Source of the DNA: Bolinopsis microptera | Lineage: Eukaryota; Ctenophora; Tentaculata; Lobata; Bolinopsidae | Assembly: GCF_026151205.1 (NCBI RefSeq) | Contig: NC_087083.1 | Location: 1,862,501-1,926,500 of the forward strand | DNA length: 64,000 nucleotides | Direction: 5' to 3' | Shown: piece by piece, positions 1-64,000 of the stretch | Numbering within the stretch: position 1 is the stretch's first letter | Layout of the letters: each line of letters starts with the position of its first letter | Translations under genes and position numbers: made by a program | Notes under the pieces: model-generated | Seen by the model: the letters and a program-made list of their open reading frames with translations, nothing else | Told to the model about the DNA's origin: nothing | The model's database searches: none

Positions 1-221
1 ACCGAAGGATCAATACAATATACCTACATGTTGGCGTTGCTTGTTGCTCGTATTAACTATAAAACATAAATTTTGAGGAATAAGGATTTGTTTATAGGTT
101 CTGAAACCTAGTTAAATCGATTTTTTGTGCAATTTTAGGTCAGAAACAGTCATCAAAATAGATTAATTAGACGGTCAATTTCTCGGTAAATTTTGAGCTT
201 TCGTTCAGATAAATATTTTGC

Positions 222-460
222 TAAGAACTGCGCGAACATAAAAAACACAAATTGAATCCTCTCGCAAATAAATTATAAGGTGGCGAATATTTCCCTAAGG
301 AAGCGAAGATTTATTTGCGTCGCGCAAATAATTATAAGGACGCGAATATTTTGCTAATAATGCGAAGATTGCATTCTCGCGTAAACAAACCAAAAAGGGG
401 CGTGCAACGCGCGTCAAACTGTTTGGCAATTATTTTTCCAAGAATGCGCGAGTAAATCGA
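222..460. repeat. Diverged copies of the 58-bp repeat family (first cluster)
   Basis: Two degenerate units containing the words 'aattataagg', 'gcgaatatt' and 'gctaa(g)aatgcgaagatt' are visible, followed by a GC-rich tail (cgtgcaacgcgcgtcaaac). The same order of words, tail included, recurs at 2033-2370, so both clusters belong to one dispersed element. No coding potential seen. The flanking 1-220 and 461-690 show nothing recognisable. Confidence 0.7.
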
Positions 461-689
461 TTTAAAATATTACGGAGTTTTAAGTTTAGAGAGAAACTGG
501 ATCATCTGCATATCCATGATTGACGAATTAGTTATTTTACTGTTTACAAACATAACTTAGGTAATTCACAAAAAGTTTTCTTCGAATTTGACAAAATAGA
601 TTTTTCAATATATTTCCCTGGTGGACTTCAGTGCGTGTTCTGAAGGTAGTTGACTTTAGTTCGGGTCAACTTACGGTCATATCACGTGA

Positions 690-1010
690 TCGATGTCATG
701 AGGGGTTATTCGGAATCAGCGTTCGAAAATACACCGATTGAAGTTGGTTTAAACAGTCGGGGGCCCTTGTAGAACAATCTCGAGGCGTCCATCTCTCAAT
801 CTTCAGGTATCCACTGATTTCACAGCAAAAATTTCTGGTCAATAACAGCATGAATCGTATAGCTCTGGGTGAATATATTCGGGGCGACGTAAAACGTGCC
901 GTCTGCAATCCAGTTGCTACCATGCCAGCGTAGCAAGGTTCCGGGCTGTAGAGAAGGCAACGACCTGTACATTCCGATCTGTCTTCCCGCCGAAGATAAC
1001 AAAGGGCTCG
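690..1010 (-). pseudogene. Mutator-like (MULE) transposase fragment, relic
   Basis: On the minus strand a short open stretch (1002 to 820) contains WIADGTFYVAPNIF followed by QSYTIHAV. This resembles the first-aspartate block of MULE transposases (W-x-DGTF-x-x-AP-x-x-F-x-Q-x-YTIH). The frame is lost below about 820, and the expected second catalytic block is not found. It is therefore a short, decayed piece of a DNA transposon, not a gene. It differs in sequence from the second MULE remnant at 19.2-19.6 kb. The assignment rests on the one motif; confidence is moderate. Confidence 0.5.
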
Positions 1011-2032
1011 TCCCGTCTCGTGGAGGTGCATGTAGAAGGAATTCTTATGAGGTCTTCGCTTCAGAGTGCTGTGCAGATCCGGACGCCTTGGCTCTACTGC
1101 CTTGGGCTGTTCAGCAGCTTTCCGCTTCAGTGCATGCTCGGCTCACATCCTTGGATACGAGAACCAGCCCCTTTTGGACCTGGCTCACGTCCGTTATGTG
1201 AAAACATGCCGAGAGCTCAAACACTTCTCAAACACAAATACTTCACATCACAAATGATACGTCACTGATTGGGCCATGTGATGTGATACCTAGCTGTGGG
1301 AGGCCGGAATGAGAGGTTCCTAGTTGTCGGTCACCGCTAAGTTCTAACACTAAAGTTCGCTAGGTAGATTCGCTACTGTCCAATTGTTTAAATTTTGTTG
1401 TTTCTAGCGGAGTAAAGTCTAAGTCATAGGTACCGCACTCTAGTTCGGAAAATGATGTTTTGTTAAACAAATCGAAGCGGTTACTGTTAGGTAGGTAGTC
1501 GTACTCGTACACAGTTATAATTAACAAGTTAACATCAACTAAAGTTTAATTGGTGAATATAAACACACTTTAACTTTGAGCGTGTGTTTTAGACCTCATT
1601 ATAACCGGCATTAGTGCAATAATTCGTACTGTGGTTTGATATTTAAAACGGGATGAAGTTTAGATTTTTAACTGCTAACACTATAAAGGTAATCTTTCGC
1701 ACTACACTGACTACAGTATGTGTCGCACTACAATCCAGGTAGCGTACTCTATTATATTCAGTGCGACACAATATCCTATCTTATTTCCAAGTTCAGGTCA
1801 GATCCTATCCTTCTTTTGGATCATAAACTCATCAAGTGAATCGTCAGGCCGGTTCACGTTACTTATTTCGAAGTGATCTTGTGGACGCGATTCGTCGGTC
1901 ACGTTATGTATTTCGATCCACTGATCATAATTCCTTCGGGTCAGTTCAATCCACGTATACAGTATGTGATCCACTGCAGAGTCGTAAGCAGCATATGATC
2001 CTAATTCCTATCACAAATGAAGTTATGTAAAA
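1011..2032. other. Non-coding stretch with a small inverted repeat
   Basis: No credible gene. About 1090-1280 is distantly similar to 4990-5120 (shared words such as 'ggctcac', 'catcccttgatacg/catccttggatacg', 'cgtcc(g/c)ttatgtga'), so it is probably an old dispersed repeat. A 10-bp inverted repeat GTGTCGCACT / AGTGCGACAC lies at about 1720-1769. Confidence 0.5.
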
Positions 2033-2340
2033 TATAAGGTGGCAAAGATTTTTCTAAGAAAGCGTAGCTAGATTTAACTCTCCCGCAAATAAATTATAAG
2101 GCGGCAAATATTATGCTAAGAAAGCGTAGATTTAACTCTCCCGCAAATAAATTATAAGGTGGCGAATATTTTGCTAAGAAAGCGTAGATTTAACTCTCGC
2201 GCAAATAAATTATAAGGTGGCGAATATTTTGCTAAGAAAGCGTAGATTTAACTCTCGCGCAAATAAATTATAAGGAGGCGAATATTTTGCTAAGAATGCG
2301 AAGATTTCATTCTCGCGTAAACAAACTAAAAAGGAGCGTG
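2033..2340. repeat. 58-bp tandem repeat, about five units
   Basis: The anchor word 'aaattataag' starts at 2091, 2149, 2207 and 2265, an exact 58-bp period, with a diverged unit before and after. Unit core: gcgaatattttgctaagaa followed by agcgtagatttaactctcgc. The last unit grades into the GC-rich tail also seen at about 400. The stretch 2341-2560 has further words of the same family (gcgcatattttgctaag) and otherwise nothing recognisable. Confidence 0.9.
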
Positions 2341-2566
2341 CAGCGCGCGTCAGACCGTTTGGCAAATATTTTGCTAAGAATGCGCATTTTCCTAACGTAA
2401 AATTCGCCTCCTTATGAAATATTTGCATCATCACGCGCAGCCTGGCAAATACATCATAACACGGCGCATATTTTGCTAAGATGGCAAATATTTCGTTAGC
2501 GCGGCAATTATTTGCGTAACATGGCAATGTTGCAACCCGGGAGGGGGCTTATATACATATATATGT

Positions 2567-3111
2567 ATCACGACAATCTATCGTAAAACAGGGGTTCTAG
2601 AAAACCCACTTCCCGATGCTCCTGAAACCTGAAACTTTTTTTGCAGTCGATTTGGTCAACGTCTAGACGCCCTGAAAAATTTCAGATCTCTAACTCAATT
2701 TTAACATGGTTTTTAAGGCACCTGAATATGGCGATTTTGGGTTTTTTACCGAATTTCGTATAACAGTGCTGGCGAGTATTTTATGCAAATTTCTTAAAAA
2801 TGTCAACATAACTATTTTTTATTCCTGTCATCTTTGACATCAAATTAGAATGTTTTGAACTAAAAATAAATCTGCTGAACGACTTCCGATGAGTCTTAAT
2901 GCCTGAAAAACTCCTGCCGGAGGCGGCGGCCTTCGGCCGGAGTGCACGCTTCGCGTGCACGAAAGAGGCTTGTAACGTGTACCAAAGGGGGTATAATAGT
3001 AAAGGGGGTTTAATAGTAAAGGGGGTATAATAGTAAAGGGGGTATAATAGTAAATGGGGTACATAGTATACCCACAATAAATACAACGGTCGTGCTTGCC
3101 AGCACTGTGAT
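2567..3111 (+). mobile_element. HINE/Helentron-like non-autonomous element, copy 1
   Basis: The sequence begins ATCACGACAATC and ends CAGCACTGTGAT, so it has 5-bp terminal inverted repeats (ATCAC/GTGAT). A small hairpin GTGCT-TGCC-AGCAC lies just inside the 3' end. An internal microsatellite-like block (ggggtataatagtaaa units, about 2985-3060) precedes that hairpin, and two GC-rich hairpins (ggcggccttcggcc; GTGCACGCttcGCGTGCAC) lie near 2920-2960. The layout of subterminal block, short tandem array and 3' hairpin is the HINE/'pearl' type, but I see no diagnostic Helitron terminus, so the class is inference. Other copies are at 10500, 10938 and 27813. Confidence 0.7.
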
Positions 3112-3189
3112 CATGCATATTACTCGTATTATCCAATGATGTGTCTAGTCAATAGCAATCACAGACTAATAAAATCCCTCTGTTCAGTA

Positions 3190-3358
3190 CCACTAAATTG
3201 TTGTTTGTTTGTTGTTTGCTTGTTGTTTGCTTGTTGTTTGCTTGTTGTTTGCTTGTCGTTTGCTTGTTGTTTGTTTGTTGTTTGTTGTTTGTTTGCTTGT
3301 TGTTTGCTTGTTGTTTGCTTGTTATTTTCTTGTTGTTTGCTTGTTGTTTGCTTGTTAT
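3190..3358. repeat. 11-bp minisatellite (TTGTTGTTTGC)n
   Basis: About 14 units of TTGTTGTTTGC, with a few variants lacking one block. It generates spurious Cys/Leu/Val-rich or Lys/Gln-rich open frames on both strands, which are not genes. Confidence 0.95.
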
Positions 3359-3399
3359 TATTATGCAAAATGCTATACTCGGTAGGACTTCGACAAACT

Positions 3400-4286
3400 A
3401 ATGTGTTTTTTATACTTTACTTTAGAGCAGACCATTTTTTATCTACTGTTAATAAAAATAATCAACTAGCGGATTGATTGCTGTATCTGTGATAACATTA
3501 TGTTTAATTTTTACAAATAAGACAGATACTTAAATTCAAATGCTAAAAGCATCAAATACAGGAAAATTGTTACAGTTTAGAAGAATAGTATAGTAATACG
3601 GAATCGTTTTAAACACATTATAAGATTGTAAGCTATGATTACAGAAATCAACTTATTGTGCCCATTGATTAAGATAACAATGAATAACTGTCCTCGTAAC
3701 CTCCACCCATCAGGTATCACGTGATCACATAGCCATGTGTCTACGTGTACTGCGGTCCCGCGCTACTGCAAGTTAGAGCAAGTATCACGTGATCACGTCA
3801 TCACTTAGCACCCAGTTAGCTAATAGCAGAAACCGCAAGCTTTAGCGCAATTTTCTCTAAGTGTTTCTTCTTTTGCTCCTAGGCAGTTTCCTTGCCCAAG
3901 TGTAATATGTATATTACACATGTTTTCAAAACCATTCATAGTGTCAAATTTATTAACACATGGTGTTGTTTGTTGAGCTGAAAAGTTGTAATATTAAATA
4001 CGCGTTAATTAAAGATTAATCAATGATTAAATAAGTGCATCTCCCACCTGTTATAGTGGGGCTCAATGGGTTATCTGAATTTCTCATAAACTCCAGTTTC
4101 ACATTAAATACATCCAGAACAATCCTATTCCCTATCAAAACGATAGACTAAATTGGGTTACATTGTAATTGGGTATTTTTTTTGAATGTTTGGTGTAAAA
4201 ATACCAATGTAATGTCGATATCATGTATTAGTAATAAATCGATAGAAATTCGCAAATTAAATCAGATTAAAATAAACCACCATTTT
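3400..4286. other. No gene seen (probable intron or intergenic DNA)
   Basis: AT-rich sequence without convincing open frames. A duplicated word 'tatcacgtgatcac' occurs at about 3714 and 3782. Sequence below 4286 would be the first intron of the exon at 4347-4293; no downstream exon could be recognised here. Confidence 0.5.
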
Positions 4287-4292
4287 GCTTAC

Positions 4293-4347
4293 CATTAAAT
4301 CCAGCCACGAGTAGAAATACTGCCACAATCTTCATCATCATCATCAT
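4293..4347 (-). CDS. First coding exon of a secreted protein: signal peptide with splice donor
   Basis: Reading leftward from 4347 there are five consecutive ATG codons, a lysine, then a hydrophobic run IVAVFLLVAGFNG. This is a typical N-terminal secretion signal. The exon stops after the first base of a codon at 4293 and is followed by GTAAGC (4292-4287), a good splice donor, giving a phase-1 intron. Upstream (4348-4450) no frame continues, consistent with a 5' UTR. The mature protein is unknown because the next exon is not in recognisable form to the left. In many animals small secreted proteins split the signal peptide from the mature domain by a phase-1 intron, so the gene class is plausible but unidentified. 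Start choice among the five ATGs is ambiguous by up to four codons. Confidence 0.6.
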
Positions 4348-6200
4348 AGCTCCTTGATATCTGTATTGCGATCGTTATATTGATTTCACGAGTATGAAAG
4401 AAAGGTGGTATCGATATGATAATTCAGATTGTGGATACAACGGTTAAGAAATTGTTAACATAATCTAAAACAGTATTGCTCTATGAAAGTATGAACTGTG
4501 GCCAGAAATGTTTGTTGATAAAACAATTAAAACACACCTTCTAACTTTTTGATCTTCAAGGCCTGGCTATGCACGAACACCATTTTGCCTCATGATTGAC
4601 CCCGCCCAACCCTTCAACACTGACGTGTAATTTTTTGCATCATAACACGAATTACAATAGATACCTGTTTTGAGTTGGATATTGTGTATTGCTGGTGCAG
4701 AAAGTATAATGATCATTGTTTACTGTAGCCGTATAGTAGGGCCTGTCGTGATATCATGGATCGCTTAGGTTCAACCATGAGGATCTGGTAGTCGTCATGA
4801 TTCTGCGGCCTCTATGTATCGTCATCTCGCACAACTCCTTAAGAATCTTACGTTTTTGGCATGTGAAAATTTGCAGCGAGGTGTCGTACGTCACCTCAAG
4901 ATCATGTAATTACAGGGAGCTGACTGCCAGACCTTGGGTCAGAAGTGATATGACCACAATATACGTCATCAATTAATTAACGTGCAGTATATATACCTAA
5001 GAACACTTGATCGGCTCACTCTCCTTACATGCCTTTGGCAAGTACGTCTCACATCCCTTGATACGTGAACCCCCCTTTAGCAAGAGCTCCCGTCCCTTAT
5101 GTGATCTACGAGTCGAGCAGTCAGATTATGTTTACTTCTTAATGTACAGCTATGATTTACAGAATTGACATGTGAACTCTACCCCAGATCTAGTCCATTT
5201 CTGTGTTAATTATATTCAATCTATGGATCACATCACTAATTATACGTCATTAATTAGTGACGTGATCTGACCCCTCTTGGGGGCCGGATCAGTTTTCTGA
5301 CCCAAAGTCTCCCAGTGGCTGACCAGGCCAGAAGTCAGTTGATTGGGTCTGAGGTCACGTGATTGTGAGCCTGAGGTCACGTGACTGTGACGTATCCAGA
5401 GCTTGTTCTCCGTTTCGCGCTCATTGGACCAGGTGAGCTCCCGTGGTTGTGAATGTTAATGTAAGTACTGTACTGTAGTATATCTCTATTACCCCCTATA
5501 GAAACCCAAATTCAATTTATGACAGAAAAAAATTTACCAAAATATCGACCTTGTTATAAACTCATTTTGATGACCGAATACTTACAAAGTTTTTGTCATT
5601 GTCAAATAAAATCCATACTTTCTACAGTAAAGAGCTTTGAGCTAAATGGTGATGTGAAGAGACTAGATAAATTTAAACATAAATAATTTTTTTAATTTCC
5701 TCGAACAAAGCTTTCGACTAGCGGGTTTCTAGTCAGTTATAAATGGAGGCAGGTTTTTGTTGATGTTCTTTTTTCAGTCATTTGACACGAGATAACCTGG
5801 GCCACATTGGTAAAACCTGAAGTTTAAGGCATAAGGAACTCTGAATCCGAGTTTAATAAATTTCTCGTGCAATTTAAGGTCATGAACTGTCATTAAAATG
5901 AGTGTAGAACAATTTTGATATTTTGGATTATTTCTAGCTTTCTGTCAGAAAATAAATCTGAGCTTTTATAAGGGTACCATTTTACTAACACCACGGCATC
6001 AACTTTAACACGACTTCCCACAAAAACCGTAAAAGATATACAACTTAAAATTTTTCGACTGGTTCAAATGCTTTAATGGCCTTCAAATCAGCATGAAAAA
6101 TTTAAAAATTGGCCAAGGAATACGAATTTGAGTGCCCAAAAAGTGTTGTCAAATGGACCGGAGAACCAAAAGAGTAAGTAATAAATAGCCTTGGGAGCTT
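4348..6200. other. Intergenic, old repeats, no gene
   Basis: No convincing coding sequence. Notable words: two 'gaggtcacgtga' copies near 5352 and 5374; an inverted pair 'ggaccaggtgagctccc' (about 5427) and 'gggagctcacctggtcc' (about 6449); and, at about 5968-6062, a stretch matching the repeat at 35450-35540 and 49935-50035 (taccattttactaacaccac). Confidence 0.5.
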
Positions 6201-6204
6201 ATTA

Positions 6205-6696
6205 TATATAATCACTACTGCACTCTCATGCGGCTTCTATATTAATATAGAAAGTGATACAGTGTCACATGCAACTATAAGTATAATGTTTGGATCGGTT
6301 TCTCCTAAAAGTTTCTCTTTGCAAGGAAAAGTGAGAGATGAGACAACTAGCTTAACAGACGAGCACTTTAATAAGTAAGAGACCAATGCTTATATCTTTT
6401 ATCTTACACTCACATCACACGCAAATTCACATTTAGTTTCACAAGCATGGGAGCTCACCTGGTCCAACGAGCTTGGTATTTATAATCACTTATACTGCAC
6501 TCTCATGCGGCTTCTATATATTAATATAGAAAGTGATACAGTGTCACATGCAACTATAAGTATAATGTTTGGATCGGTTTCTCCTAAAAGTTTCTCTTTG
6601 CAAGGAAAAGTGAGAGATGAGACAACTAACTTAACAGACGAGCCCTTTAATAAATAATAGACCAATGCTTATATATTTTATCTTACACTCACATCA
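6205..6696. repeat. Tandem duplication, period 277 bp
   Basis: The word 'cactctcatgcggcttctat' starts at 6221 and again at 6498. Around it, 6205-6420 and 6482-6696 match closely (atagaaagtgatacagtgtc, gtttggatcggtttctcc). LINE-A is inserted at the end of the second copy; the first copy shows the continuation (cacatcacacgc) that was interrupted. Confidence 0.85.
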
Positions 6697-8903
6697 AGTT
6701 CAAAAATGAATACAACCCGGACCCCATAAATCAACTTGGCTTCGCTAAAGGAGCTCAAACATATGACCACATACTCACACTCAACACCATTACGTCTAAA
6801 TACAAAAAGCTCAAGGTTCCCGTCTATGCTGTTTTCGTGGACTTCCGGAAAGCTTTCGACTCTGTTTGTCGTGAAGCTCTTTTCTTAAAGTTAGCTAAAC
6901 TAGGTATCACTGGCAAAACATTTAATGTTCTTAAACATATGTATAAAAATTCCACTGGCCAGATAAAGCTATCTGGATTTGTCAGCGAAAAATTTGATAT
7001 CAATAAAGGAACTGAACAGGGTCATCCACTTTCCCCTGATCTTTTTAAAATATACATTAGAGATCTTTCCCCTCGACTAGAATTTGATAACTGTCCAAAA
7101 CTAATGAACCAACTTATCAGTCACTTACTATGGGCAGATGATCTGATACTCTTGGCACTGGACCCCAAAACCCTCCAAAAGCAACTCGATGCTTTGAACA
7201 ATTTCTGCTTGGAATGGGGGGTCGAAATTAATGCAGATAAAACTAAACTCATGAAATTTAATTCCCGCTTCGATAATTATCAGCCGGTTCCCCTCAAAAT
7301 AGGTAATCACTTGTTAGAAGAAGTCGAGTCATACTGTTATCTAGGAATCGAAATACACAAATCCGGCACATTCACAAATGCCCGAACTGAGCTCAAAAAG
7401 AAAGCCATGCGTGCACTTTATGGCATGAAAAGCTCAGTAAACAAATCCAAATTATCATTCCGTTCTCTAACAACACTCTTTGACGCTCTTATTAAACCTA
7501 TCGTTCTTTACGGAGCGCCTATTTACACACCTAATATGGCTATCATAAAACACATAACAAAACAAGTCGATCTCAATATGGATCCCGACACAAAAACAAA
7601 ATTTCAAACTAGTATCCCCAAGAAAATTAGTCTTCTGAACAGCGAAAAAGTTCACCTTCACTTTCTTAAATGGTCACTGGGTGTAAATCGTAAAACCAGT
7701 AACGCAGGCGTCTGGGGTGAGTCAGGCCGCTACCCATTAATCTATGAATGTATTAACCTCACTCTCAAATATACCCAACGCTTGAAAAATCTCAAAGATA
7801 ACTCCCTTGTATCCTTAGCTTTCAAAGAACAGATGAACATGAAATTGGACTGGTACAGAGGTTTGGAGCCTGTCCTCGCGCTAGACCCATGTTTCTCTAC
7901 CAATCATGTCACAGCCTACCGCACACTCAAAAACAATCACTCCAAGTCAATTTTCGAAAGTAACCCGAGTATCGCAAAACCACCAAAAGAGGACTTTCTT
8001 ATTCACAACGGTTTCAAGAAACGAATTCCTCCGCAATCAACACAACCCATCGGGAGTAAAATATTCACACCACACGTCATTACTAAAACTTTGAAAAGTA
8101 GCTTTAGAGAATATTGGGGGTCCTGTATCAACACTTCTCGGAAATTAGAATTCTATCGTGACCTAAAATCCAAATTTAACAAAGAGTATTACCTAGACAG
8201 TGTCATTAAATATGCAGACAGTGCTAATATCACAAGACTGCGGATCAGTGCACATCGACTCGAAATTGAACTTGGCCGATATAATCAAACTCCTCGCGAT
8301 GAGCGAATATGCTCCTGGTGCAATATAGTCTTAGGTTCTGGTATTATTGAGAATGAAGATCACTTCCTTAACCATTGTGATCTTAACGCTGCATCGAGGC
8401 GAAAAGTCCTAGACAAGATCCAATCAATCATATCAAATTCAATCAAACCATCTGCGTCATCTTGTTCTGTTTACACTGTCATCCCTGGAGCAAACGTGCT
8501 CAAATTCATCAGCAACAATAGTGAAATCATTGAATTAATCACGAATGAAAGTCAAGTCCACCTCACGAGAGTCGTTGCTAGATTTGCCACTACGTGTTTT
8601 AACAACCGCAAGAAATTCGTCGACTCTCTGGCCAGTACATGAACACTGAAAATCACTGTACCAGCGCTTTTGTTTCTTTTCGCGCAACAACGAGTGCTAA
8701 GTGGCCTGGCTCAAGCATTACAGCATTACCAAGGCGATTGTAAACAAAATATTTTTTGTCAAAATCTTTATGTTTCACTTTAGTTTAAGTTATACTAATA
8801 TAATAAATTCAAATCTTATGATATTGTTATTATCTTAACAGTTACTATTGTAGCTTAAGATTTTAAATTTGTATTCCTTGTATTCCTTGTATTCCTTGTA
8901 TTC
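6697..8903 (+). mobile_element. LINE-A copy 1, 5'-truncated non-LTR retrotransposon
   Basis: The element begins abruptly inside reverse-transcriptase coding sequence and ends in four TTGTATTCC units (about 8870-8903). Short 3' tandem units are a known feature of several LINE clades. CATCA directly before (6692-6696) and after (8904-8908) is a probable 5-bp target-site duplication. The continuation after the second CATCA also matches the uninterrupted sequence in the neighbouring tandem copy at 6414. A second, shorter copy lies at 48812-49881. Confidence 0.85.
6699..8642 (+). CDS. LINE-A reverse transcriptase ORF2 (C-terminal part)
   Basis: A single open frame of 647 codons with no start codon of its own, because the element is 5'-truncated. 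RT blocks appear in order: NQLGFAKGAQTYDHI near the start; the first catalytic aspartate in VDFRKAFDSVC; GTEQGHPLSPDLFKIY; the catalytic LLWADDLILLA; and the thumb region SYCYLGIEIHKSG. A C-terminal CCHC-type finger (CSWC, then EDHFLNHCD; about residues 540-560) is typical of LINE ORF2 proteins. The product would be the RT that copies LINE RNA at a nicked target, but no endonuclease domain remains. No stop or frameshift is seen, so truncation was recent or the frame is well preserved. It is not a host gene. Confidence 0.9.
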   Translation, partial: FKNEYNPDPINQLGFAKGAQTYDHILTLNTITSKYKKLKVPVYAVFVDFRKAFDSVCREALFLKLAKLGITGKTFNVLKHMYKNSTGQIKLSGFVSEKFDINKGTEQGHPLSPDLFKIYIRDLSPRLEFDNCPKLMNQLISHLLWADDLILLALDPKTLQKQLDALNNFCLEWGVEINADKTKLMKFNSRFDNYQPVPLKIGNHLLEEVESYCYLGIEIHKSGTFTNARTELKKKAMRALYGMKSSVNKSKLSFRSLTTLFDALIKPIVLYGAPIYTPNMAIIKHITKQVDLNMDPDTKTKFQTSIPKKISLLNSEKVHLHFLKWSLGVNRKTSNAGVWGESGRYPLIYECINLTLKYTQRLKNLKDNSLVSLAFKEQMNMKLDWYRGLEPVLALDPCFSTNHVTAYRTLKNNHSKSIFESNPSIAKPPKEDFLIHNGFKKRIPPQSTQPIGSKIFTPHVITKTLKSSFREYWGSCINTSRKLEFYRDLKSKFNKEYYLDSVIKYADSANITRLRISAHRLEIELGRYNQTPRDERICSWCNIVLGSGIIENEDHFLNHCDLNAASRRKVLDKIQSIISNSIKPSASSCSVYTVIPGANVLKFISNNSEIIELITNESQVHLTRVVARFATTCFNNRKKFVDSLAST

Positions 8904-9148
8904 CATCACACTCACTCGACTAGGAAACCACTAAAATGCAACTTAATATTCTCGGTAATTCCTTTTCACCCTTTTGAAAAAAGGCAATAGTGAAAGGTTA
9001 CGAATGGATGTTTCGGCAGAAAAACGTTAATTTTGGAGATCGCGTTAGGCGGGTCTGTATATGATTATGATGTCATTTCTTCCGTTACCATGCAACGAAA
9101 AAGTCGCGCGCGCGAGGATTGCGTGCGGAGATGTGATGTATAGATAGC
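8904..9148. other. Short unannotated spacer
   Basis: No gene or repeat recognised, apart from the LINE-A TSD at its left edge. Confidence 0.5.
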
Positions 9149-9271
9149 TTGTATCACGTTGCGACCCCCACGGTCGTTTCACTATGGTGGGTGTCAAGTA
9201 ATTTGTCGTCCTGACGATACAGGGGGAGCCGCGCACTTCGTGCGCGGCGGGTGTCATACAACGTATGACAA
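9149..9271 (+). mobile_element. hAT-like MITE, family M99, 123-bp variant
   Basis: Ends TTGTATCACGTTG and CAACGTATGACAA (inverted). It is flanked by TAGATAGC (9141-9148) and TAGATCGC (9272-9279), an 8-bp target duplication with one mismatch. Inside is a GC hairpin CCGCGCAC-TTC-GTGCGCGG. 8-bp duplications are typical of hAT elements. Same family as 9465-9563 and 56688-56786. Confidence 0.85.
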
Positions 9272-9345
9272 TAGATCGCCTGTGATCTATGAATGTGTGT
9301 CGCAACTGTGTTTTAATGTATATGATGCATGTATATACATATCAC

Positions 9346-10244
9346 CAGGGTTGTGAAAAACGTAAATGGTAAACTCTAAAAACGTTAAAAACGTGCTTTT
9401 TTCTATTTTTTTTCTATTTTTTTTCAAAAAACGAGAAAAAACGTTCGCATAATCTAATCAAGCCTTGTCATACGTTGTATGACCCGCCGCGCACGAAGTG
9501 CGCGGCTCCCCCTGTATCGTCAGGACCTAGTGAAACGACCGTGGGTGTCACAACGTGATACAAATCAAGCCGACTCACGTGAAAATTCAAAATGTAGGCG
9601 GTATGACCAATCAAACTTGCCAGTTGTGTTGACTGTTGAATACTCTTGCTTTCTAAGTTGCTGTACACGAATAATATAACTAAGAGGGGTGGGAATCAGC
9701 TGCAGTTTCATCTTTCTATCAGTAAGCAAGAAATGAGATTATGACCATGCCACCTACTAAGAGAGCAACATCAGATGTTAAATAGAGTTTCGGTTATAGT
9801 TATACTTTCTGGAAATATCAAATATGAAACATCTTAATATGCGCTAATTTATCATTTAAGTTATAGAATTAGCGTTATCTCGCACGTTTGCTTAGCTGCT
9901 ACACATATTATCTGACGGTATAATATAGCAGAGTCTGGAATGTTCGCTTAACTACAATAATAAAGTGAGAAATGAGGATTGAGGATATGTGATGGATCGT
10001 TTCGATACTTTGCAGTTTTAATAGGAATGTAACTGAAGACTGCTATCTGCTTATGTGATTCATGTGGCCCAGGCCTCAGTATTCGTACTTCGCTGGTTCG
10101 TTTACTGGTAGTCGGTGACCGTCAAAATATTGTAAATTTCCGAATAAATCACAACGTTTTTTAAATAAATACGCAAAAACCTGTTAAAAAAACGTAAAAA
10201 CGCTCCAATTCAAAAAAACGTAAAACACGTATTTCACAACCCTG
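9346..10244. mobile_element. hAT-like non-autonomous transposon, 899 bp
   Basis: Terminal inverted repeats: left CAGGGTTGTGAAAAACGTAA, right ending TACGTATTTCACAACCCTG. The perfect 8-bp target duplication CATATCAC lies at 9338-9345 and 10245-10252. The CAGGG-type terminus and 8-bp TSD fit the hAT superfamily. No transposase frame is present. It landed at the first bases of module A (10248), whose terminal sequence is therefore duplicated, and it was itself hit by the 99-bp MITE at 9465. AAAACGT words are repeated near both ends. Confidence 0.9.
9465..9563 (-). mobile_element. hAT-like MITE, family M99, 99-bp copy nested in the 899-bp element
   Basis: Begins TTGTCATACGTTG and ends CAACGTGATACAA. 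Flanked by a perfect 8-bp duplication ATCAAGCC (9457-9464 and 9564-9571). Inverted relative to the copy at 9149 and close to the copy at 56688. Confidence 0.95.
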
Positions 10245-10247
10245 CAT

Positions 10248-10413
10248 ATCACCGGAGACTCGCAGGCGGCACAAAATATTGCACGCGCGTGCGCATGCAA
10301 TATTTCATATGTCCCCGAGGGCGCTAGCCCGAGGAAGACATATTTTCGTATAGCACGGAGGGCCCATCGGGCCCGAGTGCTACACGATTTTTCCGCCCGC
10401 GGGTCGAGGTGAT
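10248..10413 (+). mobile_element. Module A, 166-bp multi-hairpin element, solitary copy
   Basis: Begins ATCACCGGAGACTCGC and ends GTCGAGGTGAT. Predicted fold: a closing stem (GGGCGG...CCGCCC plus terminal ATCACC/GGTGAT) enclosing three hairpins. These are AATATTGCACGCGC with its complement, ATATGTCC...(GGACATAT in other copies), and TCGTATAGCAC...GTGCTACACGA around GGGCCC-ATC-GGGCCC. This copy is more diverged than those at 30.5-32.8 kb and lacks module E on its right. Confidence 0.9.
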
Positions 10414-10499
10414 GTGGATTATATTAGGGGGTGCACCATAAAAATAAACTTGCTCGGATTTTAAAACTTTTGTACCATTGTTTTCTAGAAACTGTAAGA

Positions 10500-10935
10500 A
10501 TCACAATGCTGGCAAGCATTACCGTCGCCCTGATATTCACAATATTATTTACCCTCTATACTAGTATATCCCCTTTATTGTTTTCCAGGCATTAAGACTC
10601 ATCGAAAGTAGTTCAGCAGGTATATTTAAGTTCAAAACATTTTAATTCAATGTTAAACTTAAAGATGACAGAAATAAGAAATGGTTATGTGGACAGTGGA
10701 GGTTTTTAAGAAATTTGCGCAAAATACGCGCCAGCATGTTATACGAAATTAGGTAAAAAACCCAAAATCGCCATATTCAGGTGCCTTAAAAACCATGTTA
10801 AAAATGAGTAAGAGATCTGAAACTTTGCAGGGTGTCTAGACGTTGACCAAATCGAGTGTAAATGAAATTTCATGTTTCAGGAGTATCGGGAAATGGGTTT
10901 CCTGGAACCCCTGTTTTACAACAGATTGTCGTGAA
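10500..10935 (-). mobile_element. HINE-like element, copy 2b (older, incomplete)
   Basis: Reverse-oriented copy with the 3' hairpin region (aatgctggcaagcatt) on the left and the 5' end (acaacagattgtcgtga) on the right. It is more diverged than its neighbour at 10938, abuts it head-to-tail and has lost the GC-rich hairpin block. Confidence 0.8.
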
Positions 10936-10937
10936 GT

Positions 10938-11448
10938 ATCACAGTGCTGGCAAGCACGACCGGTGCATTTATTGTGCGTATACTATGTACCTCCTTTACT
11001 ATTATACCTCCTTTACTATTATACCCCCTTTACTATTATACCCCCTTTGGTACACGTTACAAGCCTCTTTCGTGCACGCGAAGCGTGCACTCCGGCAGGA
11101 GTTTTTCAGGCATTAAGACTCATCGGAAGTCGTTCAGCATATTTATTTTTAGTTCAAAACATTCTAATTTGATGTCAAAGATGACAGGAATAAAAAATAG
11201 TTATGTTGAGATTTTTAAGAAATTTGCATAAAATACTCGCCAGCACTGTTTATATACAAAATTCGGTAAAAAACCCAAAATCGCCATATTCAGGTGTCTT
11301 AAAAACCATGTTAAAATCGAGTTAGAGATCTGAAATTTTTCAGGGCGTCTAGACGTTGACCAAATCGACTGCAAAAAAAGTTTCAGGTTTCAGGAACATC
11401 GGGGAGGGGGTTTTCTAGAACCCCTGTTTTACGACAGATTGTCGTGAT
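10938..11448 (-). mobile_element. HINE-like element, copy 2a
   Basis: Reverse-oriented, from ATCACAGTGCTGGCAAGCAC to AGATTGTCGTGAT. Contains the ctattatacccccttta array (about 10995-11050) and the GTGCACGCgaaGCGTGCAC hairpin. Closely similar to the copies at 2567 and 27813. Confidence 0.85.
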
Positions 11449-11558
11449 ATCTATACATCCAGAGTCTACCATATTGAGTCTAGCATCCAGTCTAGCATCC
11501 AGAGTCTAGCATATTGACTCTTTCCATTGGAGGTGAATGCAAAGTCCTCTTCACTGAA

Positions 11559-12398
11559 ATGAACAACCCAGTTCACACGCACACGCACAAGTGTACTCCA
11601 AGATCAGTTTACAGGATGACCAGAAGGAGTCAGGCTCACTACAAGCACTCTATCCAGAAGGGGTCAGTCACTGGTGCAGTACGATATAGTTTCACCTTCA
11701 GATCAATAGATGGAAAGAATCGTGCCAGTACTTGTATCTTCTCTGATTCAAATGGAGCAGGTATGAAATTTGGAGAGGATCACAAAAGGAGCTTTGGTAA
11801 GTGGCTGCCTGGTCGGAATGTTTGGACTCCTACAATAGATGACATTAACCCATATCTTGCATGTGGATACAAGAACATTGTTATTATGTGTGGTATAAAT
11901 GATGTTAGAAGACCATCTGTTAAATCTCAGCGTGAAATTTTTGCTATATTTAGTCATCTAGAATTCAAGATTGAGCAAATTCAAGAGGCCAATCCAACTG
12001 CCCAAGTATTTCTTTGTCCTCTTTTACCAACTCGAAATGCTGATTTAAATAGGAAAGTTCTTTATTTTATAGAACTTATTCGTCGTGAGCTACTCCCCAA
12101 AAACTTTGGTGTCCAGTTCGTTGATGGCTTTGATGACTTCCTTGACAATAACACTGGCTTACTTTGCCTAACCTTGTCCAGGGAGTTTGACAGATATGGC
12201 CGAACGGATTACCTGCACCTTAATTGGAAGGGAGTGGCCAAACTTGCTACTTTAATCCGTAATACTGTCCTTGTTAGGATGCATGGAGGGACTGATAGGA
12301 GGAAGAGGGGGAGGAGGGACGGTAAGGTTGGTTCAACACTTTATTCTCATGCCGCCGGAGGACAGCCTCGTGTTGAAGGCTATCAGCCTCCAGCATGA
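11559..12398 (+). CDS. CR1 LINE ORF1 with SGNH/GDSL esterase domain
   Basis: About 280 residues from the first ATG at 11559; the frame is open from 11514. SGNH blocks appear in order: FSDSNG (nucleophile-serine block), IVIMCGINDVRR (block III with the conserved Asn), and DYLHLNWKGVAKLA near the C-terminus (Asp/His block). The C-terminal tail is basic (RRKRGRRDGK). ORF1 proteins of CR1-like elements carry such an esterase and coat the RNA; the enzymatic role in transposition is not settled. The stop codon overlaps the ORF2 start in ATGA (12395-12398), which suggests reinitiation coupling. No inactivating change seen. Confidence 0.85.
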   Translation: MNNPVHTHTHKCTPRSVYRMTRRSQAHYKHSIQKGSVTGAVRYSFTFRSIDGKNRASTCIFSDSNGAGMKFGEDHKRSFGKWLPGRNVWTPTIDDINPYLACGYKNIVIMCGINDVRRPSVKSQREIFAIFSHLEFKIEQIQEANPTAQVFLCPLLPTRNADLNRKVLYFIELIRRELLPKNFGVQFVDGFDDFLDNNTGLLCLTLSREFDRYGRTDYLHLNWKGVAKLATLIRNTVLVRMHGGTDRRKRGRRDGKVGSTLYSHAAGGQPRVEGYQPPA

Positions 12399-15300
12399 AT
12401 GTTCTTAAAAAAGAGGTCTGTGCCCACTGTCTAAAAAGTATTTACTTAGGTCAATCTATAATTGAATGCTACCACTGTAATTGTCCCATTCACTCTAGAT
12501 GTTTTAACACCAGTGACAAACAAAATAAAAAAGTTGACTTGTACTGCAATAATTGTATCCACCTAGCAGTAAACCGTTATAACCCATTTAAGCTTCTGAA
12601 TGATGACAATGATGACAACACTGATGCAGATGATGTAATACGTAAAATCTCTGAGGTACTTGAAAGCTGTGACTCATATTCTGTAAAAGACATAAACCGC
12701 ACCTTTGCTAACGAATTACAAGTGCAAAACTCACTAATATTTCAAAATCTTGATGGCAACAAATCAAACTTTGACTCGCTGGCAATTGAAATAGCTAGGT
12801 TTACTAACAAATTCTCTGTAATTGGTCTTGCTGAAACGAATGTAGGCCCTGAAATGAAAAACTTGTACGAACTCACAGGCTATGAGAGCTTCTATCAAGA
12901 TACCTTCGACTCGAAAGTAAAAGGCTCAGGAGTAGCTCTATATGTCCTGAACTCCTTCAATGCTGTCAAAAATAACAACCTTTCACAAGTAACAGAAAAT
13001 CTAGAAACCCTCTTTGTAACTATAGGTAGTCTAGGAAATTCTACTTCTATAGGAGTAATATACCGCCCTCCAAGTGGCAATGCTGAGCAAGCTCTCCAAG
13101 AACTGTCGTCAATACTTGATAAAGCACCAAAACATACACACATTGCAGGTGATTTTAACATTAATCTCCATAGTAACCACAGTAGCATTATTGCACAGTA
13201 TGAAGATGTCCTATTTAGTAGAGGCTTCTTTCCATTGATATCATTAGCAACTCATGAAAAGCCTGGATGTAATGCCTCGTGCATCGACAACATCATTACA
13301 AATGACCTAGACTCTGTTACTGCCTCCGGAGTCATAACTGATCACATATCTCATCACCTCCCTATATTTACAATATTTGACTGGGAAATTAGCAAGACCA
13401 AAAATATTCACAAGCACACTCAATATTATGACTATTGTAAATCAAACACTGATAAATTTGCTGAAGTCTTGGGTAACAAACTAGACAATGAACCAATTAT
13501 AGATTTTACTAACTTTCATGATATCTTTAAAAACAGCATTGACGAAACCTGCAAACTAGCTGTACCCAAAACCACTAAGCGCACTATCCAGAACAACCCA
13601 TGGATTACTGGCGGGATTATAGCCTCAGTAAACCACTGCCATGGGCTGTATGATGACTGGGCGAAAGTCAGGAAAGTTAAGTGTAAACAAGGCGAAACTG
13701 ACACAAAAGGGGGCACATGCCTGTGTTCTATCTGCTGTAATAAAAGAAACCGTTATGATGACTACAAAGAATATAGAAAGGCTCTAAAAAAGGTTCGTAA
13801 AAAAGCTGTATCTGAATATTATTCTGACAAGTTTCTTGAAACTCAGGGAAATTCCAAGAAAACCTGGGAACTGATAAATAAAATTCGTGGCAAACAGAAA
13901 CGTGATATCAGACCTATATTTACCATAGACAATGAAAAGATAACTGATCGCAGAGTTATAGCTAATGAATTCAATAAGTATTTTGTATCCCTAGCATCTA
14001 ACCTTAATGCAGCCTACACAGAACTAGGAGAGATACAAATAAATCAGCTTCCAAGTTTCTGTGACTTCTTACCTAAATCGAATACAGCTAATATATATCT
14101 ACATGACTGCTCACCTGAGGAGGTGGCTAAGATCATATCGGAACTTAAGAATGGCAAGGCTAGCGACATACCAGTACATATAGTAAAGGCAGTATCAGGC
14201 AAAATTAGCCCACTACTATCGGTATTGTACAACGAATGTATGCAACAGGGATTTTTTCCAGACGACCTAAAAGTAGGTAAAATAAGTCCAATATATAAGA
14301 AAGAAAATGCTGAGCTTCTTGAAAATTACAGGCCTATCTCAACCTTAGCGATATTCGGTAAAATACTTGAAAAAATCATATTCTCCAGGCTTTACAGTTT
14401 CTTTCAGTCGCAAGGATTATTATATGAAAATCAATATGGCTTTAGAAAAAATCACTCGACAAGCCATGCACTCAACTTCTCTGTCGACTACATTGAAAAA
14501 TCTTTAAGAGATAAAAATCACGTACTAGGCATCTTCATTGATTTAAGTAAAGCTTTTGACACAATCTGTCATGATAAACTGCTTAAAAAACTGAATGATT
14601 ATGGAATTCGAGGGACTGCAAATAAATTGATAGCCAGTTACCTTTCTAATAGACAACAATATGTTTCAGTACTTGGAGAAGAATCCGAAAAACTGTCTGT
14701 AATATTTGGTGTTCCTCAGGGGTCAGTATTAGGTCCCTTGCTTTTCATTATCTACATCAATGAAATATACAGAGTATCAGACCTAGGTAAGTTTATACTT
14801 TTTGCCGATGACACCAACATATTTGTTGTAGATAAATGTATAAAAACACTTTACTGCAAAGCTAATAAAATTCTTAAACTTGTTCATCAGTATATGAAGA
14901 GTAACTTGCTGCATATCAACATAAAGAAATGTTGTTATATCCACTTTAAGCCGAACTGTAGAAATGAACCAGATTCAAACACCAATGAATTAGAACTGAC
15001 ACTAAATAATATAGTAATTAAAAAGGTGGAGGAAGCTAAGTTTCTTGGAGTCATTATTGACCAAAAACTGAACTGGGATGCTCACTTAAGAGCGTTAAAC
15101 CGTAAATTGAAATGTGAGATAGGTAGACTATGTGGAATTAGACGCTGTGTACCTAAAAAACTATATAAGGACCTGTACCACACCCTTTTTGAATCACACC
15201 TATGTTATGGAATATCTGTTTGGGGAGGTGTATCAAATAATAAACTAGAAGCCATATTTAAAACACAAAAGAAATGCATAAGAATTCTCTTTGGTGATAA

Positions 15301-15439
15301 TGATGCATACTTCAATAAGTTCAAAACATGTGCCAGAGTAAGGCCTATCACTAGGGATAAGACCGGTAAAGTTATCAAGCAGATGTTAGGCAAAGATTTC
15401 TTTGAACTAGAACACAGTAAACCAATCTGTAACGAGTAT
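12395..15439 (+). CDS. CR1 LINE ORF2, first 1015 codons (PHD-like finger, APE-type endonuclease, RT)
   Basis: Starts at the ATG of the ATGA overlap. N-terminal Cys/His cluster (CAHC...CYHC...HSRC...CNNC, residues 10-56) resembles a PHD-type finger, followed by an acidic linker. The APE-like endonuclease (about 110-340) shows GLAETN, GVIYRPPSG, AGDFNINL, IDNI and DHISHHLPIF. The RT shows YKKENAELLENYRPIS, QYGFRKNHST, FIDLSKAFDTICH, GVPQGSVLGPLLF and catalytic FADDTNIF. The frame is open to the codon TAT at 15437-15439, where the Gypsy LTR begins; it resumes at 23786. Past the junction the reading would run into LTR sequence and stop at 15484. Confidence 0.93.
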
Positions 15440-15556
15440 TGTTGTAGCGTGAGCGTAGAAATAAAACAAGTTGTTAACACGTAATCATAGAGGCTAGGGA
15501 AGAACAAATCGTTAATAACAAATTATGATAGCAATCAATGTTCAATATATATAACA
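15440..15556 (-). repeat. Gypsy 3' LTR (left copy), 117 bp
   Basis: TGTTGTAGCG...TATATAACA on the plus strand, identical by eye at all 117 positions to 23664-23780. Preceded by TSD AGTAT (15435-15439). The internal side begins ATCTCCCTTC on the plus strand; read on the element strand this is GAAGGGAGAT, the polypurine tract directly upstream of the LTR. Confidence 0.95.
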
Positions 15557-16023
15557 ATCTCCCTTCGGCAAGTTATAGCTAGTCGGCCGATACAACTAGC
15601 TGCGCTCGCGTTTAACACGAGGAGCTAGGCGCGCGCGCAAAATTGAGGTCAGGAGGACTGTCACTTTTTAGCGCTAACTAGCTTAACGTCGCCGCGCGTT
15701 CCATACATGTGGAACAGCTTTTGTGACCAAACTGGTCTTTAACTTTAACTGTCAGAAAACAGACATAAAAAATACTTTCTCCCCACAGGTCGGGACAAAA
15801 TTAGCAACATTTTGCTTCTTAAACGTTAAAAACTTGTAACTCATATTTCCATAAAATTGGATTAGCCACGTTCTCTGTCGAATTATTAAAATACATATAA
15901 GTTAAATCAGGAAATCTGTAAAATTTAAAATAATGAGTGACTCTAAAAATGTGATAAAAACAGCGGTTTGACAAATATTACAACATACGGGTTTACAATG
16001 ATTTCAGTTCGTGATTACTCATT
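15557..16023. other. Gypsy 3' untranslated region
   Basis: Between the integrase stop and the LTR. No frame of note; a GC-rich patch (gctagtcggccgatac) lies near 15590. The polypurine tract is at 15557-15566. Confidence 0.7.
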
Positions 16024-18038
16024 CTAACTCATGGTTTTCATTTTAGTGATAGCATCACTCTTAGCACTTCTGGTTGGTCTCAAACGCGGTTCAGGTAAGG
16101 GTGCACCACCTGTAGCTGTAGGTTTGGACAACTCAGACACCCGGACTTGCTTGTCGTTGGTTTTCAGGGGGGAAGCAACTTTCGGTTGAGGACGCTCAGT
16201 CACTTTAGCCGGTGAGGTATCCTTGACTGGGGACGCTGGTTTCGCCACAGCCTCAAGTCTGTTGCCGTTCGGAACTCCTAGGTTTAGTGCATTCATTCTC
16301 CGTCTTTCCCTTGTTTCATGCAGCTTCTGGAACTTAATGTCAGAGCGAGCTATCTCTCTGGTTAACAGCGTTTTTTGCGGTTTTATTGCGTCAGCGTGTT
16401 GGACCACGTAATTGTTCGAATTATCACCGAGTCTTTTGATTACTCTAGCTTGTTCCCAGTGGCTTTTGTCGTCCATTTTGGCGAAAATGAGCTGATTTTC
16501 CCGGAACTCTCGAGTTCTGGGGTGTTCGTTAATTGCAACTTGCAGTTTCTCAGATTGCAATTCCTGCTCCCTCATCCGATCGGTTGGTTTGATTTGGTGT
16601 AGTTTAGATCGCAGAGTTCTGTTGAACGCTAACACAGCTGGTGTTTGACCAGTAGACGAATGGGGTGTGTTGCGGTAAGTTAGCAGAAAATCGTTCAGAT
16701 TCTTGCACACGTCCTTACTGGTTACAGACATCTTTTTCAGGGCGGATTTAAACGACTGAACAAGTCGTTCGCAGATTCCGTTTGATTTGGGAGAATACGT
16801 CGGAACAGTCACGTGCTTTATACCACAGGATTTCAGATATCCCTCAGTTTCATCCGACACGAACTGTGGTCCGTTATCCGTTACCAGACAGATTGGAATA
16901 CCTGTACGAGAGAATATGGATCTAAAAGCACGTATTGTAGCACTAGATGTTGTATTTGTGTTCATTTGAACAACTTCAGGCCACTTGCTGTAAGAGTCTA
17001 CTAATAATAGCCACATGCTGCCCAGGAATGGGCCCGCAAAGTCAGCGTGTACTCTTTGGAAAGGTGCACTGGTTTTAGCCCAGGGGTGGTCAACGACTTT
17101 AGTCATGTTCTTACCATACTTGGCGCATGTCTCACACGTCCGAGCAGTATCCTCGATTTGTGTGTCAAGACGTGGCCAGTAAACGTAAGATCTGGCCAAG
17201 GATTTCATACCTGTTACTCCAATGTGAGTGGCGTGCAGAATATCCATTACAGTGCTTCTCGGTTTAGCGGGAATCACGACACGGGCTCCCCAAGTTAAAC
17301 ATCCAAGTTCATGGCTCAACTCGTCTCTTCTAGTCCAGAAAGCTTTGAGATCACCGTCACATTTCAGATTCTTCGGCCAACCATTCAGAGTGTATTCCAA
17401 AACTCTGCTCAGAATCGGGTCCTTACGAGTGTCGTTCGCCACTAACTCAGCATTGAGTAAAGTCTCGCTCATAGTCAGTGCAAACATATCACCAAACTCG
17501 TCTCTCTCCCTCACAGGGTGTGTTACCGATTTTGGCAGCCTGGATAACATATCAGCGTTAGCATGATCCTTGGTATTACGATATTGAATGTCATACTGGT
17601 AATTCATAAGGAATAAAGCCCACCTAGTTAACCTACCGGCAGTCATCTCTGGAATTGGCTTATCGCCAAATATACGAACCAGCGCACGATGATCTGTCAC
17701 CAAGGTAAACTGTCTCATATACAAGTAAATATGTAGGCGCTTTATGGCCCACACTATGGCCAGGGCCTCTTTGTCCACTTGAGCGTAATTCCTCTCGGCC
17801 GGTGACAGGGTCCGGGAGATGAACTCAATGGGGCGCTCATCCCCATTCAGCATAATGTGAGACAACACTGCGCCAATGCCACCGATTGAAGCATCAGTGT
17901 CCAGTTTAAGAGGAAGCTTGGGATTGTAAAAGGTCAATACACGGTTAGAAGCCAGCAGATTTTTCAATATTTTAAACGCTGTCTTTTCGGTATTTGTCCA
18001 CACCCACTTTACATTCTTAGCTCTCAGCCTTTCAATTG
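16024..18038 (-). CDS. Gypsy pol, C-terminal part: RNase H and integrase
   Basis: Open frame reading leftward from the transposon junction at 18038. RNase H: LDTDASIGGIGAVLSH, then KEALAIVWAI and VTDHRALVRIF. After DMLSRLP comes the integrase. Its HHCC finger is HATHIGVTGMKSLARSYVYWP...CETC, the catalytic core holds HADFAGPF (D), VTDNGPQF (D) and SPKSNGICERLVQSFK (E), and the C-terminal SH3-like region includes HWEQARVIKRLG. The tail is basic and Pro/Lys-rich. It has no start codon, because upstream RT is displaced to beyond 21601. Product role: degrade the RNA template and insert cDNA. The domains look intact, so the insertion that separated them is recent. Confidence 0.93.
18033..18038. repeat. 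Left TSD of the 3.56-kb TIR transposon (CAATTG)
   Basis: CAATTG here and again at 21602-21607. Only one copy is needed to keep the Gypsy frame reading A-P-I-E-R-L across the site. Confidence 0.9.
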
Positions 18039-18055
18039 AGGCCCCTTCCAGCCAT

Positions 18056-18560
18056 TGCCACTGCGAATTTAACCTAAAACCTGCCCAGTTAATAGCGAAG
18101 ACTGCGAAATTACCACTCCTGCCTAGTAATCTAATTTACCCTGTCCAGATCAGCAGTATATTACACTAAATCCGCAGGTTTTCTCTTAATTTTTTATGTC
18201 AAAACCTGCCTAATTAACTAGTGATCCTGCATCAACAGCGCAGGTATTTGTTATTTGGCAGGTTTTCTATTAACTTGGCAGGATTTGCTATAAAATTATT
18301 AATCCTTTCCGGATGGATTACGGCAGTGATAAAGTTAAATCGGCAGGTTTTCCATTAACTTGGCAGGATTTTTTATAAAATTATCAATCCTTGCCGGATA
18401 GATTACGGCAGTGATAAAGTTAAATCGGCAGGTTTTCCATTAACTTTGCAGGATTTGTTATAAAATTATCAATCCATGCCAAATAGATTATAATGCTATA
18501 ATCTTATTATGGCAGCGTTAAATTTATAAATTGGCAGGTTTCTTTTATCTTTCTTTTAAG
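18056..18560. repeat. Left subterminal repeat region with about 78-bp tandem units
   Basis: Unit words: ggcaggttttccattaactt, ggcaggattt, ataaaattatcaatcc, gccggatagattacggcagt. They repeat at about 18275-18500, with looser copies outward. The matching right side (21290-21590) has the same GCAGGTTTT words without clean tandem order. Confidence 0.85.
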
Positions 18561-18736
18561 TTCTTAAGTTATTTGGAATTTTGCTTATTTGGCACCAAAA
18601 CTAAAAGTCAATAAAACCGAGTTGATTAGCGCAGTCAAGAAATTGGCCGGAGTTGATAAAAAGCTGACAACCATGGCACTGAATCTCCAAATGAGAGGTA
18701 TAGTACGCTATATACTTATATAGTACGGTACCGCAA

Positions 18737-18800
18737 CAATTGACCCCCTCCCCCCCCCCCCCCCCCCTCCGACAAATGACCCCCTGATGCAATCTACCCC
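18737..18800. repeat. Poly-C tract with CAATTGACCCCC, paired with poly-G at 20102
   Basis: Runs of C with TGACCCCC words on the left, and GGTCAATTGTCGG(G)nTCAATTTTC at 20092-20128 on the right, in inverted orientation around the TTAGGG-like array. This could be one further TIR element boundary, but no TSD could be read. Confidence 0.5.
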
Positions 18801-18835
18801 CGACAATTGACCCCCCATGTAATTACACTGGGGTC

Positions 18836-19022
18836 AATTCAGGGTTAGGGTCAGGGTTAGGGTCAGGGTTAGGGTCAGGGTTAGGGTCAGGGTTAGGGTC
18901 AGGGTTAGGGTCAGGGTTAGGGTCAGGGTTAGGGTCAGGGTTAGGGTCAGGGTCAGGGTTAGGGTTAGGGTTAGGGTCAGGGTCAGGGTCAGGGTCAGGG
19001 TTAGGGTCAGGGTTAGGGTTAC
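18836..19022 (+). repeat. Telomere-like array (TTAGGG and TCAGGG alternating)
   Basis: About 31 hexamers, mostly in GGTTAGGGTCAG 12-mers, ending GGTTAGGGTTACTG. It continues as TTAGGGTTAG after the MULE at 20061. Low-complexity Asn/Asp-Pro frames on the minus strand are artefacts of this array. Confidence 0.95.
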
Positions 19023-19024
19023 TG

Positions 19025-20052
19025 GGTAACACGACTCCTGTCAGCGACATCTGTCCGACAGCGACATCTGTCCGAATCAGGGTACCAGAAAAAACGACAT
19101 TTGTCCGAAATTGTGATCTGATTTCAATACAACACATTTCCAATTAGAGACGTGATCTGAACTGTTAATTTGAATACGTAACATTGCCAATTTGAGATAT
19201 GATCTGAGCCATAGTGTACTACTAGTTTATTTTCGACCTAGGAAGGCAGGCATGAAGCAACTGCGTTGTGAATGGCGAGCTCGTAGTCCATGAGAATGTA
19301 TTGTGGTTGGTAGCCCCAAGGCCTCAGAAGCCCAGGTGTCTATCTCCTCGAACATGTTGCGGTAGAGGGTCGTCGATTTTCCAGGAATGAGTCCTTAGAA
19401 GAGGGGGAGGTGCCAGCCGTCAGGGAAGAGTCCGTGGACTGTGAAGAGCTGATGGAAGAGATTAGGTGCAGATTTGAAGGTACCGTTGGGCGTTGACTAC
19501 GCAATGCTCCGCGTCCACCATATGATCTGCGTTCTTAGGAGTCCCCCAAAGGAATGATCGACGAGTCTGTTCGTCCCATCCAGAGTCCCAGAGCATCATT
19601 GGACTGTTGTCGGTAGAGAGGATTTAGTTTGCAGGAATGGATAGCGTTTCCAGATCTCTCGGGTCTGTTTGCTGCAGATCTGGGTCTGTTTACTGAAGAT
19701 TGGTTGCCATTGTGGATTGCGATAACTGATCTCCATACGGCTGCTATCCTATATGTACTCATGTAGGCTGTGTCCTGTGATGTGATCGACAGCTTGTTAG
19801 TGTACGGCTAGCACAATCCTGTCCTTAAATAGTCAATCACGTATCGATGGATCAGATCTCAATGGATCAAATCAGCATTCGAACAATGGGAGCAACGTCA
19901 CGAAATTACCCGTGAGTTTGTGAAATACGAATGTGAACCGAAATTACAATATGATCCGAAATTCGGACAGATGTCGCCAAAAACGACTCCTGTCCGACAG
20001 CGAAATCTGTCCGAAATCCCCAATTCGGCTGTCGGACAGATGTCGCCCAATC
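19025..20052 (-). mobile_element. Mutator-like (MULE) element, 1028 bp, inserted in the telomere-like array
   Basis: Flanked by a perfect 9-bp duplication GGGTTACTG (19016-19024 and 20053-20061). CGACATCTGTCCGACAG words face inward at both ends (19040-19075; 19975-20045), several per end. A MULE transposase relic lies inside on the minus strand. TSD length and transposase agree. The left end (GGTAACACGAC...) matches a solitary end at 63590-63626. Confidence 0.87.
19225..19640 (-). pseudogene. MULE transposase remnant (several frameshifts and a stop)
   Basis: Read leftward, three frames together give the MULE order: WGTPKNADHMVDAEHCVV; then GTFKSAPNLFHQLFTVHGLF and DGWHLPLF, stop, GLIPGKSTTLYRNMFEEID; then QYILMDYELAIHNAVASC. 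The first catalytic position reads N where MULEs have D (VNGTFK-like rather than VDGTFK); the second D is present in LMDYE. The C-terminal glutamate region is missing. It is a dead transposase and cannot move its own element. Assignment is by motif order and is supported by the 9-bp TSD around the element. Confidence 0.75.
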
Positions 20053-20540
20053 GGGTTACTGTTAGGGTTAGTATAATAAATATATTTGTTTGGTCAATTG
20101 TCGGGGGGGGGGGGGGGGGTCAATTTTCAAGTATTATATCACTCGCACCGTTTAGCTCCACGTGGTTTCTTAAGCTTAAATACTTAACTGTCCTGTCAAG
20201 ATAAAGTAAATCACTATCACCTCTCATTCTTAATAAGTTAGTGAGCAAGCATCTGATCATTTTAAAACAGTCACCTCCCAATTTAGCAAGTTCTTACATC
20301 TATATTACAGTCTACACCCTTCAATAATGAGATAATATGTTTGGCCGGTAGAGGGTCCGCAGTAGTCCCATTAAAGCATTATCTCATTACCTTAGCATTG
20401 CTGTACAGTGTACAACTACTATAAGAGTATAAGATATACATCCTTCACCAAAACTGGTTTGTCCGCTTTCTATTACTAATTTTCCGCTGAAAGTGCCACA
20501 TCAGTGATCAATTAATATTGGTAAATAGCAATAATTTGAG

Positions 20541-20589
20541 TTATAGGTTGACCTCCCACTTAGAGCATATGTGGGAGGTCAACCTATAA
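20541..20589. repeat. Perfect 19-bp inverted repeat
   Basis: TTATAGGTTGACCTCCCAC (20541-20559) and its exact complement at 20571-20589 with an 11-nt loop. Role unknown. Confidence 0.9.
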
Positions 20590-20979
20590 TTATAGTACGA
20601 GCTATTTCCAATTCGTGAATACGAATTTCGATTAAGGTCCAACTTATTAAGTGTCACTTTAACGTGTGACAAATTTCCGATCAAATATCTCATAATCTGA
20701 AAATAACTGCATATTTAGAACTATTATATTAATTGTAATTGAAGATTCTTTCAGAATCACTTCATTCACTAAATCTTACAATGTGAACAATGAACAGGTA
20801 GAGGCACTGCAACTGAAAAAGTGCTGTCCTCACTACTTAAGAACATAGCAATCTAATCTAAAAATGGCAACCTAAGAACTGAAGTTAAGCAAACAGTTAT
20901 TTTCCAATAATCGGTTTTTATATGTACTTTTATACTCATACTTATCATAGACCCCGTGTTGGTAACAGTGGATAATATG

Positions 20980-21076
20980 CAGTGGCGAAACGTACCTAAG
21001 AGGCCGCAGCTGCACCCCCCCATCCCCTTCCGCATAGCAGGGGTTGCCGGAGTGTCGGGCAGTCGTTTCGCCACTG
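20980..21076. mobile_element. Small hAT-like MITE, 97 bp
   Basis: CAGTGGCGAAACG at the left and CGTTTCGCCACTG at the right, 13-bp perfect TIRs of the CAGTGGCG type common in hAT elements. The interior is GC-rich. No clean 8-bp duplication could be read, so it is older or rearranged. Confidence 0.65.
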
Positions 21077-21601
21077 ACTAGTGACTGCATGTATAAAAGT
21101 ATAAACTATAGAGCCATGTAGGCATGTAGCATTCTGTACTTCTGTAGCTTTGCACAAACCAAGTCTCAGTCCTACACCCTACCTAGTAATAAGGTTATAC
21201 GATCATTACAGTATTCCACATTGTACACTCAAATTATCCAAAACCCCTGCCAATATAGGTTTAATCACGCCACAAGTTGATTCAAATTATCTCAACTTAC
21301 GCAGGATTTGCGTTAAATCTGCAGCATTCGACTTTATATTTAACGGAAAACCTGCCAAAATAGAGCAAACCTGCCGAGAGTAGGTGAAAGGTGAGGCAGG
21401 TTTTGTGTTAATTTTGCAGGCTTTTCTATAAATCAACAACTCGATTAAATAATTACGTGAGATAAATCTCTGCACGAATACGATAATAGGCAGGTTTTCG
21501 GTTAATTTTGCAGGAATCATTTTAAGACTTCAAATTGATTATCAGTCTTACTGTAAAACCTGCCAAATTAGGTGGCAGGTGGCAATGGCTGGAAGGGGCC
21601 T

Positions 21602-23607
21602 CAATTGGAGCAATCACAGACGACAAGTTGGGCAAATAGCGCCTGTAATAATTCACAGCCCCCAAAAAACTAATCAGTTCGTCCACATTCCTAGGTTCTG
21701 GAGCCATCAGCATACTCTCGACCTTGCTTTTCACGGGTTTGATCCCTTCAGCAGACACCACATGACCCAGATAGACAACTTCTTTTTGCATGAAAGAAGT
21801 TTTTTTCGGTTTTACATTTAAAACCTCGCTGCTCCAACCTACTTCTGACATTATTGAGGTTGATCAGATGGTCACTCTCATTTCGACCAGAAACTAATAT
21901 ATCGTCAATTCTGCAGCACGTCATAGGCACACCCCACAGAGTGTCATCCATACATGACTGGAATATAGCCGATGCACTGTTGATGCCATCCGGCAAGCGA
22001 TTCCATTGATACAACCCTTTGTGCGTATTCAGGGTGGTCAAGACACGGTCCTCATTTCTTATCAACAGGTTATTATAAGCCTTTTTGATGTCAATCTTAG
22101 AGAACGTTTGTCCCCCCTGCACAGCATTCAGACATTCCTCCACGGTAGGTAGAGGGTATTGTCGGGTGCTGATACATTTGTTCAGGGTCGATTTATAATC
22201 CCCACAAATGCGCACTGACTGCCCTCCATCCTTCTTCACAGGCACTATGGGTGTCCCCCATGGACTGTCTTCGACTTTGGTTAGAATCTTCGCTTCAACC
22301 ATATCATTTAACTCACTTTCAACCTTGTTTCTCAAGGCATAGGGTAGACTACGGGCTTTCATCATAATAGGTTTGGAGTTGTCCTTCAGGACCAAACTTG
22401 CCTGTACACCCTTAACTAGTCCTAAACCCGATTTAAACACCTCGCTCTGTTTTAACTGAGCGATACTACGACATTGATCAACCCGAGTACAGGTGTTTTC
22501 ACATTTCCACCTGTTTTTCACGGTCGCACCATCGGTTAGCATGTCACCCTTATCGACACCACTCCCAGAGCAGCTTTCACAGCTCACTGACACCTGCTGG
22601 GATTTGTCTGGGGCTACATTATGTACTAACTTTGTGCTGAGCAGCTTCTCTAGCCAATTCTGTCCACAGAACTTTACAATCCACGGTCTTCCAAACAAAC
22701 TGGGGAAGTCCTCTGCTACATAGAGCTGCATTCCATGAGCTTTTTCACCGTTCAACTCTACATTAACTACAGCACAGCCGTCAACTGTTTTGATTTGTCC
22801 GTTTGCAACCCGTAATGTTTGCCTGCTGGGTGTAAGTGTTAAATTGGCCAAGCCACAAGATAATAATATACGTTTGCTCACAACAGACACTGCAGACCCT
22901 GAATCGAACTCCATAGACAGAAGTTTACCGTTGATTTCTACTTCTACATACGGTTTGCATAACTCAATCATATTGACATTCGGAAACACATTATCAGAAA
23001 CTAAACTTAAGTCAGACTTATCAGTGGTAATAGTGGAATCGGGATCACAAACAAGATAACTAAAATCAAAGGCATTAAACACCTTATCCCTCACATACAT
23101 ATTTGAAGATTTCGAATCAGTTAAATGAGTAAGTTTAGAGAAATCAGCACACAGATAAGAACATGTATTAGCATTACCTTTTTCAATCTCAACTGAATTA
23201 CACTCATTGTCATGATCATACTCGGGGTAAAGCTCATTGTCCAAGGCATTTTCACAATTCTCATCCATACCGAACTCATAACTCTCCGAACTCGACTCTC
23301 CTTGTTCAATGTTGTGAACAATGCTGTTTTGCTTGCAATTCTTGGAGATGTGTCCAATACGTTTGCAGATATGACACCGGACTTGACAATTTTCACCAAT
23401 ATGTCCACGAAGTCCGCACCGTCTACATTTAAGTCCCTTTTGCATTCCACTTTTCTGCTTTCCACCCGAACCACCTGAACTTTCCCCCTTCTTCCCATAG
23501 AGGTTTTTCATTGTTCTTTTGAATGTTGGTTTCACAAAGTTCACTGATCTCGATGACTCTCCCGGTGATAACGTGCTATTCATGAATTGAGCCTCCCTGT
23601 CTTTCAA
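21602..23607 (-). CDS. Gypsy gag(NC)-protease-RT, N-terminal part of the polyprotein, frameshifted
   Basis: Read leftward. A basic nucleocapsid with two CCHC knuckles (CRRCGLRGHIGENC and CHICKRIGHISKNC) comes first, then an acidic linker. The protease has MEFDSGSAVSVVSK (DSG). The RT has the block NLLIRNEDRVLTTLNTHKGL and catalytic RIDDILVSG. At about 21825 the frame shifts: RGFK changes to a frame reading VKPKKTSFMQKEVVYLGHVV, SFLGAVNYYRRYLPNLSSV, and stops matching at the TIR transposon. No ATG stands at the left edge; an in-frame stop lies near 23630 and the first ATG is at 23583. A capsid domain, normally several hundred residues, is missing. Confidence 0.88.
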
Positions 23608-23647
23608 ACCAGCTTTTTTGACAGAATGTGACGGTTAGTGGCTCTTT

Positions 23648-23661
23648 TGTCCTCGTCGCCA
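23648..23661 (-). promoter_or_regulatory. Gypsy primer-binding site, probably tRNA-Ser
   Basis: Two bases inside the 5' LTR, the element strand reads TGGCGACGAGGACA. Its complement, TCCTCGTCGCCA, matches the acceptor end plus CCA of animal tRNA-Ser(GCU), which begins GACGAGG. This is a recalled match, to be checked against the species' tRNAs. Confidence 0.75.
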
Positions 23662-23663
23662 TT

Positions 23664-23780
23664 TGTTGTAGCGTGAGCGTAGAAATAAAACAAGTTGTTA
23701 ACACGTAATCATAGAGGCTAGGGAAGAACAAATCGTTAATAACAAATTATGATAGCAATCAATGTTCAATATATATAACA
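23664..23780 (-). repeat. Gypsy 5' LTR (right copy), 117 bp
   Basis: Identical to 15440-15556; followed by TSD AGTAT (23781-23785). Very short for a Gypsy LTR, though short LTRs are known in some families. Confidence 0.95.
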
Positions 23781-23785
23781 AGTAT

Positions 23786-24124
23786 AACTTCCTGACTGTC
23801 CACAATCTTCATAAGTTGCACTGTTTACTGGAAATGTTTAAAATTAATAAGTTCCAATCACCAGTCTCAATGTTCTCTTTATTCAACAGGTCACCAAGAC
23901 GAGACAACTACTTCATCCCACCCACTCCATCCTCACTATTCATCTATCAATCAACTAGTATTTGGAATCACTGCCGTAAGTCAACAAGTGAAATAGACTT
24001 CTCCACTCCCATCAGTATATTCAAGAATAATCTTAAGAAATCTTTGTTAGAACTACAATCTAAATATGACCGACAACTTTGGTGCAGTTACAACTTTGAT
24101 GCAAATGAATTATCATTGAAATAG
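23786..24124 (+). CDS. CR1 LINE ORF2, C-terminal 112 codons after the Gypsy insertion
   Basis: Begins NFLTVHNLHKLHCLLEMFK and runs RSPRRDNYFIPP, then STSIWNHCRK, to a stop at 24122-24124. These are the usual last blocks of CR1/jockey-type ORF2. It joins in frame to the codon at 15437-15439 once the insertion and one AGTAT are discounted, giving about 1127 residues in total with no other defect. Sequence up to about 24350 is 3' UTR. Confidence 0.9.
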   Translation, partial: NFLTVHNLHKLHCLLEMFKINKFQSPVSMFSLFNRSPRRDNYFIPPTPSSLFIYQSTSIWNHCRKSTSEIDFSTPISIFKNNLKKSLLELQSKYDRQLWCSYNFDANELSLK

Positions 24125-24350
24125 GTTGATTTAGTAAACATAATCATATGAGTAAACCACGGTGTTATTGCAAAAAACCATGACAAGGGTATCAGACCTA
24201 TATTAATCTAAGAGACGACACAAAACGAATCATCATACAACAAATTTTAAAATCCTGCGGCACAGGATCCTGTTGTTTTCCTACTCTACCTCTCCCAAAC
24301 CCCTCTCTCCTTCTCCTCTCTTCAGGTTTATTCTTCAATTTTTTTAAAAA

Positions 24351-25480
24351 TTAGATAGCAGATATGTTTTCTTTTAAATGAAGTAATGGCATTATACATT
24401 GTTTGTTATCGTATGTATGTTGTGTATAGTGTTTGCTGACTGGGTATATGCTATATATTTTGAGGCTCACGACGTCTCGTCCCATGGGTGGAGTTGTAGG
24501 CTGAGTATGTGTTCAAATCTCCTTACTTCGTATGGTGAAACATTGAAAGGTTTGCCTTAGCCTTTGGGACGAGTGTTTGCCCACCGGGGATCCAAATATA
24601 TGATTATCATGGACATTACTTTGACACATAAACTAATCAAACGACTTTAATGATTCCAGAAAATTTTACTAACTGCATTTAGCTAGTTTATAGTAAATAC
24701 ACACGATCGCAGAATAGAGGAGCACAATTGGGTTCCTTGTTCTGCGACTGTGTTTCCTCGGTGGGCCGACAGGTTTTTGTTGTGTAGTAGTGCTGGGGAA
24801 AAAAAACGCTTTAACTATCAATGAGAGTACAAATTTTTAATTCTTGACCTTAGTGCCACAGTTTCTGTGGTAAAAACAAATTTATAGTTAAACGTTATAT
24901 ATTGTAGAAGGGCATGATTTACTCACATCACTAAGCATCTGGATGGATAATTAGCACACAAAGATAAACTGACCTTTAAACATGACCACCAGCTATACCA
25001 CGTAACCATAGCTCCGAAATAAATAAATTGCTCTACATAGAAACATCTGGCCTGATCCTATCACATTGTGGTCCCCAGGGGTTCGGTAAAGCCCTTACAG
25101 GCAACTGGGTCCTTTTACCAGCCACAATAAAATTGATCATGCCAGTACTGTCATAAACTGTAACCAACTATTTAAAAATTAGATATCTTTTGCTAAATTT
25201 TAAATTTTAAGTCATAGAGCAATCTTCTCAATTTTAAAATTTTTAAGAATTATATTTTACCCTAACTATGATGTGGTGGCATTTCATACTTAACTAAATT
25301 TCAACTTTGAAAGTAAATAGATTATTAGTGACAACAAAATTATAGTTTAAGACATCCATTCTGCATTGTGTTTCCAATATTAGAATTTATGATATGTATT
25401 GATTGAATAATTGGTAATAAATTTAACTTTTGTTTTATTAAACTTTTGTTTTATTTATATACATACATATATATATATAT
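24351..25480. other. No gene seen; AT-rich
   Basis: No convincing frame. A GGTCCCCAGGGGTTCGGTAAAGCCC stretch (about 25070) and a (TA)n run (25458-25480) are the only distinctive words. The CR1 3' end may reach about 24600. Confidence 0.4.
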
Positions 25481-25481
25481 A

Positions 25482-25995
25482 TTTTACCAAAACCCATAAT
25501 CATGGGTAGAGTGGACCGCTGTCAGTGTCTCTCTTTCCCAAACAAAAGGAAATGATATTAATTTGATTGACCGTTCTCAAATGCAAAATGATACCGAGAA
25601 TGAAATCGGTCGCTCGCTTTTCCCATTCATTCACGGCTTACGAATTGTATAATTAAGTTTCGATTGATTACATCAATCAGATGCTGTAAAAATCTCTTTG
25701 GGTTGCGTTCGGGTCGATACCTAGTATTTCGGGGTAAGGGACAAGGGTGGTAGTTATTACTTATTGAACAAGCTGAAGTTTATTGAATCTTCATTGCCGA
25801 GTACAGCTGCCTTTGGATAGTTCTTCTTAATCTATTACAATTGTAAATGAATGGGAAAAGCGAGCGACCGATTTCATTCTCGGTATCATTTTGCATTTGA
25901 GAACGGTCAATCAAATTAATATCATTTCCTTTTGTTTGGGAAAGAGAGACACTGACAGCGGTCCACTCTACCCATGATTATGGGTTTTGGTAAAA
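25482..25995. mobile_element. Foldback/MITE element with perfect 150-bp arms, 514 bp
   Basis: The left arm to 25630 and the right arm from 25847 are exact inverted complements (TTTTACCAAAACCCATAATC ... GATTATGGGTTTTGGTAAAA). A TA on each side (25480-25481 and 25996-25997) is a possible mariner-type duplication. The loop of about 216 bp has no gene. A diverged single arm lies at 51405-51577. Confidence 0.92.
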
Positions 25996-25997
25996 TA

Positions 25998-27479
25998 TCA
26001 TCTCTTTTTGATTATAATGTCAGGGTACTTTATAATATAAAGTCGAAATATAAACTGATATCTTCATTAATAAGGAGGAAGTTTCAACGATTTCGAAATT
26101 TTTCCTTTAAAAACATTTCCTTGTGTTTAGGGAAGCATATCGGTCGATCACTGACTGAATATGCCACTTAATACTCATTCAAGTAGGCATTAAATTCATA
26201 TATAATGACATTAAACTGTCGTGGCAAAGCAGAATTTGTTGGAAATCACGAATGAGCAAAATTCTCACCTTTCGCACGTGCAAACTTTGAGCGGACGTTG
26301 CGTGCGGATCCAATATTGAATCGCCGTAAATTTTTGCATGTTATTGTTTTATATATAGCTTGATAAGCATGCAAAGTTATAAAGTATTTAAAGAAGAACT
26401 GTAATCACAATGGCACTCTAAAGTTGACAGAAAATGACGAAAACAGCAATTTTCAGTGATTTTAGCGATTTTCTATCAAATTGGGCGTGTCCCCACGTGT
26501 GCAACTTTTCGATTTATAACTTTAAAACTAACCTAATGCACAATTTATACCTATAGGAAGCAGAACTGAGCTCCACACCCCAAGGCATGGCCCAACACCA
26601 GAGAATACTAAATCGCAAAATTGACGTTTTTATAAAATAATTTTTCAAAAAAGCACAAACTTCAATGACGAATATCTTTATGAAGGAGCAAGCTAGAAAA
26701 ACTTTCCGGTAGATTTTCAGAATGCTTGAACAATTATCTAAGGTTAAAATTTCCTCAGATTTTGAGTAAAATTACTCCTTAATGGTTTAAAATTAATTTT
26801 AAAAGTTATTACTTTGTCAAAAATCAAGTTTTTAAAACGGTTAACTTGATGACGTCATCAAGGGGTATTTATGACGTCATACAATTTTTTATACAATGTA
26901 AACTAAAGTAAAAACAATTATTTGCAAGACCTGTGGTCGGAAATGGCTGTATCTTTTATACTTTTGAATCTATGGACACTTAAATACAGGCTACAATTGA
27001 CTGGCAAAGTGTCTATCCCTGAATATATATATATACTAGTGTAACCCGGCCTACGGCCGGGATTTCACTGCCGCAGTTAAAAAGGGTAGGAGTAATTACC
27101 CGCTGAGTCAAAACCTGCATTAGGTGACCCAATAGTTTCTTAAACAATAATCTCATAATCAGTTATTTCTTGTGGATAATTAAGTCATTATTAGCCATGA
27201 GGCACCACACTCCATGATCATAAGGTCTGAACACCGAGTATTACACCTCATCACTCCCGTCTTGAACCGCTTTCTATTTTTATTTAAATCGTTATAGAAA
27301 TTAACCCTTGTTAACTCCGCACCACACCCGCATATTATATTTGAAAACACGCATAACATTGTCGTATGAACTCTCTCTCTCTCTCTCTCTGCAGTCCAAA
27401 CAGACCCCAAACACTAACAGTCCCCCCTCCTCTAATAAGCTTAAGGTATAACATTACAGCGAATCTTCCGGGCTAATCC
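25998..27479. other. Intergenic, old repeats
   Basis: About 26486-26620 matches 51268-51400 in inverse orientation (cgtgtccccacgtgtgcaac; ggcatggccca). A short hairpin CCCGGCC-TAC-GGCCGGG lies at about 27046-27062. A (CT)n run is at 27370-27390. No gene. Confidence 0.5.
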
Positions 27480-27800
27480 AATTATGACGCTACTTAAATG
27501 CAGCTATAACATATTACACAGTAATGAGAGAGAGAGCAAGCCCCGTAACTCTTGCCGTTCTGCTCACGCAATTTTATGTAACATTTGTGGTACAAAACCA
27601 TCAATTAAACCACTTACCATCGGCCGATTTAAAAAAAAGTTTCCTATGGGCTTCATCAGAGTTTCGTCGACACTATACCGAAAAAATCAGTCCCGTAACT
27701 CTTACCGTTTTTTTTGTATAACCGACCGGAAATTACACACGGACAGACAGACAGACAGACACACAGACACACACACATTCTGGTGTTATTAAGGTGATAT
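27480..27800 (+). repeat. Dispersed repeat R27 with (CAGA)n/(CA)n tail, copy 1
   Basis: Matches 61556-61860 over about 300 bp: gtaacatttgtggtacaaaa, ccacttaccatcggccgatt, cactataccgaaaaaatcag, ggaaattacacacgg. It ends in a GACAGACA/CACACA microsatellite, suggesting a retroposed 3' end. Confidence 0.85.
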
Positions 27801-27812
27801 ATGTATGTATAT

Positions 27813-28353
27813 ATCACGACAATCTATCGTAAAACAGGGGTTCTAGAAAACCCATTTCCCGATGCTCCTGAAACCTGAAACTTTTTTTGCAGTCGATTTG
27901 GTCAACGTCTAGACGCCCTGAAAAATTTCAGATCTCTAACTCAATTTAAACATGGTTTTTAAGGCACCTGAATATGGCGATTTTGGGCTTTTTACCGAAT
28001 TTCGTATAACAGTGCTGGCGAGTATTTTATGCAAATTTCTTAAAAATCTCAACATAACTATTTTTTATTCCTGTCATCTTTGACATAAAATTAGAATGTT
28101 TTGAACTAAAAATAAATCTGCTGAACGACTTCCGATGAGTCTTAATGCCTGAAAAACTTCTGCCGGAGGCGGCGGCCTTCGGCCGCCGCCTCCGGCCAGA
28201 GTGCACGCTTCGCGTGCACGAAAGAGGCTTCCGACGAGTACCAAAGGGGTTATAATAGTAAAAGGGGTATAATAGTAAAGGGGGTACAATAGTAAAGGGG
28301 GTACATAGTATACCCCCAATAAAGACACCGCTCGTGCTTGCCAGCACTGTGAT
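27813..28353 (+). mobile_element. HINE-like element, copy 3, with perfect 16-bp GC hairpin
   Basis: ATCACGACAATC to CAGCACTGTGAT. At 28162-28196 two 16-bp arms (GCCGGAGGCGGCGGCC and complement) flank TTC; a second hairpin GTGCACGC-TTC-GCGTGCAC follows at 28201-28219. The tandem ggggtataatagtaaa block is shorter than in copy 1. Confidence 0.85.
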
Positions 28354-28815
28354 AAATGTCAGCTTTGATATTGAAAAAACAGGACTCTAAAAATCAGGCG
28401 TCAAAAATGTTTATCCCGACCTAGGTTACAGCCGATGAAATGTAACTCAACGCAATGAAAACAACCGATGATACGATATATATAATAATAAGGACTTGTC
28501 TTGCACGTGCAGACAAAGACGAAGTTTCACTCAATAAATCAAACCGGTTAAGTGAATAAGGAGTAGGATCTTTAAAACTGTGCAGGGATTATTTACAAAA
28601 TAACACCGCAACTAATTTTCTATCCCGTTTCTTAGCAGTATCCCAGAGGGGTTTATAGCAGCCTACAAAAGGTACAATCAGACACTAAGCTCTAAAGCTC
28701 AGCTACATCAACAGCAAAACATACCTTACCCTTTAATCCAAATTTATAAACTGCAGTACGCAGTGAGTAGCCGAGGTGCCGTGCAGCTCTATCCGCATTA
28801 TCTTAAATGATTAGA
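28354..28815. repeat. Duplicate of the sequence upstream of the Ly6-like gene
   Basis: Matches 52354-52795 almost base for base (cgatatatataataataagg, gtgcagacaaagacgaagtt, gcagtgagtagccgaggtgc), with small indels. It starts exactly at the end of the HINE-like copy. No exon of the Ly6-like gene is found beside it. Confidence 0.9.
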
Positions 28816-28916
28816 GGTATCTATAACATATAACTTATTGTTCCATTGAAAACTTACTGTTTCATTTGATTGTTTAACTTAATAGTTAGAGTCTGAGGTC
28901 AGCTGAGCACCAACTT

Positions 28917-29425
28917 AGGCCCCTTCCAGCCATTGCCACGCTACCATCTAATATGGCAGGTTTTAATAAAACTCACTTTTATAGAAAGGCTGATAATCAC
29001 TTTGAAGCCTTAATATGATTCCCGAAAAATTAGCCGCCAATCGAAATCATCCTGCCTATTTATCTTATTCGCGCAGAGATGTATCCCAAGCGATTATTTA
29101 ATCGAGTTGTTGATTATTAGAAAAGTCTGCAAAAATATGACAAAACCTGCCTCATCTTTCCACTACCTATAACCCACAGCAGGTTTGTACTTTGTTCTAA
29201 TATAAAGGTTTTCCGTTAAATAAAAAGTAGAATGCTGCAGATTTAATGCATATTCTGCGTAATAGCTTAGATAATTCGAATCAATTTGTTGCGTGATTAA
29301 ACCTAAATTGGCAGGTTTTGTAATTAAGTTTAAGGTGGACAAAACGTTGATTTTTGCAGGATTTGTCAAAATAGCAGGTTATTGGATAATTTGAGTGTAC
29401 ATTGTACAATGTGGTAAAAAGTGCA
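28917..29425 (-). mobile_element. End fragment of the GGCAGGTTTT transposon family
   Basis: Starts AGGCCCCTTCCAGCCATTGC, the TIR of the 3.56-kb element. It continues with the same subterminal words as 21210-21590 in reverse order, up to the word shared with 21215 (attgtacaatgtgg / ccacattgtaca). The interior and the other end are missing. Confidence 0.85.
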
Positions 29426-29427
29426 TA

Positions 29428-29512
29428 ATAACGAAGTTCATAAAAGCATGAAAACAATTATATAATATATATTATATATATACGATGACAATTTAAAATC
29501 GAGGAAACAGCT
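29428..29512. repeat. Repeat containing the unoccupied site of the Penelope-like element
   Basis: Reads taacgaagttcataaaagca ... (TA)n ... tacgatgacaattt. The left half recurs at 58437-58482 and the right half at 60310-60335, on either side of the Penelope-like element. Here the two halves are joined through (TA)n. Confidence 0.75.
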
Positions 29513-29523
29513 GATAATAATGA

Positions 29524-29910
29524 ATGACAATTTGCAATTACCCAAGAAAAATTATAAACCAATCTATCGTTGTAGGTTTACAACCTACCAGGACGCGCGC
29601 CGAGTTGGAACAGATATTTTACGAGTATCACCCGTTATATCTATCGCATCTACAGGCTGAAGACAAAGTGCCGTTCTCCTGTGCTACAGGCACAGCAGAC
29701 TCAGAGCTTTGTTTGATAAGGTACTGTAGATACCTCATGCTGTTCGGCTTTGTATTGGAGATTCCTTACGGCAAGTTGATCGATTATAGACGGCTTCAAG
29801 TCTCCGCCGTACTCCGTTTTATCGATTCGTTAGTTATACGTACATATAATATATATAATAACTTCACAATGTACAGTTGGTATAACCAGCTACCTTACGA
29901 GACATATTAA
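29524..29910 (+). CDS. Unrecognised open frame, 128 codons
   Basis: ATG at 29524 to TAA. Composition in the middle (about residues 15-90) is less AT-rich than the surroundings. It contains TRAELEQIFYEYHPLYLSHL and CATGTADSELCLIRYCRYL; no known domain is recognised and no signal peptide is seen. It is not repeated elsewhere in the window and lies immediately left of the pogo-like end at 29922. It may be chance, an exon, or part of an unrecognised element. No splice sites were chosen. Confidence 0.25.
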   Translation: MTICNYPRKIINQSIVVGLQPTRTRAELEQIFYEYHPLYLSHLQAEDKVPFSCATGTADSELCLIRYCRYLMLFGFVLEIPYGKLIDYRRLQVSAVLRFIDSLVIRTYNIYNNFTMYSWYNQLPYETY

Positions 29911-30099
29911 TGTTCGACATACCTTATCGGACCTTATTTGATTTTGAACGGACATTATCATTATGTGAACGGACATTATGTTGAACGGACGTTAAAATGA
30001 ACGCTGATCGCAGGAGTTCAAAACCATTAAAAATCCGAATTTGTAAATCAATTTTTCAATACAACAAGTAAGAAATTTATCAGTTATTTAGAATATATA

Positions 30100-30500
30100 T
30101 ATTCGCATGTATCCACACTCTATTTACATTACACGTTCAACGTGATATCATTATCAGTGCAGTGTGTACAACACCAACTACACCGATCAATTGCCAATCT
30201 GCGAAACTTTTAATTATTATTATCACTTCGAGATGGTCAGTAGCTCAATTGGTAGAGCAAGATACGCGAAATGTCGAGGTTCTGGGATCATTCCCCAGTT
30301 GTCCCTAGTTTTTCAGAGTTAATCATCACCTATAGACAGCATGAGAGTAGGCCTGGCCATCTCGAAGTGATAATAATAATTAAATGTTTCGCAGATTGGC
30401 AATTGATCGGTGTAGTTGGTGTTGTACACACTGCACTGATAATGATATCACGTTGAACGTGTAATGTAAATAGAGTGTGGATACATGCGAATATATATAT
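30100..30500. mobile_element. Snapback element with about 140-bp arms around a tRNA-like core
   Basis: The left arm (tcgcatgtatccacactcta ... cacttcgagatgg, ending 30237) and right arm (ccatctcgaagtg, from 30358 ... tagagtgtggatacatgcga) are near-perfect inverted complements. Between them is the SINE-like tRNA core. It is inserted into the (TA)n left of module A; the right flank of the array (32760-32790) shows the uninterrupted form. Confidence 0.88.
30236..30357 (+). repeat. tRNA-derived SINE-like sequence, copy 1
   Basis: GTCAGTAGCTCAATTGGTAG fits a pol III A box and forms a D-arm (GCTC...GAGC). CTGGG-atcattc-CCCAG forms a T-arm, but its loop lacks the TTCGA core. No acceptor stem closes, so this is not a functional tRNA. 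The tail includes agacagcatgagagtaggcc. Other copies: 32850 and 33350. Confidence 0.7.
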
Positions 30501-30504
30501 ACAT

Positions 30505-30670
30505 ATCACCGGAGACTCGCGGGCGGAACAAAATATTGCACGCGCACGCGCGTGCAATATTTCATATGTCCCCGAGGGCGCTAGCCCGAGGAGGACATAT
30601 TTTCGTATAGCACGGAGGGCCCATCGGGCCCGAGTGCTATACGATTTTTCCGCCCGCGGGTCGAGGTGAT
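30505..30670 (+). mobile_element. Module A, copy 2 (166 bp)
   Basis: ATCACC...GGTGAT. Closing stem CGCGGGCGGAA / TTCCGCCCGCG. Hairpins: AAATATTGCACGCGC with its complement; ATATGTCC...GGACATAT with inner GGGC-GCTA-GCCC; and TCGTATAGCAC...GTGCTATACGA with inner GGGCCC-ATC-GGGCCC. The same length as all other copies. Confidence 0.93.
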
Positions 30671-30678
30671 GTGGATTA

Positions 30679-31250
30679 TATCCACCAGCGGGCTTATTAC
30701 AGTTAATATATAATTTTATAAATAAACAATGGAGCTTAGTATAAAAGTCAACTCTAGAAAAGGTCACCACTAATTGTTGTAACCATGGTAACACGTCACG
30801 TGTTCAATGTAAGCCAATCATAAAGGGCTGTGTCGTATATAGGGGCTGGAGATGCACTGCATTCCTGGGCCGTGGGAATAATGAATGTAATGTCAGTGAC
30901 GATGAATATCAATAATATAGGGGGATTATAGTGCTGATGTGTATTATGTAGTGTGTTATAATAACTTTGATATAAATCAAAGTATCATGTCATCTGCTCA
31001 CGAGCTGCATGAGCAGCCCTACCGGACACAAAAATAAAATGTATATATATAGTCAGTGTAATAAGGAATTTCACATGGAGACGATACAGAAACTGAAAAT
31101 ATTTTAGAGAACTCCGGGCTATATTGCTACTGGTCAAATTAAATGTCACTTGTTAGCGGGCTATATCATGAGCGGGCTGTAGAGATATCGGGCCCTTTGA
31201 CAGCGGGCTGGTGAGAGCCCGCTATGCGAAAAAGCGCACGCTGGTGGATA
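30679..31250 (+). mobile_element. Module E, copy 1 (572 bp)
   Basis: Inverted ends TATCCACCAGCG / CGCTGGTGGATA. The interior has no open frame, a CACGTCACGTG motif (about 30795), and repeated AGCGGGCT words near the right end (gcgggctatatc, gcgggctgtaga, gcgggctggtgag). Follows module A with eight intervening bases. Confidence 0.9.
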
Positions 31251-31259
31251 TATATACAT

Positions 31260-31425
31260 ATCACCGGAGACTCGCGGGCGGAACAAAATATTGCACGCGC
31301 ACGCGCGTGCAATATTTCATATGTCCCCGAGGGCGCTAGCCCGAGGAGGACATATTTTCGTATAGCACGGAGGGCCCATCGGGCCCGAGTGCTATACGAT
31401 TTTTCCGCCCGCGGGTCGAGGTGAT
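31260..31425 (+). mobile_element. Module A, copy 3 (166 bp)
   Basis: Identical by eye to copy 2; directly follows module E copy 1 (head-to-tail). Confidence 0.93.
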
Positions 31426-31433
31426 GTGGATTA

Positions 31434-32003
31434 TATCCACCAGCGGGCGTATTACAGTTAATATATAATTTTATAAATAAACAATGGAGCTTGTATAAAA
31501 GTCAACTCTAGAAAAGGTCGCCACTAATTGTTGTAACCATGGTAACACGTCACGTGTTCAATGTAAGCCAATCATAAAGGGCTGTGTCGTATATAGGGGC
31601 TGGAGATGCACTGCATTCCTGGGCCGTGGGAATAATGAATGTAATGTCAGTGACGATGAATATCAATAATATAGGGGGATTATAGTGCTGATGTGTATTA
31701 TGTAGTGTGTTATAATAACTTTGATATAAATCAAAGTATCATGTCATCTGCTCACGAGCTGCATGAGCAGCCCTACCGGACACAAAAATAAAATGTATTA
31801 TATAGTCAGTGTAATAAGGAATTTCACATGGAGACGATACAGAAACTGAAAATATTTTAGAGAACTCCGGGCTATATTGCTACTGGTCAAATTAAATGTC
31901 ACTTGTTAGCGGGCTATATCATGAGCGGGCTGTAGAGATATCGGGCCCTTTGACAGCGGGCTGGTGAGAGCCCGCTATGCGAAAAAGCGCACGCTGGTGG
32001 ATA
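31434..32003 (+). mobile_element. Module E, copy 2 (570 bp)
   Basis: Nearly identical to copy 1 with small deletions (gagcttgtataaaag for gagcttagtataaaag; atgtattata for atgtatatata). Confidence 0.9.
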
Positions 32004-32010
32004 TATAATA

Positions 32011-32582
32011 TATCCACCAGCGTGCGCTTTTTCGCATAGCGGGCTCTCACCAGCCCGCTGTCAAAGGGCCCGATATCTCTACAGCCCGCTCATGATATAG
32101 CCCGCTAACAAGTGACATTTAATTTGACCGGTAGCAATATAGCCCGGAGTTCTCTAAAATATTTTCAGTTTCTGTATCGTCTCCATGTGAAATTCCTTAT
32201 TACACTGACTATATATACATTTTATTTTTGTGTCCGGTAGGGCTGCTCATGCAGCTCGTGAGCAGATGACATGATACTTTGATTTATATCAAAGTTATTA
32301 TAACACACTACATAATACACATCAGCACTATAATCCCCCTATATTATTGACATTCATCGTCACTGACATTACATTCATGATTATTCCCACGGCCCAGGAA
32401 TGCAGTGCATCTCCAGCCCCTATATACGACACAGCCCTTTATGATTGGCTTACATTGAACAAGTGACGTGTTACCATGGTTACAACAATTAGTGGCGACC
32501 TTTTCTAGAGTTGACTTTTATACAAACTCCATTGTTTATTTATAAAATTATATATTAACTGTAATACGCCCGCTGGTGGATA
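32011..32582 (-). mobile_element. Module E, copy 3, inverted
   Basis: Mirror of copy 2 across a 7-bp spacer (32004-32010), with a few substitutions. Copies 2 and 3, together with their A modules, form an inverted repeat with arms of about 745 bp. Confidence 0.93.
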
Positions 32583-32590
32583 TAATCCAC

Positions 32591-32756
32591 ATCACCTCGA
32601 CCCGCGGGCGGAAAAATCGTATAGCACTCGGGCCCGATGGGCCCTCCGTGCTATACGAAAATATGTCCTCCTCGGGCTAGCGCCCTCGGGGACATATGAA
32701 ATATTGCACGCGCGTGCGCGTGCAATATTTTGTTCCGCCCGCGAGTCTCCGGTGAT
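32591..32756 (-). mobile_element. Module A, copy 4, inverted (166 bp)
   Basis: Exact complement in layout to copies 2 and 3; closes the right side of the palindrome. Followed by atgtatatatatattctaaataactgataaat, the inverse of the sequence at 30074-30100. Confidence 0.93.
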
Positions 32757-32849
32757 ATGTATATATATATTCTAAATAACTGATAAATGATATTCCACAC
32801 AAAGCATGAAATTGTGCTGTATATGAGTGGTGATTTCGCTCTGGGAATC

Positions 32850-32946
32850 AGGGTCAGTAGCTCAATTGGTAGAGCAAGATACGCGAAATGTCGAGGTTCT
32901 GGGATCATTCCCCATTTGAATCAGGGTCAGTAGCTCAATTGGTATA
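32850..32946 (+). repeat. tRNA-derived SINE-like sequence, copy 2 plus a 20-bp partial repeat
   Basis: GGTCAGTAGCTCAATTGGTA to GGGATCATTCCCC, then 'gaatcagggtcagtagctca' begins again at about 32918 and stops. This suggests a tandem start or template jump. Confidence 0.7.
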
Positions 32947-33345
32947 TACCACGTTACCTACTCAGTTTCCTCTTTTTGCTCATTGACATGATTCAGTGAC
33001 TTCCCCCGCCCTCTATATCTTTAACATGATACCTCCCAGGACCTTAGTATTCCATACCAGACATTTCTTTAACTCCTCGTTACAGCAAGACTAATACAAC
33101 ACGGAGAAGAAAAGAAATAGAGACAAGAATACGACAGCCATGGACTCCTACAAAAGACTAACAGAAGGAACATCCCGGTTTGATCCTTCTGAACTATGCA
33201 TCTTATATCGGTATAGTATTGGTATCTATTTATTACCTATTGTTATTTTTTATCTTTGCTAGTTAATCAGGTTTTTGGGTACCGGGCCATCCTGGTTACC
33301 CTGCTATGGGCCGTTCCCCTGGCTTATGCAGGTCTAGTTTACCCA

Positions 33346-33478
33346 TATATAGCTCAATTGGTAGAGCAAGATACGCGAAATGTCGAGGTTCTGGGATCAT
33401 TCCCCAGTTGTCCCTAGTTTTTCAGAGTTAATCATCACCTATAGACAGCATGAGAGTAGGCCTGGCCATCTCGAAGTG
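33346..33478 (+). repeat. tRNA-derived SINE-like sequence, copy 3
   Basis: Lacks the first bases but keeps the tail to ccatctcgaagtga, the same end as copy 1. Between 32947 and 33345 there is unassigned sequence with a taccgggccatcctggttac stretch and no gene. Confidence 0.7.
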
Positions 33479-34040
33479 AAAGTAAGAAATTGAAAAGCAG
33501 TCGTTGATGTTAGGCATTAAAAATGTTAAATGCTGTGCAGATGAGGTATGAAGGTACGTCGGCCACATCCTTCGGAAGATATCCCGGTTTTCGAATTCTA
33601 AATCATCGAGATGGCTGGTATGGTAGAAGATATCGTCGTTGACATGAACCACCGAAGGTAGCCTTTGCCAAGTTGAGGCTAGAGATAAAGCTCAAGTTGT
33701 ACTTCAGGCATTCTAGTATCGAGAGAGTAGTATAGAGCAGTTGATATCGTTCATTACCCGCTACAACTACGAGTTGGATAAACAACCAGTTATAAGAGAT
33801 CTAGAAGATGTGGAAGTAGATTAATTGTAACTCCAAGGAAACGAACGAGGAACCGCGTACATCAAGAAAGTGCAAAAGTGCCATAGCATGATATTTAGAA
33901 TATTTAAATTTTATAATAACTTCTTTTTCATCGATCCAATGATAGAATGATACATAGTCTAGTCCGATGATACTGATAGAAATTGAAATTATCTGAAATT
34001 AAAAAGTTGTCATATACTGGACAATAAGTTCTCAGTGGAA
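33479..34040. other. Unassigned interior of the composite pogo-like unit
   Basis: No open frame with a recognisable domain on either strand. The DDE region seen at 53.0-53.4 kb is not present here. Confidence 0.4.
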
Positions 34041-34201
34041 TAATTTTTGAAAAAATTCAACGGACTTTAATTTGAACGGACCTTAAACGGACGAACATTA
34101 TTTGAACGGACATTAAGATGAACGCTAGGCCTAGATCCTCCAGCGTTTAATTAATATCCGTTCAAATAAGGTCCGATAAGGTAATTACGGTGACCTCAAT
34201 G

Positions 34202-34458
34202 CTCTCTGGAATGTTATATGTAGTATTATTATCGGTCGTTAATTTAAATGCTGCATTCGCTAGCATCATTTCGTAGATCATCAGAGAATGCATTTACATC
34301 ACTGCTTATAATATGATAACATGAGTTATATCCCTCGGTCAAACCTCGGAATATAACTTGTTTTATCCAACTCGTCATACTCGTTGGATAAAAATATTTT
34401 CACAACTCAAAGTTGTGAAAATAATGTTCTCACATTATAAGCAGTGATGTAACTGCTT
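34202..34458 (+). repeat. Dispersed repeat with terminal hairpin, copy 1 (unoccupied LINE-B2 site)
   Basis: Matches 47877-48125 in inverse orientation. Its right part is an inverted repeat with ends ATCACTGCTTATAAT and ATTATAAGCAGTGAT. Beyond the end, gtaactgcttattatttt continues; this continuation is what lies left of LINE-B2 at 45080-45097 in inverse. Confidence 0.85.
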
Positions 34459-34716
34459 ATTATTTTATTTTATGATGCACTCTGAAGTACTTATACGACA
34501 CACATAGTTTACATTAGAGAATATGTTTGTTGGAATACAAAACTTTGTTTGCTAAATAATACAACTTTATTGAGATACGAGGACAACACAATAAAAGAGT
34601 AAAAAAGTATTTTTTAACATTTTTATTTAAATATCTGACTGAATATCTAAGAAGATTGCCAGATATTCAAGTCAAAACGTTCCAAGCATGCTTTTTCAGT
34701 AGATGTGTTCTAGTCC
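34459..34716. other. No feature seen
   Basis: AT-rich, no gene. Poly-A/T runs only. Confidence 0.4.
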
Positions 34717-35116
34717 GGTCAGTTATGGCAATTTACCTGCATTTCATAGTAGAGGGCTGAAATTTTTTTTGGAGAGCCCTAAAACACTTATTTTTAGCTT
34801 TATATTAGCTTCAGTTTTTTTTTTCGCAAAAAATAAGTGTTTTAGAGCTTTAAGAACCTTGCCAATCGACTCGTCGTACAAAAAAACATAGATTTAGACC
34901 CCTAACATGTTAGGAATGACATTATATATATTTCTCTCAAATTTTGCCTGGACATTTTGGTACCAAAAATGGGCGTGGCCAAATTGGCGATTTTCCCAGT
35001 CTGAATTTTAGGGCTCCGAAGTTTTTTCGGTTTTAAAGACCTTTGAGAGCCCCCAAAAATTTTTTCAGCCCTCTACTATGATGCAGGTTTTGACCTGATT
35101 TTTACCATAACTGACC
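34717..35116. mobile_element. TIR MITE, 400 bp
   Basis: The left GGTCAGTTATGG and right CCATAACTGACC are inverted, with a second matched block (catagtagagggctgaaa / tttcagccctctactatg) just inside. No clear target duplication. Confidence 0.75.
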
Positions 35117-35588
35117 ATAATAAACAACATATTTGTTGAGTATGAAGCCCCGGCTGATAAGAAGAACGCAGTAAGCGTCTGCAGGAAACAGCTGGTGTTG
35201 AACATTATCTTACAACTCGCGGTCTACCGTCTTCAAACCCGCTTCTCGACTGATAAGAGAGTTGCACTTTTATAATTGAAACATAATAATTTTGTGTATA
35301 ATTACATATGTTAACCCTAATTAGTGGTGATTTTTGCTAATACTAATTGTTAATTGTATCCAATAACCCTAATTGAGTGTGTTTACTCCTCATTAACATC
35401 TTACTATATTTAAAGCGAGACGATATATATGGATATATGGATGGATCCGTACCATTTTACTGACACCACGGCATCAACTTTAACGCGACTTTCTGCAAAA
35501 ACCGTAAAAGATGTACAACTAAAACTTTTTTGACTGGGTGTTATCTATCAATAGCTGGCGCTATCTAGCGCCAAAAATAATTGGTTAC
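35117..35588. repeat. Left part of a duplicated segment (copy 1)
   Basis: From about 35293 (attttgtgtataattacata) the sequence matches 48710 onward, then, after the site where LINE-A2 sits in the other copy (ttaac, about 35392-35396), it matches 49882 onward. About 35450-35540 is also similar to 5968-6062. Confidence 0.85.
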
Positions 35589-35708
35589 CTTCATCATCGC
35601 TTGAGATAGCCATCCAGGAAATTTCACCCGAGGAACTGTCCTTGAGGTCGATTCCTTTTCGCAGAGTGAACTTTTTGGATGCGGTCTCGTATGTGATACC
35701 TCCACAGT
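35589..35708 (-). CDS. PAN/apple-like module, exon b, copy 1
   Basis: Acceptor ...tcctactag precedes 35708 (minus). The exon reads (D)CGGITYETASKKFTLRKGID, then SSSGEISWMAISSDDE, and ends at 35589 before GTAACC, a weak donor. It is 120 nt, phase 1 at both ends. With exon a it gives a cysteine-containing block whose CGG-[IV]-TYE ... LR-x-G pattern resembles PAN/apple-type extracellular modules. If the weak donor is not used, the frame runs to a stop at 35548. The other exons of the gene are not seen. Confidence 0.5.
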
Positions 35709-35842
35709 CTAGTAGGAGAAGGTGGCATTTAAGGTGAATTGATATTTTACCAGTGATTTTGCATATCTTTTGTGTATTGAATTTCAAGATAACCGATTAA
35801 TTTTCTAATTTATCATCAAATTAACTGCAAGTTTGAACTGAC

Positions 35843-35947
35843 CGGATCGTTTGAGACATTCGCTCTGAGCCTTCAGAAGACTGTCATATTTGGCTGTTCC
35901 TGCGCTGTAGCCGCTCAGATATTTACCAGCGTTCTTGCTCCAAGTCA
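35843..35947 (-). CDS. PAN/apple-like module, exon a, copy 1
   Basis: Acceptor ttcttccag before 35947; reads TWSKNAGKYLSGYSAGTAKY, then DSLLKAQSECLKRS; donor CCG|GTCAGT at 35843/35842. It is 105 nt, phase 1 in and out, so exon a plus exon b make a symmetric 75-codon cassette. The short intron (35709-35842) has matching phase: G from exon a plus AC from exon b gives D. Function: probably an extracellular ligand-binding module; the family label is tentative. Confidence 0.5.
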
Positions 35948-36129
35948 CTGGAAGAAAATATTTCTATTACCTCAGGTATTATATAGGCAGTTTTTGGGAG
36001 TTCCAAATAATTTCTGATTATTCTGATTTCTTGCGACAAATGATACTGCACTGTTAGGATAAACGACGTTTCAAAGTAACAACTTCGTATTCATGCTCAG
36101 CTGGATCCTTCCTGTTTTGTTTTTTCTGA
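35948..36129. other. Junction between the PAN segment and LINE-B
   Basis: No gene. Similarity to the other PAN copy ends near 35985; the 5' edge of LINE-B lies somewhere in 35986-36129. Confidence 0.5.
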
Positions 36130-37248
36130 GCTTCCCGCTCGATCTCCTTCTTCAATCATCATCATCAGTTAGAGTTGTCGCGCTCTCGAAATTTCACTCC
36201 ACCGCGGCACCTAAAGGGTGAGCTCAATCTAGCCTTTCAGTCATTTGAAACTGTAAGTTCCTCTAATAGGACCCGAATCGAGGCACTTGAAGTAAACCAT
36301 GAGAGTCTGACACAGGCCCTCGCCAGTTCACCACAGCCTCCGGCGAACCACAAGCCCGCCCGGCGTGACACACCGGCCTCTGTCGATGATACGAACATGG
36401 AAAGCGAACAGGGTATCCTGTGGTCCAAGATCGTTGAGAATGGAGGCTCCGAGACGTTCACTACATCGAACAAGAAGAACAGCAAAAACCACAAAGAGAA
36501 TGTACCTGTACCAGCAACCAGACAGGACAACCGCAGTGAGTCAAAACATTCAGAGACCACCGCATCCGAGGCACAACCTAATCAACCGAGTCGTGAAGCC
36601 AAGGAGAGTAGAAACAAATCTTCCGGGCGAATAAGGGAAAGTTACAGACAGCACACTGTTCTTCTGATCCACGATAGTAACTTTGATCACTTCAACCCTA
36701 AACTGTTCAATAGTCAATTCAATGTACACTGCCTCAAGTTTGACAGCTATGAGGATACGACTAAAAAAACAAAGCTATTGAACAGCACCATCAAACGACT
36801 CAAGCCCGAATGCATATATGTTCACACGGGGATAAATGACCTTCTCAAAAAGAAATCTGGTATCGTGAGTATCGTTGAGGAGTTCTCCGAGCACCTGATG
36901 AACACAACCAAAGCCCAAATATGCTTCTCAGGACTGATTCCATCGAGCAACGATAAAGCCCTCAATGAGAGAATCAGCATCGTCAACAAAGATGTTGAAG
37001 ACTATGTGAGCTGGCTCCACAAACACAAGCCGGTTGCAAAAGATAGGATCTTTACCTTCCAAAATGACAGCATCGGTGACCAAAACTTTTACACAAGTAA
37101 CGAAGGGTTCAAGCTGAGAGAACGAGGTCAAAAAATGCTGTGGGTGCGCCTCCGTGAAGGAATGAGGAAAACAATGCGCTTACCTCGAGTAAGCTATCAA
37201 CCAAAGGACAGATCCAGACGCAGCACGAACAGGTTTAGAGATGAATAG
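36130..37248 (+). CDS. LINE-B ORF1 with SGNH-type esterase-like domain
   Basis: The frame is open from 36130; no ATG is found until about 36397 (MESEQG), so the true start is lost or non-canonical. The N-terminal half is hydrophilic, rich in Ser/Asn/Lys/Arg. The C-terminal half shows SGNH blocks: TVLLIHDSNFD, CIYVHTGINDLLKK, and NFYTSNEGFKLRERGQKMLW. The last block has an unusual NEG in place of the D-x-x-H of active esterases, so catalysis is doubtful. It ends with a basic tail. The stop overlaps the ORF2 ATG by 8 nt (37241-37248). Confidence 0.75.
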   Translation, partial: ASRSISFFNHHHQLELSRSRNFTPPRHLKGELNLAFQSFETVSSSNRTRIEALEVNHESLTQALASSPQPPANHKPARRDTPASVDDTNMESEQGILWSKIVENGGSETFTTSNKKNSKNHKENVPVPATRQDNRSESKHSETTASEAQPNQPSREAKESRNKSSGRIRESYRQHTVLLIHDSNFDHFNPKLFNSQFNVHCLKFDSYEDTTKKTKLLNSTIKRLKPECIYVHTGINDLLKKKSGIVSIVEEFSEHLMNTTKAQICFSGLIPSSNDKALNERISIVNKDVEDYVSWLHKHKPVAKDRIFTFQNDSIGDQNFYTSNEGFKLRERGQKMLWVRLREGMRKTMRLPRVSYQPKDRSRRSTNRFRDE

Positions 37249-40200
37249 CCCCCCTAAGATGAGACACTCACTCAAACTCATGAGCTGGAACATCAACCAC
37301 CAGCGTGACAAATTTGAGGGTGTCAAATTCGAAATTGACGAGGTCCAGAAGCTCATAGCTGGCCACGATATCGTCTGCCTACAAGAAACTAAAGGACAGG
37401 TTTCTATGCGGGAATTCAAATGCTTCAACGCCAACAGATCGGATAGCAACTCAGGTGGCGTGTGCACAGCGATCCGGAAGCACTTGGCTGCAGGAGTAGT
37501 CAGAGTTCATTTTTCCAAATGCGACGACATACTCATCGTAAAGCTTAAAGCCAAATACTTCAACCTTGACAAAGATCTGAATCTTATAAATGTGTACGAC
37601 TCGCCAGCTCATGGCTCATACAAGAAACGAATGCGTTCCAAAATGGAACAATATACAACCACTTGTGAGCACTTAGAAGAGTGTCTATCAAATATCCTCG
37701 ACTCCGAAGATGCTGCCATACTTGGTGACATGAACGCGAGGACCGGCACATTGAACGACTTCCTTATACCATGCGAGTCTAGGGACCTTCAAGTTGAACT
37801 CGATCCTCCCCAGCATTCTATATCTCCTACTGAGGTAGCCTCTAGAAACAACCAAGATCGGATTCTCAACTCCAACGGCAAACCCTTCATTGAGCTACTC
37901 CAGACAACTGGAATGATAATCCTAAACGGAAGGACAATTGGGGACATATTTGGCAGTCCAACTTGCATTCAAAGAAATGGAGTAAGTACGGTCGACTACA
38001 TTTGCGTGTCCCACAGCCTCCTTCATCGGGCAAGGTTCTTCAAAGTTGGTGACCTCACCCCTTATTCTGACCACAGACCAATATCCACCACTTTAACCAC
38101 TAACATAAGGAACATTGTGATGGCTGGCGACATCTCGAACGAAATGGAGCTCAAATTCGCATCGATCCCGAAGCCATTCAAGTGGACCAAAGATGCCTGC
38201 TCTGGACTTGGTACCACAGAAAAATTCAAGTCAGCCCAGAACACCGCTCAATTCAAAGAAAAAGTTGATTCTCTTCTTCAAACTGATATTTCCTCCCCTG
38301 ACGACATTCGCAGTTTTAATGAAATTGTGATTGCCACCTTTACTAACCTGGCAAGTCAAGTTACCACCCAGAAAAGTGGAAAGCCCAGTACTAACAAAAA
38401 CAAATGGTTTGATTGGAGTTGTAGGCATGCTAAACGATTAGTCTGTAGAGACGAAAGAGCCAAGAATAACACCCACATCGATCCTATGCTCGTGGAATCC
38501 AACCGAGCAAGATTTTACCTCCGTAAGAAAGAATACAGGGCACAAACACGAGCTAGAAAGGGAGCTTACCTATACAAACTTAACGAGAAAATCAACCTCA
38601 GCAACAACATCAACTGGGCTGCTTTAAAAGACCTCTCGTCCGCTTGCAAGGACCCCGATACATTCGACATATATGACCTGATCGCATTTCACAAGTTCTT
38701 CAACGACCTATACAATCAGAAGTGCAAGGACCCCTCGCACGGTGGACTACAAACGAACACTTCGACCAACGAAGCTGGTGAACAGGGAACCGAGTACCAC
38801 CTCTAGCCATCAGTCGAACTTGAAAAACTCAACACAGAGTTTACTATCCAAGAACTGGAGAAAGTCACCAATAAGCTCCAGAATAACAAAAGCGTTTCAT
38901 GTGATCTTATCTCCAACGAGATGCTCAAGAGCTCCAAACTCGGTCTCCAAAAAGTCCTTCTGAAACTATTCAATGGTTGCCTAACGCAAGGAATCTACCC
39001 CTGGAACTGCTCAATAACTACCCCCCTACACAAAAAGGGGGACAAGCAGAACCCCGATAACTATAGAGAAATCACAGTCGGAAGTTGCCTTGGAAAACTC
39101 TTTGCATCCCTCCTCCTTGATAGGCTGATCGAATTCCGTAAAGTCGTCTGTCCCGACTTCCCTCACCAACTCGGATTCAGAGCTGGTGCCCAGTGCTCTG
39201 ACCATATCCTGACCCTTACAACGATCATCGAGAAGTATACAAAGAAGCTGAAGAAGAAAATATTCGCTTGCTTCGTGGACTATCGTAAGGCGTTCGACAC
39301 AGTCTGCAGGGAGGCTCTCATGTACAAACTCAGTAGACTTGGTATCGGAGGAAGCTTCTTCTCTTGCCTCCAGAACATGTACAGCAACTCAGTTACCCGT
39401 ATCAAACTGAGCAAGAAGCTGTCGGACACCATCGATGTCACCATTGGTACCGAACAGGGGCATCCAATATCGCCGGAGCTCTTCAAGGTATACATTCATG
39501 ACCTCTCCATTAGACTAGCAGCTCTTGAGGACTTGTCAATTCCAGAACTGAACGGCTTCTCGGTCAGCCATCTTCTGTGGGCAGACGACCTGATACTTTT
39601 GGCACTCGACGCCAAAAGCCTGCAGAAACAACTTGATTGCCTGCACGAATTTGCAAGTAAATGGGAACTGTCAATTAACATCGACAAAACCAAAATCATG
39701 GTATTCAACTCGAGCTCTCGTTTGCTGAAGTGCTCCTACGGGTTCAAACTAGGGAACCTGGACATCTCATCGGCCAAATCTTACTGCTATCTAGGCATTC
39801 AATTCAGTCTCAACGGTTCATTTAAAGGTGCCATGAACGAACTGAGGAAAAAAGCACTAAGAGCATTTTTCTCGATCAGACGCATGGTCGACACTCGAGC
39901 ATTAACAACAAAAACCATGCTCAAGCTTATAGACAGCCTCGTTAAACCAGTCGTTACGTATGCCTGTCAGATATGGCTACCGTGTACAAAAATGGCTTGC
40001 GCTGATGGTTCAAGACAGAACCTTGCTAGAGCTGCAACAAAGGACGCACTTGAGACAACACACCTGAAAATGCTGAAATGGGTGCTCGGCTTACACAAGA
40101 AAGCTAACAACAACTTCTGTTACGGAGATACGGGCAGGTTACCATGGGCCCTGTCGGTACTACCACAATGCCTGAGATACTTCGACAGATTGTCTCAGAC

Positions 40201-40903
40201 ATCACCCGACGTGAGCAGCGTCAACTTTCTTGTACATCAGACATTCCAAGAGCAGAAGAATCTAAACCTCTCTTGGTATAAGACCTGGAACTCGATCGCT
40301 CAGTCTGAATCCAAAGCGGCCAAACTCGCTCGATCCGACTAACGCAGAGCAGAAGGAACGACCTCAACTGCACATGGAAATTTGGTTGATCACTTTGTAA
40401 AAGATTGGAGAACAGATTTAGCATCCCAAAAGAAAATGCAATTTTACTGCACTATCAGACAGGTATTCGGAGAGGAGCAGTATCTCAATCTAAAGAATAG
40501 TCAATGTCGCATGCACATAGCAAAAATCCGCTCCAGTAGCCATGACCTCCTTATTGAGAGAGGGAGATACACAAAAGAAACTGGAACGTGGACGAGAGCC
40601 TGCAGATTCTGCTGCAACAAGGATAACGTTCAAGGCTTAGAATATCTCCCCTTTTTCGAAGGAACAATCATTGAAAATGAAGAACACTGCCTCACTGAAT
40701 GTCCAATGTACCACTCAGCGAGACTCTCACTGTCGGAAAACCTTAAGAGTCTTTTGCTGCTCAAGGAATACGGAGCTATCATGAATTCTGCCCATGTGCA
40801 AGAACTGGGCAAATTCCTTTGCAACTGTCACCGCATCAGGAACCCGAAAAAGACGCCAATACTGCCTGTCACCCCATCAGGACTACCAACTCAACAGACA
40901 TAA
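37241..40903 (+). CDS. LINE-B ORF2 (endonuclease, RT, C-terminal finger) with two in-frame stops
   Basis: One continuous frame of about 1220 codons with only TAG at 38804-38806 and TAA at 40340-40342. Endonuclease: LMSWNINHQRD, VCLQETKGQ, LGDMNARTG, STVDYICVSH, YSDHRPIS. RT: PLHKKGDKQNPDNYREI, HQLGFRAGAQCSDHI, FVDYRKAFDTVC, GTEQGHPISPELFKVY, catalytic LLWADDLILLA, SYCYLGIQFSLNG. C-terminal finger: CRFCC...EEHCLTECPMYH. The sister copy at 45098 reads through both stop positions, which supports point mutation rather than recoding. The product would be the LINE integration enzyme; this copy is inactive. Confidence 0.9.
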
Positions 40904-41303
40904 TACAGATCAACCATCATTATGCAGATTTCACGATCTGTTGTACGAGCATGGAACACTAGTGATTACTGTTTCCAGTACGTTGTGACTGTGAGTGGGA
41001 GGACTGTTTGAGTATAGAATGTGTCTTTTGTGGACTCGAATACTAATATCGCAGTTTAGTGATCATTGAAGTTGCCTTTTACTACTTCCTCTTATGTTAA
41101 ATTATTATTTCAGCAATTATTTCTATTTCGGTTGTTTGTACGGGAGTTAAATTTTAAGTGATTTTGTTTTAAATTTTCATGATTCTTGAAATTCGAATTT
41201 TAGTTACTCTAGATATGTTATTCATTCATGTATAGTCGAGACGATGGTGTTAGTGCCATCTCCGACAACTTTACGTTTAATTCCGTTTAATTCCGTTTAA
41301 TTC

Positions 41304-41548
41304 CTACTTTGAGGCCTCCTGCCAGGTAACACCGGCTCTCAGACATAGGCAAGCTTACCGCGCACGGCGGTTTTTTTTGTTTCGTCCTTTCCGTGTGTGC
41401 CGTTTTGTGCCAGCCTCTCTGCTGTTCCTGCGCTTGCGCTCACCCGCTCTTCAGTGGGCTGTTCATTTGACAGAGTTACTGGCTGGCACTCCATCTTCTC
41501 ACTCACAATCAACATCAATGAAATTCAAAATTATGCAATCAATCACTA
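41304..41548. other. No gene seen
   Basis: GC-richer stretch (gcgcacggcggtttttttt; gctgttcctgcgcttgcgct) without a recognisable frame. It may be flank of LINE-B or upstream of LINE-D. Confidence 0.4.
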
Positions 41549-42530
41549 TTGACTATACATCCACGATCACATGATATTTCCATCGAGCTTACGTCCCAAG
41601 TCTATAGCTACCTCGGGAGGTTGGAGGGACTGGACAAAGAGGGATGCTCTTCTTTAGTGAGGCACGCTTACGCCGAGCAGAGGGATCTGAAACTGTTATG
41701 GTTATCCCGGCTGGAATCCACCAAGAACACAGTGAAAGAACTGAAAGGAGGAAGTGATATTTCAAACCCGCTCAAAATCAGCGAGGCTATGAAAACCCTT
41801 TTCGTTCAACAATGGAACAAAGAGCGAAAACTCAACAGAAAACTAGGATTCTACAACCTCATCAAGGCAAGCTTCGGTTGCGAAACATACCTGTCGATCA
41901 ACCTACGGCTACAGCAGACTAGGAGACTTGCGCAACTCAGAACAAGCTCGCATCAATACAACATCGAAACTGGAAGACACGGCATGCATCGACAAAAACT
42001 TTCGAATAGGGCATGCAAACACTGCATGCCCTATTGATCTTCACTCGATCTTCTTCTAGAGCTCGATCTCCTTCTAGAGCTTCCTTTCCCTGATCCAATC
42101 ATCGAAGATGAACTTCATGTATTGCGTACTTCCCCTCTCTATGAAGATCTCCGCCACTGTTTGTCCCAACAAAGTAAAACATTACTCTTCTCTGACATTG
42201 GACAGATCTTCGCACACCCTACAACAGTACAACCATCGGAGACCTAGGAAGGTTCCTTACCAAAGCTCATGAACGAAGATTCCCTAAAGCGTCCTCCAAA
42301 CAAATTCCTAACATTAACAATATTGCCAAATTATAATCTATGACTCGGAACACTTTCAGAAAAGTTCATTTAAATTATTAAGTATTTTGAATCTCACTCT
42401 TAAGATTTACGGGGTTCATTGTATATATATACTTTATGACTTTTGGGTAAATTTAATTTTTTATATCTGGTCAGACATTACCATTGTAATTTGACTTTTG
42501 AATCGTTTAATCCGTTTAATCCGTTTATGA
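41549..42530 (+). mobile_element. LINE-D fragment, C-terminal ORF2 and 3' UTR
   Basis: The open frame to 42037 reads QVYSYLGRLEGLDKEGCSSL, FVQQWNKERKLNRKLGFYNL, QLRTSSHQYNIETGRHG and RACKHC. After a stop and frame change, about 42099-42230 gives IEDELHVLRT and LYEDLRHCL, the rest of the finger. It resembles LINE-B/LINE-A C-termini but is a distinct family. Ends near GTTTAATCC units (42507-42530). Strongly 5'-truncated and decayed. Confidence 0.75.
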
Positions 42531-43204
42531 TCAAAACACAAAACTTTGTAATATACTGTTTCTGTATGAGATTTGAATAACGTTACTGTAATGTTTCAAA
42601 TTATATTTTAAATGTTCAAATGCTCAAATTATTTGTTATATGGACACGTTCATTGAAGTTTGAGGATATTGGTAAATTTCTAAAATAGCGTTTTCGACGA
42701 TAGTGGCTTAATTTTAGCATCTATTAATCTAGCGTGTTCATAAGTTCTGAACATTAGCCACATGACCCATACTCCCATATGCACTGCTCAGAAATAAAAT
42801 GTATTGCTTTTAGGCACTATAATGTAAAAAATGTCACATTTTTGTGACATTGTTTACCATAGCTGCCCAATTATCATTCCTTGGTCTGATATATAGTAGA
42901 TTAGGTCAATCTAACAATTATGATACAACATTGGTTAAAGGGCACGGATCGAACGGCTTTAAGGCAATATTTCGTAAACTTTGTCACACTCAGAATACGA
43001 TACCTCTTTTCTACTGTGAGGTGTCATCAAAACCTTTTCAACTCATTATTTGATGGTTCTTCTGCCAATCATAGCCCTAAAATATGTTGTTTTGAAAAGT
43101 TAGCAAATACATGCACTTGGTTATTGGGAAATGATGTAAATTCTGTCACATTATATGGAATTTGAAATTCTGGGTGAATTTCCGAAATCATTTATATCTG
43201 ATTT

Positions 43205-43435
43205 TGGTTTGGAAGGCGGGAAAACTCTATATAAGGACGATACACGGATACAGTTGATATAAGTATAGGGCAGTTGATGTAAACATCGTCACAAAATGAT
43301 ACGACATCGTGAATAAGTTAAATTTTGCGGGAAACCTCTATATAAGGACGATACACGGATACAGTTGATTCAAGTATAGGGCAGTTGATGTAAACATCGT
43401 CACAAAATGATAAGACATCATAAAGAGGTTAAATT
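43205..43435. repeat. 111-bp tandem pair
   Basis: 'ctatataaggacgatacacg' at 43227 and 43338; both units share gggcagttgatgtaaacatc and gtcacaaaatgat. The last word is the inverse form of the TGTGAC motif. Confidence 0.9.
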
Positions 43436-43437
43436 TA

Positions 43438-44860
43438 TGTGACGAAATTCACATTTCTTGCCCCTATTTTGAAGAACCATACCTCGGTTAGAATTCAATA
43501 TTCTTCCAGGAATTGTTGGTTGGTTATTATTTATCAAATTAGAACTCAAGTTTAACAATGCTGAGTTTAATTTTATTATGTTACTGAAATGTGACGAAAT
43601 TTACTTTTCCTGCCCCAACAGTATAATTTCAATGTGATGAAAAATTGGCATGGGTTTCTACATTTCTTGTATTAATCCATTCCGATTATAATAAGGACTA
43701 TCGGTATGAAAGAAAATCTATCTAAATTTTAAAATTACGTATGTGACGAAATTTACATTTCTTGCCCCTATTTTAAAAAACCATACCTCAGTTAAAATTC
43801 AATTTTCTTCCAGGAATTATTGGTTGGTTATTGTTCTGCAAATTAGAACTCAAGTTTAACAATGCTGAGTTTAATTTTACTAAGTTACTGAAATGTGACG
43901 AAATTTACTTTTCCTGCCCCAACAGTATAATTTCAGTGTGATAAAAAATTGGCATGGGTTTCTATATTTCCTGTGTAAATCCATTCTAACTATAATAAGG
44001 ACTGTTGATATGAAAGAAAATCTATCTACTAACTAATGCAAGGGCTGATGTGACGAAATTTACATTTCTTGCCCCCTATTTTGAAGAATCATACCTCGAA
44101 TAGGATATAATTTTACTTTATCACCATACCTATGTCGATAAACTAGTTATTTTGCCAACACGGAGCAAATAAAGTTATAATATTTTTTTTGTGACGAAAT
44201 TTACAAATTTTTACCCTGTTCAGGTGTTGAAATTTATCCAATGTTAACATATCACTGCCATATAATAATTTATATGACCGGCGTATGGTTGAAATATTGT
44301 TAATTGATCCATCGTACGTAATATAGGGTGTTTAAGTTGGTATACTAATATTTACTCAATTTCACACATGTTGAGATATCATACAAATTTATGTGACTAA
44401 ATTTACCTATTTCTGCCTTCTGTATTTGTATTTGCCTATAACAATGAAATATGTGAACAATTCCAAACACATTCAGCTCACAAAATAATGCTAGACTATT
44501 CGGCATTTCTTGTCAGGATGTCATAAACATCCCTCATATAAATTTCTTAAATGTGTGACGGAGTTTACACGGTGCTACCATTTAACGAAAAAAGTCGCTA
44601 AATATGTAGATAATAGTCATATACAGCTATTCTATGAATTGGAAATTCGAAAATTTGGTCAAACACGGCAACAAGGGGTCCATATAAACTCCGTCACATT
44701 TTTATAGTGTGACAAAGTTTACAACTCACTGCCGGCCGCATTTAAGCGATATCTTATCGTCTGATAAAGAAATCGTTATGCGACAAAGTTTATCTAGAGG
44801 ATGAAACGATTATCCTAACCATTGAGGGTTTAAATAATTTTATAGTGTGACACATTTTAC
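43438..44860. repeat. 152-bp satellite with A-B-A-B-A dimeric order
   Basis: TGTGAC motif starts at 43438, 43590, 43742, 43894, 44049 and 44190, then more loosely at about 44393, 44557, 44709 and 44849. Units 1, 3 and 5 share 'catttcttgcccctattttg'; units 2 and 4 share 'cttttcctgccccaacagta'. Basic period 152 bp, higher-order period 304 bp; later units diverge. Confidence 0.93.
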
Positions 44861-44931
44861 ATCATCGTGCCATTTAGTAAGGTCACTAATATTTACCAAT
44901 ATCCTCAAACTTCAATGAACGTGTCCATATA

Positions 44932-45097
44932 GTAGTGTTGAAAGTATTAAAACAGGTATTATAGCAGAAACCCGTATAACCTTAAAATAGTGTCAAGACT
45001 CAAGAGACTAAAATAATTATTACCTATTCAATTCGCGTTTTTGACACCACTTGGCCGGGGTCCAAATTTTGTAGTATACATAATAAGCAGTTACATC
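44932..45097. repeat. 105-bp dispersed repeat and left flank of LINE-B2
   Basis: About 44966-45070 matches 50484-50585 (cccgtataaccttaaaatag; tcaagagactaaaataatta). 45080-45097 (ataataagcagttacatc) is the displaced half of the hairpin repeat found at 47877. Confidence 0.85.
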
Positions 45098-47461
45098 GAA
45101 CCTACTCGTGCTAAGTTTTACCTCCGAAAAAAGGAATACAGGGCTCAAGTTCGATCCAAAAAAGGCGCATATCTCTTTCAACTGAACGAGAAAATAAACA
45201 ATGGCAATGACATTAACTGGTCTGCTCTGAAAGATCTCTCGTCCTCCTGTAGAGATCCTGAGACATTCGATCTGTACGATCTATTTGCTTTTCACAAATT
45301 CTTCAACGACCTCTACAACCAAAAGTGCAAGGATCCATCCCACCGTGAACTTCAAGCCCACAACGCAAGCAATGATGGGAGCAGCCACCCTGACCTACCA
45401 ACTGAAGTGGAAAATCTTAACATGGAGTTCACTCTACAAGAGCTTGAAAAGGTGATCAACAAACTCAAAAACAACAAGAGCGTATCACTGGACCTAATAT
45501 CGAACGAGATGCTCAAGAACTCCAAACTTTGCCTAAGGAAAGTTCTTCTCAAGTTGTTCAACGGCTGCCTGGAACAGGGGACTTACCCATGGAATTGTTC
45601 GATAACCACCCCTCTCCACAAGAAGGGCGACAAACAGAACCCTGACAACTACAGGGCGATAACTGTTGGAAGCTGTCTAGGGAAGCTATTTGCTTCTCTT
45701 CTCCTTGAAAGACTTATCGACTTCCGCAAAGTTATCTGCCCCGATTTCCCCCACCAACTTGGCTTCAGAGCTGGTGCACAGTGCTCGGATCACATCCTTA
45801 CAATTACCACAATTATTGAGAAATACACGAAAAAGCTCAAAAAGAGAGTGTTTGCTTTTGTTGACTACCGGAAAGCGTTTGATACGGTGTGCAGAGAAGC
45901 ACTCATGTATAAGCTCAATCACCTTGGTATCGGAGGGAACTTCTTCGCTTGCCTTAAGAACATGTACAGCAACTCGGTGACCCGCATCAAACTGATCCAA
46001 AAACTATCGGAGACCATTGATGTCACCATTGGAACAGAGCAAGGGCATCCAATGTCTCCTGAATTGTTTAAGATATACATCTACGACCTCTCCATCTATC
46101 TAGCAGCCCTAGAAGATCTCTCTGTCCCTGAACTTAATGGCTTCCCAGTCAACCACCTGCTCTGGGCCGACGATCTCATCCTTTTAGCTCTTGACCACCA
46201 AAGCCTTCAGAAAGAGCTTAACTGCCTAAATGATTTTGCAAACAAATGGGAGCTATCTATCAACATTGATAAGACTAAAATAATGGTCTTCAACTCAAGC
46301 TCGCGGGTGCTAAACTGCTTGTACGGGTTCAAGCTTGGACAGCTCGACATCTCTCCAACAAGGTCCTACTGCTATTTAGGTATCCAGCTCAGCCTCAATG
46401 GATCTTTTAAATGCGCCATGAACGAACTGAGGAAGAAGGCGCTTCGAGCATTCTTTTCGATAAAACGCATGGTAGACACCAGAGCTCTGACCACCAAAAC
46501 CATGCTAAAGCTAATTGACTGTCTGGTGAAACCGGTAGCAACTTACGCCTGTCAGATATGGCTACCCTCGACTCACCTCGTGAAAGAAATGGCGCGTGAA
46601 CCCAGCCAAAGACACAACCTATCAAAAGTTGCAGCAAAAGACACTCTTGAGACAACACACCTCAAAATGCTCAAATGGGTACTGGGTGTGCACAAGAAAA
46701 CTAACAACAACTTCTGTTACGGGGATACAGGAAGGATGCCCTGGGCCCTCTCAGTTCTGCCACAATGCCTCAGATACTTTAGAAGACTTTCCGGAGCTTC
46801 TTCTGAGACGAACAGTGTCAATTTTTTAGTATCTCAAGCGTTTCAGGAACAGAAAAATCTTAACCTCTCCTGGCACGAGAAACTTAGCTCTGTGGCTCAT
46901 TATGAAACAGAAGCAGCTCATGGCACCATGAGGGATGTCTTTATCAATGACTGGAGGGTGGACCTGGGATCGCAAACCAAGATGCTGTTCTACAACAAAA
47001 TCAAGGAGGAATTTGGAGAAGAGCAGTACCTCAATCTGAAGAGCAGGCAATTCCGAACGAATACAGCTAAAATCCGCTCCAGCAGCCACGACCTGATGAT
47101 AGAAAGAGGGCGTTACACGAAGGAGGCCGGAGTCTGGCCAAGAGCATGCAGATTCTGCTGCGATAGGGATCACGTTCTCGGCTTCGAATACCTTCCCTTC
47201 TTTGAAGGCACGATTATTGAAGACGAGGAACACTGCCTTACTGAGTGCCCCATGTACCACTCAGTACGATCTTCTCTCTCAGATGACCTTAAAGGGCTTT
47301 TACTTCTCAGGAACTACAAAGACATGATGAATTCAGCCCACATAGAAGAACTGGGCAAGTTTCTCAGCAGCTGTCATCGCATCAGAAATCCGAAAAAGAC
47401 ACCAACATCGTCTTCCACTCGATCTAACACATCCGGTAACGATTCCGAGTCACTGTCTTAA
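45098..47461 (+). CDS. LINE-B copy 2 ORF2 (RT and C-terminal finger), open
   Basis: Frame open from the element edge to 47461, about 787 codons; the preceding open bases are flank. Blocks: PLHKKGDKQNPDNYRAITVG; HQLGFRAGAQCSDHILTITT; FVDYRKAFDTVCREALMYKL; GTEQGHPMSPELFKIYIYDL; catalytic LLWADDLILLALDHQ; SYCYLGIQLSLNG; a finger CRFCCDRDH and EDEEHCLTECPMYH. The endonuclease is lost by 5' truncation. High similarity to 38497-40903 without its two stops. This is transposon protein, not a host enzyme. Confidence 0.92.
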   Translation, partial: EPTRAKFYLRKKEYRAQVRSKKGAYLFQLNEKINNGNDINWSALKDLSSSCRDPETFDLYDLFAFHKFFNDLYNQKCKDPSHRELQAHNASNDGSSHPDLPTEVENLNMEFTLQELEKVINKLKNNKSVSLDLISNEMLKNSKLCLRKVLLKLFNGCLEQGTYPWNCSITTPLHKKGDKQNPDNYRAITVGSCLGKLFASLLLERLIDFRKVICPDFPHQLGFRAGAQCSDHILTITTIIEKYTKKLKKRVFAFVDYRKAFDTVCREALMYKLNHLGIGGNFFACLKNMYSNSVTRIKLIQKLSETIDVTIGTEQGHPMSPELFKIYIYDLSIYLAALEDLSVPELNGFPVNHLLWADDLILLALDHQSLQKELNCLNDFANKWELSINIDKTKIMVFNSSSRVLNCLYGFKLGQLDISPTRSYCYLGIQLSLNGSFKCAMNELRKKALRAFFSIKRMVDTRALTTKTMLKLIDCLVKPVATYACQIWLPSTHLVKEMAREPSQRHNLSKVAAKDTLETTHLKMLKWVLGVHKKTNNNFCYGDTGRMPWALSVLPQCLRYFRRLSGASSETNSVNFLVSQAFQEQKNLNLSWHEKLSSVAHYETEAAHGTMRDVFINDWRVDLGSQTKMLFYNKIKEEFGEEQYLNLKSRQFRTNTAKIRSSSHDLMIERGRYTKEAGVWPRACRFCCDRDHVLGFEYLPFFEGTIIEDEEHCLTECPMYHSVRSSLSDDLKGLLLLRNYKDMMNSAHIEELGKFLSSCHRIRNPKKTPTSSSTRSNTSGNDSESLS

Positions 47462-47876
47462 GGACATTTTAACTACCCCAGTGGCCCTTAAACGAGTGTT
47501 CGAACTGTTTTCATTTGGAGTTACAGTTGCATAATTTACGCCCGTCTTTGAGTTTGTGTGTAATCTTTCCTGATAGTGTATTTTTGACTTTTGGAGTAAT
47601 TTTGTGAATTTTATGAACCATTCCTGCATAATTTATTACCTTGTCGGTGCATTATCCACTTTAACCAGGTTAAATTATTATATTTGATTTTATTTCTTTT
47701 TCGTTCAGATTGTAGTGAAGTTAATTTTTTAAACGTGTTTTGGGTCTTATTTATGATTTTCTTTAAAATTATCTTATTTATTTCATTGATGTATTGTCAC
47801 GACGGGTTCGTTAGTGTTCCCCCTGACTATTTAAGTTTAATTCCAGTTTAATTACAGTTTAATTCCAGTTTAATTC
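45098..47876 (+). mobile_element. LINE-B copy 2, 5'-truncated
   Basis: Inserted in the hairpin repeat: left flank ...cagttaCATC (to 45097), right flank CATCactgcttataatg (from 47877). The empty arrangement is seen near 34454. It ends in (A)GTTTAATTCC units (about 47833-47876), as LINE-B1 does. Confidence 0.88.
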
Positions 47877-48125
47877 CATCACTGCTTATAATGTGATAAC
47901 ATTATTTTCACAACTTTGAGTTGTGAAAATAGTCCAACTCGTCAAACTCGTTGGTTAAAACGAGTTATAATCCGAGGTTTGACCGAGGGATATAACTCAT
48001 GTTATCATATTATAAGCAGTGATGCAAATGCATTCTCTGATGATCTACGAAATGATGCTAGCGAATGCAGCATTTACATCGGAAATTAACGACCGATAAT
48101 ATTACTACATATTACATTCCAGAGT
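47877..48125 (-). repeat. Dispersed repeat with terminal hairpin, copy 2
   Basis: ATCACTGCTTATAATGTGAT ... ATTATAAGCAGTGAT followed by a flank shared with 34202-34290 (tctgatgatctacgaaatga). An inner inverted pair cacaactttgagttgtg is also present. Confidence 0.85.
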
Positions 48126-48664
48126 CAAACTTTCTAGAGGACACATCCTTATCTCTTAAAATTGTTACAGGTCGCTGAGATGTTGCTAATTATTTTAAAT
48201 TGGTTAAATAAGCTCAGTGAAGCTCACACTCACACAAAACTGGCCACAAATGTTTGACTACTTGTTATTGACATTCTGTGAAATTTTGAAGCAAAAATAT
48301 TTATAGTGGATGTCCTTGCTGTACGGCAAGTTAAACAAGGAACTGAAGCTACTAGGTTCCGTACAGACTCAACTCTGCACCCGTGTCAATATGTTCATTA
48401 TATGCAAGCCTCTTGATTTATAAGTAATGGCACTTTCTGTTTTAAAAATAATTAGCAACATCTCAGCGACTAAGGATGAACCAGGGAGATAACTATTGTT
48501 ACCTCCTATTTACCTGTTAATCACAGCCTAAATGTTGTACCAGGGAGATAACAATAGTTATCTCCCTCCCAGTTATTGCACCCCTATTTAATGCATTATA
48601 TTAGCGTAAACAAGAGTGAGATAACAACTTTTACATTATGGACAGTTACACACTGATCATGAGA
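48126..48664. repeat. Intergenic with AGGGAGATAAC inverted motif
   Basis: CCAGGGAGATAAC at 48481 and 48539 and its complement GTTATCTCCCT at about 48556. The pair around 48539-48567 forms a short hairpin. Such motifs are frequent in mollusc genomes (recalled knowledge). No gene. Confidence 0.6.
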
Positions 48665-48811
48665 GAATGGTACTTATACCCCACCTAAAAATGGCGCACC
48701 TGATTTTGTGTATAATTACATATGTTAACCCTAATTAGTGGTGATTTTTACTAATGCGAATTGTTAATTGTATCCAATAACCCTAATTGAGTGTGTTTAC
48801 TCCTCATTAAC

Positions 48812-49622
48812 AGATGAACATGAAATTGGACTGGTACAGGGGTTTGGAGCCTGTCCTCGCGCTAGACCCATGTTTCTCTACCGATCATGTCACAGCCTAC
48901 CGCACACAAAAAACAATCACTCCAAGTTAATTTTCGAAAGAAACCCGAGTATCACAAAACCACCAAAAGAGGACTTTCTTATTCACAACGGTTTCAAGAA
49001 ACGAATTCCTCCGCAATCAACACAACCCATCTGGAGTAAAATATTCACACCACACGTCATTACTAAAACTTTGAAATGTAGCTTTAGAGAATATTGGGGG
49101 TCTTGTATCAACACTTCTCGGAAATTAGAATTCTATCGTGACCTAAAATCCAAATTTAACAAAGAGTATTACCTAGACAGTGTCATTAAATATGCAGACC
49201 GTGCTAATATCACAAGACTGCAGATCAGTGCACATCGACTCGAAATTGAACTTGGCCGATATAATCAAACTCCTCGTGATGAGCGAATATGCTCCTGGTG
49301 CAATTTAGTCTTAGGTTCTGGTATTATTGAGAATGAAGATCACTTCCTTAACCATTGTGATCTTAACGCTGCATCGAGGCGAAAAGTCCTAGACAAGATC
49401 CAGTCACTCATATCAAATCCAATCAAACCATCTGCGACATCTTATTCTGTTCACACTGTCATCCCTGGAGCAAACGTCCTCAAATTCATCAGCAACAACA
49501 GTGAAATCATTGAATTAATCACGAACGAAAGTCAAGTCCACCTCACGAGAGTCGTTGCTAGATTTGCCACTACGTGTTTTAACAACCGCAAGAACTTCGT
49601 CGACTCTCTGGCCAATACATGA
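48812..49622 (+). pseudogene. LINE-A copy 2, ORF2 C-terminus
   Basis: Begins MNMKLDWYRGLEPVLALDPC in one frame. A deletion in 'cgcacacaaaaaacaatc' (LINE-A1 has 'cgcacactcaaaaacaatc') shifts the frame near 48908, after which the rest reads SKLIFERNPSITKPPKEDFL to the end, including the finger CSWCNLVLGSG and EDHFLNHCD. No catalytic RT motifs are included. Stop at the same place as in LINE-A1. Confidence 0.85.
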
Positions 49623-49881
49623 ACACTGAAAATCACTGTACCAGCGCTTTTGTTTCTTTTCGCGCAACAACGAGTGCAAAGTGGCCTGGCTCAATACAAG
49701 CATTACAGCATTATCAAGGCGACTGTAAACAAAATATTTTGTGTCAAAATCTTTATTTTTCACTTTTAGTTTAAGTTATATTAGTATAATAAATTCAAAT
49801 CTTATGATATTGTTATTATCTTAACAGTTACTATTGTAGCTCAAGATTTTAAATTTATATTCCTTGTATTCCTTGTATTCC
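48812..49881 (+). mobile_element. LINE-A copy 2, 1.07 kb, 5'-truncated
   Basis: Flanked by TTAAC (48807-48811 and 49882-49886). Matches LINE-A1 from about 7831 to its TTGTATTCC-type tail. The unoccupied sequence is preserved at about 35380-35400. Confidence 0.92.
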
Positions 49882-50077
49882 TTAACATCTTACTATATTT
49901 AAAGCAAGACGATATATATGGATATATGGATGGATCCGTACCATTTTACTGACACCACGGCATCAACTTTAACGCGACTTTCTGCAAAAACCGTAAAAGA
50001 TGTACAACTAAAACTTTTTTGACTGGGTGTTATCTATCAATAGCTGGCGCTATCTAGCGCCAAAAATAATTGGTTAC

Positions 50078-50197
50078 CTTCATCATCGCTTGAGATAGCC
50101 ATCCAGGAAATTTCACCCGAGGAACTGTCCTTGAGGTCGATTCCTTTTCGCAGAGTGAACTTTTTGGATGCGGTCTCGTATGTGATACCTCCACAGT
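50078..50197 (-). CDS. PAN/apple-like module, exon b, copy 2
   Basis: Same 120-nt exon as 35589-35708, at a constant offset of 14489, with acceptor tcctactag and the same weak GTAACC donor. No difference in the encoded residues was seen. Retention of an open frame and splice sites in both copies could mean recent duplication or constraint. Confidence 0.5.
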
Positions 50198-50334
50198 CTA
50201 GTAGGAGAAGGTGGCATTTAAGGTGAATTGATATTTTACCAGTGATTTTGCATATCTTTTGTGTATTAAATTTCAAGATAACCAATTAATTTTCTAATTT
50301 ATCATCAAATAATTAACTGCAAGTTTGAACTGAC

Positions 50335-50439
50335 CGGATCGTTTGAGACATTCGCTCTGAGCCTTCAGAAGACTGTCATATTTGGCGTTTCCTGCGCTGT
50401 AGCCGCTCAGATATTTACCAGCGTTCTTGCTCCAAGTCC
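50335..50439 (-). CDS. PAN/apple-like module, exon a, copy 2
   Basis: Counterpart of 35843-35947: acceptor ttccag, then GGACTTGGAGCAAGAACG. The first codon base pair differs (GG versus TG), and one internal codon differs (aacgcc for acagcc). Donor CCG|GTCAGT. The intron to exon b is 4 bp longer than in copy 1. Confidence 0.5.
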
Positions 50440-50483
50440 CTGGAAGAAAATATTTTCATTACCTCAGGCATTATATTTATAGC

Positions 50484-50590
50484 AGGGACCCGTATAACCT
50501 TAAAATGGTGTCAAGACTCAAGAGACTAAAATAATTATTACCTATTTAATTCGCGTTTTTGACATCACTTGGGGGTCCAAATTTTGGGCT
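50484..50590. repeat. 105-bp dispersed repeat, copy 2
   Basis: Matches 44966-45070, including 'gggtccaaatttt' at the right edge. It lies between PAN exon a and the right inverted repeat. Confidence 0.8.
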
Positions 50591-50647
50591 CTAGAACACA
50601 AAATCAGGTGCGCCATTTTTAGGTGGGGTATAAGTACCATTATGTAA

Positions 50648-50740
50648 CTCTAATTAGTCAGTCACTAACTCTAATTAGTTAGTCACTAACTCTAATTAGT
50701 TAGTCACTAACTCTAATTAGTTAGTGACTAACTGTATATT
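50648..50740. repeat. 24-bp tandem repeat (TAATTAGTTAGTCACTAACTC)
   Basis: Four units of about 23-24 bp; partly palindromic because TTAGTCACTAA reads alike on both strands. Followed by a hairpin GGCATCTGTTA/TAACAGATGCC at about 50760-50787. Confidence 0.85.
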
Positions 50741-50788
50741 TTTTATAGGGTAAATTTTAGGCATCTGTTACCTTATAACAGATGCCTA

Positions 50789-51290
50789 TAACACTGCTGA
50801 CGAGGTGCTAGGAACTATACCTCCAAAAAAACACAAATCCTTCAGTACTGATCCTGAGATCGCTGAACTGTCACTTGAACGCAAGCAGCTGATGATTGCG
50901 AATATGCAGAACAAATCCCCGACAAACAGGAAGCATGTCAAGACCAACATCAACCAGCTAAGACGTAAGATCACAAAGAGACTCAGAGACATCAACAACC
51001 GCAGTGCTGACACACTCGTCGAAGAGATCAACAACACAGACGACGCCCGGAGATACTTTGGAGCCTCTAAGATACTCGCCAAAGGATATGTTAGACCAGC
51101 CCTAACCGTCCACAACTCTGCTGGGAATATCGCAGGTACTAATGAGGAGAAAGCGAGGATTATTAAGGAGTACTTTGAAGCTGAGTTCAACGACGCCGAT
51201 GAGCCTTCCCTTCCTTCCTTAACCCCTCATCTAGCCTTAACAGTCCCATCACCGTTGCAGAGATAGAGAGAAATGGGCCATACCTTGGGT
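50789..51290 (+). mobile_element. LINE fragment: linker between endonuclease and RT
   Basis: Open to 51266. It reads RKQLMIANMQNKSPTNRKHV, RRKITKRLRDINNRSADTLV, DDARRYFGASKILAKGYVRP, LTVHNSAGNIAGTNEEKARI and EYFEAEFNDADEPSLPSL. This is the basic helical linker plus the 'new sequence / plus end' block that precedes LINE RT domains. No catalytic motif. The family differs from LINE-A, -B and -C. Confidence 0.65.
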
Positions 51291-51404
51291 TTTGGAGCTC
51301 AATTTTGCTTCCTGAAGGTCTAAATTGTGTAACACTAACAGGCTAGTTTCGAAGTTGAAAATCAAAAAGTTGCACATGTGAGGACACGCCCAAATCTTTT
51401 TAAT

Positions 51405-51577
51405 CTATTACAATTGCAAATGAATGGGAAAAGCGAGCGACCGATTTCATTCTCGGTATAATCAATTTGCATATGCGGACGGTAATTATTCGAATTAATA
51501 TCATTTCCTTTTGCTTGGGAGAGAGAGACACTGCATGTTGCGGTCCACTCTACCCATGATTATGGGTTTTGGTCAAA
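51405..51577. repeat. Single arm of the foldback family (diverged)
   Basis: Matches the right arm of 25482-25995: gggaaaagcgagcgaccgat, tccactctacccatgattat. About 51268-51404 matches 26486-26620 in inverse. The arm lies immediately downstream of Ly6-like exon 2. Confidence 0.85.
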
Positions 51578-51605
51578 TAAATACTGACAAATTTATATAT
51601 CCTAC

Positions 51606-51837
51606 CTGGTACGATAAGTTCGTTACACAAGCCATAGTTGCATGTTTCAATTGCACAGGCATAATCCTTCAAATCGTCCAAAGCATTTTCAAATTCAGAT
51701 TTTAATCCCCTACATTTATCCAATTCTGATGACACATCTGCCGCCTTCATACATTTATAACTTTTCTTATAGCTGAACCTGTTACCCTCATAGAAGGTCG
51801 TGGCAAGAGATGCGCACACGTCTTTTCCGGTCGGACA
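51606..51837 (-). CDS. Ly6/three-finger-like protein, exon 2
   Basis: Acceptor tgtcttttctcag before 51837; in phase 0 with exon 1. Reads CPTGKDVCASLATTFYEGNR, CMKAADVSSELDKC, then YACAIETCNYGLCNELIVP. The closing C-N pair (LCN) is the hallmark end of Ly6/uPAR folds. Seven cysteines here plus three in exon 1 give ten, the usual number. It ends CCAG|GTAGGA (51606/51605), a plausible donor, so a third exon (perhaps a GPI-anchor signal) is expected leftward but was not found. If unspliced, the frame continues 18 codons into repeat sequence. Members of this fold act at the cell surface or as secreted factors; the target is unknown, and nothing here indicates a toxin. Confidence 0.75.
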
Positions 51838-52182
51838 CTGAGAAAAGACAATTTTATTATTTACCACCATATTTTCACATATAAATCAATCAATAAGCAT
51901 ACATTCAAATAAAGAATACCCAACTAAATTTTGGCCCTAGATGCTTAGATGGTAACATACTATAGGGGTCGTTCACATATTACGCAATCACATTTTTACC
52001 ATCCCCCCTCCGTAATCAGTTTTACACATAGCTATTGTATCAAGATTACACTAGCGTAATCATTTGGAAACCACCTCCCCCTCTGCTGATTACGTAATAT
52101 GTGAACGACCTCCTATTATAAATAGAATTGAGTGGAATATCAATAAATCCATACGTTAGCAGCTAACTGGCTATAAGTATAC
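51838..52182 (-). other. Intron 1 of the Ly6-like gene, with a TIR MITE
   Basis: 345 bp, GTATAC donor and CAG acceptor. It contains an element (about 51965-52111) with ends GGGGTCGTTCACATATTACG and CGTAATATGTGAACGACCTC. A related right end occurs at about 54062-54097. Confidence 0.75.
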
Positions 52183-52311
52183 CTGTTGAACGCTGTATTT
52201 GGTACAGGCATTTTTAACCCCTGATTTCAAATTTTCGTCCAGGCATTTCCAACAAGTAAGCGATTGAGCTCGTGCCACCATTGCCACTATTATAGCTATT
52301 GCTATATTCAT
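52183..52311 (-). CDS. Ly6/three-finger-like protein, exon 1 (signal peptide and first cysteines)
   Basis: 43 codons from ATG at 52311: MNIAIAIIVAMVARAQS, a signal peptide, then LTCWKCLDENLKSGVKNAC. The CxxC start right after the cleavage region is typical of Ly6 folds. The donor CAG|GTATAC falls between codons. An AT-rich TATA-like stretch (about 52335-52345) lies 25-35 bp upstream of the ATG. This ATG is the first in frame, and no upstream frame continues. Confidence 0.78.
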
Positions 52312-52353
52312 TTTAGCTTCTTTGCTTTAGGCTACTGTAGATATATTGTTAAT

Positions 52354-52797
52354 AAATGTCAGTTTTGATATTGAAAAACAGGACTGTTTATCCCGACCTA
52401 GGATACAGCCAATGAAATGTAACTCAACGCAATGAAAACAACCGATGAAACGATATATATAATAATAAGGACTTGTCTTGCACGTGCAGACAAAGACGAA
52501 GTTTCACTCAATAAATCAAACCGGTTAAGTGAATAAGGAGTAGGATCGTTAAAACTGTGCAGGGATTATTTACAAAATAACACCGCAACTAATTTTCTAT
52601 CCCGTTTCTTAGCAGTATCCCAGAGGGGTTTATAGCAGCCTACAAAAGCTACAATCAGACACTAAGCTCAGCTACAACAACAGCAAAACATACCTTACCC
52701 TTTATATTAATCCAAATTTATAAACTGCAGTACGCAGTGAGTAGCCGAGGTGCCGTGCAGCTCTATCCGCATTATCTTAAATGATTAGAGGTATAAC
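52354..52797. repeat. Upstream region of the Ly6-like gene, duplicated at 28354
   Basis: Matches 28354-28815 nearly base for base. As the immediate 5' flank of the gene on the minus strand, it may contain the promoter, or may be an unclassified dispersed repeat that landed there. Confidence 0.85.
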
Positions 52798-52802
52798 ATA
52801 TA

Positions 52803-53698
52803 CCTTGTCGGACCTTATTTGGACGGACATTAATTGAACGCTGGAGGCCCTTACGTTCATCTTAATGTCCGTTCAAATAAAGTCCGTTCATTTAAGGTCC
52901 GTCAAAGTTAAAGTCCGTTGAATTTTTTTCAAACATTTTTCCACTTTGAACTTTTTGTCCAGAATATGACAACTATGATAACTTATTCATTATTGTGCCT
53001 TAGTCTTACGTTAATGAAGGAAAGGTTCTCCTTGGTCTGCCAGAGGCACAGAAAACTCTACTAGTATATGAGGTTTTCAAGAGTCACTTGGCGGAAAAAG
53101 TCAAAGGAATTATGGCACTCAACAACATAGTTCATGAGTTAGTCCCCGCCAACATGACAAACTTTTTCCAGCCTCTAGATATTACGGTTAATCGTGTTGC
53201 CAAGGACATTGTCCGACGTTGTTATAGTTCATATTACTCAGGGGAGGTAATGAAACAGTGCTAAGAAAACTCCAAGTGATTAAGGTTAACCTTAAGTTGT
53301 CTAAGATAAAACCACTTCACGCCGAATGGCTTGTAAAAGTTGACACTGAAATGCAGGACCGGGGTTGTTTGATAAAAAAAGGTTTCCATAAAGCTAGAAA
53401 TCACTGATGCTTCAAGCATGGACTATTTCATGCACGAAAACCCATTTGATGAAGATGATATGTGATATTAGACACTGATCGTGTATACACATTTTAACAT
53501 TTTTACTGCTTAACGACTGCTATTCTTACTTACTGTATAAAAAATGGATTTAAAAATCATTTGCTGAAATAAAAAACGTCAAAAAATGAAAAAAATTCGG
53601 ATTTTTGATGGTTTTGAATGCCTTCTAGAGTTCATATTAATGTCCGTTCATAATTATGTCCGATCATTTAATGTTCGTCCAAATAAGGTCTGATAAGG
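52803..53698 (+). mobile_element. pogo-like DNA transposon, 896 bp, internally deleted
   Basis: CCTTGTCGGACCTTATTTGG and the inverted CCAAATAAGGTCTGATAAGG, with TA on each side (52801-52802 and 53699-53700). Subterminal AATGTCCGTTCA words are repeated in both ends. It contains the C-terminal part of a DDE transposase. Confidence 0.85.
53015..53465 (+). pseudogene. pogo/Tigger-type DDE transposase, C-terminal remnant
   Basis: Reads LGLPEAQKTLLVYEVFKSHL, GIMALNNIVHELVPANMTNF, FQPLDITVNRVAKDIVRRCY, then a stop in KQC*ENSK with the frame altered beyond it. A later frame gives the acidic end NPFDEDDM. VPANMTNFFQPLD corresponds to the conserved VPPNCTxxLQPLD block before the last catalytic residue in DDE_1/pogo transposases. 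The N-terminal DNA-binding part is missing, so it is not functional. Confidence 0.75.
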
Positions 53699-53929
53699 TA
53701 TGTGAATACTCTATTTTAATGACCTTTCAAAAGTGGGATGCTCGGTTCACGCAGGTAATTTTCACTAGGAGTACCGGGAAGAAACATTATTATATAGGAC
53801 TCACACAATTTAGTACACTGATATTTGCAGAAAAGAATTGGACAATTTTCGTTAATTAGGTAATCAAAATTTTCGTTTTTTAAACCAATTTTCGTTTAGT
53901 AAGTGTTTTGCGATTACTAATCTTGATTA

Positions 53930-54100
53930 CGTAATATAGGAGGGGGTTGGGTCTTGATTACAGGGGGGGGGGGTCAAACCCTGATTACGTAATATAGGGG
54001 GGGGGGGTTCGGTCTTGATTACGGTTGATTACGGAGGGGGGGGGGGGGGGGAATTGCCAAAATATTGATTACGTTATAATATGTGAACGACCCCTTAATA
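53930..54100. repeat. G-run-rich relic of the GGTCGTTCACAT MITE family
   Basis: Contains 'gattacgtaatatagg' three times among runs of 9-16 G, ending gattacgttataatatgtgaacgacccc. The right end matches the intronic MITE at 51965-52111. Confidence 0.7.
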
Positions 54101-54546
54101 GTACAACTTTGTTGAAATGACAACATAATAGAAGAGTATTAAAATATTTTTCTAAGATCAAAATGTCAATAAGTTCCGCGCCGTCAGCTATTGTCCTTTG
54201 AAGTTTGAACCCGCTAGTATATAGTAGTAACAAATGATAAAACTAAGTAAATTTGATAATAAATTTTTGATAATAAATTTTTGATAATAAATTTTTGAAC
54301 TTAAAAAGGTTCTATACTGCGGTCGGCTGCTGTAATGTAACATATTGAATGTTGAGTATTAAGATGCTTATATTATATGCTATTGTTTTAGTAACAATAA
54401 ATAGTAGGTTTTCGTAACAAAAAATGTAAAAATAAAAATTGTACGTTGAGCTTAAAACTGTTCTGTATTGCGGTCGGCTGCTGCAATGTAATATATTGAG
54501 TATTGAGATGTTTATATTATATGCTTTATGCTATTGTTTTAGTAAC

Positions 54547-56687
54547 TCCCACATCGGAGCGGGTTTTAACTGCTAGGCTGCATAGTAAGCAAATCAACAT
54601 CTCTGTTGTTGTGGCCTATGCTCCAACTGAGGGTGCAGAGGAGAGTGAGAAAGATAAGTTTTATAGGACACTCACAGATACATTTGATGGGCTACCTCGT
54701 CACGATATCAAGTTACTGCTCGGCGATTTTAATGCAAAAGTAACATCAGGCAGATATGGAAGTGAAGCGGTCATCGGTGGGGAATTACTCCATAGCTCAT
54801 CAAATGACAACGGGACAAGACTTGTGGATTTCTGTGCGACGAACCAGCTTGTCATCGGGGGAACTCTCTTCGAGCACAAGAACATTCACAAGGGAACATG
54901 GCGGTCCCCCAACGGGCTCACCGTCAATCAGATAGATCATATCTGCATTGGAAAGCGGTTTCGTCAGTCACTTTTTGATGTTAGGGTATGTCGCGGGGCA
55001 GACATCGGCTCCGATCATTATCTGGTTCTAGGACTGCTGAAAATCAAACTTCAGTCAGTGACAAAGATCAACGCCAACAGGCCCAATGTGCCTGCCATTG
55101 AGCGCCTGAGGGATAGTACTACGGTTTTAGAGTACAATGTGGCTCTTCAAAACCGATTTGCAAGTCTGGATAGTGAGGTCGACCTCGAGGATATGTGGCG
55201 TAATCTCAGTCAGACCGTCACTGATGTCTCACTGGAGGTACTAGGCAAAAGACCCCGGAAGGCAAAGGAGCAACACCTGTCACGGAAGACCAAGGATTTA
55301 TTGACTCAGCGGGCACAGTTTAAGCGCAAAGACCCAAACTCGGACACTAACAGGTCAGAGTATTCTAAACTTAATAAGTTAGTCAAGAAAAGCAGCAAGC
55401 TAGACGACAATAACTGGGCAGTTAGAGTAGCTACTGATCTTGAGGAAGCAGCGAGCAAAGGTCAGCAGCGTGAGGTATGGGCAAAGATCAAGAAGATCTC
55501 TGGTAAGAACAAGAAGCCTCAAGCATCTTGTGTCCGGGACAAGGACGGTAGGAAGATCACGGATCCCCAACAGCAGAGGGATAGGTGGAAGGATCACTTT
55601 ACTGAACTTCTGAACCCCCCATCATCAAGTGTCAACCTTGCCGACCTTGATACAGTACCACCCCAACCCCACTTTAACTCTCTCTCTTGTTCGGATGGAC
55701 CACCCACCAGAGACGAGATCAGTTATTCCCTGACAAAGCTTAAGAACAACAAAAGCCCAGGAGTGGACGGGATAACTAACGAGCAACTGAAGTATGGTGC
55801 GAGTGCTCTAGTTGATCAACTAGAGTGTCTATTCAAGAAAGTGTGGGAAGAAGAGACTGTTCCTGAAGATTGGTCAAAGGGTGTGATCATTGTTATTGGG
55901 AAGAAAGGAGACACTTCAGTCTGCGGGAACAACAGAGGGATCACCTTAAGGTCTACAGCATCCAAGCTTTTTCAGATGATTCTTCTTAAGCGGTTACATG
56001 CTGGTATGGAGTGTCTCCTTAGGGAGAATCAGTGCGGATTTAGACAGAACCGCTCATGTATTGATCAGATTTATTCTCTCCGAACTATTATTCATAACTG
56101 TCTTGAGTTTAACATTCCTCTTTACATTAATTTTGTGGATTTCAAGGCAGCGTTCGATTCTATCAGAAGGGACTTTATTTGGTGCAGTATGAGACACTAT
56201 GGGCTGCCTGAAAAATATGTCAGAATATTTCAGTCATTTTTTGGGGGTACCATGAGTGCCGTGAGGGTTAATGGGGAGCTGACAGACTGGTTTGATGTTA
56301 ACTCAGGCACAGGTCAGGGTGACATTCAAGCACCTCCTGTCTTTAATTTCTGCCTAAACTTTTCTGCATTTCTGGCTGAGACCAACAAGATCATCAGTCA
56401 AGGCGCAGTGCTACAGAAAGAGATGAAGACGGTCGAGGAAAAGGTCATTCTGGACACCGATTATGCTGATGACATGGCTATTATGGACAACTCAGGGGAA
56501 GGCCTACAGGAATCAACTGATCTATTAGTTCATTACAGCTCCTACGCTGGGCTCAGAATAAATGCAAAGAAGACCCAATGCATGGCTGTAAGCAAGTGCG
56601 CCTCCCAGCGACCTTTCATCAAGGATGATTGTATTGAGCTGTCGGTTGAGGGTGAACCCGTCGAGCAGGTTAGCAACTTTGTCTACC
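54547..56687 (+). CDS. LINE-C ORF2, endonuclease and RT up to the MITE
   Basis: Open frame; bases before 54547 are satellite. The endonuclease C-terminal half shows VVVAYAPTEGAEESEKDKFY, KLLLGDFNAKVTSGR, TWRSPNGLTVNQIDHICIG and GSDHYLV. The RT shows LTKLKNNKSPGVDGITNEQL, VIIVIGKKGD, QCGFRQNRSCIDQIYSLR, NFVDFKAAFDSIRRDFIW, NSGTGQGDIQAPPVFNFCLN, the catalytic DTDYADDMAIM and INAKKTQCMAV. The motif style resembles RTE/I-type LINEs annotated as 'craniofacial development protein 2-like', but the clade is not certain. The frame ends after VEQVSNFVY, where the MITE starts. Confidence 0.9.
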
Positions 56688-56786
56688 TTGTCATACGTTG
56701 TATGACCCGCCGCGCACGAAGTGCGCGGCTCCCCCTGTAGCGCTTCACTATAGTGAAGCGACCGTGGGGGTCACCACGTGATACAA
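56688..56786 (-). mobile_element. hAT-like MITE, family M99, inserted in LINE-C ORF2
   Basis: 99 bp, TTGTCATACGTTG to CACGTGATACAA. Flanked by a perfect 8-bp duplication TGTCTACC (56680-56687 and 56787-56794). It adds 107 bp in total and shifts the frame. The internal palindrome differs slightly from the 9465 copy (gcgcttcactatagtgaagcg). Confidence 0.97.
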
Positions 56787-56794
56787 TGTCTACC

Positions 56795-57402
56795 TGGGTG
56801 CAACTATTAGTGGGGATGGGACAATCAACAGAGACCTGGATGTCCGTATCCAGAAGGCTAATGGCGCCTTTCATCAGCTCTGGGACATTTGGAATAGCAG
56901 AACTATAAAGACTCCAACCAAGATCAGGATCTATAGGGCTGCTGTCCTCACCATCTTGTTGTATGGAGCTGAAGTCTGGAACACCACCAAAAAGCAAATG
57001 AAACGTTTCGAGGTTTTCCATCAAACCTCCTTGAGAAGGATCCTTAGGATTAAATGGTTCTTTCATGTAACCAACGACGAAGTTCTTAGGAGGGCTGGCA
57101 TCAAGTCAGTTGAGACTTTCATCAGTGCTGCCAGGCTACGTTGGTATGGACATGTAGTTAGAATGCCAGACTCTAGACTACCGAGGTTTCTGTTGAACTG
57201 GAAGCCAAACTATGGAAAGAGGTCAAGGGGCAGACCCCGTAAGAACTGGAAGTCCTGCGTACTCGAAGATGCTGCTAAGTTTACAGGTGTTGAAAACATC
57301 GACAACGACACAACAGAAGCTTTGGCTACCAACCGAGTACAGTGGAGACATATGTTACGCCGCCAACGCGATGTGTGTGATGCAGGCCACTCAAACGACT
57401 AG
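56795..57402 (+). CDS. LINE-C ORF2, C-terminal part after the MITE
   Basis: Continues LGATISGDGTINRDLDVRIQ, then AAVLTILLYGAEVWNTTKKQ, TSLRRILRIKWFFHVTNDEV, AARLRWYGHVVRMPDSRLPR and RSRGRPRKNW, to the stop. These are the standard post-RT blocks (YLG, LLYG, RWxGHVxRM). The first codon CTG is split by the MITE (C at 56687, TG at 56795), which confirms the exact insertion site. Without the MITE the two parts read in one frame. Confidence 0.92.
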
Positions 57403-57586
57403 GAGGAGACCTTACCATGTAACATGTATGTTTAGTAACAATAAATATTAGGTTTTAGTAACAATAAAATGTAACAATAAAACGTTGAACTTAAAACTGT
57501 TCTGTATTGCGGTCGGCTGCTGCAATGTAATATATTGAGTATTGAGTATTGAGATGTTTATATTATATGCTTTATGCTATTGTTTT

Positions 57587-57921
57587 GCACCTAGGACATA
57601 CACCAAGGCTCATAAACAATCATACATTAGACCCACACAGGACTATCTCAGATAGTGACACATATCCAGTGGACCATGCTCAGAAGTCCCTCGCCTGCCC
57701 GCCGAAGAAGAACATCTGAAGTGGGTTTGCTCTGAGCAAGGTAGTAACAGCTTCGAGACTCCAGAGGTCTGTTGCGTTGATATCTATTATTCTATGCTTT
57801 TGTATATACTTAGGGAGTCCTGGAGTGTGGCTAGCAGGAGTCACACTCTGTGGGCACGGCGAGAAGGCCTCCCTCTTCACTAGGAGGCCAGAAACCGTTG
57901 ACCAAACCAGAGAGAGAGAGA
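57587..57921. mobile_element. 335-bp retroposon-like insertion in the satellite
   Basis: Flanked by an 11-bp duplication GCTATTGTTTT (57576-57586 and 57922-57932). It ends in (GA)n (agagagagagaga), suggesting a reverse-transcribed tail. No A/B box was recognised, so it may be the 3' end of an unseen LINE, or a SINE. Confidence 0.8.
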
Positions 57922-58259
57922 GCTATTGTTTTAGTAACAATAAATATTAGGTTTTAGTAACAATTAAATGTAACAATAAAATGTAAAAATAAAAATTGTA
58001 CGTTGAACTTAAAACTGTTCTGTATTGCGGTCGGCTGCTGCAATGTAATATATTGAGTATTGAGTATTGAGATGTTTATATTATATGCTTTATGCTATTG
58101 TTTTAGTAACAATAAATATAAGGTTTTAGTAACAATAAAATGTAACAATAAAATGTAAAAATAAAAATTGTACGTTGAACTTAAAACTGTTCTGTATTGC
58201 GGTCGGCTGCTGCAATGTAATATATTGAGTATTGAGACGCTTATATTATATGCTATTGT

Positions 58260-58434
58260 ATAAAAAATGGATTTAAAGATCATTAGCTGGTATATTAGCT
58301 AGTATAAAAAAACGTCAAAGTAATGAAAAAATTCGGATTTTTGATGGTTTGAATGCCTTCTAGCGTTCATATTAATGTCCGTTCATAATAATGTCCGTTC
58401 ATTTAATGTCCGTCCAAATAAGGTCCGATAAGGT
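58260..58434 (+). mobile_element. Right-end fragment of the pogo-like family
   Basis: Matches 53535-53698 (ataaaaaatggatttaaa; attcggatttttgatggttt; aataatgtccgttcatttaa), ending CCGATAAGG then TA. The left end is missing; it abuts satellite. Confidence 0.85.
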
Positions 58435-58612
58435 AATAACGAAGTTCATAAAAGCATGAAAACAATTATATAATATATATCAAGAGTTTAAATTCCCAAA
58501 TAGTCAGACTGAGCAGGTTGAGCTGTAGTAATACACAGTACTGAGGTGTTAAAACATTTTCATTACTATCTTCAGTAACATCCTGAATCAGAAACTCGGT
58601 TAATATCAGTTC

Positions 58613-59265
58613 CTACAAAGTGTAACATTGGAAATGAAATGACACAACTAAAAACGATATGAATATTTTAAAAAAACATAACTCTTGTGCTCCAATGCAA
58701 TAGAAAACATTTAAGATAAATCCAATAATGGAATCCCAAACGGGTCCATGGCATTGAGCCCCAATGGACCGTGGACGTATAGTTCTTAGTTTCTGAATAT
58801 AACGGTGTTCATCCACTTCTAGAGTTCTTGGGCTACTATTACTGAGAATTGACATTTTATAAGCCTGGTTGAAATTGTCACGTTGTTTCATGTTATGAAC
58901 TTCTACAAGGTGTTTACCCAAGCTGAATCCGTCGTCGTTTTCTTCAGGGACAAAAGTATTGTCCGAAATGAGTTTGTAGTAATGGGCGCGATGTTCGTTT
59001 ACTCGTGCCCTGAGGGGCTGCACCGTTCTTCCTACATAACACATGTTACAAAGTTGGCAGCTGAAGAGGTATACAACATTGTAGCTGACACATGTACCAG
59101 ACACTGCTTTGGCTCGCTGTCCATTGACTGTTATTGATGGATGTGGAGATATGATGTTACAGGTACCGCAGTGTCTGCCCCCACATGGTCTTGTGTGAGG
59201 TTGGGTTAAGTCATCCGCAAACTGTTTTGCTTTGACTAACTTCCTTCTAAATGATGTTCCAGTAC
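58613..59265 (-). pseudogene. PLE GIY-YIG endonuclease domain
   Basis: Read leftward from about 59265: FRRKLVKAKQFADDL, TRPCGGRHCGTCNIISPHPS (a CxxxC/CxxC linker finger), SYNVVYLFSCQLCNMCYVGR (the GIY-YIG pair appears as VVYLF...CYVGRT), QPLRARVNEHR, GKHLVEVHN and LEVDEHRYIQKLRTIRP (the conserved Glu/Arg helix region). In PLEs this nuclease nicks the target. It is intact here, but its link to the RT is broken upstream, so it is listed as a pseudogene part. Confidence 0.87.
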
Positions 59266-59520
59266 GTCTGACGAATTTGAAGATAGGGCGTGATGTACCG
59301 GCTCTAGATGATATTGGGGAGCCTGGGGTGTTCCACTTGTATGGGAACCAGATAATCCTGAGAAGCTCCTGGTTCTACTGAGTTCTGGTTCCAATCTTTG
59401 CACCGATTCTACTAACTCTTGATCACTGCCAAATGTTGAAATAACGCGGACTGCTGGTCCTGGAGACTTTGGTACCAGGACATTGCTGTTTGAGTTGTCC
59501 AGTGGTTTGAGACATCTTTA

Positions 59521-60300
59521 AAAGCCTTTGACTTTTTCACTGATGTTATCTACCATAGTTTTAGGGTAGTTGGATTGGAAGAAAAAGGTTTTTAATTCAT
59601 CAATTTGTTTTCGGAGTCTGTCGTTATCATTGATGATTCGCCGGAGTCTCAGGCATGCACTATAGACTATGCTGCTGAATGTATGGTTCGGGTGGTGGGA
59701 ACCGAAGTACAGGTAAGAGCGGGCATCAGTCTCTTCAACATGGAGGTCTGTCTGAAGATCACCTGCGGTGTCAAAACAAAATTTGATGTCTAAGAACGAC
59801 ACATAAACACTGTTATCTTCTATGATGTTCTCATCAATGTGGAGGCCAAGTTCTGCTAGCCTTGAGTTGACAGTCGCGATGAATTTTGAAAACTGTCTTT
59901 TCGTACCATGGAATACTCCACAGCCGTCGTCTATGTATCTTTTGACCGATTTTACAGGTTCCATTAGTTCCGTGTCTGTATAGACTTGCTCACGTATGAC
60001 ATGGTATACTGCTATGTTTGCAAGTTGTACACAGATACTGCCTCCTGTTGGTACTCCTCGTTTCCGTCTGTACCACTCTCCGTTAAATTTGCCTATAGAC
60101 GACTCAAAGCTGAGTTCAACACTTCTTATCAACCACTCCTTGAATTTGGCGGACCATTCTGGTCTCTTTTCTTCCATGGCCACCTTCAAAGCTTGGATTG
60201 TAAGGTGGGGACTCAATGAATCATATAAAGCTTTGTAATCAAATGTGAATGCTTTAATGTTGCTTTTGAGTTCTGTGTCCAGGGTATTGTTGATATATAT
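59521..60300 (-). pseudogene. PLE reverse transcriptase domain (partial)
   Basis: Read leftward: TLDTELKSNIKAFTFDYKAL (first catalytic Asp in FDYKALYDS), ESSIGKFNGEWYRRKRGVPT, GGSICVQLANIAVYHV, catalytic KRYIDDGCGVFHG, SVYVSFLDIKFCFD, and YFGSHHPNHTFSSIVYSACL. This combination, notably GVPTGGS, RYIDDG and the SNHP-like GSHHPNHT block, is PLE-specific. The N-terminal RT motifs are lost, and the stop at 59518-59520 ends the frame before the linker. Confidence 0.9.
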
Positions 60301-60335
60301 ATAATATATATATATACGATGACATGAAATCGAGG

Positions 60336-60664
60336 CCACACCCAATCAACACCGAATTGCTCATACTGGTGTTTGTGAACATGTTAGAGACTCCGTTCAT
60401 GTAACATATTGCAATAGGTCATTTAATCCGGAATATAATCTGAAAAGATGGTGCGAAACGAATTTAAAATGACAAAGTTATCAAGCAATTTGTTTATCTC
60501 GTTAGCAAAATTGAGTGGGTACTCGATGATTACCCAATTACGACACTGTAATTAAGCTCTCTGCACGATTCCCATAATGCGGATCTAACCTCAACCCAAT
60601 CTCAAACACTCAAAGACTGAGGAATCAGGAGGACTCTGTATCCCAGGAACCAACTATTCAGCTC
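60336..60664. other. No gene seen
   Basis: Flank of the PLE target repeat and unassigned sequence. 60657-60664 is the TSD of the next element. Confidence 0.4.
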
Positions 60665-61155
60665 TAAGATGAGAAGTACAAATGAGTCGGACTTTTCAAT
60701 TTACTCGTGTCGTACATACTTTTCAATTCTAATGAAAAGTTCTCCTTCTAGTTCTAGAAATCGAGTTCTAAGAGTTCTAAATCGCATGTTACGGACTAAT
60801 ATTGAGCGTTTTCAAAAACTTGTGTTTCTATATTCCAATCGTCGATTAACTTAAAGTTTAACTTTAAGAGAAACAAGCTGTTTAAATAAGTAAATTGTCT
60901 ATTAATTTTGTAGAATTTTTGTTTTACTCTTAAATGCTTGCCTGACCTAAGAATTGTGTGTTTAATTTGTTCGCGACCGGTATATTTTCTCTAACATCGG
61001 CAAACACTTACATTTTACAACGGCCCCGATGATAATAATTCAAAAACAAAAAAATTCTATCTGAATCGTACGTCGTATGAGTCGGACTTTTCAAAGTTAC
61101 GTACAATTATAGTACGTACTTTTCCCCCTAAACGAGTCCGTACTTCTCATCTTAG
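60665..61155. mobile_element. TIR element, 491 bp, 8-bp target duplication
   Basis: Ends CTAAGATGAGAAGTAC and GTACTTCTCATCTTAG, with a further inner match around ATGAGTCGGACTTTTCAA (twice in direct orientation, at about 60682 and 61078). Perfect duplication ATTCAGCT (60657-60664 and 61156-61163). No transposase. 8 bp fits hAT-like or P-like elements. Confidence 0.93.
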
Positions 61156-61163
61156 ATTCAGCT

Positions 61164-61555
61164 ATTATCGCCCAATAATCGGTTTGGTATCGACGCTACA
61201 TACTTTTATTTTCCGACTATAAACCAGGGAATTCATTTTACCTTCCTAACATTAAATCGTTGATTTTATTTATATACTACTTTATTTTATTTTATTTATT
61301 TTTCAAAACATTCCAGTACATTGTGCAGAAAGTTGGAGATTAAAAAATTTGGAAGCATGTAGGGATTTAGACCTGATATCGATAGCATAAACTAAAAATA
61401 TTCTAGCACAATTGTAACTGCAGTTTTACAGAACTCTAAATGCTTGATGAACACACTTGCAGGTACCACTCGTATTCACACTCAGAACTGAATTTAGTCA
61501 TTTTCCGATACGAGATTGGGGACGGGTTCTACAAACAAACAAACAACAAACAACA
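61164..61555. other. No gene seen; (TTTAT)n-rich
   Basis: AT-rich; 'ttattttattttatttatt' near 61280 and 'acaaacaaacaacaaacaac' near 61532. Confidence 0.4.
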
Positions 61556-61860
61556 CATATGCAGTAATGGGAGAGAGAGCGAGCCCCGCGTAACTCTTAC
61601 CGTTTTCTTGATTAAGCTCCTCAAGCCATTTTATGTAACATTTGTGGTACAAAATCATCAATTTAACCACTTACCACCGACCGATTTAAAAAACCTTTAC
61701 CATTTGGCTTCCTCATAGTTTTGTCGGCACTATACCGAAAAAACCAGCCCCGCAACTCTTACCGTTTTCTTGATTAAGCCGCTCGGAAATTACACACGCA
61801 AACACAGAAAACACACAGAAAACACACAGAAAGCACACATTCTGAGATTATTGTTTAAGA
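61556..61860 (+). repeat. Dispersed repeat R27, copy 2
   Basis: Counterpart of 27480-27800. It ends in ACACAGAAA units instead of GACAGACA, so the terminal microsatellites evolved independently. Confidence 0.85.
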
Positions 61861-62054
61861 TATAATACACACATGGATATAGCTCATATATAAGCTATAT
61901 TTTCGTTTTTGAATAGCCTAGTAATACCTGAGGTGGGTTTTAAGCTTAGTTGTAGTGAACGCTGAACTTAGTCGTACTGAACGTACGTTCCAATCATTTT
62001 GTAGTGAACGTTTGTGAACGTTAGTGAACGTTAGTCAATATTTTGTGATGCTGT

Positions 62055-62507
62055 CAACGTTAGGGTGCGCTATGAACTCTCCCTGAAGTTGAGATATTTT
62101 ACGTTAGGGTGCGCTATGAACTCTCTTTGAGGTTGAGATATTTAACGTTAGGGTGCGCTATGAACTCTCCCTGAAGTTGAGATATTCAACGTTAGGGTGC
62201 GCTATGAACTCTCTTTGAGGTTGAGATATTTAACGTTAGGGTGCGCTATGAACTCTCCCTGAGGTTGAGATATTTAACGTTAGGGTGCGCTATGAACTCT
62301 CCTTGAAGTTGAGATATTTTACGTTAGGGTGCGCTATGAACTCTCCTTGAGGTTGAGATATTTAACGTTAGGGTGCGCTATGATTATGAACTCTCCCTGA
62401 GGTTGAAATATTTAACGTTAGGGTGCGCTATGAACTCTCCTTGAAGTTGAGATATTTAACATTAGGGTGCACTATGAACTCTCCCTGAACTCTCCCTGAG
62501 GTTGAAA
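62055..62507. repeat. 44-bp minisatellite, ten units
   Basis: Unit: acgttagggtgcgctatgaa followed by ctctccctgaggttgagata and ttta. Starts step by 44 bp from about 62057; one unit has an extra 'ttatgaa' and the last is rearranged. CCCTGAAG and CTTTGAGG unit variants partly alternate at the left. Confidence 0.95.
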
Positions 62508-63230
62508 TTTTATAAGAGGTCGTACAGCATGTGTTTTTAATATGTTTTCAACATACCCAAAGTCAAATTTATGGTTGATTTCGGGGAGAACCCCTCGCCC
62601 GGTTACACTGTTACAGGTCACTCCATTTCTTCAAACTAAGTCGCTTGCAATAAATAAAGTTACGACGGAGTTGTTTGAAACTAAATATTATACAATTAAT
62701 GGCGTAATTACATTGTGACAGATGCAACCCTCCCTTGCGGGTTATTTAAATAAAAATTTAATACTTTCCAGAGAGCCGAAACCCATAAATTTTCCGACCA
62801 GTGCAAGTGGGCGGTAAGATAGTGCCAAAGATATTTAACAAGGGTGATTTAACGAAAAATTTGAATTCATTTGAAACGTAAGTGGTCCGTACCGCTCTTT
62901 GTAGAACGATTTTAATTACGGCAATTGTTTCATTTTAAGAAAGAGTTACAGGAGTACAGAGGAAAATTGTGCATTTAACGATTATAATTTGAATCATTTC
63001 AATCGTGCTCACTGCTCAATGGGAATTTCAATCAATAATTTTATCTGGCTAGCAAATTAAAAGATAAAACACCTGGCAGCACACGAATATAAAAGTAAGA
63101 GACAATGCCCATAAATCAGTTGCCAGAAAATATCGTTTTTCATCAAGTTGTGCACCAACTAATCTTTCCTCATCAACGCAAGTGGCAATGGAAACGCTAG
63201 TACTTTGCCGGATAATTGGGCTATGTCCGG
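62508..63230. other. Interior of the 1.40-kb element, no gene
   Basis: No credible frame. 'cgcccggttacactg' at about 62598 recalls 'agtgtaacccggcc' at 27037 in inverse. Confidence 0.4.
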
Positions 63231-63384
63231 TATTTTAATTTCATTATAGCAATTAACGTTCCTTATGTTCCGAACGTTAAAATCTTTTAGCGAACGCGTT
63301 CACAAACTATTTTTAGTGAACGTTCCGTACGTTCACTACAACTAAGGTTTTAAGCGTTGCTTTTGGGTTTGTTTTATAGTTGAC

Positions 63385-63505
63385 GAGCGCATACCTTATC
63401 GGTCATAATTATCACGGTCATTACTTTCACGCTGCAGACCTTAGCGTGAATAATTAAGTCCGTGAAAATAATGTCTGTGGCATTAAAGTCCGTGAATAAT
63501 AAAGT
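63385..63505. repeat. Diverged pogo-like end with CCGTGAA words
   Basis: taCCTTATCGGTCATAATTA, then cgtgaataattaagtccgtg and attaaagtccgtgaataata. The first bases match the pogo-like TIR, but subterminal words read TCCGTGAA rather than TCCGTTCA: a related but separate family end. Confidence 0.55.
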
Positions 63506-63589
63506 CCGGTAATTATTTCCATTGATTTTAGTGTGTGTGTTTCTACGTGCCAAATTTGAGATATTACCTTAAACACAAGACGATAGTGC

Positions 63590-63626
63590 TGTCGGACAGA
63601 TGTCGCTGTCAGATGTCGTGTTACCA
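63590..63626 (+). repeat. Solitary end of the MULE family of 19025-20052
   Basis: gctgtcggacagatgtcgct and gtcgtgttacc, the inverse of the MULE left end (GGTAACACGAC...). No partner end within the window; it may lie beyond 64000. Confidence 0.65.
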
Positions 63627-64000
63627 TAGTGTACGACCCAAACGTGTTACTTTTACTCCTATTCCTAATTTTACTTTAACGCCAACTTAGATATTGCTAA
63701 AATCTTGTCGTATTAATTTGGAAAACTTGTTGACTTAATTCATTAATTGTATCACTGCTGAACAAATTTTCTTGCACTGTCCCTTTCCTTAACTTTTCCT
63801 GGAGGGAGCAGTTCCTTTAAAAAGCAAAACAGAACTCATAAAGTCAGAATGATAGTTTCAAAACAATGATTACAAAAATACATTATTTGGATTCAGACCA
63901 GCGAACAGAGTCACAAAATTATTTAAAAAAATGTTTCACGTTTTGTCTCAGAAAATATGGAAGATATAAAACAACATTTACTCCGTTTATGATCGCAGTG
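63627..64000. other. No gene seen
   Basis: AT-rich to the window edge; no open frame of note. Confidence 0.4.

Follow-up and report, generated by a model that had tools for sequence, protein, structure and literature searches.

Direct and Inverted Copies of a Probable Non-Autonomous Crypton-Type Transposon with a Predicted Three-Hairpin End in the Ctenophore Bolinopsis microptera

Introduction

What kind of element leaves behind direct and inverted copies of itself, side by side, with a branched hairpin at one end? This question is raised by a locus in the ctenophore Bolinopsis microptera. It lies in the stretch of 64,000 nucleotides analysed here and called the window (NCBI RefSeq assembly GCF_026151205.1, contig NC_087083.1, positions 1,862,501 to 1,926,500). 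A preliminary description of this DNA had noticed a sequence termed module A, which occurs four times and in one array alternates with a second sequence termed E, and had proposed a mobile element with a branched terminal structure which replicates by a rolling-circle or rolling-hairpin mechanism. The present analysis followed module A through the whole genome. Positions without prefix are those of the window, while C and L are our handles for contigs and loci of the assembly.

The Array and the Element

All four modules are exactly 166 bp long, as described before, and the array order A-E-A-E-E'-A' with direct units of about 755 bp and inverted arms was found again (Table 1). The modules starting at 30505, 31260, and 32591 (reverse strand) are identical to each other, with 755 bp from the first start to the second, and the module at 10248 differs slightly from them. 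The inverted arms join near 32007. If each right end is counted to its ATATA, the gap between the mirror copies is 3 bp (TAA); the spacer of 7 bp given earlier depends on where the ends are placed within the TA run.

Table 1: Features of the array and of related sites in the window.
Feature	Positions	Strand	Basis
Outer TATA core, left end of copy 1	30494..30497	+	Left-end form common to 30 of 30 fetched copies
Module A of copy 1, three-hairpin left end	30505..30670	+	Sequence comparison, fold, covariance model
Inner site GTGGATTATATCCACCAGCG, holds inverted copy of right-end sequence	30671..30690	+	
Body E and right end of copy 1, terminates in GGTGGATATA	30671..31252	+	
Module A of copy 2, head-to-tail with copy 1, single TATA in between	31260..31425	+	
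Body E and right end of copy 2	31426..32005	+	
Body E' and right end of inverted copy 3	32009..32590	-	
Module A' of inverted copy 3	32591..32756	-	
Outer TATA core of copy 3	32764..32767	-	
Solitary module A, 95.8% identical, without usual left TA run, without E	10248..10413	+	
Natural empty site in the opposite arm of the palindrome; the array was inserted into the right arm	30091..30106	-	

The genome was searched in the assembly from which the window comes (264.65 Mb, 232 contigs). Module A was found full length and at 100% identity in at least 40 places, with 40 of 224 candidates scored, and in one more at 96%. Thirty copies were fetched with their surroundings. All of them share one left end, made up of a TA run and then CAT, and carry GTGGATTATATCCACCAGCG directly after A. 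Two kinds of body follow, the short kind being the E of the preliminary description, and the right end GGTGGATATA is present in 26 of the 30 stretches. A and E are parts of one element, mostly of about 755 bp, in which an outer TATA is followed by A, a variable body, and the right end; they are not two ordinary elements which meet only at this locus.

A pattern search allowing up to three mismatches yielded 161 left ends and 147 right ends in the genome and none with reversed control patterns. For pairing, the first 100 left ends were compared with 86 of the first 100 right ends, 12 right ends on C11 and two at C10:15.77 Mb being omitted as they had no listed left partner; the listed ends stop before C12, and the copies of the window itself stand outside these counts. 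A perfect right end lay within 20 kb of 79 of the 100 listed left ends (21 were without one), at 664–772 bp in 50 cases, at 1.2–1.7 kb in 21, and farther away in eight, the nearest right end possibly belonging to a neighbouring copy. An inverted repeat of 31-32 bp (90–97%) links the sequence just inside A with the right end, and the outer ends share no inverted repeat past the TA run.

In a separate observation, an inverted copy of the right terminus was seen just inside the folded module in A-I, the subfamily of the window's module, and by eye in a family called F3 below (window 30671-30690; L144, L145, L055). This arrangement would fit a module attached later, on the outside of an older end of the inverted-repeat type.

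Target Site and Neighbouring Copies

The base preceding TATATATACAT, or its form TACATATACAT, is an A in 68 of 73 distinct flanks and in all seven flanks of the subfamily A-II, compared with a baseline of 37% for the TATA words of the window. Eight of 81 flanks had been excluded as they lie in or beside another copy, and two of those kept (L021, L078) still adjoin element-like sequence. From the 68 flanks the target was concluded to be ATATA, and the right end bears the same ATATA. At three natural empty sites the target has TATA a single time, and the corresponding insert is bordered by it at both ends: this holds for a copy nested in E (ACTTTGATATAAATCAAAG, L020), for a repeat which had been hit twice (L002, L029), and for the palindrome arm of Table 1, where the flank by the third copy is off expectation by about one base. 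Within TA runs the positions of the ends may be shifted.

At least 29 of the 100 listed left ends have another left end no more than 3 kb away. They make up 16 neighbouring pairs, nine direct, five tail-to-tail, and two head-to-head; the right ends of some tail-to-tail pairs are separated by hundreds of bases. In the window one TATA stands at the head-to-tail junction, and 3 bp separate the tail-to-tail copies. The neighbouring copies are explained by separate insertion of a copy beside an earlier one, the TA-rich ends being targets themselves. A dimeric circle is possible as the source of the array, though not needed.

Paired recombinase genes on C6 and C3 had also been considered as inverted dimers. 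This was dropped in view of the 54-bp spacer on C6 and of a perhaps nested insertion on C3. At the C6 locus (L058, C6:3731500-3741499) two gene-bearing A-II copies stand tail-to-tail with arms of 2964 nt at 100% identity and 54 bp of TA-rich sequence between them. Modules of A-I and A-II were also seen head-to-head at L078, L079, and L080, about 17–134 bp apart.

The Gene-Bearing Copies

Relatives with A at their end which do carry a gene, looked for since the preliminary description, exist elsewhere in the genome. A copy of 4.1 kb (L032, C3:14282400-14287300) contains an intron-split gene for a tyrosine recombinase (YR), situated between A and the right end and reading towards A. Its exon 4 scored 29.1 bits with PF00589, for which the cut-off is 27.1, and the exon is above this cut-off in L058 and L045 as well. 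From the eight open reading frames of at least 100 amino acids in L032 three were given to Pfam and the others were read, and the YR was the only enzyme recognised; no Rep/HUH gene was seen in the reading frames of L032 or L034. When the catalytic R-H-R-Y residues were looked for by eye, the motifs FAIRGGTEL, SLRAT, TGH, and DRY could be located, with an arginine where the second box usually has its first histidine. The copies of this gene are broken by two stops in exon 4 of L032, by one stop in exon 3 of both C6 copies, and by the loss of most of exon 1 on C11; this statement covers these four copies, and an intact copy may exist on C13, where the YR was read only in part.

Exon 4 led to seven and exon 3 to 14 places in the genome, which merged to 16 loci. 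A module lies downstream of the YR at ten of them, namely, one A-I, four A-II, one shortened A-II, and two each of the families F2 and F3 described below. Module A or A-II, a subfamily about 84% identical, is 3' of the YR at C3:14283375, on C11, on C13, and in both C6 copies, and the shortened A-II is at C6:5988003. At C3:3821988 a module in fitting orientation stands 3.3 kb off beyond another copy, and at C2:1440702 there is a module remnant of about 60 bp. The 1–1.5 kb read at C7:2707108, C7:11746775, and C4:7001456 contained no module, and C1:14643725 was unread for it.

The domain DUF3504, which is Crypton-derived according to the available part of PMC3212892, stayed below the cut-off for two exons of the A family (17.8 and 18.4 bits) and had no match in the third. 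It was above the cut-off in the YR of F3 (45.4 bits) and in a relative of 412 amino acids at C4:7001456 (48.6 bits), the C-terminal part of which matches exon 4 at 2e-11; the family is therefore called Crypton-type. The last exon encodes a hydrophobic stretch in L032, L058, L045, and L140, with a highest 19-residue mean of 2.04–2.76. Such a tail is visible by eye in an F3 frame of L055, and the relative at C4:7001456 reaches only 0.67. Nine of 18 candidate protein relatives of exon 4 had E values of at most 0.001, all of them unnamed proteins, and eight of these nine (all except P0009) have a hydrophobic tail by eye. Judging from its sequence the tail possibly spans a membrane.

Comparison of the exon 4 piece with solved structures gave XerD-type recombinases at E values of 0.05–0.13, which is not significant. 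Viral or phage relatives were found neither for the array DNA nor for YR exon 3, nor for the hairpin-3 pattern in viral contigs.

Predicted Fold of Module A and Its Conservation

As single-stranded DNA, module A has a predicted folding energy of -66.6 kcal/mol (z = -11.8), and none of 200 shuffled sequences was as low. The fold outlined earlier, a closing stem with three hairpins one of which has GGGCCC-ATC-GGGCCC at its tip, was recovered; the closing stem, previously put at about 11 bp, consists of 6 and 15 bp around a GGA/GA internal loop. For A-II the z value of the fold is -9.0.

An alignment of 49 distinct A sequences showed pairing in 92.1% of the cells paired in the A structure, compared with 31–50% when the partners were slid by one to three columns. 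Two-sided changes between copies, which had been named (as compensatory changes) as a test of the stems, were found: both sides have changed at eight stem pairs, and at four pairs (columns 11-194, 14-191, 16-189, and 71-120) the whole pair is exchanged between the two subfamilies. Three of five covariation measures exceeded all 500 shuffles and the other two were reached by 46-47 of 500; relatedness is not accounted for in these shuffles, and the signal comes largely from a single split between the two subfamilies. Helix 1 is paired in only 65% of the cells. Hairpin 1 is absent in three of the 49 sequences (L033, L035, L097; three places, two of which share a 13-bp flank), so it may be dispensable. 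In hairpins 2 and 3 the GA bases vary little or not at all across the 49 sequences.

Similar Modules in Two Further Families

Two other Crypton families of this genome are predicted to carry an end which folds into the same shape, with hardly any shared sequence. In F2 a three-hairpin module of 167 nt (z = -9.1) lies 3' of a distant YR (C3:3820270), whose exon 3 shows 34% identity, and in F3 another one (z = -10.2) is found downstream of a third YR with 38% identity (C1:13993619, C4:8198677). Both modules are repeated in the genome. The 40 copies scored among 233 candidates for F2 were all 97–100% identical, one of them adjoining a YR at C12:5805024, and for F3, with 40 of 183 candidates scored, all those listed were at 100%.

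A covariance model built from A alone (R1) recognised both families over its full length, with 55.7–64.5 bits at four of four F2 loci and 44.7–46.5 bits at the four of four F3 loci which hold a module. The match is antisense to the YR in or beside the locus (L140, L141, L054, L055), as it is for A; the opposite strand yielded 20–25 bits, and a model of the sequence only gave 7.8–8.8 bits for F2 and 5.0–5.8 bits for F3. Among 24 loci searched, foldback DNA reached 35.3 bits on the strand opposite an A-II copy, a match of 36.5 bits in the same search being a cut-off true A; the E-E' palindrome of the window reached 32.5 bits. As foldback DNA attains such scores, bit scores were relied on and not E-values.

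The internal loops of the hairpins recur in detail. In hairpin 2, C[GA]G faces C[GA]G in A-I, A-II, F2, and F3 (positions 69, 69, 73, and 71). In hairpin 3 one side reads, in the same order, C[GGA]G, C[GGA]G, C[GAG]G, and C[GA]A (positions 109, 109, 111, and 113), and the facing side C[GA]G, C[GA]G, C[GA]G, and T[GA]G. When a longer stretch is folded, the outer TA-rich core pairs with an inner one in the minimum-energy structure of all four modules, with predicted pair probabilities at this foot of mostly 0.7–0.94 for F2 and F3, about 0.4 for A-I, and about 0.2 for A-II.

A Proposed Mechanism and Its Alternatives

With a probability of roughly 0.7, the array is made up of one non-autonomous Crypton-type transposon in three copies, of which two are direct and one is inverted, and the element probably depends on a Crypton-type recombinase encoded elsewhere in the same genome. 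In the mechanism we propose, the YR supplied in trans would excise the element as a circle, the junction of which (GGTGGATATATATACATATCACC) would hold one core, and this core would recombine with an ATATA target. The TA-rich ends of the element would offer ready targets, and as TATA is self-complementary, direct and inverted neighbours would accumulate. Module A, being kept in gene-less copies, terminal, found again with three diverged YRs, and conserved in its unpaired GA bases, is inferred to be a conserved folded attachment site acting in cis. Its foot would pair the outer terminal TATA with the inner TATA, such that a folded strand or a cruciform would present the core as a duplex; the YR may use a folded strand, a cruciform, or the ordinary duplex.

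The branched terminal structure and the mobile nature of the element assumed in the preliminary description are retained; its rolling-circle or rolling-hairpin origin is not supported. According to that idea A would be the terminal replication hairpin of a Helitron/Helentron or parvovirus-like element and the array a concatemer, which would suit the branched hairpin at one end, the subterminal inverted repeats, and the direct and inverted neighbours. However, the gene which lies between these same ends encodes a YR, TATA stands on both sides of the insert, and the neighbours fit separate insertions, which makes this origin very improbable. Somewhat less remote, and still improbable, is a miniature inverted-repeat element moved by a DDE transposase, with TATA as target duplication and the YR of L032 as a passenger. 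Many short copies with conserved ends and a flanking TATA resembling a 4-bp target duplication could be read in this way, but no DDE gene was seen among the reading frames of L032 and L034 (which were read, three of L032 also in Pfam), the combination of YR and module recurs in A-II and two other families, and the target preference reaches the A which the right end also bears.

Other explanations concern what the fold of A means. GA/GA loops are stable in RNA too and the module follows the YR gene in every family, so that A might function as an RNA structure, for instance within the 3' region of the YR transcript, its terminal position being secondary. This seems unlikely as A is kept letter for letter without a YR gene (40 of 40 scored candidates at 100%), the Rfam families matched there are all under their cut-off, and the terminal core sits at the foot of A. 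A stronger contender, though we hold it to be less probable than the folded site, is that A acts as an ordinary duplex and its stems are inverted sites at which either the YR or a host protein binds. Palindrome-correcting mutation is able to produce paired changes, as co-evolving half-sites would, and the stems could thus have changed on both sides in the absence of any folding. Mismatched loops would be removed by correction of this kind, but the GA bases are nearly invariant and recur in two families of divergent sequence, and the whole three-hairpin layout is retained. Inverted sites are usual for YRs, as stated in the available part of PMC3212892, which fits the duplex explanation.

Coming back to the folded attachment site, a wider generalisation may be considered, tentative as it is and in our estimate rather unlikely to hold in full. 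The three families could represent an animal Crypton clade which would move by means of a folded single-stranded or cruciform three-hairpin site of about 170 nt, with GA/GA internal loops kept in two hairpins and the terminal TATA core duplexed at the foot, and which would encode a YR with a membrane tail. Such a site would be a counterpart of attC with a separate origin.

Relation to Known Systems

The attC site of bacterial integrons is a YR site which folds in such a way that the core becomes a duplex at the foot of the structure, a single hairpin with boxes. It shares with the present element the YR system and, as predicted, a fold with the core paired at the foot; here the predicted structure is a three-hairpin junction at the end of a eukaryotic transposon. 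Helitrons and Helentrons have hairpins near their ends, inverted repeats within the ends, and tandem copies, all of which are found here, but they encode a Rep/HUH-helicase and insert without target duplication. The element described here is associated with a YR gene, and TATA flanks its insertions at either end and occurs a single time in the empty sites.

Animal Cryptons of the groups A and I resemble the present element in that the YR is the sole recognised enzyme and many non-autonomous derivatives exist (Kojima and Jurka 2011, PMC3212892, in the part available). The available text of PMC3212892 describes animal Cryptons as having neither terminal repeats nor a C-terminal domain, and fungal ones as having short direct repeats of 4–6 bp at their ends. 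A resemblance to the animal Cryptons may also lie in DUF3504-related sequence within the same gene group, and short end repeats, here TATA on both sides, are a feature shared with the fungal Cryptons; TATA/ATATA on both sides, the 166-nt three-hairpin end, and the hydrophobic tail of the YR set the element apart from animal Cryptons in that account. The SE elements of Vibrio likewise encode a YR and circularize, with circles of one specific strand (PMC9345347, in the part available); circles are reported there and postulated here, and those elements are bacterial and have no known sequence relationship to the present one.

A description of a folded Crypton end was not found in the literature searched, which included the available parts of PMC3212892 and PMC4157794. 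As the fold can be detected by one covariance model without sequence similarity, the model could be used to map Crypton ends and gene-less copies elsewhere, and the testable question arises whether a eukaryotic tyrosine recombinase acts on folded DNA. Crypton recombinases have been domesticated into animal genes (PMC3212892, in the part available), and so the way in which YRs read DNA is of wider interest.

Other Features of the Window

A known RNA element was considered and rejected: Rfam searches at E values up to 0.5 gave 11 and 16 matches, all under the family cut-off, which fall on long palindromes and TA runs, three of them being tRNA-like stretches. One of these stretches scored 28.9 bits with the Rfam tRNA family, the cut-off being 29. 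It is situated inside a palindrome at 30093-30500 with arms of 148 nt at 99% identity, the right arm of which contains the array. ARAGORN reported no tRNA in 29500-34000; related tRNA-like copies lie at 32851 and 33349. On the reverse strand at 58613-60345 two open reading frames resemble, by eye only, two domains of a Penelope-like retroelement. Arrays of a TTAGGG/TCAGGG-like 12-bp unit occur at 18841-19026 of the window and at 6215-6500 of L057.
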